Source of the DNA: Litorilituus sp.
GTDB lineage: Bacteria; Pseudomonadota; Gammaproteobacteria; Enterobacterales; Alteromonadaceae
Assembly (NCBI GenBank): GCA_030754235.1
Contig: JASMAS010000097.1
Span: 41,196 to 105,195, forward strand
Direction of reading: 5' to 3'
DNA: 64,000 nt
Shown: positions 1 through 64,000 of the stretch, piece by piece
Numbering within the stretch: position 1 is the stretch's first letter
Layout of the letters: each line of letters opens with the position of its first letter
Translations under genes and position numbers: made by a program
Notes under the pieces: model-generated
The model's database searches: none
Told to the model about the DNA's origin: nothing
What the model saw: only the letters and a program-made list of their open reading frames with translations

Positions 1-1489
1 TACCCGTAACTAAATCAATCCTCGAGATTTTCGACGCTTCAACCAACCAAAGGTAACGGTTTTCTTGCAAATAAGGGGAAAAGTTTTTTTTTGCTAATAC
101 ATCAATAACAGCCTTACTAAAAGGCCAATTGATCACTTTTTTTAAACCTGTGTTATATAACAAAATCCCTTTTGCGGTAGCCAGTATTAAATGATCTTTT
201 TTGTAGTGATAAATTTGGTAAATATGATTTTTACTATACTGGCTTTTTTTACTTGAACCCACCATATATTTTTCTATGGTGCCTTTTACATTATCAACAA
301 AATTAAAACCTTGGCTTGTTCCAACCCAAAAGCTATCATCCACTTCTTCTCGTAATGCCCATACGGCATTGTTACTAAGGCTTTCTGTTGCCCCTTTCTT
401 ATAGCGATAATTACGAATGAGTTCGCGACTAGGATCCCATAAGTAGACACCAGAGGTTAATGAGCCTAACCAAAAAGTACCACTGTTATCCTGCGCCAGA
501 GAAATAATGAGGTTATTAGATACATCATCAAAATAATCACTAAAACCAAATAAAAATTCGGCTTGCCTTGTGCTAATATTAAATTTATATAACCCCTTAT
601 TACTAGCAATATACAGTTGATTATTTGCATACAAAAACTGCCGAGCAGAGATGTCTTCTATGACCTGCTGATAGTTTGAAAGTGATGACTTCCCCTGTAT
701 ATAATCACGAATATTATCGGTGTTGATACAATAAACACCATCATTTGAGCCAATATATAAATCATTTTTTTGACTTAAAAATAAAGAAGACGTGTTATTT
801 GCTTCAGCAGCACTGACGCTGTTATCAGGATATTCTGCTGATGTTGAGGGAAGTTTTTTCCACTGTTCACTATCAATACTGTATGCGTACACGCCAACAC
901 GTGTTGCAACGTAAAGCATCTGATTAACATATATAATTTGAAAAATATTATTTTGTTCTATTAGCTCTTTTGATAAATCTAGCGCTACTATAAACTTTTG
1001 CTTTTTGTCGGAGTAAAAGCCAACCTTCTTAGTGGTAGCAATCCAATACCCTTGTTCACCTTGGTTATTTTTACCTTCAATCACATCTACTGCAAAGTGA
1101 TTTAGTTCATTGATAAAAGGTTGCTGATAATTATTGTTTTTAGGCTCAAAGCGGTATAAGCCGTTACTTGCATTAATCCATACCCAACCTTGTTTATCCT
1201 CTTTAACAAAGTGAATACGGGTATCAACAAACTGATTATTAGGGCCTGAAAGTTGTTTTATTGAATAACCATCATAAAAGTTAAGTCCATTCTCTGTAGC
1301 AAACCAAACCAAGCCATTTTTACTGGCCAAAATACTTTTAACCGTACCTTGCGATAACCCCTGTTCAACTGAAATTTGCTGTAAAGACAAATTTTTAACA
1401 CGAGAAATTTGTTCAGCCCATGTGCTAAAGCTCAACATAACAGCCAGAATAGCTAACCATGAAGTTATAGAGAAATTAATACGCTTCAA
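1..1489 (-). CDS. Two-component-regulator-propeller/ligand-binding sensor protein, N-terminal part (runs off the left edge)
   Basis: Open minus-strand frame from a likely TTG start at 1489 (LKRINFSITSWLAILAVMLSFSTWAEQISRVKNLSLQQISVEQGLSQGTVKSI...) with a signal peptide and repeated propeller-like motifs (GLVWFATENGLNFYDG, GWVWINASNGLYRFEP). Still open at base 1. Not in the supplied ORF track. Confidence 0.75.
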   Translation of the reverse strand, partial: MKRINFSITSWLAILAVMLSFSTWAEQISRVKNLSLQQISVEQGLSQGTVKSILASKNGLVWFATENGLNFYDGYSIKQLSGPNNQFVDTRIHFVKEDKQGWVWINASNGLYRFEPKNNNYQQPFINELNHFAVDVIEGKNNQGEQGYWIATTKKVGFYSDKKQKFIVALDLSKELIEQNNIFQIIYVNQMLYVATRVGVYAYSIDSEQWKKLPSTSAEYPDNSVSAAEANNTSSLFLSQKNDLYIGSNDGVYCINTDNIRDYIQGKSSLSNYQQVIEDISARQFLYANNQLYIASNKGLYKFNISTRQAEFLFGFSDYFDDVSNNLIISLAQDNSGTFWLGSLTSGVYLWDPSRELIRNYRYKKGATESLSNNAVWALREEVDDSFWVGTSQGFNFVDNVKGTIEKYMVGSSKKSQYSKNHIYQIYHYKKDHLILATAKGILLYNTGLKKVINWPFSKAVIDVLAKKNFSPYLQENRYLWLVEASKISRIDLVTG

Positions 1490-1657
1490 ACATTTATTAC
1501 CTTAATTATTTAAACGAATAATCTAACAAATAAGTACCCTCATTATAACAACTCTAAAACAAAGTAATAAATTTGCTGACAAACTATTTATTTATCGTAT
1601 AAAGCACTTGAATCTGCAAGATAATGACATCACATTGATACTATCTTTTCTATTATT

Positions 1658-3715
1658 GTGCTTACTGCTATGTCTAACCCTTTATTAAAAAGCTTTGATC
1701 TCCCCCCTTTTTCAAAAATAAAACCTGAACATATAAAACCGGCTGTTGAGCAAGCCATTAACAACTGCAAAAAAGTTATTGCTGATGTGTTAAGTACAAA
1801 TACCCATTTTACTTGGCAAAACTTAGTTGAGCCCATTAATAGCATAGATGATGTGTTATCAAAACTTTTTTCTCCTGTTTCACATATGAACTCAGTAGTG
1901 AGTACCGATGAATTACGAGAAGCTTATGAATCATGTTTACCTCTACTTTCTGAATATGGCACTTTTGTAGGTCAGCACCAAGGATTATATAAGGCATATC
2001 AACATTTAAAAGAAAGTGATGAATTTAACGTGCTAAGCACGGCGCAACAAAAAGTGATCATCAATGCACTGCGTGACTTTAAGTTATCAGGCATTACCTT
2101 AGAAAAAGAAAATAAAAAACGTTATGGTGAAATTGTAACTCGCCTATCGGAGCTAAGTTCAAATTTTAGTAACAATGTGCTTGATGCCACCCATGCTTTT
2201 AGCGTCAATATAACCGATAAGGCTCAACTTTTAGGCTTACCCGAAAGTGCCCTTGCTGCTGCACAAGCTCTCGCTGAAAGTAAGGAACAACAAGGCTACT
2301 TATTTACTTTAGACATGCCCAGTTATTTACCGGTGATGATGTACTGCGACAACCGTGAATTACGAGAAAAACTATACCATGCCTTTGTGACTCGAGCTTC
2401 AGATCAAGGGCCTAACGCAAGGGAGTTTGATAACACTAACATCATGAATGAAATACTGCTATTGCGCCATGAGTTAGCCAAACTACTTGATTTTTCAAAT
2501 TATGCTGAACACTCACTCGCAACCAAGATGGCCAACAACACAGATGAAGTGATGAACTTTTTAGACGATCTTGCTCTTAAGTCAACACATCAAGGAGAAA
2601 AAGATTTTACCGAGTTAACCAACTTTGCCACCCAACAATACTCTCAAACAAACTTACAAGCATGGGATCTTCCTTATTATAGTGAAAAGCTAAAACAACA
2701 TCGCTATGCCATATCAGACGAACAACTTCGCTCTTACTTCCCTGAAAGCAAAGTCGTCAGTGGGCTTTTTGAAGTAGTACATCGTTTGTTTGGCTTAACG
2801 ATAAAATCACGTGACGGTGTCGATGTTTGGCATACTGATGTGAAGTTTTACGATGTATTTGCTAAAGATGGCAAATTACGTGGTAGTTTTTATTTAGATT
2901 TATATGCCCGCGAGAAAAAACGCGGCGGGGCTTGGATGGATGACTGTGTTGGACGCGATAAACTTGCCGATGGTTCAGTTCAATACCCTGTAGCCTATTT
3001 AACCTGTAACTTTAATGGTCCTGTGGGGGATAAACCTGCGCTTTTTACTCATGATGAAGTCGTTACTTTATTCCATGAGTTTGGTCATGGTATTCACCAC
3101 ATGTTAACGCAAGTTGACGCCAGTGCTGTTGCTGGCATTAATGGTGTTCCTTGGGATGCCGTAGAACTACCCAGTCAATTTTTAGAAAACTGGTGTTGGC
3201 AAAACGAAGCATTGACCTTTATCTCTGGTCACTATGAAACAGGAGAGCCTTTACCTCAAGCGCTATTAGATAAAATGCTCGCTGCTAAAAACTTTCAATC
3301 AGCCATGCAGATGCTAAGACAGCTTGAATTTAGTATTTTTGATTTTACCATGCACGCCAGCTATAACACAGACTCACCAGCAGATCATATTCAGCAAGTG
3401 CTTAACAAAGTGCGTCAGCAATATGCCGTAGTAAAAACACCTGATTTCAATCGCTTTCAACATGGTTTCAGCCATATTTTCGGTGGTGGGTATGCGGCTG
3501 GTTATTATAGCTATAAATGGGCTGAAGTGTTATCAGCCGATGCTTTTAGCTTATTCGAACAACAGGGTATATTTAATCAACTCACCGGGCAATCCTTCTT
3601 AACCAACATATTAGAAAAGGGGGGATCACAAGAGCCGAGTGAATTGTTTGCTGCTTTTAGAGGCAGAGCCCCAAAAATTGACGCTCTACTTCGCCACTCA
3701 GGCATTGAGGTTTAA
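1658..3715 (+). CDS. prlC: Oligopeptidase A, M3 family metallopeptidase
   Basis: 685 aa ORF with the zinc motif HEFGHGIHH and M3 architecture; true start may be the internal ATG (MSNPLLKSF) at 1670. Confidence 0.93.
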   Translation: MLTAMSNPLLKSFDLPPFSKIKPEHIKPAVEQAINNCKKVIADVLSTNTHFTWQNLVEPINSIDDVLSKLFSPVSHMNSVVSTDELREAYESCLPLLSEYGTFVGQHQGLYKAYQHLKESDEFNVLSTAQQKVIINALRDFKLSGITLEKENKKRYGEIVTRLSELSSNFSNNVLDATHAFSVNITDKAQLLGLPESALAAAQALAESKEQQGYLFTLDMPSYLPVMMYCDNRELREKLYHAFVTRASDQGPNAREFDNTNIMNEILLLRHELAKLLDFSNYAEHSLATKMANNTDEVMNFLDDLALKSTHQGEKDFTELTNFATQQYSQTNLQAWDLPYYSEKLKQHRYAISDEQLRSYFPESKVVSGLFEVVHRLFGLTIKSRDGVDVWHTDVKFYDVFAKDGKLRGSFYLDLYAREKKRGGAWMDDCVGRDKLADGSVQYPVAYLTCNFNGPVGDKPALFTHDEVVTLFHEFGHGIHHMLTQVDASAVAGINGVPWDAVELPSQFLENWCWQNEALTFISGHYETGEPLPQALLDKMLAAKNFQSAMQMLRQLEFSIFDFTMHASYNTDSPADHIQQVLNKVRQQYAVVKTPDFNRFQHGFSHIFGGGYAAGYYSYKWAEVLSADAFSLFEQQGIFNQLTGQSFLTNILEKGGSQEPSELFAAFRGRAPKIDALLRHSGIEV

Positions 3716-4067
3716 TCATTTATGGTTGACATTTCAAATAGTTATTCCAACGAGCCACTAAACATAAAAAACAAACAAAAACTCTTCCTATACAAGTAGT
3801 TAAGTCTATTTTTAGGTGGGTAGTTGAAAACCAATGGGTGGTCTTTAAATAAGCCACCCTGTTAACGTCTATCTAACTTCAAAGGTTTGGGTTTAGCCAC
3901 TCACAAACTCAAGCCACATATCATAACAAGTGTTTCACCTTCATTACTATTGTTAACCTAGTTGTAATAAACACGATAGATATCTGCCTTTTTGGCCATC
4001 ACCACTGACTTATTTACGCAATAGAGAACCATAATTGACAACTTTAAAACCGTAAAAGTTATACCAA

Positions 4068-6386
4068 TTACAATTTAAATTGTTCTATTCTTTTTTCCAA
4101 ATTTCCAGCTAGTTCATTGAGTTGAGTAACATCGTCTTTACTTTCATTAGCTTTTGATTTTATTTTTGTTGAAGTATCTGCAATTTCTGTGATGTTTTTA
4201 TTGATATCTTCTATAACGACACTCTGTTGCTCTGATGCAGTCGCAATTTGGTTATTCATGTCATTGAGCGCTTCAACCAAACAAACTACTTCACCCATCA
4301 CTTCACGGTTGCTTTCGCAGGCACCTATACCGGTGCTGGCCATTTTGCTTGATGCTGTCACCATCTTAACGGTGTTTTGTGTTTCTTGTTGTAATGCCAT
4401 TATTTTTTCACGGATATCTTCTGTAGATTGTTGTGTTCTGCTTGCCAATGTTCGTACTTCGTCAGCAACCACTGCAAACCCTCTCCCCATTTCTCCTGCT
4501 CTTGCTGCTTCAATAGCAGCATTTAATGCCAATAAGTTGGTTTGCTCAGCAATACCTTGAATAACATCTAATACTGAGCCTATAGAGTTACTTTCATCTG
4601 CCAACCTTTCAATGGAACTTGAGGCTGAGCCCATCTGGTTATTTAATTCCTCCATATCATGCTCTAGCTCATTGGCTGAGCCCATACAATCTTGGCATTT
4701 ACAATTAGTTTCTGTCACCGTATCTGCAGCATTCGATGCACTCCTAGCGACTTCCTGAATGGTGGCAAGTAACTGATTGGTTGCTACGGCTACACCGTCA
4801 GCACTATCAGACTGAGTTGTGGTTTCTTGGGTGGTTTCTTTCATATTTACAGACATATTTTCGGTTGCGTTATGAATTGTCTGTGCCAAAGAACTTACTG
4901 AATTAAAGACACCCTGTAGCTCAGCGAGTAAACCATTTAATGATTTTGCGAGGAATGCCAATTCATCTTGACCATCATAGTGAATACGCGTGGTCAGATT
5001 TTTATCTTTTACAAGATTGTTAACTTGATTTATAAAAGAATTAATCGGGGTAGATATGCCTCGCCCAACAAAGTATGCGGTGGAAAATGCGATAGGAAGT
5101 AATGCCACTAAGATAAGAAAGAGAATACCCAAAATACGGGTGTTCATCGCCTCTTTATCTTGCATCGCTTCTGCAACATCCATTTCAGATAAAATGGCCC
5201 AATTAACACCGGCTATGTCCAACGGGGAGTAGGCGGATAAAACATCAATATTACGATAGTCTTTGATCGATTTTATTCCTACTTGTCCTGATATTGCTTG
5301 TCTTGCGCCAGTAGAATTGACTGGCTGCAACCCTATGGCTGAGTCACTGGCATCGATTTTATCTATGATTCGACTATCTATACCACTTTGTTTTAACGCA
5401 GCAATATAACTATTTTTATCCTCCATCAAAAAACGACTTTGACTGCGCAGTAAATTATCATCACCAATCAAGTAGGTTTCACCTGATTCACCTAAACCAA
5501 CATCTCTCCATTTTTTATCATAGGTCATCACATCATTAATTCGATCGATAGGCATTTGAAAAATTAAGACGCCTAATTTTTGCCCTTCGTCATTAAAAAT
5601 AGGTGAAGCTATAAATGCGGCAGCGGCGTTGTATGAGGGGTAATAAGGAGAAAAATCGATCAGAACATGTGCTTTTTCATCGGTAAATGAGTTAGCTTTT
5701 CTAAATGCGGCAGCCAAGCCAGAGTTTTGATAAGGCCCTGAGAGCAGTGATGTTGCATAATCCAATTCTTTAAAAACGGAATAAACAATATAACCACTTT
5801 CTGGCTCTACTAAAAATATGTCGTAGTAGCCAAATGAATTTAAATACACATCAAAGTGGCTGTGATACTTTTTATGGAACTGACTATATTGGCTACCATC
5901 ACCTGAATCATTCATCAGGTTCTTATTGCCCAAAGGATTAGGGTTTAGGCTGATGTAGGCGTGTTGCAGTGATTTTGAATTCTGGTTTAGTTGGTCTAGC
6001 TTTTCTATTGCTCTTGAATTATCACCAGGATTTTTTTCTTTAAAGAGTACACCAAATTCGTTTTGATAATAATTTGCAATGGCGTCGTTGTTTTGTAATT
6101 CAAATTCTTGATCAAACGAATGAAAAGATTTACTAAAATCTGCCATTGCTTCCATGACCATAATATCATTTGAAAAAGAAACAACCTGGCTCTCGATGGT
6201 CTTAAAATAATCTTCAATCTGTCGCTTTTGACCTTCTCTTATTGCCACTAATTGGCTAAAAACCCTTTTTTCTAGAGCCTGTGATGCAATTGACGAAGAT
6301 TGCCAGCCTATTAGCGCACCCGCTGTTAATATCCCAATGCTTGATAGCAGTACAGAGGCAACAATTATCTTAGTAGATATTTTCAT
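4068..6386 (-). CDS. Methyl-accepting chemotaxis protein (dCACHE-like sensor, HAMP, MA domain)
   Basis: Conserved MCP hairpin [48 protein letters not shown]-terminal TM, large periplasmic domain, second TM. Confidence 0.95.
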
Positions 6387-6613
6387 GGGCTTCCCTCAAC
6401 AACAACAACAACAATCTAGTTATTTACTGAGTTTAGTTCAATTTCATTACTTTGTAGCAGAAGTTAATATTTCCTTGATCTTAACTATTATTATTTGTTA
6501 AAAAATGTATTTTCTCTTCATCAACTAAGTTTCACTACCAATGTGCAAATCAATAGCACTAAGTGGTATTATGGAAACAGGTATAATAGCAGTGAATAAG
6601 ACGTAAAATATTA

Positions 6614-7294
6614 ATGGAACCCTTTGATAAACTATATACAAGAGCTGTCGAAAGAAAAGGAGGCGAACAAGTATTATCAAACTTAATAAGTAAACCTCTT
6701 AATGCTGAACAACTGTGCAAAATAACGAATGACAGAGTGTTGTCTGAAGTGACTAAGAAGATATTCCAATCAGGGTTTGTATGGTCTGTTGTTGAAAAAA
6801 AATGGGATTCATTTGAAGAAGTCTTTTGGGGATTTAATATTGAAAAACTTGTTATGATGCCAGATGACATGCTTGAACGTAAAGCTACAGACCCAGCCAT
6901 TATCCGCAATTACAACAAAGTAAAAACAATCCGTGAAAATGCATTAATGCTTAAAGAAATTAGCGATGAATATGGCTCTGTTGGTAAATGGTTAGCCCAG
7001 TGGTCAACTGAAAACATTATTGGCTTATGGGCACATTTAAAAAAACACGGTAGCCGACTAGGTGGCAACACTGGCCCATATGCCTTGCGTAAATTAGGTA
7101 AAGATACATTCATACTTAGCAAAGATGTTGAAACATACTTTAGAGCTAACCAATTAATTAATGGTGGCCTAACATCTAAACGTAGTTTAAATGTTATTCA
7201 GCAAACCTTTTCGCTTTGGCAAAAAGAGTCTCGTTTAAGTTTACAGGAAATAAGCCAAATAGTGGCATATTCAACAGGCAGCAACCATGTTTAG
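6614..7294 (+). CDS. DNA-3-methyladenine glycosylase I family protein
   Basis: 226 aa, Tag/HhH-GPD-like sequence (FQSGFVWSVVEKKWDSFEEVFWGF, IIRNYNKVKTIRENA). Confidence 0.8.
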   Translation: MEPFDKLYTRAVERKGGEQVLSNLISKPLNAEQLCKITNDRVLSEVTKKIFQSGFVWSVVEKKWDSFEEVFWGFNIEKLVMMPDDMLERKATDPAIIRNYNKVKTIRENALMLKEISDEYGSVGKWLAQWSTENIIGLWAHLKKHGSRLGGNTGPYALRKLGKDTFILSKDVETYFRANQLINGGLTSKRSLNVIQQTFSLWQKESRLSLQEISQIVAYSTGSNHV

Positions 7295-7388
7295 ACAAGC
7301 GATAACAGGCGATATCTTAAAGCAACCTAGTCACTTCATAGATTTGATTGATGGTGATACTTTTTTAAAACTAGAGCAGCAACCATAA
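7287..7388 (+). CDS. Small ORF, 33 aa, unknown ([33 protein letters not shown])
   Basis: ATG at 7287 overlaps the upstream gene's end by 8 nt; its TAA (7386-7388) overlaps the downstream ATG (7388) as TAATG. Too short for the ORF track. Confidence 0.4.
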
Positions 7389-8185
7389 TGAACGACTATA
7401 ATCATATCGCTGTGGCTTACCTTGACACTATTGATAGTGAGGCGGCGAAAAAAGTAGCTCAAAAGTGGCAATTCAATTATATAGGTGACGCTGCCTGTGC
7501 AATAAAACACCCCAACATAAGATTTTTACTACAATTTAACCAACAAGCACTAGAACTCATTAAATTAGATGAGCCCAAATTAGGGGGTATTAAAGTTGAT
7601 TTTGTTGAAGGTGCTAGCGCACATCGACGCAAGTTCGGTGGTGGCCGAGGCCAAGATATTGCTAAAGCTATCGGCTTAAAGCATGGTTTTACCCCGCATG
7701 TACTTGATGCAACAGCTGGCTTAGGAAGAGATGCGTTTGTGCTTGCCAGCCTTGGTTGCCAGGTTACCTTAATAGAGCGAATGCCTGTGGTAGCGGCATT
7801 ACTTGAAGATGGTTTAGCACGCGCTAAACTTAATCATGAAGTGGCTGATATAGTCCAGCGTATGCAGCTTACTTATAGCTCCTCTATTGAAAAGATGAAC
7901 CAAGTTCACAATAATATTGATGTGGTTTACCTTGACCCTATGTATCCACATCGCGAAAAGTCTGCGGCAGTAAAAAAAGAAATGCGCGTTTTCCAATCAC
8001 TCGTAGGGGAAGACTTAGATGCTGATGCTTTATTAGCACCTGCACTAACCCTTGCTAAATATCGTATTGTGGTAAAACGTCCCTCTTATGCCTCACCATT
8101 GAATAATAAAACACCAAGCACTTGCATTAAAATGAAAAAGAATAGATTTGATATATATGTGAATCAAGGTATTCCTAAACATTAG
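7388..8185 (+). CDS. rsmJ: 16S rRNA (guanine1516-N2)-methyltransferase, SAM-dependent
   Basis: RsmJ-like: [57 protein letters not shown]. Confidence 0.92.
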
Positions 8186-8246
8186 CTCCGCGCTACATAC
8201 TTTTTTTATTAAATATAGACATAACGAACCCATTTAGGAGCTCACC

Positions 8247-9707
8247 ATGCTAGCACTAAAAAATAGCAAGCTATTATGTACAGATAGCTTAATCAACGGC
8301 AAATGGGTTAAAGAAACAAAGAATAGAACAGTCAATGTTATCAACCCTGCTAACCAAGAAATCATAGCCACGGTATCCAGTGTTGGCGTAATTGAAACTC
8401 AGCAAGCAATTACTTCAGCACAGCAAGCACAAAAAACCTGGCGAGCAACAACAGCCAAAGATAGATCCCTACTATTAAGAAGGTGGCATGACTTATTACT
8501 AAAAAACCAAGAGGATTTAGCACTATTAATGACTCTAGAACAAGGTAAACCCTTGACAGAGTCTCGCGGAGAAATAGCCTATGCAGCTTCTTTTTTAGCA
8601 TGGTTTGCAGAAGAAGCTCAACGCATTTACGGTGATATTATTCCAAGTTATTCCAACGATAGACGCTTAATGGTGTTAAAAGAACCCGTGGGCGTTTGTG
8701 CCGCTATTACACCGTGGAATTTTCCCGCGGCTATGATTACCCGCAAAGTAGGGCCAGCACTCGCTGCTGGTTGCACAATAATTATTAAACCAGCCTTAGA
8801 GACACCGTTAACCGCCTTAGCTTTGGGTCAGCTTTCTATAGAAGCAGGAATTCCTCCTGGAGTCGTCAATATATTAGTAGGGCCCGCACAAGAAATAGCT
8901 CAACAATTAACAAGTTCAACACTCGTAAGAAAGTTAAGTTTTACTGGCTCTACTCCAATAGGTAAACACTTAATGAAAGAGTGTGCTGATACCATGAAAA
9001 AAGTATCACTTGAGCTTGGCGGCAACGCCCCTTTTATTGTTTTTGATGATGCCGATATAGACAGCGCTATTGAAGGAGCGATGCTGTCTAAATTTCGTAA
9101 TGCTGGCCAAACATGTATTTGTGCAAATCGCATCTATGTTCAATCTAACATCTATCAAGCCTTTGTTGAAAAGTTTTCCGCTAAAGTTGCCCGTTTAACG
9201 GTAGGCCCGGGACATGAAAGCAATATAGATCAAGGCCCCTTAATTAACATCGCTGCGGTAGAAAAGGTAGAAGCTTTTGTCAACGACGCTGTCACTCTCG
9301 GCGGAAAGATCATCATAGGTGGCGCTCGCCATACAAGGGGAAAATTATTCTATCAACCCACTGTTATTGCTAATGCCACACAACAAATGAAACTTGCCCA
9401 CGAAGAGGTTTTTGGTCCTATAGCGCCCATTTTTAAATTTAACAGCGAAGAAGAAGTAATAACTTTGGCCAACAATACCGAGTATGGCTTAGCATCCTAC
9501 TTTTATTCTCGCGACATAGGCCGTATTTGGCGAGTCAGCGAAGCACTAGAAACAGGTTTAGTTGGCGTAAATTCTGGGGTTATATCAACTGAGGTTGCCC
9601 CCTTTGGTGGCTATAAAGCCTCAGGTATTGGTCGAGAAGGCTCAAAATATGGTATTGAAGATTATTTGAACACAAAATATGTTTGCATCGCAGATTTAGA
9701 TAAATAA
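8247..9707 (+). CDS. gabD: NAD(P)-dependent succinate-semialdehyde dehydrogenase
   Basis: 486 aa aldehyde dehydrogenase; VSLELGGNAPFIVFDDAD, NAGQTCICANRIYVQ. Confidence 0.9.
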   Translation: MLALKNSKLLCTDSLINGKWVKETKNRTVNVINPANQEIIATVSSVGVIETQQAITSAQQAQKTWRATTAKDRSLLLRRWHDLLLKNQEDLALLMTLEQGKPLTESRGEIAYAASFLAWFAEEAQRIYGDIIPSYSNDRRLMVLKEPVGVCAAITPWNFPAAMITRKVGPALAAGCTIIIKPALETPLTALALGQLSIEAGIPPGVVNILVGPAQEIAQQLTSSTLVRKLSFTGSTPIGKHLMKECADTMKKVSLELGGNAPFIVFDDADIDSAIEGAMLSKFRNAGQTCICANRIYVQSNIYQAFVEKFSAKVARLTVGPGHESNIDQGPLINIAAVEKVEAFVNDAVTLGGKIIIGGARHTRGKLFYQPTVIANATQQMKLAHEEVFGPIAPIFKFNSEEEVITLANNTEYGLASYFYSRDIGRIWRVSEALETGLVGVNSGVISTEVAPFGGYKASGIGREGSKYGIEDYLNTKYVCIADLDK

Positions 9708-9816
9708 TATAAACCTCTAATATTGTCTTACCACAACCTCAAAAAACAAGGTTGATTATTACTTCGAGAATAGGCAAGATCCCAATGCTATTGAAATTGA
9801 CTAAAAAGGCTTTCCC

Positions 9817-10344
9817 ATGTTAAAAGCAAAAATGGTTGAACAACTTAACCAACAAATTAATTTAGAGTTCTATTCTTCAAACCTTTATTTACAAATGAGC
9901 GCTTGGTGTGAAGAACAAGGCTTTGAGGGTGCAGCAGAATTTATGCGCCAACATGCCAGTGAAGAGATGGATCACATGACACGTTTATTTACTTATGTCA
10001 GTGAAACCGGTGCTCTACCCATTATAGGTTCTATCGATGCTCCACCGCATGAGTTTGTTTCTTTGGCCGATGTGTTTGAACAAACTTACAAACATGAATG
10101 TGAAATTACCGAGCGCATTAATGAGTTAGCGCATCAGGCTTTCTCTAATCAAGACTATTCAACTTTCAATTTTCTTCAGTGGTATGTAGCCGAACAACAT
10201 GAAGAAGAAACTTTATTTAAAAGTATTTTAGATAAAATTAACTTAGTAGGTCATGATGGTCATGCACTCTTTTTTGTTGATAAAGATCTTGCTGAAATGG
10301 CAAAAAATGGCTCTAGTAGTATAATGAAAGACACTGCGAACTAG
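9817..10344 (+). CDS. ftnA: Non-heme ferritin
   Basis: 175 aa; [53 protein letters not shown] ferritin ligands. Confidence 0.94.
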
Positions 10345-10363
10345 TAATTATCAATGATTAAAA

Positions 10364-10471
10364 GCTGTTGAACTTTCAAGTTTTTTGTAAGTGCTTATAC
10401 AAGGCTGAACCTTTTTGTGTGGTTGTTCCACATAAAAAGGTGATAACGCCGCAGCAATGTCCTACAAACGC
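10364..10471. repeat. Dispersed repeat, copy A (diverged/partial)
   Basis: Shares GTTGAACTTTcAAG..., TGTGGTTGTTCCACATAAAAAGG and GATAACGCCGcAgcAATGTCCtACAAACGC with copies at 40785 and 55769. Confidence 0.75.
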
Positions 10472-10481
10472 TAATCCTCAA

Positions 10482-10793
10482 TTAACGCGATATAAATAAA
10501 TACCCTTCCCCCCTAATCGCTTTTATTCGTGAATCCCCATCACTAGCCAGTAACTTCTTTCTAGCGTTAGATATATGCGTATTGATACTATAGCTAGACT
10601 CAATAAGGCTACTGTTAAAAATATGCTCTGCGATATATTCTCTAAAAACCAAAAGAGGAGCACTTTCCATTAACAACCACAGTAAATTAAACTCTAACCC
10701 TGTCATTTTAATAACATTATTAGCGCAATAAACTTCTCTGGTGTTTGATGATATCTCAACATTATCAATCACAATTTTTTGTGATTTTAACAT
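10482..10793 (-). CDS. Stand-alone winged-helix DNA-binding protein (OmpR/PhoB-type effector domain without receiver)
   Basis: 103 aa: MTGLEFNLLWLLMESAPLLVFREYIAEHIFNSS...SINTHISNARKKL...RIKAIRGEGYLF. Confidence 0.85.
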   Translation of the reverse strand: MLKSQKIVIDNVEISSNTREVYCANNVIKMTGLEFNLLWLLMESAPLLVFREYIAEHIFNSSLIESSYSINTHISNARKKLLASDGDSRIKAIRGEGYLFISR

Positions 10794-10795
10794 TA

Positions 10796-11337
10796 TATGC
10801 CTTGATCAAATAAACTAGCCTTATAGCCCGTAGCTTGGCTTTCATCCGTTTTAATCACCAAAAATTGTTCATTCGATTGTTCATCTAATGTCAGCTCAAG
10901 CTTTTAAAATAATATCAATATTGTAAATCATCACCGAGGGCGATAAAACATCTTCATTCATGACAATAAGCTGAACAGTATCACCGCTAACGGTAATGTT
11001 ATCAGCATAAACAGTGGTTAAATCAGCACTATCACTACTACCTCCATCTTGCCACGCAAGTTCAAAAGAGTAAGTTCCGGTATCCACTTGCCTATAAGAT
11101 AAAGCATCACCATAAGGTACAGCGCTATAGGTAACTTCTACATCATCATCACTTGTAGCAAAATCTTCATCTATGGTTAAATATATCGCAGGAGAGTTGT
11201 TTGCGGTGTTATATAGTTTTACATAACCTTCTTCAGAATTATCACTTGATCCGCAAACTAACAGGCTTAAAACACTAGTTATAATCATTAATACCTTAGC
11301 TTTTTTTACATTGTGTATATATTCATTACGTTTCATG
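10796..11337 (-). pseudogene. DUF4397-like lipoprotein gene, apparently frameshifted near the 3' end
   Basis: Frame 1 (ORF track 10896..11483, likely start ATG 11337) ends ...YNIDIILKA*. Another frame immediately continues LELTLDEQSNEQFLVIKTDESQATGYKASLFDQGI* to about 10796. Lipobox-like LLVC near the N-terminus. Confidence 0.55.
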
Positions 11338-11527
11338 ACATCACCTTGCTCATCATTGTTATTGCAATTTTTTTGTTCCTCAAAGCTGCCTATATAAAAT
11401 AGCGACAGTTTCGAGCGCAATAGAGTAGCCGGCTTATAATTTGCTCTTCTCTTTACACAACCTTTGCATTCCTTTATTTTCACTGATTACATGCAATGCT
11501 GTTAACACAGTAGCCATTCAATATATA

Positions 11528-12754
11528 ATGAATAATAAAAATCATTTAATACTTTTAACGGTGGAAATTACATTGCAAATTGACGTGTTAATAATTGGTG
11601 CCGGTGCCGCTGGCTTAATGTGTGCAGCTAGTGCAGGCTATAAAGGCCGAAGTGTTATAGTGGTTGACATGGGGAAAAAACCAGGCCGAAAAATACTAAT
11701 TAGTGGTGGTGGACGTTGTAATTTTACTAATGAAAATGCTACTCCTGACAACTACCTTTGTAATAATCCTCACTTTGTAAAGTCAGCATTAAGTCGTTAT
11801 TCCGCTCAAGACTTTATTGACCTAGTTGACCGTCATAACCTTAAGTATCACCACAAAACTTTAGGACAGTTATTTTGTGACGACAGTGCCCAAGATATTG
11901 TTGATATATTATTAACCGAGTGTGAATGGGCTGGAGTCAATATAAGGCTGCAAAACGAGGTACTCAACGTCGCTCACAATGACAATGGTTATTGCGTAAC
12001 TACTTCTGATGCAACTTATCAATGTAAATCACTTGTAGTAGCTTCTGGCGGCTTAACAATGCCTAAACTTGGTGCTAGCCCTATCGGTTATACAATTGCG
12101 GAACAATTTGGATTGAACGTACTGCCTACTACCGCAGCATTAGTTCCTTTAACTCTTCATAATCACGATAAAAAACTTTTTGAAGGTTTATCCGGAATAA
12201 GCATTGACTGTAATGTTAGCAGTGAAGATGGCACAAACTTTCGAGAAAATATCCTTTTTACCCATAGGGGTCTGTCAGGCCCTGCAATCTTACAAATATC
12301 ATCTTTTTGGCGTGCAGGGCAAGCCATAACCCTCAACTTGTTACCCTCTCACAACTTGCTTGACCTTTTCAGTGAATGGCGACAAAACCAAGCACAAAAA
12401 TCATTGAAAAATTTATTTTCATCTTTATTACCTAAACGCTTTGTTGAAGTCTTAGTTAACGAAGGTACTGTCTTAGATAAAGCGGTCAATCAATTAACCC
12501 ATAGTGAAATGACACAAGTTGCCAGTTCGATTCACGCTTGGCAAATTAAACCCAATGGTACCGAAGGTTACAGAACAGCTGAAGTTACCCTAGCAGGTGT
12601 AGATACCAATGAATTATCATCAAAAACTTTTGAAGCCAAACAAAGAAAAGGACTTTATTTTATTGGGGAAGTTGTAGATGTTACCGGTCATTTGGGGGGC
12701 TACAACTTCCAATGGTGCTGGTCTAGTGGTTGGGCATGTGGGCAAGCAATATAG
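11528..12754 (+). CDS. NAD(P)/FAD-dependent oxidoreductase, HI0933/BaiN family flavoprotein
   Basis: DVLIIGAGAAGLMCAASAGYKGRSVIVVDMGKKPGRKILISGGGRCNFTN; C-terminal GEVVDVTGHLGGYNFQWCWSSGWACG. ORF track begins upstream at 11441; start uncertain. Confidence 0.92.
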   Translation: MNNKNHLILLTVEITLQIDVLIIGAGAAGLMCAASAGYKGRSVIVVDMGKKPGRKILISGGGRCNFTNENATPDNYLCNNPHFVKSALSRYSAQDFIDLVDRHNLKYHHKTLGQLFCDDSAQDIVDILLTECEWAGVNIRLQNEVLNVAHNDNGYCVTTSDATYQCKSLVVASGGLTMPKLGASPIGYTIAEQFGLNVLPTTAALVPLTLHNHDKKLFEGLSGISIDCNVSSEDGTNFRENILFTHRGLSGPAILQISSFWRAGQAITLNLLPSHNLLDLFSEWRQNQAQKSLKNLFSSLLPKRFVEVLVNEGTVLDKAVNQLTHSEMTQVASSIHAWQIKPNGTEGYRTAEVTLAGVDTNELSSKTFEAKQRKGLYFIGEVVDVTGHLGGYNFQWCWSSGWACGQAI

Positions 12755-12767
12755 CTAATAGAAACAA

Positions 12768-12800
12768 AAACGCCCTGTTACATGTTGTAACAGGGCGTTT
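12768..12800. terminator. Bidirectional hairpin terminator between convergent genes
   Basis: Perfect stem aaacgccctgttaca-tgt-tgtaacagggcgttt with flanking A/T tracts. Confidence 0.88.
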
Positions 12801-12844
12801 ATAATTTAATTCACTAAACCTTGTTTATACTTTTAAACGAAGTA

Positions 12845-13267
12845 TTAACCTTTCTTTTTAGTCGCTTGAATAACGCGTAATTGCGCTACCGCACGTGCTA
12901 ATTCAGCAGCAACTTCTGCATAGTCAATATCACCACCATGAGCGTTGATGTTTTCTTCTGCACGTCGTTTTGCTTCTTCAGCTGCTTGTTCATTCAAATC
13001 ATCAGCACGTGTTGCCACATCGGCAAGTACAGTAACATGATTGGGTTGAACTTCTAGCATACCACCAGAAAGATAGATAACTTCTTCGCTACCATCTTTT
13101 TTAGTGATAAGAGCCATACCAGGTTTTAGTGAGGTCAGTAAAGGTGCGTGGCCAGGCATAATACCCAACTCACCTTCACTACCTGTGATCTGCAATGATT
13201 TAATGCTACCCGAAAATAAACTTTCTTGTGCACTGACTACATCCAGATTTACAGTTAATAATGCCAT
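12845..13267 (-). CDS. atpC: F1 ATP synthase epsilon subunit
   Basis: 140 aa; [22 protein letters not shown]. Confidence 0.97.
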
Positions 13268-13328
13268 TTGACTCGACCTCTTTTGCTGTAAGTATCTGCA
13301 AAACTATTTACAGATACTTACTAGATGA

Positions 13329-14735
<1,407 letters not shown>

Positions 14736-14815
14736 CTAACCGCATTTTACAGTTAGCTTTACGTTAAATTACGAAATTCTCTTTACCTGTTAAGTATTAT
14801 CTTTTGAGATAAGGC

Positions 14816-15679
14816 TTAACCAACCGCAGCAGCACCAGCAACAATTTCGCCCAACTCTTGGGTAATTGCCGCTTGACGCGCCTTGTTAAATACCAATTGT
14901 AAATCATCAATTAATTCGCCAGCATTATCTGTAGCGGCTTTCATTGCAATCATACGGGCGGCTTGTTCACAAGCTAGGTTTTCAACCACGCCTTGGTATA
15001 CCTGCGATTCAATATAACGAACCAATAGTTGATCTAACAAAGCGTTAGCATCTGGTTCGTATATGTAATCCCAACGATGTTTAATTGCTTCATCGTCAGA
15101 TTTAGGTAAAGGTAACAACTGATCAACTGTTGGTTGCTGTGTCATAGTATTAACAAACTTGTTATAAACGACGAACAACTTATCAATTTCACCGTCATCA
15201 TAGGCTTTTAGCATCACCTGTACGCTACCAACTAAGTCGGTAACAGAAGGGCTATCGCCTAATCCTGAAATTTGTGCAGTTACTTTTGCGCCCATATTGT
15301 TGAAGAACGAAGTAGCTTTAGATCCCACTACTGCAAACTCAACGTCGGCTTCTTCTGATTGCCATTTAGCGGCATCAGCAAGTACTTTCTTAAATAAGTT
15401 AATATTTAAGCCACCACACAAACCACGGTCTGTTGATACAACAATATAGCCTACACGCTTAACTTGACGCTCTTCCATATAAGGATGGCGATATTCCAAG
15501 TTACCAAGCGCGATGTGACCGATCACATTTCGTATATTTGTCGCATATGGACGAGAAGCTGCCATGCCATCTTGCGCTTTGCGCATTTTTGAGGCGGCGA
15601 CCATTTCCATAGCGTTTGTGATCTTTTGAGTGTTTTGTACACTCGCAATCTTGGTTTTTATTTCTTTACCAACGGCCAT
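14816..15679 (-). CDS. atpG: F1 ATP synthase gamma subunit
   Basis: 287 aa; [32 protein letters not shown]. Confidence 0.98.
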
Positions 15680-15717
15680 GACTCTTTCTCCGAAAAGGTT
15701 ACTTAATTAAAAACTTC

Positions 15718-17259
15718 TTACCAAGTTTGCGTCGACTTGAATTTTTCAAGTGCTGACGTCAAGCTTGCTTCGATGTCTTTATCGTAGTTACCAGATTCGT
15801 TAATAGTAGCCATAAGCTCAGCTTGGTTACTGTTCATATAGGCTTGTAACGCGTCTTCAAAATCATTGATTTTGTTGATAGCAACGTCATTTAAGAAACC
15901 TTTTTCCGCAGCAAATAAAGACACTGCTGTTTCAGCAACAGATAACGGGCTGTATTGCTTTTGCTTCATTAATTCAGTAACACGTTGACCATGCTCTAGT
16001 TGAGCACGAGTAGCGTCATCTAAGTCTGATGCAAATTGAGCGAATGCCGCTAATTCACGATATTGAGCTAATGCTAAACGAATACCACCACCAAGTTTCT
16101 TGATGATCTTAGTTTGAGCAGCACCACCAACACGAGATACTGATAAACCAGCATTTACCGCAGGTCTAATACCAGAGTTGAATAAATCAGACTCTAGGAA
16201 TATTTGACCATCAGTAATTGAGATCACATTCGTTGGTACGAAAGCTGATACATCACCTGCTTGGGTTTCAATAATAGGCAGAGCAGTTAAAGATCCTGTT
16301 TGACCTTTGACTTCACCGTTAGTGAATTTCTCTACATACTCTTCGTTTACACGCGCTGCACGTTCTAATAAACGGCTGTGAAGATAGAAAACATCACCAG
16401 GGTATGCTTCACGACCAGGCGGACGACGAAGTAGTAATGAAATTTGACGATAAGCAACAGCTTGCTTAGACAAATCATCATACACGATTAATGCGTCTTC
16501 ACCGCGATCACGGAAGTATTCACCCATTGAGCAACCAGAATATGGTGCAAGGTATTGAAGTGCTGCTGCTTCAGAAGCAGACGCTACAACAACAATAGTA
16601 TTTGATAACGCACCGTGCTCTTCTAAGCTACGTACTACGTTAGCAACCGTTGACGCTTTTTGGCCAATAGCTACATAAATACTTTTGATACCGGTATTTT
16701 TTTGGTTGATGATGGCGTCAAGTGCAATCGCTGATTTACCGATTTGACGGTCACCAATGATTAATTCACGTTGGCCACGACCAATTGGAATCATAGAGTC
16801 AATTGACTTGATACCTGTTTGCACTGGTTGGTCAACTGATTTACGTTCAATAACACCTGGTGCAACAACTTCTACTGGAGAGAAGCCATCGTTATCAATT
16901 GGGCCTTTGCCATCAATTGGCTCACCTAAAGTGTTTACTACACGGCCTAAAAGACCACGACCTACAGGTACTTCCAATATACGGCCTGTACCTTTAACTT
17001 TTTGTCCTTCCGCTAAATCAGCGTAAGGACCCATAACTACCGCACCGACCGAATCACGGTCAAGGTTTAACGCGATAGCATAACGACTACCAGGAAGTTC
17101 GATCATTTCACCTTGCATTACATCGGCAAGGCCATGGATACGAATGATACCGTCTGTTACAGAAACGATAGTACCTTCGTTACGAGCTTCGCTGACAACG
17201 TCAAACTGTTCAATTCGATTTTTGATCAGTTCAGCGATTTCAGTGGAATTCAGTTGCAT
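15718..17259 (-). CDS. atpA: F1 ATP synthase alpha subunit
   Basis: 513 aa; [54 protein letters not shown]. Confidence 0.99.
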
Positions 17260-17274
17260 GCTCTGTTCCCTTAT

Positions 17275-17808
17275 CTAAGATTGTAGTGTTGTTGCTAAAC
17301 GGCTCAATTTACCTTGTACAGAGCCATCAATAACCATGTCTCCAGCTTGAATAATTAAGCCAGAAACGATGCTTGCATCAACAATACAATTAAGCTTTAC
17401 TTTACGTGCCAAACGCTTTTCAAGCGCGGCGCTTAATGTTTTTGTCTGTGCTACTTTTAATTTAACAGCAGAGGTAACATCCACAGTAATTTCTTGATCA
17501 TATTCAGCTTTTAAAGCTGTAAATCCTTCAAGCACCTGTGGTAGCACCAACAAACGTTCATTTTCAGCCAATATTTTTATAAAATTTTGACCTTTTTCAT
17601 CAATTTGCTCACCACAAACATTCATAAATATTGTTTGTGCTTGCTCTGCTGATGCACCACCGGTCAAATAACCGATAATGGTTTCGTCTTTAGCAACTTC
17701 AGCGGCAAATGTTAACTGGGCTAACCAGGCATCTACGGCTTTAGCTTCTAGAGCGAAGTCGAACGCTGCTTTAGCGTAAGGACGAGCAACAGTTGTCAAT
17801 TCAGACAT
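17275..17808 (-). CDS. atpH: F1 ATP synthase delta subunit
   Basis: 177 aa; ARPYAKAAFDFA; position in atp operon. Confidence 0.97.
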   Translation of the reverse strand: MSELTTVARPYAKAAFDFALEAKAVDAWLAQLTFAAEVAKDETIIGYLTGGASAEQAQTIFMNVCGEQIDEKGQNFIKILAENERLLVLPQVLEGFTALKAEYDQEITVDVTSAVKLKVAQTKTLSAALEKRLARKVKLNCIVDASIVSGLIIQAGDMVIDGSVQGKLSRLATTLQS

Positions 17809-17821
17809 AGCTCAGTTCCTC

Positions 17822-18292
17822 TTAAAGTTCAGCTACGAGTTTATCTAAAATGTCGCTATGTGCAGCGGCATCGATTGAACGCTCAAGAATTTTCTCGGCA
17901 CCGGCAACAGCAAGAACAGCCACTTGTTGGCGTAATTCTTCTTTAGCACGGTTACGTTCAGTTTCTATTTCTGCATGACCTGTCGCTAAGATTCTTTCTT
18001 TCTCAGCTTGTGCCTTACCAGCCGCTTCTTCAACAATTCTAGCTTCAAGCTTTTTAGCAGTATCAACAATAGATGCAGCTTCAACTTTAGCTTCTTTTAA
18101 TTGTGCTGTAGCTTTTGCTTGAGCAAGCTCAAGATCTTTAGCTGCGCGGTCTGAAGCAGCAAGTCCATCAGCAATAGTTGCTTGACGAGCTTCGATGGCA
18201 CCAATAATGGGTGGCCATACATACTTCATACAGAATATTACAAATACGACAAAAGCGACTAATTGGCCAATCAGTGTGGCATTAATATCCAT
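17822..18292 (-). CDS. atpF: F0 ATP synthase subunit b
   Basis: 156 aa; [29 protein letters not shown]. Confidence 0.97.
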
Positions 18293-18335
18293 TGTACGTA
18301 CCTCCTAACAATGTTCGTTAAAAAAAAATGGTTTC

Positions 18336-18572
<237 letters not shown>

Positions 18573-18656
18573 TTATTTAAAGTAAAGTTTAAAGTTAAAA
18601 AAATAATTTTTCTGGGCTTCCTGCCCTACCATCAACGCTAATAAAAGCACTGATGA

Positions 18657-19466
<810 letters not shown>

Positions 19467-19500
19467 TTAAAAATAAAAATCTTTCTGCTTCAACTACACG

Positions 19501-19884
19501 TTAAAGCTTGATAAAAAAAGGGGCTAGTAAGGGTAAAACCATTACCAAACAAAACATTGCAAAAAATGGAATTGGCAGTAGCACTAAAAATTTAAAAGCC
19601 AGTGCAAATAACAAAGCCGTGAGAGCCATTTTTAACTTTACGCCACTAAAAAATGATTCAACCACTTTTTTAGAGGACTGAGCTCCTGCATATTTAAATG
19701 CTTTTAGAGCAAAAAATATATTAGGGATTATTGCGACCACGCCACCAGTTGCTATTGATCTAGCATGGGCTACACCCCAAACAAAATATGTAACTAATGT
19801 TGTTAAAAGTACTACAAGTACGGTGAATAATATTTGAGTAAAGGCTAATTTTCGCCCTGCTGTTGTTAATTTATTATTCATCAT
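19501..19884 (-). CDS. atpI: ATP synthase subunit I
   Basis: 127 aa, four hydrophobic segments, first position of atp operon. Confidence 0.88.
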   Translation of the reverse strand: MMNNKLTTAGRKLAFTQILFTVLVVLLTTLVTYFVWGVAHARSIATGGVVAIIPNIFFALKAFKYAGAQSSKKVVESFFSGVKLKMALTALLFALAFKFLVLLPIPFFAMFCLVMVLPLLAPFFIKL

Positions 19885-20200
19885 TACTGATTAAAAAACG
19901 GGTTATAAACCATTAGCAAAAATATCGCATATAAATACGAACAAAATCGTAGATTAACAAGTTTTTTATAGTAAAAACTTTACCACTAAAAAAGTCAGCG
20001 CAAGTATACCCATTCTGGCTTTTTTTGCAAGAAAATAGGGCATTGAACGCCCCTTATTTGTGCGAATAATTGATATTTTTTTGATAAATACCACCAAAAG
20101 AGTAGTAAAAATTAAGGAAAGGGGGAAATCACAACCTGATATCCCTTTACAACGATAATGAGGTACTAAGGGATTAATCACGTATAAAAGTCACAAAAAC

Positions 20201-21103
20201 TTAATTTACCTTAGCGATAAATTCATTTAATTCAGCTAAATTAGCGTAAGATATCACCAACTTACCTTTGCCTTTTTTATTATGACTTACAGCAACTTTA
20301 AGCCCTATTTTATCTGCTAAATCTTGTTCTATATTATTTGTTACTTCGTCTTTCTCTTTTACTGGCTTTTCTTCACTTGGGTTTTGAATTTTTTTGATCA
20401 GCGCTTCTGTTTCTCTTACGGTTAACTCTTTAGCAGCAACGGTTCTTGCAGCACCAGCTTGCAAGCTATCAGCAAGTGATAACAAGGCACGTGCATGACC
20501 CATTTCAATATCACCATTTTCTAAGAAAGTTTTCACTTCATCATTCAAATTGTTTAAGCGGAGTAAATTTGTCACCGTAGTACGTGATTTCCCCACAGCA
20601 AGGGCTACTTCTTGGTGTGTTAAATCGAACTCTCTCAGTAAACGCTCTAATGCAATAGCTTCTTCCATGGCATTGAGATCTTCACGCTGAATGTTTTCAA
20701 TTAAGGCAATAGCAACAGCAGATTCATCCGGCACATCTTTAATTAAGCAGGGGACTTCAGTTAATTGTGCTAATTGTGCTGCTCGCCAACGACGCTCACC
20801 GGCAATAATTTCATACTTTCTATCACCAGACTTATCTTCACTGATTAAACGCACGACAATTGGCTGAATAATACCTTGAGATTGAATAGATAATGAAAGC
20901 TCTTCTAAAGCGGTATCTGACATATCTTTTCGTGGCTGATATTTACCAGGTGATAATTGGTCAATAGCAATCTTACTCAAATCACCATCTTTGGGTTTTA
21001 GTTCAGAGTTATCGGCGATATCATCTTTACTAGGCGCTTTTACTTGGGGCGTTAGAAGGGCATCAAGACCTCTGCCTAAACCTCTTTTTTTTGCTGGGCT
21101 CAT
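20201..21103 (-). CDS. parB: Chromosome partitioning protein ParB
   Basis: 300 aa; RRGLGRGLDALL-like N-terminus, IAGERRWRAAQLA, ALIENIQREDLNAMEEA. Confidence 0.97.
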   Translation of the reverse strand: MSPAKKRGLGRGLDALLTPQVKAPSKDDIADNSELKPKDGDLSKIAIDQLSPGKYQPRKDMSDTALEELSLSIQSQGIIQPIVVRLISEDKSGDRKYEIIAGERRWRAAQLAQLTEVPCLIKDVPDESAVAIALIENIQREDLNAMEEAIALERLLREFDLTHQEVALAVGKSRTTVTNLLRLNNLNDEVKTFLENGDIEMGHARALLSLADSLQAGAARTVAAKELTVRETEALIKKIQNPSEEKPVKEKDEVTNNIEQDLADKIGLKVAVSHNKKGKGKLVISYANLAELNEFIAKVN

Positions 21104-21117
21104 AATTTTCCTTGGAC

Positions 21118-21939
21118 TTATTCGGCAGTGGTTGTACTTTGTTTTGTTGATTTATTGATCGTTACTTGTTTATTTACTGGATTTTTACGTAAAACCTCAC
21201 CGGCTAAAGCTAAATAAGCTTTAGCGCCTGTTGAAGATTTATCATAGTACATGGCAGGAGCCCCAAAACTCGGCGCTTCAGCTAAACGCACATTACGTGG
21301 AATAACACTACGGTAAACTTTATCACCAAAATGACGTTTTAATTGCTCTGAAACATCATTGGCTAAGCGATTACGTGGATCATACATAGTGCGTAAAATA
21401 CCTTCAATATGCAGCTCGCTATTAACCACCGAGGTTAACTTTGAAATAGTATCCATTAAAGCGGTTAACCCTTCAAGTGCATAATATTCACACTGCATTG
21501 GTACTAAAACTGAATCTGCAGCTGTCATCGCATTGACCGTGAGCATATTAAGTGAAGGAGGGCAGTCAATTATAATAAAGTCGTAATAATCTTTAACAGG
21601 CGCTAAGGCTGTCTTTAAACGTTGCTCACGAGCAAAAACTTCCATTAATTTAATTTCGGCGGCGGTTACATCAGTATTTGCTGCTAATAAATCATATAAG
21701 CCCGACGTTTCAGTTTGTACAACCTCTTCAACTGAATGTTCATCAATCAATAGCTCATAACAAGTAGAAGGTACTTCATATTTATCAATGCCACTGGCCA
21801 TAGTGGCATTGCCTTGCGGATCAAGGTCAATTAATAAAATTTTTCGCTTGGTCGCTGCCAATGAAGCAGCCAAATTTACCGCAGTTGTTGTTTTTCCAAC
21901 ACCACCTTTTTGATTTGCAACAGCTATTATTTTTCCCAC
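21118..21939 (-). CDS. parA: Chromosome partitioning ATPase ParA (Soj)
   Basis: 273 aa; ANQKGGVGKTTTAVNLAASLA. Confidence 0.97.
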   Translation of the reverse strand: MGKIIAVANQKGGVGKTTTAVNLAASLAATKRKILLIDLDPQGNATMASGIDKYEVPSTCYELLIDEHSVEEVVQTETSGLYDLLAANTDVTAAEIKLMEVFAREQRLKTALAPVKDYYDFIIIDCPPSLNMLTVNAMTAADSVLVPMQCEYYALEGLTALMDTISKLTSVVNSELHIEGILRTMYDPRNRLANDVSEQLKRHFGDKVYRSVIPRNVRLAEAPSFGAPAMYYDKSSTGAKAYLALAGEVLRKNPVNKQVTINKSTKQSTTTAE

Positions 21940-21997
21940 AAGCGCCCCTATATTTTATTATATTATTTATTTTCCGTTTATCCTGAGCAATTATTTT

Positions 21998-22627
21998 TTA
22001 TTTAATTTTTTTTAAAACAAGTACATGACGCTCACCTACAAGTTCAGGTACTTTTATTTCATGGCTAGATACTAACTCAATATTTTCAGGGAGTTGTGTT
22101 AACTCATCCGTTGGATATTGTCCTTTTAAGGCAAAAAATTGACCATGTTCTTTAGTTACTAAATGTGAACACCAAGCTACCATATCATTTAATGATGAAA
22201 AGGCTCGACTTAATACACCATCAAAAGCTGTTTCAATAGTGTATTTTTCCACTCTTGACTTTACTGGCTCAACATTAGTTAATTTTAATTGAAAAATAAC
22301 TTGTCTTAAAAAAGTGATACGTTTACCTAAACTGTCTAATAATACAAAGTTTCGCTCTGGATACAAAATGGCCAGAGGGATCCCAGGTAAGCCAGGGCCG
22401 GTTCCAACATCGATAAACATATTCCCTTGCAATACTTCACCTACCATCAAGCTATCCATAATATGTTTCACTAACATTTCTTGAGGATCGCGTACTGATG
22501 TTAAGTTATATGCTTTATTCCATTTAGTTAATAATTCAACATAATGAATAAGTAATTGCACTTGTTGCTCAGATACTTGTAGCGATGTTTTAGCAAGTAA
22601 AGCCTGTAATTGTGCGGTTAGTGTCAT
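21998..22627 (-). CDS. rsmG: 16S rRNA (guanine527-N7)-methyltransferase
   Basis: 209 aa; [33 protein letters not shown]; between parA and mnmG. Confidence 0.97.
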
Positions 22628-22652
22628 TTTATTATCTTATTAGTTATGTTTA

Positions 22653-24542
22653 TTAAGCACTTTTACGTAATAAACCATGTTTTTTTAAGTACACTAATAA
22701 TAACGAAATTGCAGCCGGAGTAATACCAGAAATTCGCGATGCTTTACCAATAGTTTCTGGACGAGCATCTTTTAATTTAGCGACAACTTCGTTAGATAAG
22801 CCTGAAATGTTTTGATAATCAAAATCAGTCGGTATTAAGGTATCTTCATTACGCTTTTTCTTGGCTATTTCATCAAGTTGTCTATCAATATAGCCAGCAT
22901 ATTTGGTTTGAATTTCTATCTGTTCAGCTGCTTGTGTATCGCTTATAGCAGGACCTAAACCTTCTATTTGCATTAATTGCTCATAACGTACTTCGGGGCG
23001 ACGAATAAGATCTTCCAAACTGGCTTCTTTACTCATTGGTGTTTTAAGTAATTGATTAACTTTTTCAACTTGTATGTGATCTTTTTGGATCCACGTTTCT
23101 TTTAAACGTTGACGCTCTAATTCAATATTTTCCATTTTTTCATTGAAACGCTGCCAGCGAAGATCATCAACTAAACCGACTTTTCGGCCTTTTTCAGTTA
23201 ATCGAATGTCTGCATTGTCTTCTCGTAACAATAAACGATATTCAGCACGAGAAGTAAACATACGATAGGGCTCTTTTGTACCTAATGTTGCTAAGTCATC
23301 AACGAGAACGCCCATATATGCTTGATCACGCCCTAAGATAAACTCTCCCAAACCTTTAACACGGCAAGCAGCATTGGTTGCGGCAATTAATCCTTGTGCA
23401 CCAGCTTCTTCATATCCGGTTGTACCGTTAATTTGACCGGCAAAATAAAGGTTTTCAACAAACTTACTTTCCAGAGATTGCTTTAAGTCACGAGGATCAA
23501 AGTAGTCATATTCAATGGCATAACCTGGACGAGTAATAAAAGCGTTTTCAAAACCTTTAATCGAGCGTACTAGATTCATTTGAACATCAAAAGGTAAACT
23601 GGTTGAAATACCATTTGGATAAACTTCGTGTGTAGTTAACCCTTCAGGCTCTACAAAAATTTGATGAGAGCTTTTATCTGCAAAGCGAGTAATTTTATCT
23701 TCGATTGATGGGCAGTAGCGTGGGCCAATTCCTTCAATAACTCCAGTATACATTGGCGATCTATCTAGCCCATCACGAATATGTTGATGAGTTTGCTCAT
23801 TAGTGTGGGTGATGAAACAAGATATTTGTTCAGGATGATCGTTAACTGATCCCATAAATGAAAAAACAGGACATGGACTATCACCTGGTTGCTCTTCCAT
23901 TACTGAAAAATCGAGAGATCTTGCATCTAAACGCGGGGGAGTTCCTGTTTTTAGCCGATCTATTCTAAAAGGCATGTCACGCATTTTGGCAGCTAAATTC
24001 ATACTGGCAGGATCTCCTGCTCGACCACCTTGATAATTGTTTAAACCAATATGAATCTGTCCTGCAAGGAAAGTTCCTACAGTAAGCACAACTGTTTTTC
24101 CTTTAAATTTAAGGCCCATTTGAGTAGAAACACCAATGACACGTTCATTTTCTAAGATCAAATCATCGCAAGGCTGTTGGAAAATGGTGAGGTTAGCTTG
24201 GTTTTCAAGAAAGTTTCGGACATAAGATCGATATAGTGCTCTATCTGCTTGTGCTCTGGTAGCCCTTACTGCTGGGCCTTTACTAGCATTGAGTGTTCTA
24301 AATTGGATAGCACTATGATCAATGGCTGTTGCCATTAAACCACCTAAAGCATCAATTTCTTTCACTAAATGTCCTTTACCAATACCACCAATAGCTGGAT
24401 TACATGACATTTGACCTAAGGTATCTATGTTGTGAGTCAATAATAGCGTTTTACAGCCCATTCGTGCTGAAGCAACAGCTGCTTCGGTGCCTGCATGGCC
24501 ACCACCAACAACGATTACATCATAAGAATCTTGATACCACAT
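22653..24542 (-). CDS. mnmG: tRNA uridine-5-carboxymethylaminomethyl modification enzyme MnmG (GidA)
   Basis: 629 aa; [43 protein letters not shown]. Confidence 0.98.
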
Positions 24543-24977
24543 ACAATTTTTACCTTAGAAATTAGAATAAAAAATAATTAAAGCCATTTGCTTTAAGAAA
24601 ATTAAGGAACGTATTTTAGCTTTTTTTTATCAATAGGGAAATGATCAAATTCGTAAAAAGATCAGCTCTAGATCTCTCTAATATATAAAAAGATCTTTAT
24701 AAAGATCTTGTTATTATTACTTATTAAGGAAGCGGTTTTGTGTGTGTAAGTGGTTTTTTTTTATATATATTAAGGGTTTGATTAAATGATAAGGTTGTGA
24801 TCTAACTTTGATCAAGGCACAAATAAGCCCTGATCAAAACCATTAGTTATACACAATGAAATTAATATCAAAATAAACTAACTGAATAATAATAAGAAAT
24901 TAATAGTTTATTCACTTATTTATCCACAGAAGGGTTTTTGATATACCTCTTTTGTTGATAACGTATGAGCAACCAGC
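24543..24977. other. Putative chromosomal origin of replication (oriC)
   Basis: mnmG/mioC intergenic region; eight GATC sites at 24643, 24660, 24671, 24692, 24704, 24799, 24810, 24832; AT-rich AAAGATCTTTATAAAGATCTTGTTATTATT; DnaA boxes TTATACACA (24847-24855) and TTATCCACA (24920-24928). Confidence 0.88.
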
Positions 24978-25457
24978 TTATAAAAGATCTTTATTTTCAA
25001 TTAGCCAGGCTTGAGCTAGATCTTCTGGATCTATTTCTTGGCTCATATCCATTGTTTTTATTGCTAACAACTCGTTACAACCCTTTGTTATTAAGAGGTT
25101 TTTTAATTTAAACCCTGCTTTACAAAAAGTATCATAGCTAGAGTCTCCAACCGCGATGATCATGAAGTTAATTGAGGATAGATCTTGTTCACAGTTTTCT
25201 AGATCTTTAACAAATGCTTGAATGTTGTCAGGAAAGTCACCTGCTCCATGAGTGGAGGTACAAATCAACCACGTTGGTTTTTGATTATTATTTGAGGGCA
25301 GTTCTTGAGAAAATGTGTCCTCAAAAATAGATGATAAGTGTGGTTTTAAATGTATATTTACCGTGTGTTTAAAATCAATAAGTTGTTCTTCACAGGCTTC
25401 GGCAACATATTCAGTTGCACCTAACATACTTCCGACAATTATTTGAAATGAGCTCAT
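24978..25457 (-). CDS. mioC: FMN-binding flavodoxin-like protein MioC
   Basis: 159 aa flavodoxin fold (GSMLGATEYVAEA, STHGAGDFPDN), next to oriC. Confidence 0.9.
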   Translation of the reverse strand: MSSFQIIVGSMLGATEYVAEACEEQLIDFKHTVNIHLKPHLSSIFEDTFSQELPSNNNQKPTWLICTSTHGAGDFPDNIQAFVKDLENCEQDLSSINFMIIAVGDSSYDTFCKAGFKLKNLLITKGCNELLAIKTMDMSQEIDPEDLAQAWLIENKDLL

Positions 25458-25770
25458 TAGTATTTATCTCAAAGTTAACAATTGGCATATTGTATACCTA
25501 AAGCCTAAAAAGTTACGAGTTTGTGTAAATTTAAACTTCTTAAAAGTAACTTCACATCATTTGGTAAAAGTGTAGTAGATGCTATGTCATTGATATTTTA
25601 TGGCAGACGATATAACGTTGCTGATATATCTCTTTATTTGGCAAGGTAAGTATTGTTCATACTCATATGTGATCAAAGCAGTTATTTATTTTAGCTAATT
25701 AACCGCTAATTAATATTGCATCATCTAGTTTTTTAGAACCAAATTTTCATTGTTATTTCGCCATGTGTTT

Positions 25771-26541
25771 TTAACTTGAATAAACTTTTATGAAAAAATA
25801 TAGCGTAATTGCACAACTTACTATAATAACGAAATTTCTGATATAGCATTGGGAAATACGTTTAGAGATATTCGCTGCTAAATAACCTCCTACTGAACTT
25901 CCCATGAGTACAATAATACCTTCATACCAAGCGATAACATCGCTAGTAATAAATACCGCAATAGCTATTAATGAGACCAATGATGAAATGAGCAGCTTCA
26001 TTCCATTCATGGTATTAATATTGGTATATCCTGCTAAAGCTAGGTAACTAAGAGTAATAATACCGAGTCCAGCATTAAAAAAACCACCGTAAATACTAAT
26101 ACTTAATAGTATTAATACGAGTAGTAAATAGCCAAGTAGTGTCGCATGTTGATAGTTTGAAGTAAGTTTTTTCAACAACATATTTATTTTTAAACCAAAA
26201 ATAAATAGTAAAGTTGCGAATAAAAGCAACCAAGGAATAGCTTCTTGAAAAATTGATTCGGGTGTTTGAAGTAAAAACCATGCCCCTAAGAGTCCGCCGA
26301 TTAAGCTTATTGTGATTAACAGTGGTAATTTTTTTTTATGTTCATACATACTTTCACGAAAAGCATAGGCGCCACTTACATATCCTGCACATGAAGCAAA
26401 TGTATTCGTTGCATTGGCTGCAACGGGTGGAATTCCCACATAGAGCAGTGCTGGAAAGGTAATAAAACTGCCACCACCAGCTATAGAGTTTAGCGTCCCG
26501 CCAACGAAACCGGCTAAAAAAAGTAATAATAATTCAAACAA
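25771..26541 (-). CDS. TauE/SafE family sulfite exporter-like permease
   Basis: 256 aa polytopic; GFVGGTLNSIAGGGSFITFPALLYVGIPPVAANATNTFA. Confidence 0.92.
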   Translation of the reverse strand: MFELLLLFLAGFVGGTLNSIAGGGSFITFPALLYVGIPPVAANATNTFASCAGYVSGAYAFRESMYEHKKKLPLLITISLIGGLLGAWFLLQTPESIFQEAIPWLLLFATLLFIFGLKINMLLKKLTSNYQHATLLGYLLLVLILLSISIYGGFFNAGLGIITLSYLALAGYTNINTMNGMKLLISSLVSLIAIAVFITSDVIAWYEGIIVLMGSSVGGYLAANISKRISQCYIRNFVIIVSCAITLYFFIKVYSS

Positions 26542-26687
26542 AATTAATCAAGCCAATTATTTTTCACATGCAGTGAGCATACTTTATTTTTTTTAAATAT
26601 GGCGCTATTTTTTTAGTTAACTTCTGTTTTGCAGTAAGAAAAAGCCACATATTCTCTAGGAAAATTTTGACTTGGTAAGGGGAGGGC

Positions 26688-28112
26688 TTATTTACCAATA
26701 CAAAATGAACTGAATATTTTGCCTAACAAATCATCGTTGGTGAACTCTCCGGTGATTTTATTTAATTCTTGCTGACATATGCGTAGTTCTTCTGCCAGTA
26801 TTTCACCTGCAACATAAGACTCAAGTTGCTCCAAACCAGTAATTAAATGTTTATATGTATTATCTAAAGCGGTTAAATGGCGCCTTCTTGCCATAAATCC
26901 ACCTTCGGTACTGCCTTGGTAGCCCATAATTCCTTTTAGGTGTTCTTTTAAGCTATCAACGCCATTTCCTGTTTTCGCTGATAAGGTAACAATTGTGTGT
27001 GAGATTTTATTGTTATCTACAAACTCATTTAAACCTATATTCGATTGATCTATTGCAGAATTTAAATCGGCTTTGTTTCTAACTAGTGTTAAACCTATAT
27101 TGCTGGGCAGCTTTTCAAAAAACTCAGGGTAATATGCTTTGATGTCTTGTTCATCGTCTAAAACACTATGGTTTTCGCTGGCATCAACCATAAGCAATAC
27201 CCTGTCGGCTTTCTTAATTTCTTGCCAAGCGCGCTCAATACCTATTTGCTCTACTTTATCATCACTGTCACGCAAACCTGCGGTGTCAATAATATGAAGT
27301 GGCATACCATCAATATCAATTTGCTCTGCCAATACGTCACGTGTTGTACCCGCAATGTCAGTGACTATGGCACTTTCTTTACCACTTAAAGCATTTAATA
27401 AGCTTGATTTACCCGCATTAGGTCTACCAGCGATTACAACGCGCATTCCTTCACGAATAATGCTCCCTTGTTGGGCTTGTTTACGCACATTTTCTACTTG
27501 GCTAATTATTGTTTCTAAGTCTGCAACTACTTTTTTATCAGCAAGAAAATCTATTTCTTCTTCTGGAAAATCAATCGCTGCTTCAACATACATTCGTAGG
27601 TGAATTATACTTTCTACCATTGCATGCACAAGCTTTGAAAAATCACCTTGCAAAGAGTGCAGGGCAGAGCGCGCAGCTTGCTCTGAGCTAGAGTTAATTA
27701 GGTCTGCTATTGCTTCAGCTTGAGTTAAATCGAGCTTATCATTTAAAAAAGCTTGCTCACTAAATTCACCTGGTTTGGCCATTTGAACTTTAGGTAACTG
27801 TAAAATAGCTTTGAGCAACATATCTAAAATAACAGGCCCGCCATGGCCTTGAAACTCAATTATATCTTCACCGGTAAAAGAATTAGGTGCTTCAAATAAC
27901 AGGGCTATACCTTGATCTATTACTTGTGGGTTAGCTCCTGAAGCATCTGAAAATGATAGATATTCGGCTTTTCTTACCGCTGGTACCTTACCTAAAATTG
28001 CTTGTGCAACGTTCTTAGCTTCTGGGCCTGAAACGCGAATAATTCCAACACCGCCACGTCCAGGTGCGGTTGCTTGGGCGGCGATTGTTGTGGTTTGAGA
28101 AACTGAAGTCAT
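26688..28112 (-). CDS. mnmE: tRNA modification GTPase MnmE (TrmE)
   Basis: 474 aa; [28 protein letters not shown]-terminal FSSFCIGK. Confidence 0.98.
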
Positions 28113-28197
28113 AGCAAGGTAATTAGGTTGATATTTGATTGTTTGCTATTTTACTTTATTTATGGGGTAAATGCCTAAAACTTGTCTGGTTAAAATA

Positions 28198-28236
28198 AAA
28201 AAGGCGATTACAATATGCTGTAATCGCCTTTTTAAA
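28198..28236. terminator. Hairpin terminator after yidC
   Basis: aaaaaggcgattaca-atatgc-tgtaatcgccttttt. Confidence 0.85.
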
Positions 28237-28254
28237 TTATGCTCGTTGTCAATA

Positions 28255-29931
28255 TTATGCGGCTTTCGCTTCTTTTTGTTTGGCAATACCGGCAAAAATT
28301 AATTTCATTTGCACAATTGAAACAACGTTACTGATGAACCAGTAAAGTACTAAACCTGATGGAAACCATGCCATAAAAATTGAAAATACAACAGGCATGT
28401 ATTGCATGATCTTCTGTTGCATTGGATCTTGTACAGTCATGGGCTGCATTTTCTGCATTATATACATACTTGCACCCATCAAAATTGGTAATACGAACCA
28501 TTGATCCATGGCTGATAAATCTTGAATCCAGAAAATAAACGGTGCATGACGTAGTTCAACACTTTCTAAAAATACCCAGTAAAGTGCTAAGAAAATAGGC
28601 ATTTGTAATAATAATGGTAAGCAGCCGCCAGCAGGGTTTACTTTCTCTTTGCGGTACATTTCCATAGTGGCTTGCGACATTTTTTGTCTGTCATCACCAA
28701 AACGCTCTTTTAATTGCGCCATTTTTGGCGCTAAATCACGCATTTTAGCCATAGAGGTATATTGCGCTTTTGTTAGTGGGTACATTAGACCTTTGATAAT
28801 TAAAGTAATGATAATTATTGCTAAGCCCCAGTTACCCACACCGCCTAAATCAACATCAAACATGCCGAAAAAGCTGAATTCACCTGACTGGATAATATTC
28901 AATAAACCGTAAAGTGGTTGGCTGATCATCCATAAAAAGCCGTAATCTATCGTTAAATCTAAGTTAGGGGCTATTTTTTCAAGTACTTTTTGATCTTTAG
29001 GACCAACATAGAAAATTGCCGAAGTCTCACCTTGTAGCCCTGCATCAATTGTTAAAGCCGGTGCCTTAAAACCAATGACCGCTTCTTGATTATTGCTGTA
29101 GCTAGTATAAAGTTGGTTGTTATCTTTAGCATTAGGTACCCAAGCAGACACGAAGTAATGCTCAAGCATTGCAACCCAACCACCAGGTGTAGTTTTGCTT
29201 AAATTTGCTTCACTAATATCGTCAAAATCATATTTTTCATAGCGGTCTTCGTTAGTAGAAAAAGCGGCACCGCGATAGGTTGGTAACATACCACTTGAAG
29301 AGTCTTGTAAGGTAGATTGTTTTAATTGACCATACATTTGTACAGAAACGCTATTGCTAGTGTTATTGTTGATAATATAATCGACACCGACGGAATAACT
29401 TCCTGCGGTAAATGAATAACGTTTAGTTACCGCTAAACCTTTGTCATCTTGAAAAACTAAATCAACGGTTAAGCTATCACCATCTAATTGATAAGTACTT
29501 TGTGCGCTGGTATAAATGGGTCGCCCTTTGATAACTCTATCAACGCCATTTGCACCCGTTAAGCCTGATTGAGCGACATACTTTTGATTACCGTTTTGCA
29601 TAACAGTAAATGGTATTTTGTTACCTTGTTCGGTGTCATATTTTAATAATTTGGCTTCTACAATATCGCCACCTTGGGTATTTATTATAATGCTTAAGGT
29701 ATCTGTTTTGACATTTATTAGTTTAGTCGCAGCGTTTGAAGTACTGATAGTTGGTGTAGAAGCACCCGTAGGCTCAGGAACAAAATCTGCATCTGCAGCT
29801 GTTTCAAGGTTAGTTGTTTGGCTAACAGGGGCTTGTTCAACTGCTGGTGCATTTTGTAATTGCCACTGACTAAAAAGTAAGTAGGTAACAACCATGAGTG
29901 CAATGAATAGCAGACTTCGTTGAGATTCCAT
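28255..29931 (-). CDS. yidC: Membrane protein insertase YidC
   Basis: 558 aa; ESQRSLLFIALMVVTYLLFSQW; LTKAQYTSMAKMRDLAPKM; GGCLPLLLQMPIFLALYWVF. Confidence 0.98.
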   Translation of the reverse strand: MESQRSLLFIALMVVTYLLFSQWQLQNAPAVEQAPVSQTTNLETAADADFVPEPTGASTPTISTSNAATKLINVKTDTLSIIINTQGGDIVEAKLLKYDTEQGNKIPFTVMQNGNQKYVAQSGLTGANGVDRVIKGRPIYTSAQSTYQLDGDSLTVDLVFQDDKGLAVTKRYSFTAGSYSVGVDYIINNNTSNSVSVQMYGQLKQSTLQDSSSGMLPTYRGAAFSTNEDRYEKYDFDDISEANLSKTTPGGWVAMLEHYFVSAWVPNAKDNNQLYTSYSNNQEAVIGFKAPALTIDAGLQGETSAIFYVGPKDQKVLEKIAPNLDLTIDYGFLWMISQPLYGLLNIIQSGEFSFFGMFDVDLGGVGNWGLAIIIITLIIKGLMYPLTKAQYTSMAKMRDLAPKMAQLKERFGDDRQKMSQATMEMYRKEKVNPAGGCLPLLLQMPIFLALYWVFLESVELRHAPFIFWIQDLSAMDQWFVLPILMGASMYIMQKMQPMTVQDPMQQKIMQYMPVVFSIFMAWFPSGLVLYWFISNVVSIVQMKLIFAGIAKQKEAKAA

Positions 29932-30079
29932 AAGGTTTATTTCTCTTTTTATGTTGGCAGTAGGTAGGCTACTGCATGTTTCATGTATTTAAAGTGCTAG
30001 GCATTTTAATATACGTTTGGTCGTTAACCAACTATCTTTTGAAATATGTAGACTAAAATCAACTCTTTTTTTGATAACC

Positions 30080-30334
30080 CTATTTTTTAAGGTCATTCTT
30101 CAAAGGAGGTACGAGATCATCACCCCCTTCGTTAAGTGGATGACATTTTATTATACGCTTACTCGCTAACCAGCTACCTTTAATTACACCAAATCGCTCT
30201 ATAGCTTCAATAGCATAAGAAGAACATGTGGGATTAAATCGGCAATTACTGCCTAAAGCTGGACTGATTATACGCTGGTATGTTTTAACACAGCTTATAA
30301 TTATTGTTTGTGGCGCTGAATTATTTTTCGCCAT
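30080..30334 (-). CDS. yidD: Membrane protein insertion efficiency factor YidD
   Basis: 84 aa; [31 protein letters not shown]; overlaps rnpA 3' end. Confidence 0.95.
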
Positions 30335-30684
30335 ATTTTTTCTAATTGTTGATTTATTTCGTGATTGTCAAGTTGATCAATACCCGACTTTACCATAACC
30401 ACCATGTCTATAGCAGGTAATTTATGCTGACTTAAGCGAAAGCTTTCTCTAACAATTCTTTTTACTCTATTTCTTTGTACTGCAAGTTTTACACGTTTTT
30501 TAGCTATTGCTAAGCCTAAACGGTTACTTTTAGTAGAATCTGAAGATAAATTAGAAGGGGTTATTAAAATAGTGAAGTGGCGAGAGCCAAAGCGGATAGG
30601 TTTAGAAAATACCGCTTGAAATTGTCCGGGAGTCAATAAACGTGACTCCCGTGCAAATTCATAAGTAACCTGCTGGGTTACCAT
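30301..30684 (-). CDS. rnpA: Ribonuclease P protein component
   Basis: 127 aa; [29 protein letters not shown]. Confidence 0.97.
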
Positions 30685-30710
30685 CTTAATTCTTAGAAAA
30701 AGAGTTAAGA

Positions 30711-30845
30711 TTAAGCGCTAAGGCTTGCACGGCCTTTAGCACGGCGTCGAGCTATAACAGCACGGCCATTCTTAGTTGCCATACGAGCACGGAATCCGTG
30801 GTTACGCTTACGCTTTAATACGCTAGGTTGAAATGTTCTTTTCAT
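30711..30845 (-). CDS. rpmH: 50S ribosomal protein L34
   Basis: Translated by hand: [44 protein letters not shown]; absent from ORF track because of length. Confidence 0.98.
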
Positions 30846-30959
30846 TACGCTAATCCGTCGGTTGTTGTTGCCCTGGCAAAACAGCCGTTATGAGCACACA
30901 GGTCTAAAAAATGAGGCCGAATTCTAAAGCTTACTAACACCATTGTCAATATTTTATCT

Positions 30960-31390
30960 TCGTTAATTTACTAAATGATCTATTTTTGATCTATACGATC
31001 TTACTGATGAACTGCGTGATCCGATAAAAATATCCACAGATTTATCATCACTTTCTTCCCGTTGCTTATAATTTGACCTTTTCTTTGCTTTTACTACTAA
31101 TAGCCAAATCAACTATTAATTTTATTTTAGCATTTTTTTAATCTATTCATTTAATTTAATTTACTAATATACAATGGGTTAGCGTATTCTGGGATGTTTT
31201 TTTTAATTTAACACAAAAGTCAATATTGCACTTGTGGATAAGTACAGAGATAATGGCTATATATAATAAAAATTTTCGCTTGCGCTATCTTTTTAAAAGC
31301 TCATTCTCATTTATTTTAAGCTTTCTTATATAACTTACTTTATTCACATTTTATTTTCGAATAGCTGGTAGTAATAGTCGCAAGTAGATC
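30960..31390. promoter_or_regulatory. dnaA upstream regulatory region with GATC cluster and DnaA-box-like sites
   Basis: GATC at 30977, 30988, 30997, 31018; ATATCCACA (31030-31038); perfect box TTATCCACA on the minus strand at 31233-31241. Confidence 0.65.
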
Positions 31391-31392
31391 AG

Positions 31393-32781
31393 ATGGTCTT
31401 TTTGGAGTTTTGGTTGGACAATTCACTCTGGCAACGATGCCTTTTAGCACTGCAAGAAGAACTGCCAGCGCAGCAGTTTAGTATGTGGATTCGCCCATTA
31501 CAATGTGTTGTAAATGATAATATTGTTACTTTATATGCACCTAATCGTTTTGTTCTAGATTGGGTGCGAGACAAATACGTAAATAGAATCAATGAACTGA
31601 TTACTTTACACGATAACGATGACGCTTATTTGTTGAAATTTGATGTTGGTAGTAAACCTTTAGCGCAAAATTCACCAGCACATAGCAACACTAATTTAAC
31701 TCCTTCTAACCATAGTAGCACTAAAGCCACTACGGTTAATGATTCTGCTCCCAATCTTCCTAAAAAAGCGAATGTTCGCGTTAAATATACTTTTGATAAT
31801 TTTGTCGAGGGTAAATCTAACCAGTTGGCTAGAGCGGCTGCTTCACAAGTAGCCGACAACCCGGGTGCTGCTTATAATCCACTTTTTATTTATGGTGGTA
31901 CTGGCTTAGGTAAAACCCATTTGTTACATGCGGTAGGTAATGGTATTTTACAAAACAATCCTAATGCCAAAATTGCTTATATGCACTCAGAACGTTTTGT
32001 ACAAGATATGGTTAAAGCACTCCAAAATAATGAAATGGAGAAGTTTAAGCAATACTATCGTAGTGTTGACGCATTACTTATAGATGATATTCAATTTTTT
32101 GCAGGTAAAGATAGAACACAAGAGGAATTTTTCCACACCTTTAATGCTTTACTTGAGGGTAATCAACAAATTATTTTAACCAGTGATCGTTACCCTAAAG
32201 AAGTTGCCGTAGAAGATAGACTTAAATCTCGTTTTGGCTGGGGGTTAACTATTGCTATAGAGCCGCCAGAACTTGAAACACGTGTTGCGATACTTAAACG
32301 TAAAGCGCAAGAAAGTCATATTAACTTAGCTGATGAAGTTGCTTTTTTTATCGCTAAAAGACTCCGCTCTAATGTTCGAGAATTAGAAGGGGCCCTTAAT
32401 CGCGTTATAGCTAATGCTAACTTTACTGGACGTGCCATTACTATTGATTTTGTTAGAGAAGCATTGCGTGATTTACTCGCTTTACAAGATAAATTAGTGA
32501 CAATTGATAATATTCAACGTACCGTTGCAGAGTATTATAAAATAAAAGTAGCAGACTTATTATCTAAACGTAGAAATCGCTCTGTTGCTAGACCTAGACA
32601 AGTTGCAATGGCATTATCTAAAGAGCTAACAAATCATAGTTTACCTGAAATAGGTGATGCTTTTGGTGGAAGAGACCATACAACAGTTCTACATGCTTGT
32701 CGTAAAGTAAAATCTTTACGGGAAGAGTTGCATGACATTAAAGAAGATTATTCTAACCTTATTAGAACACTTTCATCATAA
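31393..32781 (+). CDS. dnaA: Chromosomal replication initiator DnaA
   Basis: [45 protein letters not shown]. Likely real start is TTG at 31414 (GGAG at 31404-31407). Confidence 0.98.
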
Positions 32782-32841
32782 TTAAGCGTAGAGTACTCAT
32801 ACACTCTCATAATAATAAATAGTGCATAAGCAGGACAAAAA

Positions 32842-33951
32842 ATGAAATTTTCACTCAACCGAGAATTATTACTTAAGCCATTACTGTTAGTTTCAGGTGC
32901 TGTAGAGCGTAAAAGTACTTTGCCAATATTAGGTAACATCCTTTTTGATGTTAGTGAGCAATCACTTACTCTCACAGCTACTGATTTAGAGCTAGAAATG
33001 GTCGCTTATGCTGAAATAGATAATCAAGGTAGTGTTGGGAAAATTACTATTCCTGCACGAAAATTGCTAGATATATGCAAAAGCTTGCCTGAAAATTCAA
33101 ACATCACTTTTAGTTCGCAAAATGATACTGATACAGTAACACTTAGTTCTGGACGCAGCCGCTATTCACTTTCTACGCTCGCAGCAGATGATTTCCCTAA
33201 TATCGAGGAGTGGAAAGGTGACGTAGAGTTTAAGTTACTCAAATCAGAATTACTTCGCTTGATTGAAAGCACGCACTTTTCTATGGCAAACCAAGACGTT
33301 CGTTATTACTTAAATGGTATGTCTATTGAAAGTGAAGGTCATGAGATCAGATCTGTCGCAACGGATGGTCATAGGTTAGCTATTTGCAAGATATCCAATG
33401 AGTCACTATCACTTCCAGCACGACAAGTGATAGTTCCTCGAAAAGGTATTTTAGAAATTATCCGCCTGCTCAGTCCTGTCGACGATGAAATTCAGGTATA
33501 TTTAGGATCTAATCATATTAGAATAATCGACAGTGAGTTTTCGTTCACCAGTAAATTAGTCGATGGTCGCTTTCCTGATTATCGCCGTGTATTACCACGC
33601 AATGGTGATAAAATCTTCGTGACTAATAAAGAAGAGCTCAGACAAGTGCTCTCTCGTGCATCAATTCTATCAAATGAAAAATTTAAAGGGGTTAGGTTGA
33701 ATTTTCTAAATTCACTTCTAAAAATAACAGCCAATAACCCTGAGCAAGAGCAGGCAGAGGAAGAATTAGAAATAGACTTTCCCTATGATGAATTAGAAAT
33801 AGGTTTTAATGTTAGCTATGTATTGGATGTTCTTAGTGCTATTAAGGACGAAGAAGTTAAATTTACTTTAGCTGATGCTAATTCTAGTGTCGTTATCGAA
33901 GGTGCTCAGACAGGCGAAGCACTTTATGTTGTTATGCCTATGCGTTTATAA
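32842..33951 (+). CDS. dnaN: DNA polymerase III beta sliding clamp
   Basis: 369 aa; LLLVSGAVERKSTLPILGNILF; C-terminal YVVMPMRL. Confidence 0.98.
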   Translation: MKFSLNRELLLKPLLLVSGAVERKSTLPILGNILFDVSEQSLTLTATDLELEMVAYAEIDNQGSVGKITIPARKLLDICKSLPENSNITFSSQNDTDTVTLSSGRSRYSLSTLAADDFPNIEEWKGDVEFKLLKSELLRLIESTHFSMANQDVRYYLNGMSIESEGHEIRSVATDGHRLAICKISNESLSLPARQVIVPRKGILEIIRLLSPVDDEIQVYLGSNHIRIIDSEFSFTSKLVDGRFPDYRRVLPRNGDKIFVTNKEELRQVLSRASILSNEKFKGVRLNFLNSLLKITANNPEQEQAEEELEIDFPYDELEIGFNVSYVLDVLSAIKDEEVKFTLADANSSVVIEGAQTGEALYVVMPMRL

Positions 33952-33994
33952 TTTTTTTAGTCATTGTTATTCAGAAATAAGGCTTTATAACTAA

Positions 33995-35128
33995 ATGGCT
34001 GTTGCTCGATTAATTACCCAAAATTTCAGGAATTTACAGGGTAATACTATAGATTTTAATTCGAAGCTTAATTTTTTTATCGGCGACAATGGCAGTGGAA
34101 AAAGCAGTTTACTTGAAGCTCTTTTTTTTCTTGGTCATGGTAAATCTTTCAGGACAACTAAAGTAGAAAGTCTTGTTTGTTATCATCAATGTAAATTTGT
34201 TTTAAGTGTCAAAGACGATAAAAATTGTCAATTGGGTTTGAGTAAGGAGCTAGATACAGGTAACACTTTAATTAAAATTGATGGTCAACGTCGCCATCGT
34301 TTATCTGACTTAGCAAAAAACATTGCTATTCAGATTATAACACCTGAAAGTTTTAAGCTTTTTTTTGGTGGTCCCAAAGAGAGAAGGCGCTTTGTTGATT
34401 TAGGGATGTTTCACGTGAAACATCAATTTTCCGATCAATGGCGTGAGTTCTCAAGGGTCCTTAAACAAAGAAATGCATGTATCAGAAATAAGGTCGATGA
34501 TGCCACATTAACTTATTGGACAGACTTGTTATGTCAGCACTCTCAGAATGTTTCAATCCTGCGTCGAGAGTATACAGAGAATTTATTTACAGAGTTGAAG
34601 CAATGGTTGAATATTCTGTTACCATCAGTTAATGAAAATATTAGTGTGCAGTTTACTCAAGGTTGGCCTCTAAAAAAAGAGTTATGCCAGGTTTATTTAG
34701 ACAATAAAGAGAAAGAGTTACAATTTGGATATAGCCTTTACGGTGCACATAAGTTTGATGTCAAGTTTATGTTGTCCAAGCAACCGCTAGAATCACATCT
34801 TTCTAGGGGACAACAAAAGTTGTTTTTATTGGCTTTAACTTTTGCCCAATCAAGTTTAATGGCAAGAGTGAAGCGAATAAAACCAATTTTATTGATTGAT
34901 GATATAGGTGCAGAGTTAGATGAAAATTCTAGAGCTACCTTATCCACAGCAATAGAGCGGTTAAATTGCCAAGTAATTGTAACTGCAATTGAAAAGAGTG
35001 TAATATATCCTCTAATTCAGCAAAGAAGTGTTGAAGAATATAATATGTTTCACGTGAAACATGGTGAGGTATTACCAGCAAAATGGAACCCAGCTGATTC
35101 TGATAACGTATCAGAAAAAGTGCAATAA
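33995..35128 (+). CDS. recF: DNA replication/repair protein RecF
   Basis: 377 aa; FFIGDNGSGKSSLLEALFFLGHGKSFRT; LSRGQQKLFLLALTFAQ. Confidence 0.97.
   Translation: MAVARLITQNFRNLQGNTIDFNSKLNFFIGDNGSGKSSLLEALFFLGHGKSFRTTKVESLVCYHQCKFVLSVKDDKNCQLGLSKELDTGNTLIKIDGQRRHRLSDLAKNIAIQIITPESFKLFFGGPKERRRFVDLGMFHVKHQFSDQWREFSRVLKQRNACIRNKVDDATLTYWTDLLCQHSQNVSILRREYTENLFTELKQWLNILLPSVNENISVQFTQGWPLKKELCQVYLDNKEKELQFGYSLYGAHKFDVKFMLSKQPLESHLSRGQQKLFLLALTFAQSSLMARVKRIKPILLIDDIGAELDENSRATLSTAIERLNCQVIVTAIEKSVIYPLIQQRSVEEYNMFHVKHGEVLPAKWNPADSDNVSEKVQ
34407..34422. promoter_or_regulatory. parS site 1 (ParB binding), within recF
   Basis: Exact TGTTTCACGTGAAACA, perfect 16-bp palindrome. Confidence 0.93.
35046..35061. 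promoter_or_regulatory. parS site 2 (ParB binding), within recF
   Basis: Exact TGTTTCACGTGAAACA, perfect 16-bp palindrome. Confidence 0.93.
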
Positions 35129-35138
35129 GAGTGAATAG

Positions 35139-37583
<2,445 letters not shown>

Positions 37584-37607
37584 ATAATTTATGTAAGCCT
37601 AAATAAT

Positions 37608-37632
37608 ATGCTCGGTCATCAATATCGAGCAT
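37608..37632. terminator. Hairpin after gyrB
   Basis: atgctcg-gtcatcaatat-cgagcat followed by T-rich sequence. Confidence 0.6.
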
Positions 37633-37686
37633 TTATGTTTTAAAAACAATATGTTATATAAACATATTTAATAAAATTAACAAATA

Positions 37687-38637
37687 GTGAATTGTAAACC
37701 CATGACAAGCTTCAATTGTAATACTTTTCAAGGCCTAATTTTGCAACTACAAGATTATTGGTCACGTCAAGGCTGTGTAATAGTACAACCTCTCGATTTA
37801 GAAGTAGGTGCCGGCACATTCCATCCTATGACTTTTCTTCGTTCAATTGGCCCAGAGCCTATTAGCAGCGCGTATGTTCAACCTTGCCGACGACCAACCG
37901 ATGGGCGTTATGGTGAGAATCCAAATCGACTTCAACACTATTATCAATTTCAAGTTATGTTGAAGCCTTCACCTAAAAATATACAAGAGTTGTACCTTAA
38001 TTCATTGAAAGAATTGGGTATTGATCCACTAGTTCATGATATACGCTTTGTTGAAGATAATTGGGAGTCGCCAACGCTTGGTGCTTGGGGACTAGGTTGG
38101 GAAGTCTGGTTAAATGGCATGGAAATAACTCAATTCACTTATTTCCAGCAAGTTGGTGGGCTTGAGTGTACACCTGTTACAGGTGAAATCACTTATGGTT
38201 TAGAGCGTCTTGCTATGTATATTCAAAATGTTGATAGCATATATGATCTAGTTTGGGCAGATGGTCCAATGGGGACTGTTTATTATGGAGATGTTTTCCA
38301 CCAAAACGAAGTAGAGCAATCTACTTATAACTTTGAGCATGCTGATGTAGACGCGTTATTTAAACAGTTTGATCAATGCGAGAAAGACAGTGAAAAACTT
38401 ATTGCAGCGGGGTTACCTTTACCGGCTTATGAACAAGTAATGAAAGCATCTCATGCGTTTAATTTACTCGATGCTCGTCATGCTATTTCAGTAACGGAAC
38501 GACAACGCTATATATTACGCGTGAGAACATTATCAAAAGCATGTGCAGAATCTTTTTATGCTAAAAGAGAAGAGCTGGGTTTCCCTCTATGTAAATCACA
38601 AGCAGATAAAGAAGCTGCAAATAAGGAAGAAAAATAA
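37687..38637 (+). CDS. glyQ: Glycine-tRNA ligase alpha subunit
   Basis: [45 protein letters not shown]; start may be the internal ATG at 37702. Confidence 0.98.
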
Positions 38638-40715
38638 TGAGTACAGAAACTCTCCTTATAGAATTAGGTACTGAAGAATTACCGCCTAAATCATTAAAAA
38701 CGCTAGCAACAGCATTTTATCAAGGCATTAAAACACAATTAGATACAGGCAATTTAGCCTATGGTGAAATCAAGTGGTTTGCATCACCAAGAAGATTAGC
38801 CGTACAAGTATTATCACTCACAGATAAACAAGCAGATAAAGTCGTCGAAAAACGTGGTCCAGCAATCAATGTTGCATTTGATGATCAGGGGCAGCCTAGC
38901 AAGGCAGCGATTGGATGGGCGCGTTCTAATGGTATTACAGTAGAAGAAGCTGAACGATTAACGACAGATAAAGGCGAATGGTTACTCCATAAAGCAACCG
39001 TAGTAGGTAAAACAATTAATGAATTAATACCAGAGATGGTTACTACAGCATTACATAAATTACCTATCCCTAAGCCAATGCGCTGGGGAGCTGAACGAAC
39101 ACAATTTATTCGCCCTGTGCATACCTTAACTATGCTTTACGGTCATCAAATCATTGCGGGTTCAGCGTTAGGTGTAAAGGCTAGTAATCAAGTGCAAGGT
39201 CATAGGTTTCACCATGAAGGTTTAGTAACTATCAATCATGCAGATGACTATTTGGCTGAGCTTAAAAAAGCTTATGTAGAAGCTGATTACCAAACAAGAC
39301 AGCAAAATATCATTAAGCAAATTGAAGCTGCAGCAGACCGAATCTCAGCCAAAGCTCTAATAGATGACGACTTATTAGAAGAAGTCACTTCTTTAGTTGA
39401 ATGGCCAGTTACATTGATTGGAACATTTGATAAAGATTTTCTTAATGTACCAGCAGAGCCCCTCATTTATTCAATGAAGGACCATCAAAAATACTTTCCT
39501 GTAATAAATAGTGCAGGGGAACTGGTAAATAAATTTATTTTTGTTGCTAATATTGAGTCAAAAGAGCCGGAAAAAGTTATTTTTGGTAATGAAAAAGTAA
39601 TACGACCTCGCTTGGCTGATGCAGAATTTTTCTTTAAAACAGATAAAAAACAAACCTTAGAATCAAGACTTGCAAAATTAGAGACCGTACTCTTTCAAAA
39701 GCAGTTAGGTACGTTAAAAGCGAAATCTGAACGTATTGCTTCTTTGAGCAGAATTATTGCAGAATCACTAGGTGAAAACAGTGAACAAGCTTATCGCGCG
39801 GGTTTATTAAGTAAAACAGATCTTCTTTCTGATATGGTGTTAGAGTTTCCACAGGTGCAAGGAACCATGGGAAAATACTATGCGCTTAACGATGGTGAGA
39901 ATGTAGGCATAGCGCAAGCATTGGAAGATCAATATCGTCCTCGTTATGCTGGGGATAGCTTACCAGAAGGTAATATAGGTTGTGCTGTTGCTATCAGTGA
40001 TAAGGTAGATAGCTTAGTAGGTATTTTTGGCATTAATCAACCACCTAAAGGCGATAAAGACCCGTTTGCGCTTAGAAGGGCGGCAATTGGTGTAATACGT
40101 ATTATTATTGAAAAACAGCTTGATATAGACCTTCGTGTGCTGATTACAAAAAGCATTGCTTTATTTGGTGGAGTAGATGGTGATAGGCTAACTAACGATA
40201 ATACGGCTGAAAACGTTCTAGACTTCATCATGGGCCGTTTCCGCGCTTTCTATCAAGAGCAGGGAATTACAATTAATGTGATACAAGCCGTTTTAGCGAA
40301 AAATCCGAGTGCACCACTAGACTTTGAAAAACGCATTAAAGCCGTGAACTTTTTTGGAAACTTGCCTGAAGCAGCCACTTTAGCAGCAGCGAATAAGCGA
40401 GTAGGAAATATTTTAGCGAAGTTTGATGGCGAACTTTATGATGCTTTTAATGTAGATCTAGCGACAGAGCAAGCTGAGCGTAATTTAGCTGATATTTTTC
40501 AAACGATCAGCTTGAGAATTAAACCAATGATGCTCGATAAAAACTATCAGGCTGCATTAACAGAATTAGCACAGTTGAAAACACCTATAGATACTTTTTT
40601 TGATAGTGTTATGGTGATGAGTGATGATGAAGCGGTAAAAATTAATCGTTTAACCTTACTGAACCAAATTAGAAATAGCTTTTTTGCTATTGCTGATATT
40701 TCTGCATTGCAATAA
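38637..40715 (+). CDS. glyS: Glycine-tRNA ligase beta subunit
   Basis: 692 aa; LLIELGTEELPPKSL; follows glyQ. Confidence 0.98.
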   Translation: MSTETLLIELGTEELPPKSLKTLATAFYQGIKTQLDTGNLAYGEIKWFASPRRLAVQVLSLTDKQADKVVEKRGPAINVAFDDQGQPSKAAIGWARSNGITVEEAERLTTDKGEWLLHKATVVGKTINELIPEMVTTALHKLPIPKPMRWGAERTQFIRPVHTLTMLYGHQIIAGSALGVKASNQVQGHRFHHEGLVTINHADDYLAELKKAYVEADYQTRQQNIIKQIEAAADRISAKALIDDDLLEEVTSLVEWPVTLIGTFDKDFLNVPAEPLIYSMKDHQKYFPVINSAGELVNKFIFVANIESKEPEKVIFGNEKVIRPRLADAEFFFKTDKKQTLESRLAKLETVLFQKQLGTLKAKSERIASLSRIIAESLGENSEQAYRAGLLSKTDLLSDMVLEFPQVQGTMGKYYALNDGENVGIAQALEDQYRPRYAGDSLPEGNIGCAVAISDKVDSLVGIFGINQPPKGDKDPFALRRAAIGVIRIIIEKQLDIDLRVLITKSIALFGGVDGDRLTNDNTAENVLDFIMGRFRAFYQEQGITINVIQAVLAKNPSAPLDFEKRIKAVNFFGNLPEAATLAAANKRVGNILAKFDGELYDAFNVDLATEQAERNLADIFQTISLRIKPMMLDKNYQAALTELAQLKTPIDTFFDSVMVMSDDEAVKINRLTLLNQIRNSFFAIADISALQ

Positions 40716-40733
40716 CAGCTGTTGATAGCATAT

Positions 40734-40760
40734 TAAAAGGGCATTTTAATGCTCTTTTTT
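40734..40760 (+). terminator. Hairpin terminator after glyS
   Basis: aaaagggcattttaatgctctttttt. Confidence 0.65.
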
Positions 40761-40784
40761 GTCGCTTAAAATATATAAGAACTA

Positions 40785-40910
40785 GGGTCTGTTGAACTTT
40801 TGAGCTTGATTTTGCAGCGATTTATTGGGTATTTATACAAGAAAGAGCTTTTGTGATGTGGATGTTTCACCTAAAAAAGCGATAACGCCGTAAAAATGTC
40901 CAACAAACAC
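40785..40910. repeat. Dispersed repeat, copy B
   Basis: gggtctgttgaacttttgagc...gcgataacgccgtaaaaatgtccaacaaacac; matches copies at 10364 and 55769. Confidence 0.8.
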
Positions 40911-40913
40911 TGT

Positions 40914-41050
40914 CTAAGCCGTTTTATTGACAATAATACGATCGCCTTCTTTTATGGTAGGTTGCATAGAGCCATTAGTTACAGTGTACCAATTAGCGAC
41001 AGCGCTAAAAATACTGACATCATAACAATAAAAAGGATACAGAGTTTGTT
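40914..41050 (-). pseudogene. Signal peptidase I (S26 family) gene remnant
   Basis: Minus-strand fragment SAVANWYTVTNGSMQPTIKEGDRIIVNKTA* contains the leader-peptidase catalytic-Ser motif (GSMxPT...GDRIxVNK); truncated right next to repeat copy B. Confidence 0.7.
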
Positions 41051-41280
41051 GTTAAGCCATCGTTTTGTTTAAAGGTTCATTGTTCAAAAACCTACTAAAA
41101 TTGAAAGAAAAAATAGTACAGAGCAGTAATAAGTAAATAGTTCCTTATTGACAAAATTTATAGCAAATCATCGAAAAAAAAGGGTGAATTGCACAAGATT
41201 TGCGACAGTTGAGTGGAATAGACAATATCTATGATGCAAATATAGCGCAAAGAAAAAAATTAACTGATAATATGAACCAC

Positions 41281-41526
41281 TCAGTGCTTTTTTATTAAGT
41301 AAAAGTAGGGGCTGTCATCAGTTTGTTTATTGACTAATTCATGCTCCATAAATTGGCAAAAACTAGGAATGTCACGGGTTGTTGAGGGGTCGTCACATTT
41401 GATTAATAATGTTTCACCGCTTGCTATTTTTCGAATATTTAATCTCACCATCATGACAGGTTCAGGGCAACGTAAACCCATAGCATCAAGGAAGTGATCG
41501 GCGGTTTGAGAAAAGAAATCTGTCAT
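41281..41526 (-). CDS. tusA: Sulfurtransferase TusA
   Basis: 81 aa; [52 protein letters not shown]. Confidence 0.96.
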
Positions 41527-41657
41527 AGTAGTAAATAAAATGAGCTAAATGCTAAAAATAAATTCATTGTACTTTATTTAAAAGTGTTAGGCTGAAAAAA
41601 TTGTTCTTTAGCTTGACTATAATGAAGACTAATAGACAAAGGGAAAATTGAATTAGA

Positions 41658-43592
41658 ATGGTGATGTGCATAGTAAAAAAAATATACTGGCTGCTTTTTT
41701 CTTTGGGTTATGCGGTAAGTGTGTTAGCAAATCAACCGCTACAGTTAAAGGTTGATAAAGCACAGCAGCAACTTTTTATTAAAGCGGAAAAACTATTAAG
41801 TAAAACGGACTCAGCAGAATATCAACGCTTATATAATCAATTACATTATTACCCATTACAACCCTATTTAGATCAGCGTGCTCTGATCAAAAATTTACAA
41901 CTATCTTCTGCACCGAGAGTAGCTGAATTTTTGGATAAACACAGAGGAACGCCGCTTGATTGGCCTGTTAGAAAAGCATGGTTAAAATTATTAGCAAAAA
42001 AAAATAAGGCAAAACTATTTTTAGAGTTTTATAAGCCAACAAATAATGCAGAATTAAACTGTAAAAATTTTCTATTTCAATTGCAAAGTGGCATGCCAAA
42101 GAGTGTAGTACTTAAGCAGGTGACTAAACTTTGGCTAGTAGGAAAATCACAAAATAAAGTGTGTGATCCGCTTTTTGAACATTGGCAAAAAGCAGGCTAT
42201 CGAACAAATGATGTTGTGTGGCGGCGTATAGCACTGTCAGCAGATGGTGGTAAACATACACTTATCCCTTATTTGACAAATTTATTGCCTGCAGAGCAAC
42301 ACTACTTAGGCAAGCTTTGGCATCGTGTACGTAAAGACCCATCACTGGTCAGTAAATTGAAACACTTTCCAAATAAATCCGTAAGAGAAACAGAGATTTT
42401 AACGTATGGTTTAAAGCGTTTAATATGGCGATATCCCGATACTGCTCTAAAGAGCTATAATAAAGCCCTACAAACCTTTAATTTTACCCAAGCTCAGCAA
42501 ATAGAAATAGACAAAAAATTTGCGCTTGCATTAGCGGCAAAAAACCATATAAAAGCAAGACATTGGTTAGACAAGTTAGCAATAAATTCACTTGATAAAA
42601 ATATGCTGCAATGGCGCTTAACACAAGCGTTAAAAGATAAAAACTGGCAGCGTTTAATGAGTGAATTAAAACAATTACCTGTAAAATATAAAGATGAATT
42701 GCAATGGAAATATTGGTACGCACGTGCCTTGATTGCAACTGATAGCAAGCAACGTGGTCACTATTTAATGGAGCAACTGGCGCATGAACGTCATTACTAT
42801 GGCTTTTTAGCGGCTAGCAATTTACGAACGCCTGTAAATCTACAAAATAAGCCATTGTCTTTTAGTTTGTCTGACAAACGTCGAGTCATCAGCTACCCGG
42901 CCGCTAAAAGGGCATTTGAGTTTTATGCGTTGGGAAGATTTGTTAATGCGCGTTCAGAATGGAATTTTTTACTCACACAATTATCAAAAAAAGAACAACT
43001 AATTGCGGCTAAAGTGGCTAATGAAAACAAGTGGTTTGATCGTTCTATTTTTACCTTAGCGAGTGTCGGCTATCTTGATGATATTGACTTAAGATTTCCT
43101 AAAGCGTTTAAAGATGAAATAAATTCGTATGCAAATGATCAGCAAATTAACCCCGCATGGGCATTTGCGATAACACGAAGAGAAAGCTCGTTTATGAGTG
43201 ATGCACATTCATCTGCGGGGGCAAAAGGGCTTATGCAGTTAATGCCTAATACGGCAAAAAACTTAACGAAAAGAAAGATAAATAGAAACTACTTGCTCAA
43301 TACAGATAATAATATTGCCTTAGGTACACAGTATTTAAAGGAGCTTTTAGACAAAAACAATGGCAATCAAGTCTTGGCTACAGCCGCATATAATGCGGGT
43401 CCTTATCGTGTAAGACAATGGCTTAAAGGGATTGATATTATGCCAGCAGATATTTGGATAGAAACGATCCCCTTTAAGGAAACTAGAAATTATGTAAAAA
43501 GTGTTCTAGCCTATCAAGAAATTTACCAGCACCAGCCAGGTCAAATTAGTCAAGTTTTTGATCAGATTGTTAATATGAGTATTGGTGATTGA
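41658..43592 (+). CDS. slt: Soluble lytic murein transglycosylase
   Basis: 644 aa, signal peptide; AITRRESSFMSDAHSSAGAKGLMQLMPNTAKN; YNAGPYRVRQWL. Confidence 0.94.
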   Translation: MVMCIVKKIYWLLFSLGYAVSVLANQPLQLKVDKAQQQLFIKAEKLLSKTDSAEYQRLYNQLHYYPLQPYLDQRALIKNLQLSSAPRVAEFLDKHRGTPLDWPVRKAWLKLLAKKNKAKLFLEFYKPTNNAELNCKNFLFQLQSGMPKSVVLKQVTKLWLVGKSQNKVCDPLFEHWQKAGYRTNDVVWRRIALSADGGKHTLIPYLTNLLPAEQHYLGKLWHRVRKDPSLVSKLKHFPNKSVRETEILTYGLKRLIWRYPDTALKSYNKALQTFNFTQAQQIEIDKKFALALAAKNHIKARHWLDKLAINSLDKNMLQWRLTQALKDKNWQRLMSELKQLPVKYKDELQWKYWYARALIATDSKQRGHYLMEQLAHERHYYGFLAASNLRTPVNLQNKPLSFSLSDKRRVISYPAAKRAFEFYALGRFVNARSEWNFLLTQLSKKEQLIAAKVANENKWFDRSIFTLASVGYLDDIDLRFPKAFKDEINSYANDQQINPAWAFAITRRESSFMSDAHSSAGAKGLMQLMPNTAKNLTKRKINRNYLLNTDNNIALGTQYLKELLDKNNGNQVLATAAYNAGPYRVRQWLKGIDIMPADIWIETIPFKETRNYVKSVLAYQEIYQHQPGQISQVFDQIVNMSIGD

Positions 43593-43710
43593 GGTAAGTG
43601 ATTGCAATAGCTGCAAACAATTATCCACAGTAAAAACAATGTGAAATTATAACCCCTTGCTCAGAACTTTAAGGCTTGTGTTATGATGAAAAAAAAATAG
43701 AGAAACCCTT

Positions 43711-45039
43711 ATGAATACAATAACTAGCCAACTAAAATTAGAATACCCTGCACATATTGCTCAGTTACAACATCGAGCTAAACAAGCACTAACCAGAGAT
43801 AGTCTTGAAGGTGTTGTGATTCATTCAGGACAGGAAATAAAGGCATTTCTTGATGACAATACCTATCCTTTTAGAGTGAACCCTCATTTTAAGCATTGGT
43901 TACCATTGATTGATGTTCCAAACTGCTGGCTTATTGTTAATGGTGAAGATAAGCCAACCTTAATCTATTATCAACCCGTTGATTTTTGGCATAAGGTTAC
44001 ACCATTATCAGAAAGCTATTGGGGAGAGTTTTTTGATATTAAAGTACTCACACAAGCAAGTGATGTTGATAAACTGCTTCCTTATGATAAAGAAAAGTTT
44101 GCTTATATTGGTAGTCATATTGAAGTTGCTAAAGCATTAGGCTTTGACGTAATCAATCCTGAAAATCTATTGAATTATTTTCATTATCATCGTGCTTATA
44201 AAACTCAATATGAACAGCAATGCTTACGTCAATCAAATGTGTTGGCGGTAAAAGCGCATTTGGCGGCAAAAGCAGCTTTTTTTAGTGGTGGTACAGAGTT
44301 TGATATCCAAAATGCTTACCTTAATGCCATAGGCTATAACACTAATGAAACACCATACGGAAATATTGTAGCCTTAAATAAAAATTGTTCTATTTTGCAC
44401 TATATGGCATTAGATAAAATTAAGCCGCAAAGTCATCAGTCCTTTTTAATTGATGCAGGGGCTAACTTTAATGGCTATGCCTCAGATATTACTCGTACTT
44501 ATTCGTTTAAAGAAGATAAGTTTGCAGAGTTGATTAATCGTATGAATCAATTAATGCTAGAAGCTGTGAATGGTTTAAAACCAGGAGTGAGTTATGTTGA
44601 CTTGCACATTGCTACCTATAAAGAGGTAGCCAAAGTACTTGCTGACTTTGATTTTATTAATGTCAGTGCCGACACCGCTATAGATTCTGGTATTGTTAGT
44701 GCATTCTTCCCTCATGGTTTAGGCCACCACCTGGGTTTGCAAGTTCATGATATGGGTGGTTTTATGGCCGATGAGCGCGGTACTCATATTAACGCTCCTG
44801 ACAGTCACCCGTTTTTACGCACTTCACGAACCATTGAAGCAGGGCAAGTGTTCACTATTGAGCCAGGCCTATATTTTATTGATTCTTTATTACAAGACAT
44901 AAAAGAGTCAAGTAATAGTGATCAAGTGAATTGGCAAAAAGTGAATGAAATGCGTCCATTTGGTGGCATAAGAATTGAAGATAATATTATTGTTCATCAA
45001 TCTCATAATGAAAATATGACCCGTGATGCTGGCATATAA
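43711..45039 (+). CDS. pepQ: Xaa-Pro dipeptidase
   Basis: 442 aa M24 family; DAGANFNGYASDITRTYSF, FFPHGLGHHLGLQVHDMGG. Confidence 0.95.
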   Translation: MNTITSQLKLEYPAHIAQLQHRAKQALTRDSLEGVVIHSGQEIKAFLDDNTYPFRVNPHFKHWLPLIDVPNCWLIVNGEDKPTLIYYQPVDFWHKVTPLSESYWGEFFDIKVLTQASDVDKLLPYDKEKFAYIGSHIEVAKALGFDVINPENLLNYFHYHRAYKTQYEQQCLRQSNVLAVKAHLAAKAAFFSGGTEFDIQNAYLNAIGYNTNETPYGNIVALNKNCSILHYMALDKIKPQSHQSFLIDAGANFNGYASDITRTYSFKEDKFAELINRMNQLMLEAVNGLKPGVSYVDLHIATYKEVAKVLADFDFINVSADTAIDSGIVSAFFPHGLGHHLGLQVHDMGGFMADERGTHINAPDSHPFLRTSRTIEAGQVFTIEPGLYFIDSLLQDIKESSNSDQVNWQKVNEMRPFGGIRIEDNIIVHQSHNENMTRDAGI

Positions 45040-45072
45040 ATTTAGTTCATTGTAATCATACTTAAACAAACC

Positions 45073-45681
45073 ATGACTAAATCTTATCAAATTGCGATTA
45101 ATCAGGTAGAGCATACAACCTTGGTTAATCGCAGCCGTTTTATTTGTTATCTCTATCCATGTACGAGTAGTGAAGAAGCTAAAGAGTATGTTAAGCAACT
45201 TCAAACGCTACATGGCCAAGCAAGTCATTATTGTTATGCTTTTTTAACTAACGCGTCTAATAACAGTTTAGGTTATGGATACTCTGATGATGGTGAGCCA
45301 AGTGGTACGGCGGGAAAACCTATGTTGGCAGTACTACAAGGCGGCGGTATTGGAGAGGTATGTGCTATTGTTGTTCGCTATTTTGGTGGAACTAAATTAG
45401 GAACAGGAGGATTACAGCGGGCTTATGCTGATAGTGTTCGCCAAGCTCTACCTTTTTTACGCTCGAAAACTAAAATAGCTATGGCTATGCGAACTTTAGC
45501 GTGTCAATATAGCCAAGTTGATGATGTTCTACATATTATTAAACAGGTTGAAGGGCAGGTTGTTAATCACTCTTATCTGCAACAAGTGGGATTTACGCTA
45601 GCTATTCCTATAGCTAATTTAGCGTTAACCCAAGAAAAATTAAATACATTATCGGCGGGAAGCTTGGTCTTAACTTCTTGA
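45073..45681 (+). CDS. IMPACT/YigZ family protein
   Basis: 202 aa; GYSDDGEPSGTAGKPMLAVLQGGGIGEVCAIVVRYFGGTKLGTGGLQRAYADSV. Confidence 0.95.
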   Translation: MTKSYQIAINQVEHTTLVNRSRFICYLYPCTSSEEAKEYVKQLQTLHGQASHYCYAFLTNASNNSLGYGYSDDGEPSGTAGKPMLAVLQGGGIGEVCAIVVRYFGGTKLGTGGLQRAYADSVRQALPFLRSKTKIAMAMRTLACQYSQVDDVLHIIKQVEGQVVNHSYLQQVGFTLAIPIANLALTQEKLNTLSAGSLVLTS

Positions 45682-45696
45682 TGACAAAATAATAAC

Positions 45697-47148
45697 GTGC
45701 AATATAAAAATATAATTCGCATTCTAGGTTTGTTGGTGGCAGTACTGAGTGTCACCATGCTACCACCTGCTTTAGTTTCTATGGTATATCGTGATGGTGG
45801 TGGTGTACCATTTTTAATGGCATTTCTTTGGTGTACTTTCACCGGTTTTATTGCTTGGTACCCTAATCGTTATGAAAAAACCGACTTAAGGGCCAGAGAA
45901 GGCTTTCTCATTGTGGTGCTTTTTTGGCTTGTGTTGGCCAGCTTTTCAGCTATTCCGTTTATCTTATTAGAACAACCTAACTTTACTATAACCGATGCTT
46001 TTTTTGAGTCTTTTTCTGGGCTTACGACAACAGGGGCAACAATTTTAAGTAATATTGAAGGATTACCACATGCCGTTTTATGGTATAGACAACAGCTACA
46101 ATGGTTAGGAGGCATGGGGATTATTGTTTTAGCTGTTGCAGTATTACCTATGTTGGGTATTGGTGGTATGCAGCTTTATCGAGCTGAAACCCCTGGACCC
46201 GTTAAAGATTCAAAAATGACTCCGCGAATTGCCGATACCGCCAAACATTTATGGTATATATATTTAGCACTTACTATAGCGTGTGCTTTAGGTTACTGGC
46301 TAGCAGGTATGTCGGTTTTTGATGCTATTTGCCACTCATTTTCAACAATTGCTATAGGTGGTTTTTCAACGCATGATGCCAGTATGGGGTATTTTAATAG
46401 TCCTGCAGTTAATCTTGTTTGTGTTTTTTTCTTAGTGATTGCTGGTGTCAATTTTGCGCTGCATTATGCGGCGGTGCAAAGTAAATCCTTAAGGAATTAT
46501 TTCTTTGACCCTGAATTTAAAGTTTTTATTGCTATACAGTTAGTACTCACCTTAATTTGCTTTTCAGTACTACTGTATACTGGTGAATACCAAAATGCCG
46601 ATCAGGCTTTTGACCAAGCATTGTTTCAATCAGTTTCTATAAGCACTACCGCAGGGTTTACGACCACTACTTTTGCTGATTGGCCTACTTTGTTGCCACT
46701 ACTATTGATCTTCTCTAGCTTTATTGGTGGTTGTGCCGGTAGTACTGGTGGGGGGATGAAGGTTGTTCGTGTGTTATTGCTTTACTTACAAGGGTTACGT
46801 GAGCTGAATAAGTTAGTACACCCTAAAGCAGTCTTTAGTATAAAAATAGGTAAGAAGGTGCTACCTGACCGTGTTGTTGAAGCTGTTTGGGGCTTCTTTT
46901 CTGCTTATGCTGCTGTATTTGTGATCTGTATGTTATTACTACTGGCATCTGGCATGGATGATATTACCGCTTTTACTGCTGTTGCTGCTTGTATTAATAA
47001 CCTAGGCCCTGGTTTAGGTGAGGTAGCGGCTAACTTCTCGGCTATAGGTGATACCAGTAAGTGGGTGCTTATTATGGCTATGTTGTTTGGTCGACTAGAA
47101 ATATTTACATTATTAGTGTTATTTACCCCTGCGTTTTGGCGAACTTAA
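45697..47148 (+). CDS. trkH: Trk potassium uptake system, TrkH permease
   Basis: 483 aa; FFESFSGLTTTGATIL, CAGSTGGGMKVVR; GTG start. Confidence 0.97.
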   Translation: MQYKNIIRILGLLVAVLSVTMLPPALVSMVYRDGGGVPFLMAFLWCTFTGFIAWYPNRYEKTDLRAREGFLIVVLFWLVLASFSAIPFILLEQPNFTITDAFFESFSGLTTTGATILSNIEGLPHAVLWYRQQLQWLGGMGIIVLAVAVLPMLGIGGMQLYRAETPGPVKDSKMTPRIADTAKHLWYIYLALTIACALGYWLAGMSVFDAICHSFSTIAIGGFSTHDASMGYFNSPAVNLVCVFFLVIAGVNFALHYAAVQSKSLRNYFFDPEFKVFIAIQLVLTLICFSVLLYTGEYQNADQAFDQALFQSVSISTTAGFTTTTFADWPTLLPLLLIFSSFIGGCAGSTGGGMKVVRVLLLYLQGLRELNKLVHPKAVFSIKIGKKVLPDRVVEAVWGFFSAYAAVFVICMLLLLASGMDDITAFTAVAACINNLGPGLGEVAANFSAIGDTSKWVLIMAMLFGRLEIFTLLVLFTPAFWRT

Positions 47149-47161
47149 GTTCGCCAAAACG
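47132..47161. terminator. Perfect 30-nt palindrome overlapping the trkH stop codon
   Basis: CGTTTTGGCGAACTTAAGTTCGCCAAAACG. Confidence 0.75.
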
Positions 47162-47184
47162 ATTATTAGTAGTGATATGGCACT

Positions 47185-50097
47185 TTACCATTTATGCCAT
47201 AAGCCTATCCAAGCTTGAGTATCTGATTTTTGCCTTTCAGGGTTAACTTGTGCAATACCAAAATCAATCGCTAGGTTGTTAATGCCAGTAAAGCCGAAAT
47301 TATTGAACAATTGTCCCTTGATGCCATAACTGTCGATGATATTTTGCTTGCTCATTTCATGGCGAGTGTAAAATGCCTGCATACCACCATAGGGAATAAA
47401 GGTGGTTATTTTTTTATAGTCATTAGCGGTTTGACTATAAAAAGCTAACTCAGGAGCAAGTTGTTTATTAAAGTGAGCTTTGGGTTGAATGAGTGTCGAG
47501 TCAAAGCCACCTAAGCTTAATATGTCGCCAGCATCACTTGAACGCTCAGCCCATGAATAGTTAATACCTAAGTGAAATGCTTTGAAGTAACCTATAAAGG
47601 TTATATCGCCATTACTGCCCCGGTAAGAATGACGCTCTGTAGTTTTAGTACCTGTTTCAATATCACCGGTAAGGTAGTGGATATTGGCTTGCTGTGTTAC
47701 TCCCCAAATTTGTTGATCATAAAACCAAGATTGTTTAAAACCTAAAGCGGCATATTTACTTAATAAGCGATTATGATCTGAAGCTTTAATTTGGCCGATA
47801 GTATTGATGGTTAGCGTCTTATTTCGGTATGGATAACTTGCTTGTAGCTGTAAGCCTTGCTCATCAATATTGGTTAAAGGCAAAGTAAAAGCTTGTTGCT
47901 GCTGTATTTTTAAATCCAATTGATAAGCATGAGCTGCCAGTTTAACTGGCCAGCCCTGCCAGCGTAGGTTTGCTCCATAACCAGAGAGCGCATTTGAAAA
48001 TATATCTTTGCTGATATGTACCTGCCAGTCAAAGCGCTGTAGAGCATCACTGCTTTTATAGCCTAATTCTACTAAGCTGCTACTTGCAGAGCTGTCACTG
48101 AGACCTAAAGTGATAGTACCTTTTTGGGGGCCAACACCATAAGGTTTATGTTTTCCTAAGGTTTCATCAATGGTTGTCGTGGCTTTGTCTACTTTATATT
48201 TACTTGCTAATTTACTCTTTACCTTGCCGTGTTTAACCGTGTTGCTGATCACTAGGCTATCCGCAGCATTTAAGGTTAAGTGGTAAACATCTGGCCCTTG
48301 AGAGTTAATACTTAGATGCAATAATTCATCTTTAGCGATAACAACAGGCCAGCTGATAGGGTGTTGACCCGAGGTTAGAGCAACCAGTTTTTCGGTGGTG
48401 AAGTCATATTGAAATAGCTTGGTTTTACCTTCGACACCAGCAACATAAAATAGGCTGTTACCATCTTTTGACCACTCAGGAAAAGATAAAAACTGATATC
48501 CGTTAGGTAATGGCACTGTTTCTTCTTGGACTATTATCATATTTTTAGTATCGAATTGACTTACCTTTAGTAACCATTTTTCATTTAAGCTACTTTGTAA
48601 ATAAGCGAAGCTTGTCGCCGTGTCAACTTGTTGTGGTCTTATTCTTGGGAAGTCGTAAACATGCGCTAAACTATCGGGTGTAATTGCTTGGATAAATTGA
48701 CCCTCAATGGACAGCTTTACCAATTGAGATTTACCTAAGCGATTACGCTCAGCAATAATAAAGGGCTGTGCTGTTGAAAGTGCTAGGTCAAAGCGGCGAA
48801 TATTAGCCTCTTTGGTCAGTTGTTTGATGGTGTCTGTTGGTATGTGCCATAAGAATAAATCTTGATGGCGAGAGTTATCTTTAGCTATGCTACTGGCACC
48901 ATAAATAATAGTGTCGTCATCAAGCCAACGAGGGTTGCTAATACCACGGTAATTAATTTGGTTTAAAGTGAAAGCTATTTTACGTTTAAATACTGAGGGG
49001 GACGTTGGCGCTATATCTTGAGCATCAGCGTTAAGTAATTCAGTCACCTCTTGTTCAAATTCTATCCGTTTTTCAGTGTTATTTGCGGTGTTATAAACAA
49101 TTAAAGAGACTTCTTTACCTCGTATTGATTCTCCACTCTTGTCTATAATCGCAAAATACTCTCCATTTGGGCTAATAGTGGGGGCAGAAAAATTACCTTT
49201 TAGGTCTAACCAAAGCGTTGAGCGGCGTTGTGGAAAATCTTGTTCATTTTTCATTGCGTTAAAAGTATATTCAGCAACAAAACGTTGATAAAGGTGTTTG
49301 GCTGTATCTTGAAATACGCCTTCAAAAGCTTGCTCAAAGCTGCGTTTTTTTACGGCGCGCCATCGGGTCCAAACCGCATCTAACGTTTGTTCTCCGTAAT
49401 TTTCTTCTAACCATTTTAAATAACGAACTCCCACTAAGTAAGCCATAGAGCCAGATAAGTAATCATTACTAATTTTACTTAATTGATTGTAGGTAGGAAG
49501 AGCACCTTCACGAGCAAATTGTTGTATAATAGCCTCAACAACATTGTTATATAATCGTCCGCGCCCAGTAAGTTTAGACTCAAGTAAGGTCGCATAACCT
49601 TCACTAACCCAACGGTGTTCGGTAATTTGGCTGGCATCATAAATATCAAACCAACTTGCAAGCTTGTTGCGCCAACGTGATCGGCTTTTTTGTCCTAAAT
49701 GCACCAAATGGACATACTCATGGAGTATTAGTAGTTGTTGCCAACCCGTTGAGTTTGCAATAATGCTATCTGATAAAGGTGCTGTGGCAAATAGTGCCAT
49801 GTATGGTGCGTTGCTTAACGGGATTGCAAAACCATTAGCGGCATTGTAAGGATCGATAATATACGCGTCTACTTTTTCATCAAGTACTCGCCCTTGTTGT
49901 TCTTTGATTAAGGTTCGGATTTTCTCCATTTCACGGGCACTTGATAATGCCCATTGCTGATATTTAGGGGTGTAATGAACTCTAAAATTTTCTGTTTCAA
50001 AGGTTTGCCAATTTTGAGCGGTATCTATAGGTGTAGCGTTAGAGGTCAAGCAAATAAAAGTAGAATAAAAAATAAATAGGAATTTGATTAGTTTCAT
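47185..50097 (-). CDS. Secreted gluzincin-like (HEYVH) peptidase fused to TolB-like propeller and beta-rich C-terminus
   Basis: 970 aa; signal peptide; LLILHEYVHLVHLGQ and SEGYATLLES; propeller-like repeats; aromatic beta-strand-rich C-terminal part. Confidence 0.75.
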   Translation of the reverse strand: MKLIKFLFIFYSTFICLTSNATPIDTAQNWQTFETENFRVHYTPKYQQWALSSAREMEKIRTLIKEQQGRVLDEKVDAYIIDPYNAANGFAIPLSNAPYMALFATAPLSDSIIANSTGWQQLLILHEYVHLVHLGQKSRSRWRNKLASWFDIYDASQITEHRWVSEGYATLLESKLTGRGRLYNNVVEAIIQQFAREGALPTYNQLSKISNDYLSGSMAYLVGVRYLKWLEENYGEQTLDAVWTRWRAVKKRSFEQAFEGVFQDTAKHLYQRFVAEYTFNAMKNEQDFPQRRSTLWLDLKGNFSAPTISPNGEYFAIIDKSGESIRGKEVSLIVYNTANNTEKRIEFEQEVTELLNADAQDIAPTSPSVFKRKIAFTLNQINYRGISNPRWLDDDTIIYGASSIAKDNSRHQDLFLWHIPTDTIKQLTKEANIRRFDLALSTAQPFIIAERNRLGKSQLVKLSIEGQFIQAITPDSLAHVYDFPRIRPQQVDTATSFAYLQSSLNEKWLLKVSQFDTKNMIIVQEETVPLPNGYQFLSFPEWSKDGNSLFYVAGVEGKTKLFQYDFTTEKLVALTSGQHPISWPVVIAKDELLHLSINSQGPDVYHLTLNAADSLVISNTVKHGKVKSKLASKYKVDKATTTIDETLGKHKPYGVGPQKGTITLGLSDSSASSSLVELGYKSSDALQRFDWQVHISKDIFSNALSGYGANLRWQGWPVKLAAHAYQLDLKIQQQQAFTLPLTNIDEQGLQLQASYPYRNKTLTINTIGQIKASDHNRLLSKYAALGFKQSWFYDQQIWGVTQQANIHYLTGDIETGTKTTERHSYRGSNGDITFIGYFKAFHLGINYSWAERSSDAGDILSLGGFDSTLIQPKAHFNKQLAPELAFYSQTANDYKKITTFIPYGGMQAFYTRHEMSKQNIIDSYGIKGQLFNNFGFTGINNLAIDFGIAQVNPERQKSDTQAWIGLWHKW

Positions 50098-50208
50098 AGG
50101 TGTCCTTTTCCTTTGAAGTGTTTACGGTGTTATTTACTCTGGAGTTATAGGTAGTATTACAGTTACTTAGTTATAAATTAACTCGGTAACTGTAAGCAGG
50201 TATGTTAA

Positions 50209-51585
50209 TTAAAAATAAATAGCACTTACTTGAAATAGCTTTTCAACGTCACAGATGTAACGCTTGTTAACTAAAAAGAGAATGACATGATCTTCTTCTT
50301 TGATCTGTGTGTTTGAGTGAGCAATTAAGACTTCTGTGCCTCTAACAATGGCTCCTATGGTGGTACCTGGGGGTAATTTGATATCTTTGATGGCCCGCCC
50401 GACAACTTTTGATGATTTTTCGTCACCTTTAGCAACTATTTCAATGGCTTCTGCTGCACCACCTCGCAAGCTATAAACATTATCTATCACACCTCGTCTA
50501 ACATGAGTAAGTAGTGCTGATATGGTTGCTTGTTGTGGTGAAATAGCGATATCTATTGCTCCGCCGTGAACCAGTTCAATATAGGCATCCCGTTGAATAA
50601 GTACCATTGTTTTACGAACACCAAGTTTTTTGGCTAATAAAGAAGACATAATATTAGCTTCATCATCATTGGTGACCGCAATAAAAACATCAAACTGATC
50701 AATACCTTCCTCTGTTAATAACTCTATATCGGAAGAATCGCCATTAAAGACAATCGTATTGTTTAGCTCAGAAGTGAGTTTGGTTGCACGTTCTGCAGAG
50801 CGTTCTATTAATTTCACTTGGTGATTGTTTTCTAAAATACGTGCTAAACCCGCGCCAATGTTACCACCACCCACAATCATGACACGTTTGTAAGCAGGTT
50901 CAAGTTTTTGTAATTCGTTCATTACCGCACGAATATGAATGCTGGCAGCAATAAAGAATACTTCATCATCTGCTTCAATAACCGTTGTGCCAAGTGGACG
51001 AATGGGTTTACCGTTACGATATATAGCAGCAACACGCGTATCAACATTGGGTATATGAGCTTTTAAGGTTGACAGGGCATGACCAACTAATAAGCCACCA
51101 TAATAAGCTTTAACCGCAACTAAACTGACTTTACCTTTTGCAAATTCAAGCACTTGTAATGCCCCAGGGTAGTCAATCAGTCGAGCAATATCTCGGGTGA
51201 CTAACTCTTCAGGAGCAATGATATGATCGACAGGGATATGATTTTTATGAAAAAGCTGCTTTGAGTATTTCAGTACTTGGTTAGAGCGAATACGGGCTAT
51301 TTTTTTGTGGGTATTAAATAACGAAGAACAAATTTGACAGGTGATCATGTTGGTTGCATCATCTGAGGTCACAGCAATAATCATATCGGCATCATCACCA
51401 CCGGCATTTTTCAATACATTCGGGTGACAACCTTGGCCTGTAACAACTTGCAGATCCATTTTATCTTGGAGTTCACGCAGTTTTTCACTGTCAATATCTA
51501 CAACAGAGATGTCATTATTTTCACCAACAAGGTTTTCTGCTAATGTGCCACCAACTTGGCCAGCACCGACTATGATTATTTTCAT
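50209..51585 (-). CDS. trkA: Trk potassium transporter, TrkA NAD-binding subunit
   Basis: 458 aa; [30 protein letters not shown]; duplicated RCK domains. Confidence 0.98.
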
Positions 51586-51649
51586 TTGTTTTTTTTGTTC
51601 TCGCTAACGCTTTCAACAGTTGTTATATTGCTAAGAGATTATTGTTTCA

Positions 51650-53014
51650 TTATGTTTTTACTTTTAACAGTTTAGCGTAATAAAAACCATCCATATTTTT
51701 TTCACCGGGTAATAATTGCCAACCTAAAGTATTTTCTCTTGCATGATCATTATTATCTATAGTGAGCAATTTAGCATCAGTATTATGCTCAATAAAGCTA
51801 GCTATCTGCTCGCTATTTTCTTCTGGTAAAACACTGCAAGTGGCATATAGCAAAGTACCACCAGGCTTAAGTAAAGACCATATTTTGTTCAGGATTTTCT
51901 GCTGTAAAATAACTAACGTATCAATATCGCTACTCTTACGTAACCACTTTATATCAGGATGTCGACGTATAACACCAGTGCCAGAGCAGGGGGCATCTAA
52001 TAAAATACGATCAAATAGTTCCCCTGGCCACCATTTTTCAGGGGCTGCAGCGTCTCCAACAATAATATTGGCTGTTAATCCTAAGCGTGATAAGTTATCT
52101 TCAACGCGAGTTAATCTACTGTATTCTATATCTATGGCTGTCATCGAAGCTATATCAGGTGTTTTTTCTAATATATGGCAGGTTTTCCCGCCAGGGGCTG
52201 CACAACAATCAAGTACATTATCGCCAGTTTGACAATCAAGTAGTCGCGCAGCCTGTTGCGCTGCTCCATCCTGAATAGAGACCCAACCTTGTTCAAAACC
52301 TGGCAGGGCATTTACATCAACAGCTTTAGTTAACTCAATAGCTTGTGAAGCGGCTTCTATGGTGTTTATTAGAATGCCTGCCTCTTTGAGTAAAACTTGA
52401 TAGCTTTTATTGTCATGATGCTGAGTATTAACTCTTATCCACATAGGTGGCTTTTGTTGGTTGGCACAGAGGATTGACTGCCATTGCTCAGGGTAGCCTT
52501 GTTGGATTTTTTTGATAAACCAACTCGGGTGGTTGTATTGTATTGCATTGGGTAGGGCGAGTTTTGTTTGTTCACTTAATGCACTTTGTTGGCGAACAAT
52601 ATTACGTAATACACCATTGAGTAATGATTTCATATGGCGGTTTTTTAGTGCGCTGGTCGCTGCAACCGTTTCACTTACTGCGGCGTGATCTGGAATACGC
52701 ATGAACTTAATTTGATAGACACCAACCAAAAGTAAAAAATGAAATACTCTTTGTTTACCTGTAAGTGACTTTTGCATTAACTGACGAATATCATGCTCTA
52801 GTTCGGGTAAATGCCTAATAACACCAAAGCAAATTTCTTGTAAAAGGGCTTTATCTTTTAATGGCACTTTTTCTTGTTGTTTGGGGAGTTCATCACTCAG
52901 GCTCTTGCCTTGTTCAATAACGCTATAACAACATTTAGCGGCTAAAGCTCTAATGTTAGCATTTTTTTTAGGTGCACTTTCTTGAGGTGTTAATTGAGTA
53001 GTTTTGGTGTTCAT
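51650..53014 (-). CDS. rsmB: 16S rRNA (cytosine967-C5)-methyltransferase
   Basis: 454 aa; NVLDCCAAPGGKTCHILE, LLDAPCSGTGVIRRHPDIKW. Confidence 0.97.
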   Translation of the reverse strand: MNTKTTQLTPQESAPKKNANIRALAAKCCYSVIEQGKSLSDELPKQQEKVPLKDKALLQEICFGVIRHLPELEHDIRQLMQKSLTGKQRVFHFLLLVGVYQIKFMRIPDHAAVSETVAATSALKNRHMKSLLNGVLRNIVRQQSALSEQTKLALPNAIQYNHPSWFIKKIQQGYPEQWQSILCANQQKPPMWIRVNTQHHDNKSYQVLLKEAGILINTIEAASQAIELTKAVDVNALPGFEQGWVSIQDGAAQQAARLLDCQTGDNVLDCCAAPGGKTCHILEKTPDIASMTAIDIEYSRLTRVEDNLSRLGLTANIIVGDAAAPEKWWPGELFDRILLDAPCSGTGVIRRHPDIKWLRKSSDIDTLVILQQKILNKIWSLLKPGGTLLYATCSVLPEENSEQIASFIEHNTDAKLLTIDNNDHARENTLGWQLLPGEKNMDGFYYAKLLKVKT

Positions 53015-53989
53015 TTAATCTGTTAACCCGTTAATATTTGCCCCTATGCTGAACCAGACAGCTCGGCCATTTAAAATATCTTTAACTGGTAAGGGTTTTT
53101 TTCCAGGTAATTGCAAAACCTCTAAACACAATGCACCGTCAGATGTGGCGACCACTATACCCTGTTTATCGGCAGACATTATGGTGCCAGGGGCCGGGGC
53201 GTCAATAGATGCTCGCGTTGAGGTTTGCCACACTCTAATTTTTTGTTGCTTTTGGGTGTCGTCATTGTAGGTAAATTGTGCGACAGGCCATGGATTATAA
53301 GCACGTACTTTTAGTGCTAATGTTGAGGCCGAAAGTTGCCAATCTAGTTCTGCTTCTGTTTTATCAAGTTTGTGAGCGTAAGTTGCTAAGTGGTCGTCTT
53401 GAGGTATGGATTTGTTACGTCCTTGTGCGAGTAGCGATAAGCTGTCCAGTAAGGCTTTAGGACCAAGTTGAGCTAGCTTTTCATATAAGCTTGCGCTGGT
53501 GTCATGACTTTGTATTGAGCACTCGGCGCTTAGTATCATGTTTCCAGTATCTAATCCTATATCCATTTGCATTATGGTGACGCCCGTGATTTTATCTCCT
53601 GCTTCTAAAGAACGCTGAATAGGTGCAGCACCTCGCCACTTAGGTAAAAGAGAGCCGTGCACATTAATGCAACCTAACCTAGGAGTGTTGAGTATCACTT
53701 CTGGTAGTAATAAGCCATAAGCAACCACAACCATTACATCAGCATCGTATTGAGCTAAGTGTTGTTGGTCATTGATATCCTTAAAATTAACAGGCTGCTC
53801 TACAGGCAAATTATGTGTTTGTGCTAATTGTTTGGTTGCACAAGCGGTTAATTTTTTACCTCGACCAGCAGGCTTATCAGGTGGGCAATATACGGCTAGT
53901 ATATTGTGTTCACTGTTGATTAAGGCACTGAGATGCTGGGCTGCAAAATCAGGTGTGCCAGCAAAAATAATGTTTAATGGTTTACTCAA
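53015..53989 (-). CDS. fmt: Methionyl-tRNA formyltransferase
   Basis: 324 aa; [40 protein letters not shown]. Confidence 0.98.
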
Positions 53990-54039
53990 ATTAACATCCT
54001 AAAGGTAAGTACTCGCTTACGGTTAATAGGTTTAGCGTA

Positions 54040-54546
54040 TTACTTTGCTAAACGAGCTTCTTTTTCTATTTTGGTTTTAATACGTTGGCGTTTTAGTGGT
54101 GATAAATAGTCTACAAATAAAATACCATTTAAGTGGTCAAGCTCATGTTGAATACAGATACTTAATAGCTCTGCACCATCTAAGGTAAACTCCTTACCTT
54201 CTTTATTTAGCGCTTTAACTGTACAGCTAGTGTGTCGGTCAACTTTGGCATAAATGCCGGGTACTGATAAGCAACCTTCTTCATTAACAATTGTTTCATT
54301 ACTTTTATTAATAATTTCAGGGTTGATGAGCACGATGGGTTGATCACTGTTTTCAGAAACATCCATAACGACAATACGCTGATGTATATCTACTTGCGTT
54401 GCGGCAAGACCAACGCCTTTTTCTTCATACATTGTCGCTAACATATCGTCTATAATCGTTAAGGTAGCATCAGTGATTTTTTCTACGGGTTTAGCCTTTG
54501 TTTTTAAACGCGGATCTGGGAAGCGCAGTACAGTTAAAGTCGTCAT
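54040..54546 (-). CDS. def: Peptide deformylase
   Basis: 168 aa; [27 protein letters not shown]. Confidence 0.98.
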
Positions 54547-54645
54547 AAGTTTTTAAAAGAATTCGCGATAATCTGATTTGAGTGTTATGTTCTTATTATA
54601 GCTTCATAGTGCTTTACAGTAAAAGCGTTAAAAAGGAACAAGCAT

Positions 54646-55749
54646 GTGTTTAAAAAAATAATATTGCCACTGTCTCTTTTTATGTGCTCATTAATGTTGT
54701 GGGCAGACCAGCTTAAAATTAATCAGGATGCACCTAAAACTTATGTTGTTGAAAAAGGAGATACGCTTTGGGATATTTCAGCTGTTTTTTTAGAACAACC
54801 TTGGTTATGGCCTAAGCTATGGCGATTAAACCCTGAACTTAATAATCCACACCTAATTTACCCAGGCGATATTCTTCGCCTTGTTTTTGATAAGCAAGGT
54901 AAGCCGTTACTGGTCGTTGAGTCCATTAACGTCAAACCTAGTTACAAATGGTCTCCTAAAGTTCGTCAAAAAACAAAAAGAGATTTGGCCATTAGGGTGT
55001 TACCTCTAGAAGTTATTGCGCCGTTTATAAAATATGAACATTTGTTTACTGCTCAAGATCTTGAACTGCTTCCATATGTTATTGGTAGCGATGAGGGTCA
55101 TCGCTCCAGCATTACAGGCTTTAAAATCTATGTGAATAAAGATCTACCATTAGCGAAAACCTATGCTATTTATAATAAAGGCGAAGAAATTATTGACCCT
55201 GAAACGAAGAAGTCTTTAGGCTTTTATGTTGACCTAATTGCAACAGCTCAAGCGATCAGTACCGGAAATATAGCGCAAAAAGAACCGGCCACTTTAAAGG
55301 TGAGCACAGCAAAGCGTGAAATACACTCTGGTAGCTTGGTTATACCCGTTCATGAAGGTCAGATGCTGCCGTCTATATTTACTATGAAGGGGGCAAGAAA
55401 AAATTTTCGCGGCACGATTATCAAAGCTGCCACAGATAATAGAGAATTTGGTAAATTAGATATTGTGATGATCAATAAAGGCCTTAATGACCACGTTGCG
55501 GTTGGGGATGTTATGGCAATAAAACGTTCAAGCCCTAGTGTTGTTGAAACAAGATTTGGCCCTAAATACACCAAAGAAGCATCGCGCTTGAATCGTATTT
55601 TAACAGCCAATAGCTCAAACTATAAAATGCCAGAAGAGCCGGTAGGTGAACTGATGGTCTTTAAAGTTTATCCACAAGCAAGTATGGGGCTTATTTTACG
55701 AACAAGTAAACCAGCGCGATTAAGAGATGTAGTAACGGCACCTAAATAA
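54646..55749 (+). CDS. LysM peptidoglycan-binding domain protein
   Basis: 367 aa, signal peptide, TYVVEKGDTLWDISAVFLEQPWLWPKLWRLNPELNNPHLIYPGDILRL; GTG start. Confidence 0.93.
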   Translation: MFKKIILPLSLFMCSLMLWADQLKINQDAPKTYVVEKGDTLWDISAVFLEQPWLWPKLWRLNPELNNPHLIYPGDILRLVFDKQGKPLLVVESINVKPSYKWSPKVRQKTKRDLAIRVLPLEVIAPFIKYEHLFTAQDLELLPYVIGSDEGHRSSITGFKIYVNKDLPLAKTYAIYNKGEEIIDPETKKSLGFYVDLIATAQAISTGNIAQKEPATLKVSTAKREIHSGSLVIPVHEGQMLPSIFTMKGARKNFRGTIIKAATDNREFGKLDIVMINKGLNDHVAVGDVMAIKRSSPSVVETRFGPKYTKEASRLNRILTANSSNYKMPEEPVGELMVFKVYPQASMGLILRTSKPARLRDVVTAPK

Positions 55750-55768
55750 AAACATTAAGATTTATTCA

Positions 55769-55937
55769 GGTCTGCTGAACTTTTAAGGTTGTTTTTGCTG
55801 TAGCTTGTTGGGTGTTTATTTAAGGTGGAGCTTTTGTTATGTGGTTATTCCACATAAAAAGGCGATAACGCCGTAAAAACAACCAGCAAACGCTTTTGTC
55901 TCGAACAAAACTTAACCGTGAAAGTCTAACAGACCCC
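55769..55937. repeat. Dispersed repeat, copy C (MITE-like, imperfect terminal inverted repeats)
   Basis: Left end GGTCTGCTGAACTTTTAAGGTTGTTTTTG; reverse complement of right end GGTCTGTTAGACTTTCACGGTTAAGTTTTG; core shared with copies A and B. Confidence 0.8.
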
Positions 55938-55965
55938 ATAGAAAAATAAGTCTAAGGAAAGACAC

Positions 55966-57114
55966 ATGGCACAAAGTAATATTCATCATTGGTTAGCGTT
56001 GAAAATGGTTCCGCGCTTAGCCGTACATAAAAAATTAGCCTTGGTCGACTCTTTTGGGTTGGTTGCGCTTTTTTCTTCATCCAAGTTACACCGTTCAAAA
56101 TTGACTTCTGCAAATAACCTCACCTCAAATCAGTTATCAGCTTTTCATCAACCTGATTGGTTACTTATTGATGAAATTATTAAAGCGAGTCATGTTTGTA
56201 ACAGCCAGATTATCACCTTTGACGATGATAGTTACCCTCAACAACTTAAAGAAATTTATGATCCGCCTTTGGTGTTGTTTGTTAAAGGAAATAAAGGTTT
56301 GCTTAATAATATGCAAATTGCTGTTGTCGGGAGTAGAGGTGCTACAGTTAATGGAAGAGAGAATGCTATGCATATTGCTCAACAATTATCTTTGTATGGT
56401 TTGGTGATCACTAGTGGACTTGCCTTAGGAATAGATGCCGCAGCCCATAAAGGGGCACTAATTACTGAAAAAAGCACCATCGCTGTGGTTGCGACAGGGC
56501 TCGATAAGGTGTACCCAGCAAGACATAAACCCTTAGTAGCCCAAATATTAGCATGTCAAGGAGCGATAGTCAGTGAGTTTGTGCCTGGTACTTCCCCAAA
56601 AGCAGGACATTTTCCAAAGCGAAATCGAATTATTAGTGGTCTCAGTAAAGGAGTGTTAGTGGTTGAGGCTGCGCTTCAAAGCGGTTCATTAATTACTGCC
56701 CGCTGTGCTTTAGAGCAAAATCGAGAGGTGTTTTCGGTGCCAAGTGGTATTCATAACCCACAAGCAAAGGGGTGCCATTGGTTAATTAAGCAAGGGGCTA
56801 AATTAGTTGAAGAAGCTGCCGATATTATAGAAGAGTTGAACATTGATAAACAAACTGAACTACACTTAACTCAAGAACTACAATTATTTACAAAGAGGAA
56901 GCAAATAATAACAAAAAAAAATTCACAGAATGACTTGTGTAAAGATGTTTTGTTGGCTAGTGTGGGACTTGAAGTGACGCCCATTGACCAAGTTGCTTCT
57001 CGAAGTAAGTTGCCAATAGATGAAGTGGTAACTCGGTTAACCTTATTGGAACTTAAGGGGTTAATTGCATCCGTACCTGGAGGTTATCTTAGGGTGCAAT
57101 CGTGTAGTAAATAA
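55966..57114 (+). CDS. dprA: DNA-processing protein DprA
   Basis: 382 aa; [55 protein letters not shown]. Confidence 0.97.
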
Positions 57115-57139
57115 TTATCAGAGGTATAAGGGGTTAATT

Positions 57140-57613
57140 ATGTTTGATATCTTAATGTATCTTTTTGAAAATTATATTCACAGTGAAGCTGAAGTTATGG
57201 TTGATCATGACATGTTAACAGATGAATTAACTCGTGCAGGCTTCCATCAAGATGAAATATATAAAGCGTTAAATTGGTTAGAAAAACTATCAGCTCTGCA
57301 AGACGTTAATGCTTACCCTTATTATGCTCGTGTCGGTAATCAATCGGTTCGCATTTATACGAAAGACGAAATGCAACTATTAGATACACCAAGTCGGGGC
57401 TTTATTCTCTTTTTAGAGCAAATAAATGTACTAGATTTCACCACTCGTGAAATGGTAATCGACAGAGTGATGGAGCTTGATACTACGCATTTTTCAATGG
57501 ATGATTTAAAATGGGTTATTTTAATGGTACTTTTCAATGTGCCAGGTCAAGAAACCGCTTATTCTAAGATGGAAGATCTTGTGTTTGATGAGCATGATGG
57601 TCCATTACATTAG
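57140..57613 (+). CDS. smg: Smg/DUF494 family protein
   Basis: [38 protein letters not shown] track begins upstream at 57065 inside dprA. Confidence 0.95.
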
Positions 57614-57721
57614 TCTTCATTTTTTTCGTAAGAAGCGGTTCAAGTAAGCGCTTTAAGTCTGCTATATATTTTTTATGCAATGTTGTGGCATAATATGTCA
57701 TAACATTCTTTCAGCCTTTAT

Positions 57722-58303
57722 ATGTCAATGTCTGATAAAGAAAAGCCTTTATTTACTCGCCATGAACATGCGCTTGAAAAAGCATATGGTCTCTGCCCTG
57801 AGTGTCGCTCAGAGCTAACAATTAAGCACGGTAAAGCGGGGCCTTTTTTAAGTTGCACTCATTACCCTAATTGTCAATATACTCGCTCAGTTGTTGAGCA
57901 TGAACGTGTGGAAGATACCGTTTTACTTGGTAGCGAGTGCCCAGAGTGTGGTTCTCTTTTAGCTGTTAAGCAAGGGCGCTATGGAATGTTCATTGGTTGT
58001 ACTAATTATCCACAATGCCATCATATTGAAGAAGAGCAGCATCATGAAGCCGTTGGTGTTTCATGTCCTGTTTGTCAAGGTAAAGGAAAACTAGGACAGC
58101 TCCAAGAAAAAACTAACCGATTTGGAAAAACGTTTTACTCCTGCGAACAATACCCTAAATGTAAATATGTTATAAACCACCAACCTGTTTCACAAAGTTG
58201 CCCCCAATGCCAGTGGCCTATCTTAATTAAAAGAACAATGGCGGGTGGAGAGGTGATTATGTGTCCACAAAAAAAATGTAATTATAAGACCAAGTCGCTG
58301 TAA
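57722..58303 (+). CDS. Topoisomerase-type C4 zinc-finger protein (YrdD-like)
   Basis: 193 aa, four CxxC...C zinc-finger units (CPECRSELTIKHGKAGPFLSCTHYPNC etc.). Confidence 0.92.
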   Translation: MSMSDKEKPLFTRHEHALEKAYGLCPECRSELTIKHGKAGPFLSCTHYPNCQYTRSVVEHERVEDTVLLGSECPECGSLLAVKQGRYGMFIGCTNYPQCHHIEEEQHHEAVGVSCPVCQGKGKLGQLQEKTNRFGKTFYSCEQYPKCKYVINHQPVSQSCPQCQWPILIKRTMAGGEVIMCPQKKCNYKTKSL

Positions 58304-58413
58304 AATTAGATGTTTTACTAATGACTCGCTAGTTAGTTTTATCTCATCGAAAACAAGGTTATAATACCCTTATCACGCCTCTTAGAGGTACTTTAAATTA
58401 ATATGAAAGGCTT

Positions 58414-58902
58414 TTGAACATGACTGTAGGTATTATCATGGGTTCAAAGTCGGATTGGCCGACAATGAAACACGCAACAGATATGCTTGATCTTCTCAAT
58501 GTACCCTATGAAACAAAAGTAGTGTCTGCTCATAGAACACCACATTTACTTGCTGAATATGCAGAAGGTGCAAAACAAAGAGGTATTAAGGTGATTGTAG
58601 CTGGTGCGGGTGGTGCTGCACATTTACCTGGTATGACCGCCGCTTATACCAGCTTGCCCGTTTTAGGTGTACCTGTTCAGTCGAAAGCGCTGAACGGACA
58701 AGACTCACTATTATCCATTGTACAAATGCCTAAAGGTATAGCTGTGGGTACTTTAGCCATTGGTACGGCTGGTGCGGCAAATGCGGGTCTACTTGCCGCA
58801 CAAATTATTGGTACTCACGATACAACAGTAATGGCAGCAATAGAAAAATTTAGAAACGAACAAACTCAAAGTATTCTTGATAATCCAAACCCAGCAGAAT
58901 AG
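58414..58902 (+). CDS. purE: N5-carboxyaminoimidazole ribonucleotide mutase
   Basis: 162 aa; [39 protein letters not shown]. Confidence 0.98.
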
Positions 58903-58910
58903 GTTATAAA

Positions 58911-60053
58911 ATGAAGGTTTTAGTATTAGGAGCTGGCCAATTAGCCCGGATGATGGCATTGGCGAGTAAGCCTTTGAATATTGAACTTAGAGCTTATGAT
59001 GTTGGTAGCGCTCAAGTAGTTGATCCTTTATCACCGGGTATATCATTCGGTGATTTAAGTGCAGGTATTGAGTTTGCAAATGTTATTACTGCAGAGTTTG
59101 AGCATATTAGTCATCAAGTGTTAGCACAGTGCGAGGCATCGGGGAAATTATTGCCAACTAGTCAATCTATCAAAACAGGCGGAGATAGAAGGTTAGAAAA
59201 GTCACTGCTTGAACAAGCAGGTGTTAACAATGCAACGCACAAGGTGGTTAGCACAAAAACTGATTTTGATGATGCGATTGCTACTTTAACTTTTCCCCTT
59301 ATTGTAAAAAGTGCATTGGCTGGTTATGACGGTAAAGGACAATGGCGATTAAAAGCGTTAGCTCAAACTGAAGCTGTGTGGCGGGAAGTTGATACATTCA
59401 TTAAAGAAGATACTAGTGGTCAGTCACAAGCTGTGGTCGTTGAGCAAATGGTTTCTTTTGATCGCGAATTGTCCATGGTAGGGGTTCGTAGTAAAACGGG
59501 CAAAACTCAATCCTATCCATTAACTGAAAATCATCATACCAATGGTGTATTAAGTGTTTCTTTAGCAACGAATGAATATCAATCTTTACAATCACAAGCT
59601 TCCGATGCCTTTAATAAAATAGCTAATGCGCTAGATTATGTTGGGGTATTGGCTATTGAATTTTTCCAAGTGGGTGATGCACTGCTGGTTAATGAAATTG
59701 CACCGCGCGTTCATAACTCAGGTCATTGGACTCAACAGGGTGCTGATACTTGTCAATTCGAAAATCATATACGTTCCGTATGTCATTTACCGCTAGGCTC
59801 TACAGACTTAATTAGGCCAACAGCTATGATTAATGTGGTAGGGACTGACAGTGTTCCCGATAGCATATTAAGTATACCTAGTGTCACAATGCACTGGTAT
59901 GGGAAAACTAAACGGGCAGGACGTAAAATGGGGCATATTAATGTTTCAGGCAGCGATAAAAAAGAGTTACTTTATCGCTTACAGCAGGTCGCTAAGCAAT
60001 TGCCTAAAATCGATTTTCCAGAAGTAAGCAACTACGTGAATCAGTTGTTATAA
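58911..60053 (+). CDS. purK: 5-(carboxyamino)imidazole ribonucleotide synthase
   Basis: 380 aa ATP-grasp; VLGAGQLARMMALA, EIAPRVHNSGHWTQ; downstream of purE. Confidence 0.97.
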   Translation: MKVLVLGAGQLARMMALASKPLNIELRAYDVGSAQVVDPLSPGISFGDLSAGIEFANVITAEFEHISHQVLAQCEASGKLLPTSQSIKTGGDRRLEKSLLEQAGVNNATHKVVSTKTDFDDAIATLTFPLIVKSALAGYDGKGQWRLKALAQTEAVWREVDTFIKEDTSGQSQAVVVEQMVSFDRELSMVGVRSKTGKTQSYPLTENHHTNGVLSVSLATNEYQSLQSQASDAFNKIANALDYVGVLAIEFFQVGDALLVNEIAPRVHNSGHWTQQGADTCQFENHIRSVCHLPLGSTDLIRPTAMINVVGTDSVPDSILSIPSVTMHWYGKTKRAGRKMGHINVSGSDKKELLYRLQQVAKQLPKIDFPEVSNYVNQLL

Positions 60054-60070
60054 TTTTGTGTTGTGTCTTT

Positions 60071-60099
60071 AAAATGGCTGATTTGCTATTAGCCATTTT
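60071..60099 (+). terminator. Hairpin terminator after purK
   Basis: aaaatggct-gatttgctatt-agccatttt followed by T-rich sequence. Confidence 0.75.
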
Positions 60100-60143
60100 G
60101 TTATTTTATTTCTAATTAATCTTTAGGTTGTTTTAAAAAGCTT

Positions 60144-60689
60144 ATGTCTGCGCTGTTCAATGCTTATCAAAATGGTGGTGTTATAGCCTATCCAACCGAG
60201 GCTGTATTTGGCTTAGGCTGTGATCCTGAGAACGCGCAAGCAATTAAAAAGCTGCTTACTATAAAAAAGAGACCGGCAGAAAAAGGCCTTATCCTGCTCG
60301 CTGGTGATTTTAAGCAATTATTGCCCTATTTAAATATATCACAATTATCACAAGCTCAAATTAAGACTATACTTTGCCGCTGGCCTAATAGCATAACGCA
60401 GGTGTTACCGGCTAAGCCTGGTGTTTCTCCGCTTTTAACTGGTGCTTTTAATAGTATCGCCGTTCGTATAACAAATCATCCCGATGTGGTAGCACTATGT
60501 CAAGCCACTAAACGACCTATTGTATCTACTAGTGCAAATTTAACAGGGCAGCTTCCAGCAAAAACCTGGCAGCAAGTGCAAGTGCAATTAGCAGATAAAG
60601 TTGATTTTATTCTCAAATCAGTAACCTTAGGCTACTCAAAACCTTCCCAAATTATTAATGGTTTAACTGGCGATATATTACGTCAATAA
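60144..60689 (+). CDS. tsaC: Threonylcarbamoyl-AMP synthase
   Basis: 181 aa Sua5/YciO/YrdC family; [33 protein letters not shown]. Confidence 0.95.
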
Positions 60690-60886
60690 TATCTCCGTGA
60701 TAAATATCAACGAGTCACAAACTAATTAAAATCAAACTTCATACTAAAAGTTCAATTTTTGCATGGAATTTACTTTTATTTCTTCGGGGTTGAACCGCCG
60801 GATATTTTACTTAGAATTTATCGTGTGATAAATATCATTTTTCAGCGGTGTTTTTCTTTGTTTTTCAAGTTCCCCATCAAAATAAC

Positions 60887-60900
60887 TTGATCGAAATCAA
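60887..60900. promoter_or_regulatory. FNR-type binding site upstream of ompW
   Basis: TTGATCGAAATCAA, exact match to the TTGAT-N4-ATCAA consensus. Confidence 0.75.
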
Positions 60901-61004
60901 TAATAAAAAACATAACAAAAAATTGCTGAAAAACCTTGCGCTAGATCAAGTTTTAAAAGCACCGTGGTTTTATTATATCCACAATAATTTAAGGGGAATA
61001 AAAA

Positions 61005-61703
61005 ATGAGAAAAACATTACTATCTTTAGCACTACTTTCTACTCTTTCTACAGCGGTTTTCGCTAACCAAGCCGGCGATATCTTAGTTCGTGGCGGTTTA
61101 ACCTCAGTTAATCCTGATAGTGATAAAGCGGCTATCTTGCTAGGTGGTTCAGATGCAACAGGTGCTTCACTGAGTGTTGATGACAACACTCAGTTAGGTT
61201 TAAACTTTGTGTATTTCTATAACAGCAACTGGGCTTTTGAACTTTTAGCGGCAACGCCATTTACCCATGATGTTACATTAAATGATCCTACAGCAGCATT
61301 AGGTGGCGCATTAGGTGTTCCAGCAGGTCTTGATGGTGTAAAACTTGCTGAGGTAACTCACTTACCACCCACATTGAGCGCTCTATATTATTTTGATACA
61401 GATACAGCTTTTAAACCTTATGTTGGTATAGGTGTAAACTACACCGTGTTTTTCGAAGAAGAATTTGAAGCGGCACCAAAAAGTTTAGGGCTAAGTAACT
61501 TGAAACTAGATGGATCATTTGGTTTGGCAGCACAAATTGGTGCAGACTACCAAATTGACAAAAACTGGTCAGTAAACGTTTCTGCTCGTTATATTGATAT
61601 TTCAAGTGATGCAACTTTTGATGTTGGCCAAAGTAGTATTGGAGCAGCAAAAGTCGAAGTTAACCCAATGGTTTACTCAATAATGCTTGGTTATAAGTTC
61701 TAA
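61005..61703 (+). CDS. ompW: Outer membrane protein OmpW
   Basis: 232 aa; signal peptide, GDILVRGGLTSVNPDSD, PPTLSALYYFDTDTAFKPYVGIGVNYTVFF, C-terminal YSIMLGYKF. Confidence 0.95.
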   Translation: MRKTLLSLALLSTLSTAVFANQAGDILVRGGLTSVNPDSDKAAILLGGSDATGASLSVDDNTQLGLNFVYFYNSNWAFELLAATPFTHDVTLNDPTAALGGALGVPAGLDGVKLAEVTHLPPTLSALYYFDTDTAFKPYVGIGVNYTVFFEEEFEAAPKSLGLSNLKLDGSFGLAAQIGADYQIDKNWSVNVSARYIDISSDATFDVGQSSIGAAKVEVNPMVYSIMLGYKF

Positions 61704-61730
61704 TAAAACTTAAAAGCATAACCCATAATA

Positions 61731-61757
61731 AAAAGCAGTAATTCGTTACTGCTTTTT
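61731..61757 (+). terminator. Terminator hairpin with UUCG tetraloop after ompW
   Basis: aaaagcagtaa-ttcg-ttactgctttttt. Confidence 0.9.
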
Positions 61758-61817
61758 TATTTTCTTAAAAACATAATTCGGTTAGGCTATTGTTAATATC
61801 AATACTAGGCATGTTTT

Positions 61818-62636
61818 ATGGATCAATATCGCGTTTTTGGTAATCCAATAGCACAATCGCGCTCACCCTTTATTCACCTCGCTTTTGCTAAAGCGACAGG
61901 GCAACAGCTTCATTATAAAAGCCAATTTGTGGAGCATGGTGAATTTGCTAATGCTGTCAATGACCTTATTGCCCTAAAAGGTAAAGGGGCTAATGTTACT
62001 GCACCCTTTAAAGAAGAGGCACTAGCTATAGCAGATGTTTTATCTGAGCGTGCTCGATTAGCGGGTGCTGTTAACACTTTAACGTTGAAAGATGGCAAAA
62101 TTTATGGTGACAATACTGACGGTGAGGGCTTAGTTCAAGATTTACTTCGTCATAATATTGAATTACGAGATAGTAATATACTACTGCTAGGTGCTGGTGG
62201 CGCAGTAAAAGGAGTGCTGTTACCTTTGCTTGCTCAAAATCCAACAAGTATTACTATTGCTAACCGCACTGTTAGTAAAGCCGATGCTCTTATAAAGCAG
62301 TTTAATGATGGTAGACTTAATGCTTGTGGATTTGAGCAAACAGTGAATCAAGCGTTTGATTTGATCATTAATGCAACCTCGGCGAGTTTATCAGGTAACT
62401 TGCCTGCGATATCTAGCTCTATTATCAACTCTAAAGTTGTATGCTATGACATGGTCTACTCAAAACAACTAACACCATTTTTATCTTGGGCAAAAGAGCA
62501 GGGTGCAAGCACAGTTATTGATGGTTTGGGAATGCTAGTGGGTCAAGCTGCAGTAAGCTTTGCTATTTGGCGTGAGGTTAAACCTGAAGTAACCCCTGTA
62601 ATAAATCAACTTAAAAAAGCATTATTAGAAAGCTAA
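61818..62636 (+). CDS. aroE: Shikimate dehydrogenase
   Basis: 272 aa; VFGNPIAQSRSPFIHLAFA, GANVTAPFKEEA, LLLGAGGAVKGVL. Confidence 0.97.
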   Translation: MDQYRVFGNPIAQSRSPFIHLAFAKATGQQLHYKSQFVEHGEFANAVNDLIALKGKGANVTAPFKEEALAIADVLSERARLAGAVNTLTLKDGKIYGDNTDGEGLVQDLLRHNIELRDSNILLLGAGGAVKGVLLPLLAQNPTSITIANRTVSKADALIKQFNDGRLNACGFEQTVNQAFDLIINATSASLSGNLPAISSSIINSKVVCYDMVYSKQLTPFLSWAKEQGASTVIDGLGMLVGQAAVSFAIWREVKPEVTPVINQLKKALLES

Positions 62637-62640
62637 TATT

Positions 62641-62868
62641 ATGAATCAACGTATTGTATTTAATGATGATTATACTTTTGATACGCAGCAAGAGCTTTGG
62701 CGCTCTACTGCATTAATATCAGGAGAAATCATTACTATTTACTTTCATTCTATACTGTTAAAGAAAATGAAAGGGATTAATACTTGTACTAAGTTTGACT
62801 TAGAAGAGCTTGTTGAGTTTTGGCTCGAAAAAAATGAGCTACAAGGCAATAAAATACACATACCCTAA
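62641..62868 (+). CDS. DUF1488 family protein
   Basis: 75 aa, begins MNQRIVFNDDYTFD, directly downstream of aroE. Confidence 0.8.
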   Translation: MNQRIVFNDDYTFDTQQELWRSTALISGEIITIYFHSILLKKMKGINTCTKFDLEELVEFWLEKNELQGNKIHIP

Positions 62869-62869
62869 T

Positions 62870-63421
62870 CTAAAGCTCTGCTAAATAATCATTTTTCAAG
62901 TCAATATAGTTTAATGCCGACTGTTTAAGAAAAGCGTGCTCACTATCTTTTAATTTTCTCGCTTGTTTGACAGGGTTACCAAAATATAAATAACCACTCA
63001 TTAGTGTTTTATTTGGTGGAACTAAAGAACCTGCACCTATAAATACATCGTCTTCTATAGTCGCACCATCCATAATAATAGCTCCCATGCCTACTAATAT
63101 TCGGCTTCCTAAGTGGCAACCATGTAACATACATTTATGTCCTATGGTAACATCTTCACCAATAATTAATGGGTTACCTTTAGGGTTATTTTCACTTTTA
63201 CGAGTGACATGCAAAACAGTGCCGTCTTGAACATTTGTACGGGCACCAATGGTTATTTTATTGACATCCCCTCGAGCGGCAACTAAAGGCCATATACTGA
63301 CATCATTTGCTAAGGAGATATTACCAACAATTACAGAAGAGTTGTCAATATAGATACCATCACCAATTTTTGGTGCAACTCCCTTATAAGAACGGATTGA
63401 ATTGTGGTTATTAGTGCTCAT
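62870..63421 (-). CDS. Gamma-carbonic-anhydrase-like hexapeptide-repeat protein (YrdA-like)
   Basis: 183 aa left-handed beta-helix repeats; IGEDVTIGHKCMLHGCHLGSRILVGMGAIIMDGA. Confidence 0.93.
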   Translation of the reverse strand: MSTNNHNSIRSYKGVAPKIGDGIYIDNSSVIVGNISLANDVSIWPLVAARGDVNKITIGARTNVQDGTVLHVTRKSENNPKGNPLIIGEDVTIGHKCMLHGCHLGSRILVGMGAIIMDGATIEDDVFIGAGSLVPPNKTLMSGYLYFGNPVKQARKLKDSEHAFLKQSALNYIDLKNDYLAEL

Positions 63422-63664
63422 AACGACCTCTTTAGAGAAAACTAAAAAAAATAAAGATTACTAACCAATAAAATAGCATAAAACTCAACTTACAAGCCAA
63501 AGCTTATCGGATAATTAAACTTAATTATAAAATAGAAATTATATTTACAAAAAGAGTAAAAGATAAAAAAAAGGCAATTAGTATGCTTTTAAAGCAATAA
63601 ATATAAGGGCTGTATGATTACCGAACACTTAACAGAAAAAACACGTTTTTTTATAAAATAAAGG

Positions 63665-63692
63665 TTGACCTAAAAAGAAAAGTGTCTAAAAT
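63665..63692 (+). promoter_or_regulatory. Upstream rRNA operon promoter
   Basis: TTGACC-16 nt-TAAAAT followed by GCGCATCC. Confidence 0.7.
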
Positions 63693-63809
63693 GCGCATCC
63701 AGTTCCAAAGGGCAACCCAAAGAGCTGTTTTGATAAGTTTAGTATGATTAATGATTTATTAAACACCTTAGAAAACATTAAATTAATTTTAAATATTTTC
63801 AACAAAAGG

Positions 63810-63837
63810 TTGACATCAAAACTCGGAAGCGTATGAT
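63810..63837 (+). promoter_or_regulatory. Downstream rRNA operon promoter
   Basis: TTGACA-16 nt-TATGAT followed by ACGCATCC. Confidence 0.85.
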
Positions 63838-63910
63838 ACGCATCCTGCTTAAGGCAAGGCCTAAAGCAAACGTTAAGCACGAATGAGATGCTTAGCCATC
63901 CGAAAGGATA

Positions 63911-63923
63911 GATTCTTTAACAA
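63911..63923 (+). promoter_or_regulatory. rRNA leader boxA-like antitermination element
   Basis: GATTCTTTAACAA resembles boxA (TGCTCTTTAACA); the downstream leader continues to the edge with no 16S sequence yet. Confidence 0.75.
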
Positions 63924-64000
63924 TTAGTTATCATGCAATTTGTGTGGATACTCACATTAACGTACTTTTACCTAGCTACTTAGGTAGCAAAAAAACGCTT

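Follow-up and report, generated by a model that had tools for sequence, protein, structure and literature searches.

Introduction

The closest described counterpart of the locus analyzed here belongs to Pseudomonas aeruginosa. PMC3909081 and PMC5521831 place two parS sites of this species, parS1 and parS2, in recF and, in agreement with PMC4368675, about 4 kb clockwise of oriC. Both sites, TGTTCCACGTGGAACC (parS1) and TGTTCCACGTGGAACA (parS2), are bound by ParB (PMC4368675). The silent mutations introduced in that study fall at the third codon positions of V-FHVE-P in parS1 and M-FHVE-H in parS2, and they spare position 2 of parS2, which fits an ATG codon. A strain in which parS2 alone was intact behaved as the wild type, with normal segregation, and mutation of all of parS1-4 produced the par-mutant phenotype (PMC4368675). 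In Caulobacter crescentus, recF and gyrB are included in an insertion hot spot for ectopic parS, as described in PMC5815017.

The location of parS in recF is already known in one species, P. aeruginosa. A class-wide centromere that writes two motifs into RecF appears to be unreported: the portions of the parS and recF literature covered, a scope that excludes the 2007 parS survey by Livny and colleagues, held no description of class-wide conservation or of a consequence for RecF. Priority for the class-wide recF location is therefore uncertain.

Results

The window (the whole stretch of Litorilituus sp. DNA analyzed, 64 kb) includes the following features:

20201-21103, minus strand: parB (TIGR00180 above cut-off; motifs GERRWRA and ENIQRE), predicted reader of the sites
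21118-21939, minus strand: parA, partition ATPase (ParA-type families), adjoining parB
31393-32781, plus strand: dnaA (TIGR00362), marker of the origin region
32842-33951, plus strand: dnaN (TIGR00663)
33995-35128, plus strand: recF (TIGR00611, E=5e-93), host of both sites
34407-34422: parS site 1, TGTTTCACGTGAAACA, exact match, recF codons 138-143 (MFHVKH)
35046-35061: parS site 2, TGTTTCACGTGAAACA, exact match, recF codons 351-356 (MFHVKH)
35148-37583, plus strand: gyrB (TIGR01059)

The original prediction, made from the sequence of the window, was that recF contains two perfect parS palindromes read in a common frame as (M)FHVKH and that the window has no exact copy besides these. A pattern search bore this out. 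Both 16-bp palindromes match parS TGTTNCACGTGNAACA perfectly and occupy exactly the positions given above; they start at offsets 412 and 1051 of the recF ORF, both in phase 1, and are read M-FHVK-H, with MFHVKH encoded twice. No further match to TGTTTCACGTGAAACA at 0-2 mismatches was found in the 64-kb window outside the two sites. When up to 3 mismatches were permitted there were four matches, a number that was not equalled by any shuffle. All genome-wide site counts in this work are pattern searches; the one proposed along with the prediction covered the whole assembly (3.33 Mb, 112 contigs, completeness 100) and detected two exact copies, none outside recF, as well as four similar sites at 2 mismatches. 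Base composition predicts 0.0013 exact copies in 3.33 Mb. Chance occurrence of the two palindromes is ruled out by the shuffles and by this expectation.

The sites are origin-proximal. The cumulative GC-skew minimum is located at 31358, immediately upstream of dnaA, and the distance from the dnaA start is 3.0 kb to site 1 and 3.7 kb to site 2. The cognate parB and parA are both encoded in the same genome; the separation across the origin, initially estimated as about 12-15 kb, was measured as 12.5-14.2 kb from site 1, with both genes on the opposite side of dnaA. DnaA-box-like sequences, TTATACACA and TTATCCACA, are found at 24847-24928, just outside mnmG, and further DnaA boxes lie upstream of dnaA at 31233 and 31340; the origin could be either near mnmG or upstream of dnaA. 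A perfect DnaA box, TTATCCACA, is present inside recF at 34940-34948, about 100 bp ahead of site 2. It is probably there by chance, because the remaining recF genes of the genus sample lack such a box.

Both sites are kept at identical recF codons in 39 of 39 genomes of the genus. Exact copies of TGTTTCACGTGAAACA number two in 32 of the 38 relatives, one in five and none in one, and all 39 recF genes match the degenerate form TGTTYCACGTGRAACA at both positions. When the 1116 16-nt windows of recF were ranked within the genus, site 1 was first and site 2 was third. The changes observed inside the sites, a silent one from TTT to TTC and one from AAA to GAA that replaces Lys by Glu, are both compatible with parS. 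Silent drift of the palindrome in close relatives while FHVKH is kept, the outcome that the original prediction had named as speaking against it, was not seen: neither CAC to CAT (His) nor GTG to GTN (Val) occurs at either site across the 39 genomes. The Val codon of the motif is GTG in 37 of 37 cases, compared with 4.6 expected from the codon usage of the gene. Judging from these substitutions, the entity conserved in the genus is the DNA and not the protein.

An alignment beyond the genus, which had also been proposed, showed that the nucleotides of the palindrome are kept past the amino acid constraint. The class sample consisted of recF from one genome per family of Gammaproteobacteria, 87 of them with ParB, and a site was scored when the homologous recF position had at most 1 mismatch to TGTTYCACGTGRAACA. 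Among the 87 genomes with ParB, 81 carry at least one site, and 67 of these have one at each of the two positions. Val is encoded by GTG in 74 of 75 cases at each site, against 22.4 (site 1) and about 24 (site 2) expected, and His is encoded by CAC in 79 of 82 cases at site 1 (34 expected) and 73 of 76 at site 2 (32 expected). When 194 recF columns were scanned, motif codons took all of the top seven places for synonymous constraint. The synonymous tests for DNA-level selection on the sites were positive in both genus and class, and the constraint at silent positions holds over a recF third-position GC of about 0.2 to 0.9. Site 1 often has C in place of the final A (FHVEP), which is the form of P. 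aeruginosa parS1, and genomes of family f141 (L250-L252) have sequences matching P. aeruginosa parS1/parS2 at the homologous recF positions.

Some genomes with ParB (G065, G152, G157, G167 and family f3) lack the recF sites, and G065 has three parS sites elsewhere in its genome; the recF location is therefore not obligatory. L240 (G259), another genome with ParB and no recF sites, has four clustered parS-like sites downstream of recF, at 1806-2333 from the recF start and probably in gyrB, as if the centromere had shifted by one gene. In the order members L099, L101, L109, L114 and L116, site 2 is intact, site 1 is altered or lost, and additional parS sites lie downstream, 3.5-6 kb from the recF start.

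Across 203 gammaproteobacterial genomes, a recF site is present in 169 of 179 with ParB versus 3 of 24 without it (Fisher p=4e-18, a value that ignores relatedness). The three exceptions are G069 and G267, which hold a one-mismatch relic (TGTTCCGCGTGGAACA), and G137, which has both recF sites and an 81% complete assembly in which ParB was not found. On the tree there are 4 ParB changes and 3 supported independent pairs, and the sign test is not significant because independent losses are too few; in 200 random pairings, the site follows ParB in 2.2 pairs on average and opposes it in almost none.

The amino acids of RecF follow the DNA site. Among the places in genomes with ParB at which the DNA has at most 2 mismatches, 248 of 249 encode FHV or FHM, compared with 2 of 37 of the other places; in genomes without ParB this motif is almost always missing from RecF. 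The Pseudomonadota classes examined outside Gammaproteobacteria have no parS at these recF codons. Their RecF commonly has F at site 1 and F-x-V at site 2, and three genomes have FHV at site 2, but with other codons. These residues suggest that the sites probably arose at positions where RecF was already partly compatible with them or tolerant of the residues. The expectation that the site and RecF constrain each other held mainly in one direction: since FHV vanishes once the site or ParB is lost, the data support a constraint that is mainly one-way, in which the DNA site would dictate the amino acids. In the reverse direction, what was found points to a probable prior partial compatibility of RecF.

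These results bear on the possibility that selection acts on the protein, with RecF needing FHV[EK] and the likeness to parS being incidental. The motif is highly conserved as amino acids in the class, and its partial presence in other classes points the same way. Selection on the protein, however, does not explain silent positions constrained far beyond gene codon usage whatever the GC content, nor a genus that accepts Lys to Glu yet no silent His or Val change, nor the other RecF residues found in genomes without ParB and in genomes with ParB that lack the site. Protein-only constraint was rejected on the synonymous tests and the loss of the motif, and we regard this explanation as very unlikely.

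A palindrome alone does not specify its binding protein, and a reader other than ParB with affinity for a CACGTG core can be imagined. This is extremely improbable, given that the 16-mer falls within the parS consensus family (PMC4368675), that the presence of the site follows the presence of ParB, and that the matching P. aeruginosa sites are bound by the ParB of that species. We give just as little credence to the idea that the recF sites are relics of parS and that the active centromere is elsewhere. Relics do exist in the ParB-free relatives G069 and G267, and parS sites are found elsewhere in some genomes with ParB; in the window genome and the genus, however, every site is either a perfect copy or compatible with parS, and the window's assembly has no further exact copy.

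Some genomes have altered parS cores. In G196 (L169 and L299), both recF positions have TGTTTCATATGAAACA, with a CATATG core; the genome contains no further copy and no canonical parS site within one mismatch, and its RecF has Met in place of Val at both motif positions. With its altered ParB recognition helix, described below, G196 possibly represents a natural switch of parS specificity. In G123, TGTTCCACATGGAACA is present at both recF positions and no other match was found in its genome. Such concerted changes would be expected from a changed ParB specificity. In a post hoc comparison of about 20 ParB sequences, the recognition-helix segment GxSR is SRSR in G196 and GLSR in G123, whereas the rest of the set has G[KR]xR; these differences are suggestive only.

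Discussion

The proposal that the chromosomal centromere lies in recF is sustained by conservation in the genus and the class, codon constraint, co-occurrence with ParB and the function published for parS1 and parS2 of P. aeruginosa. We are highly confident that the two palindromes serve the chromosomal ParABS system as its parS centromere sites; from that evidence we infer that they are occupied by ParB and functional in this bacterium. ParB dimers would load onto the recF sites, some 3.0-3.7 kb from the origin, and then spread across dnaA-dnaN-recF-gyrB, and ParA would separate the ParB-parS complexes once replicated.

The distribution of the sites suggests that parS in recF is an ancient arrangement across Gammaproteobacteria, with the centromere dictating a short stretch of RecF. 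An ancestral gammaproteobacterial recF may have gained two in-frame parS sites that were later inherited, and a single ancestral origin is the history that we infer. Selection for ParB binding would since have fixed the codons xTG-TTY-CAC-GTG-RAA-CAN, and RecF would therefore have [MLV]-F-H-V-[EK]-[HQ] twice, with site 1 often ending in P. It is likely, in our judgment, that the FHV[EK] of gammaproteobacterial RecF is the amino acid shadow of the ancestral parS pair and is not there for RecF function, having persisted in the class for most of its history, disappeared along with ParB, and changed jointly with the parS core in G196 and G123. If the DNA site dictates these residues, conservation of the RecF motif should therefore not be taken as a sign of RecF function. 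The locus would be a class-wide example of a chromosomal DNA site that imposes sequence on a conserved, unrelated protein, and it would account for the differing RecF residues at both places in ParB-free members of the order. The sequence of recF alone could then predict the centromere position and the ParB specificity, including in genomes with changed cores.

Three known systems come closest to this locus. As in the window, the ParABS centromere of C. crescentus is close to the origin, but its native parS cluster is located elsewhere. The Spo0J parS sites of Bacillus subtilis also cluster close to the origin, as those in the window do. To our knowledge, none of them is in recF, and the FHV motif is absent from the Bacilli RecF sequences examined. 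They belong to the same 16-bp consensus family and number about ten (PMC4368675). P. aeruginosa has ten parS, with parS3 and parS4 nearby, compared with two exact sites in the window's assembly, and its site sequence is TGTTCCACGTGGAAC(C/A), unlike the TGTTTCACGTGAAACA of the window. Like the window sites, its parS1 and parS2 are two in recF, and they would be read in the same frame (V-FHVE-P and M-FHVE-H); this common frame and motif is implied by the published wild-type and mutated sequences, and was matched from the publications and not from the PAO1 genome.
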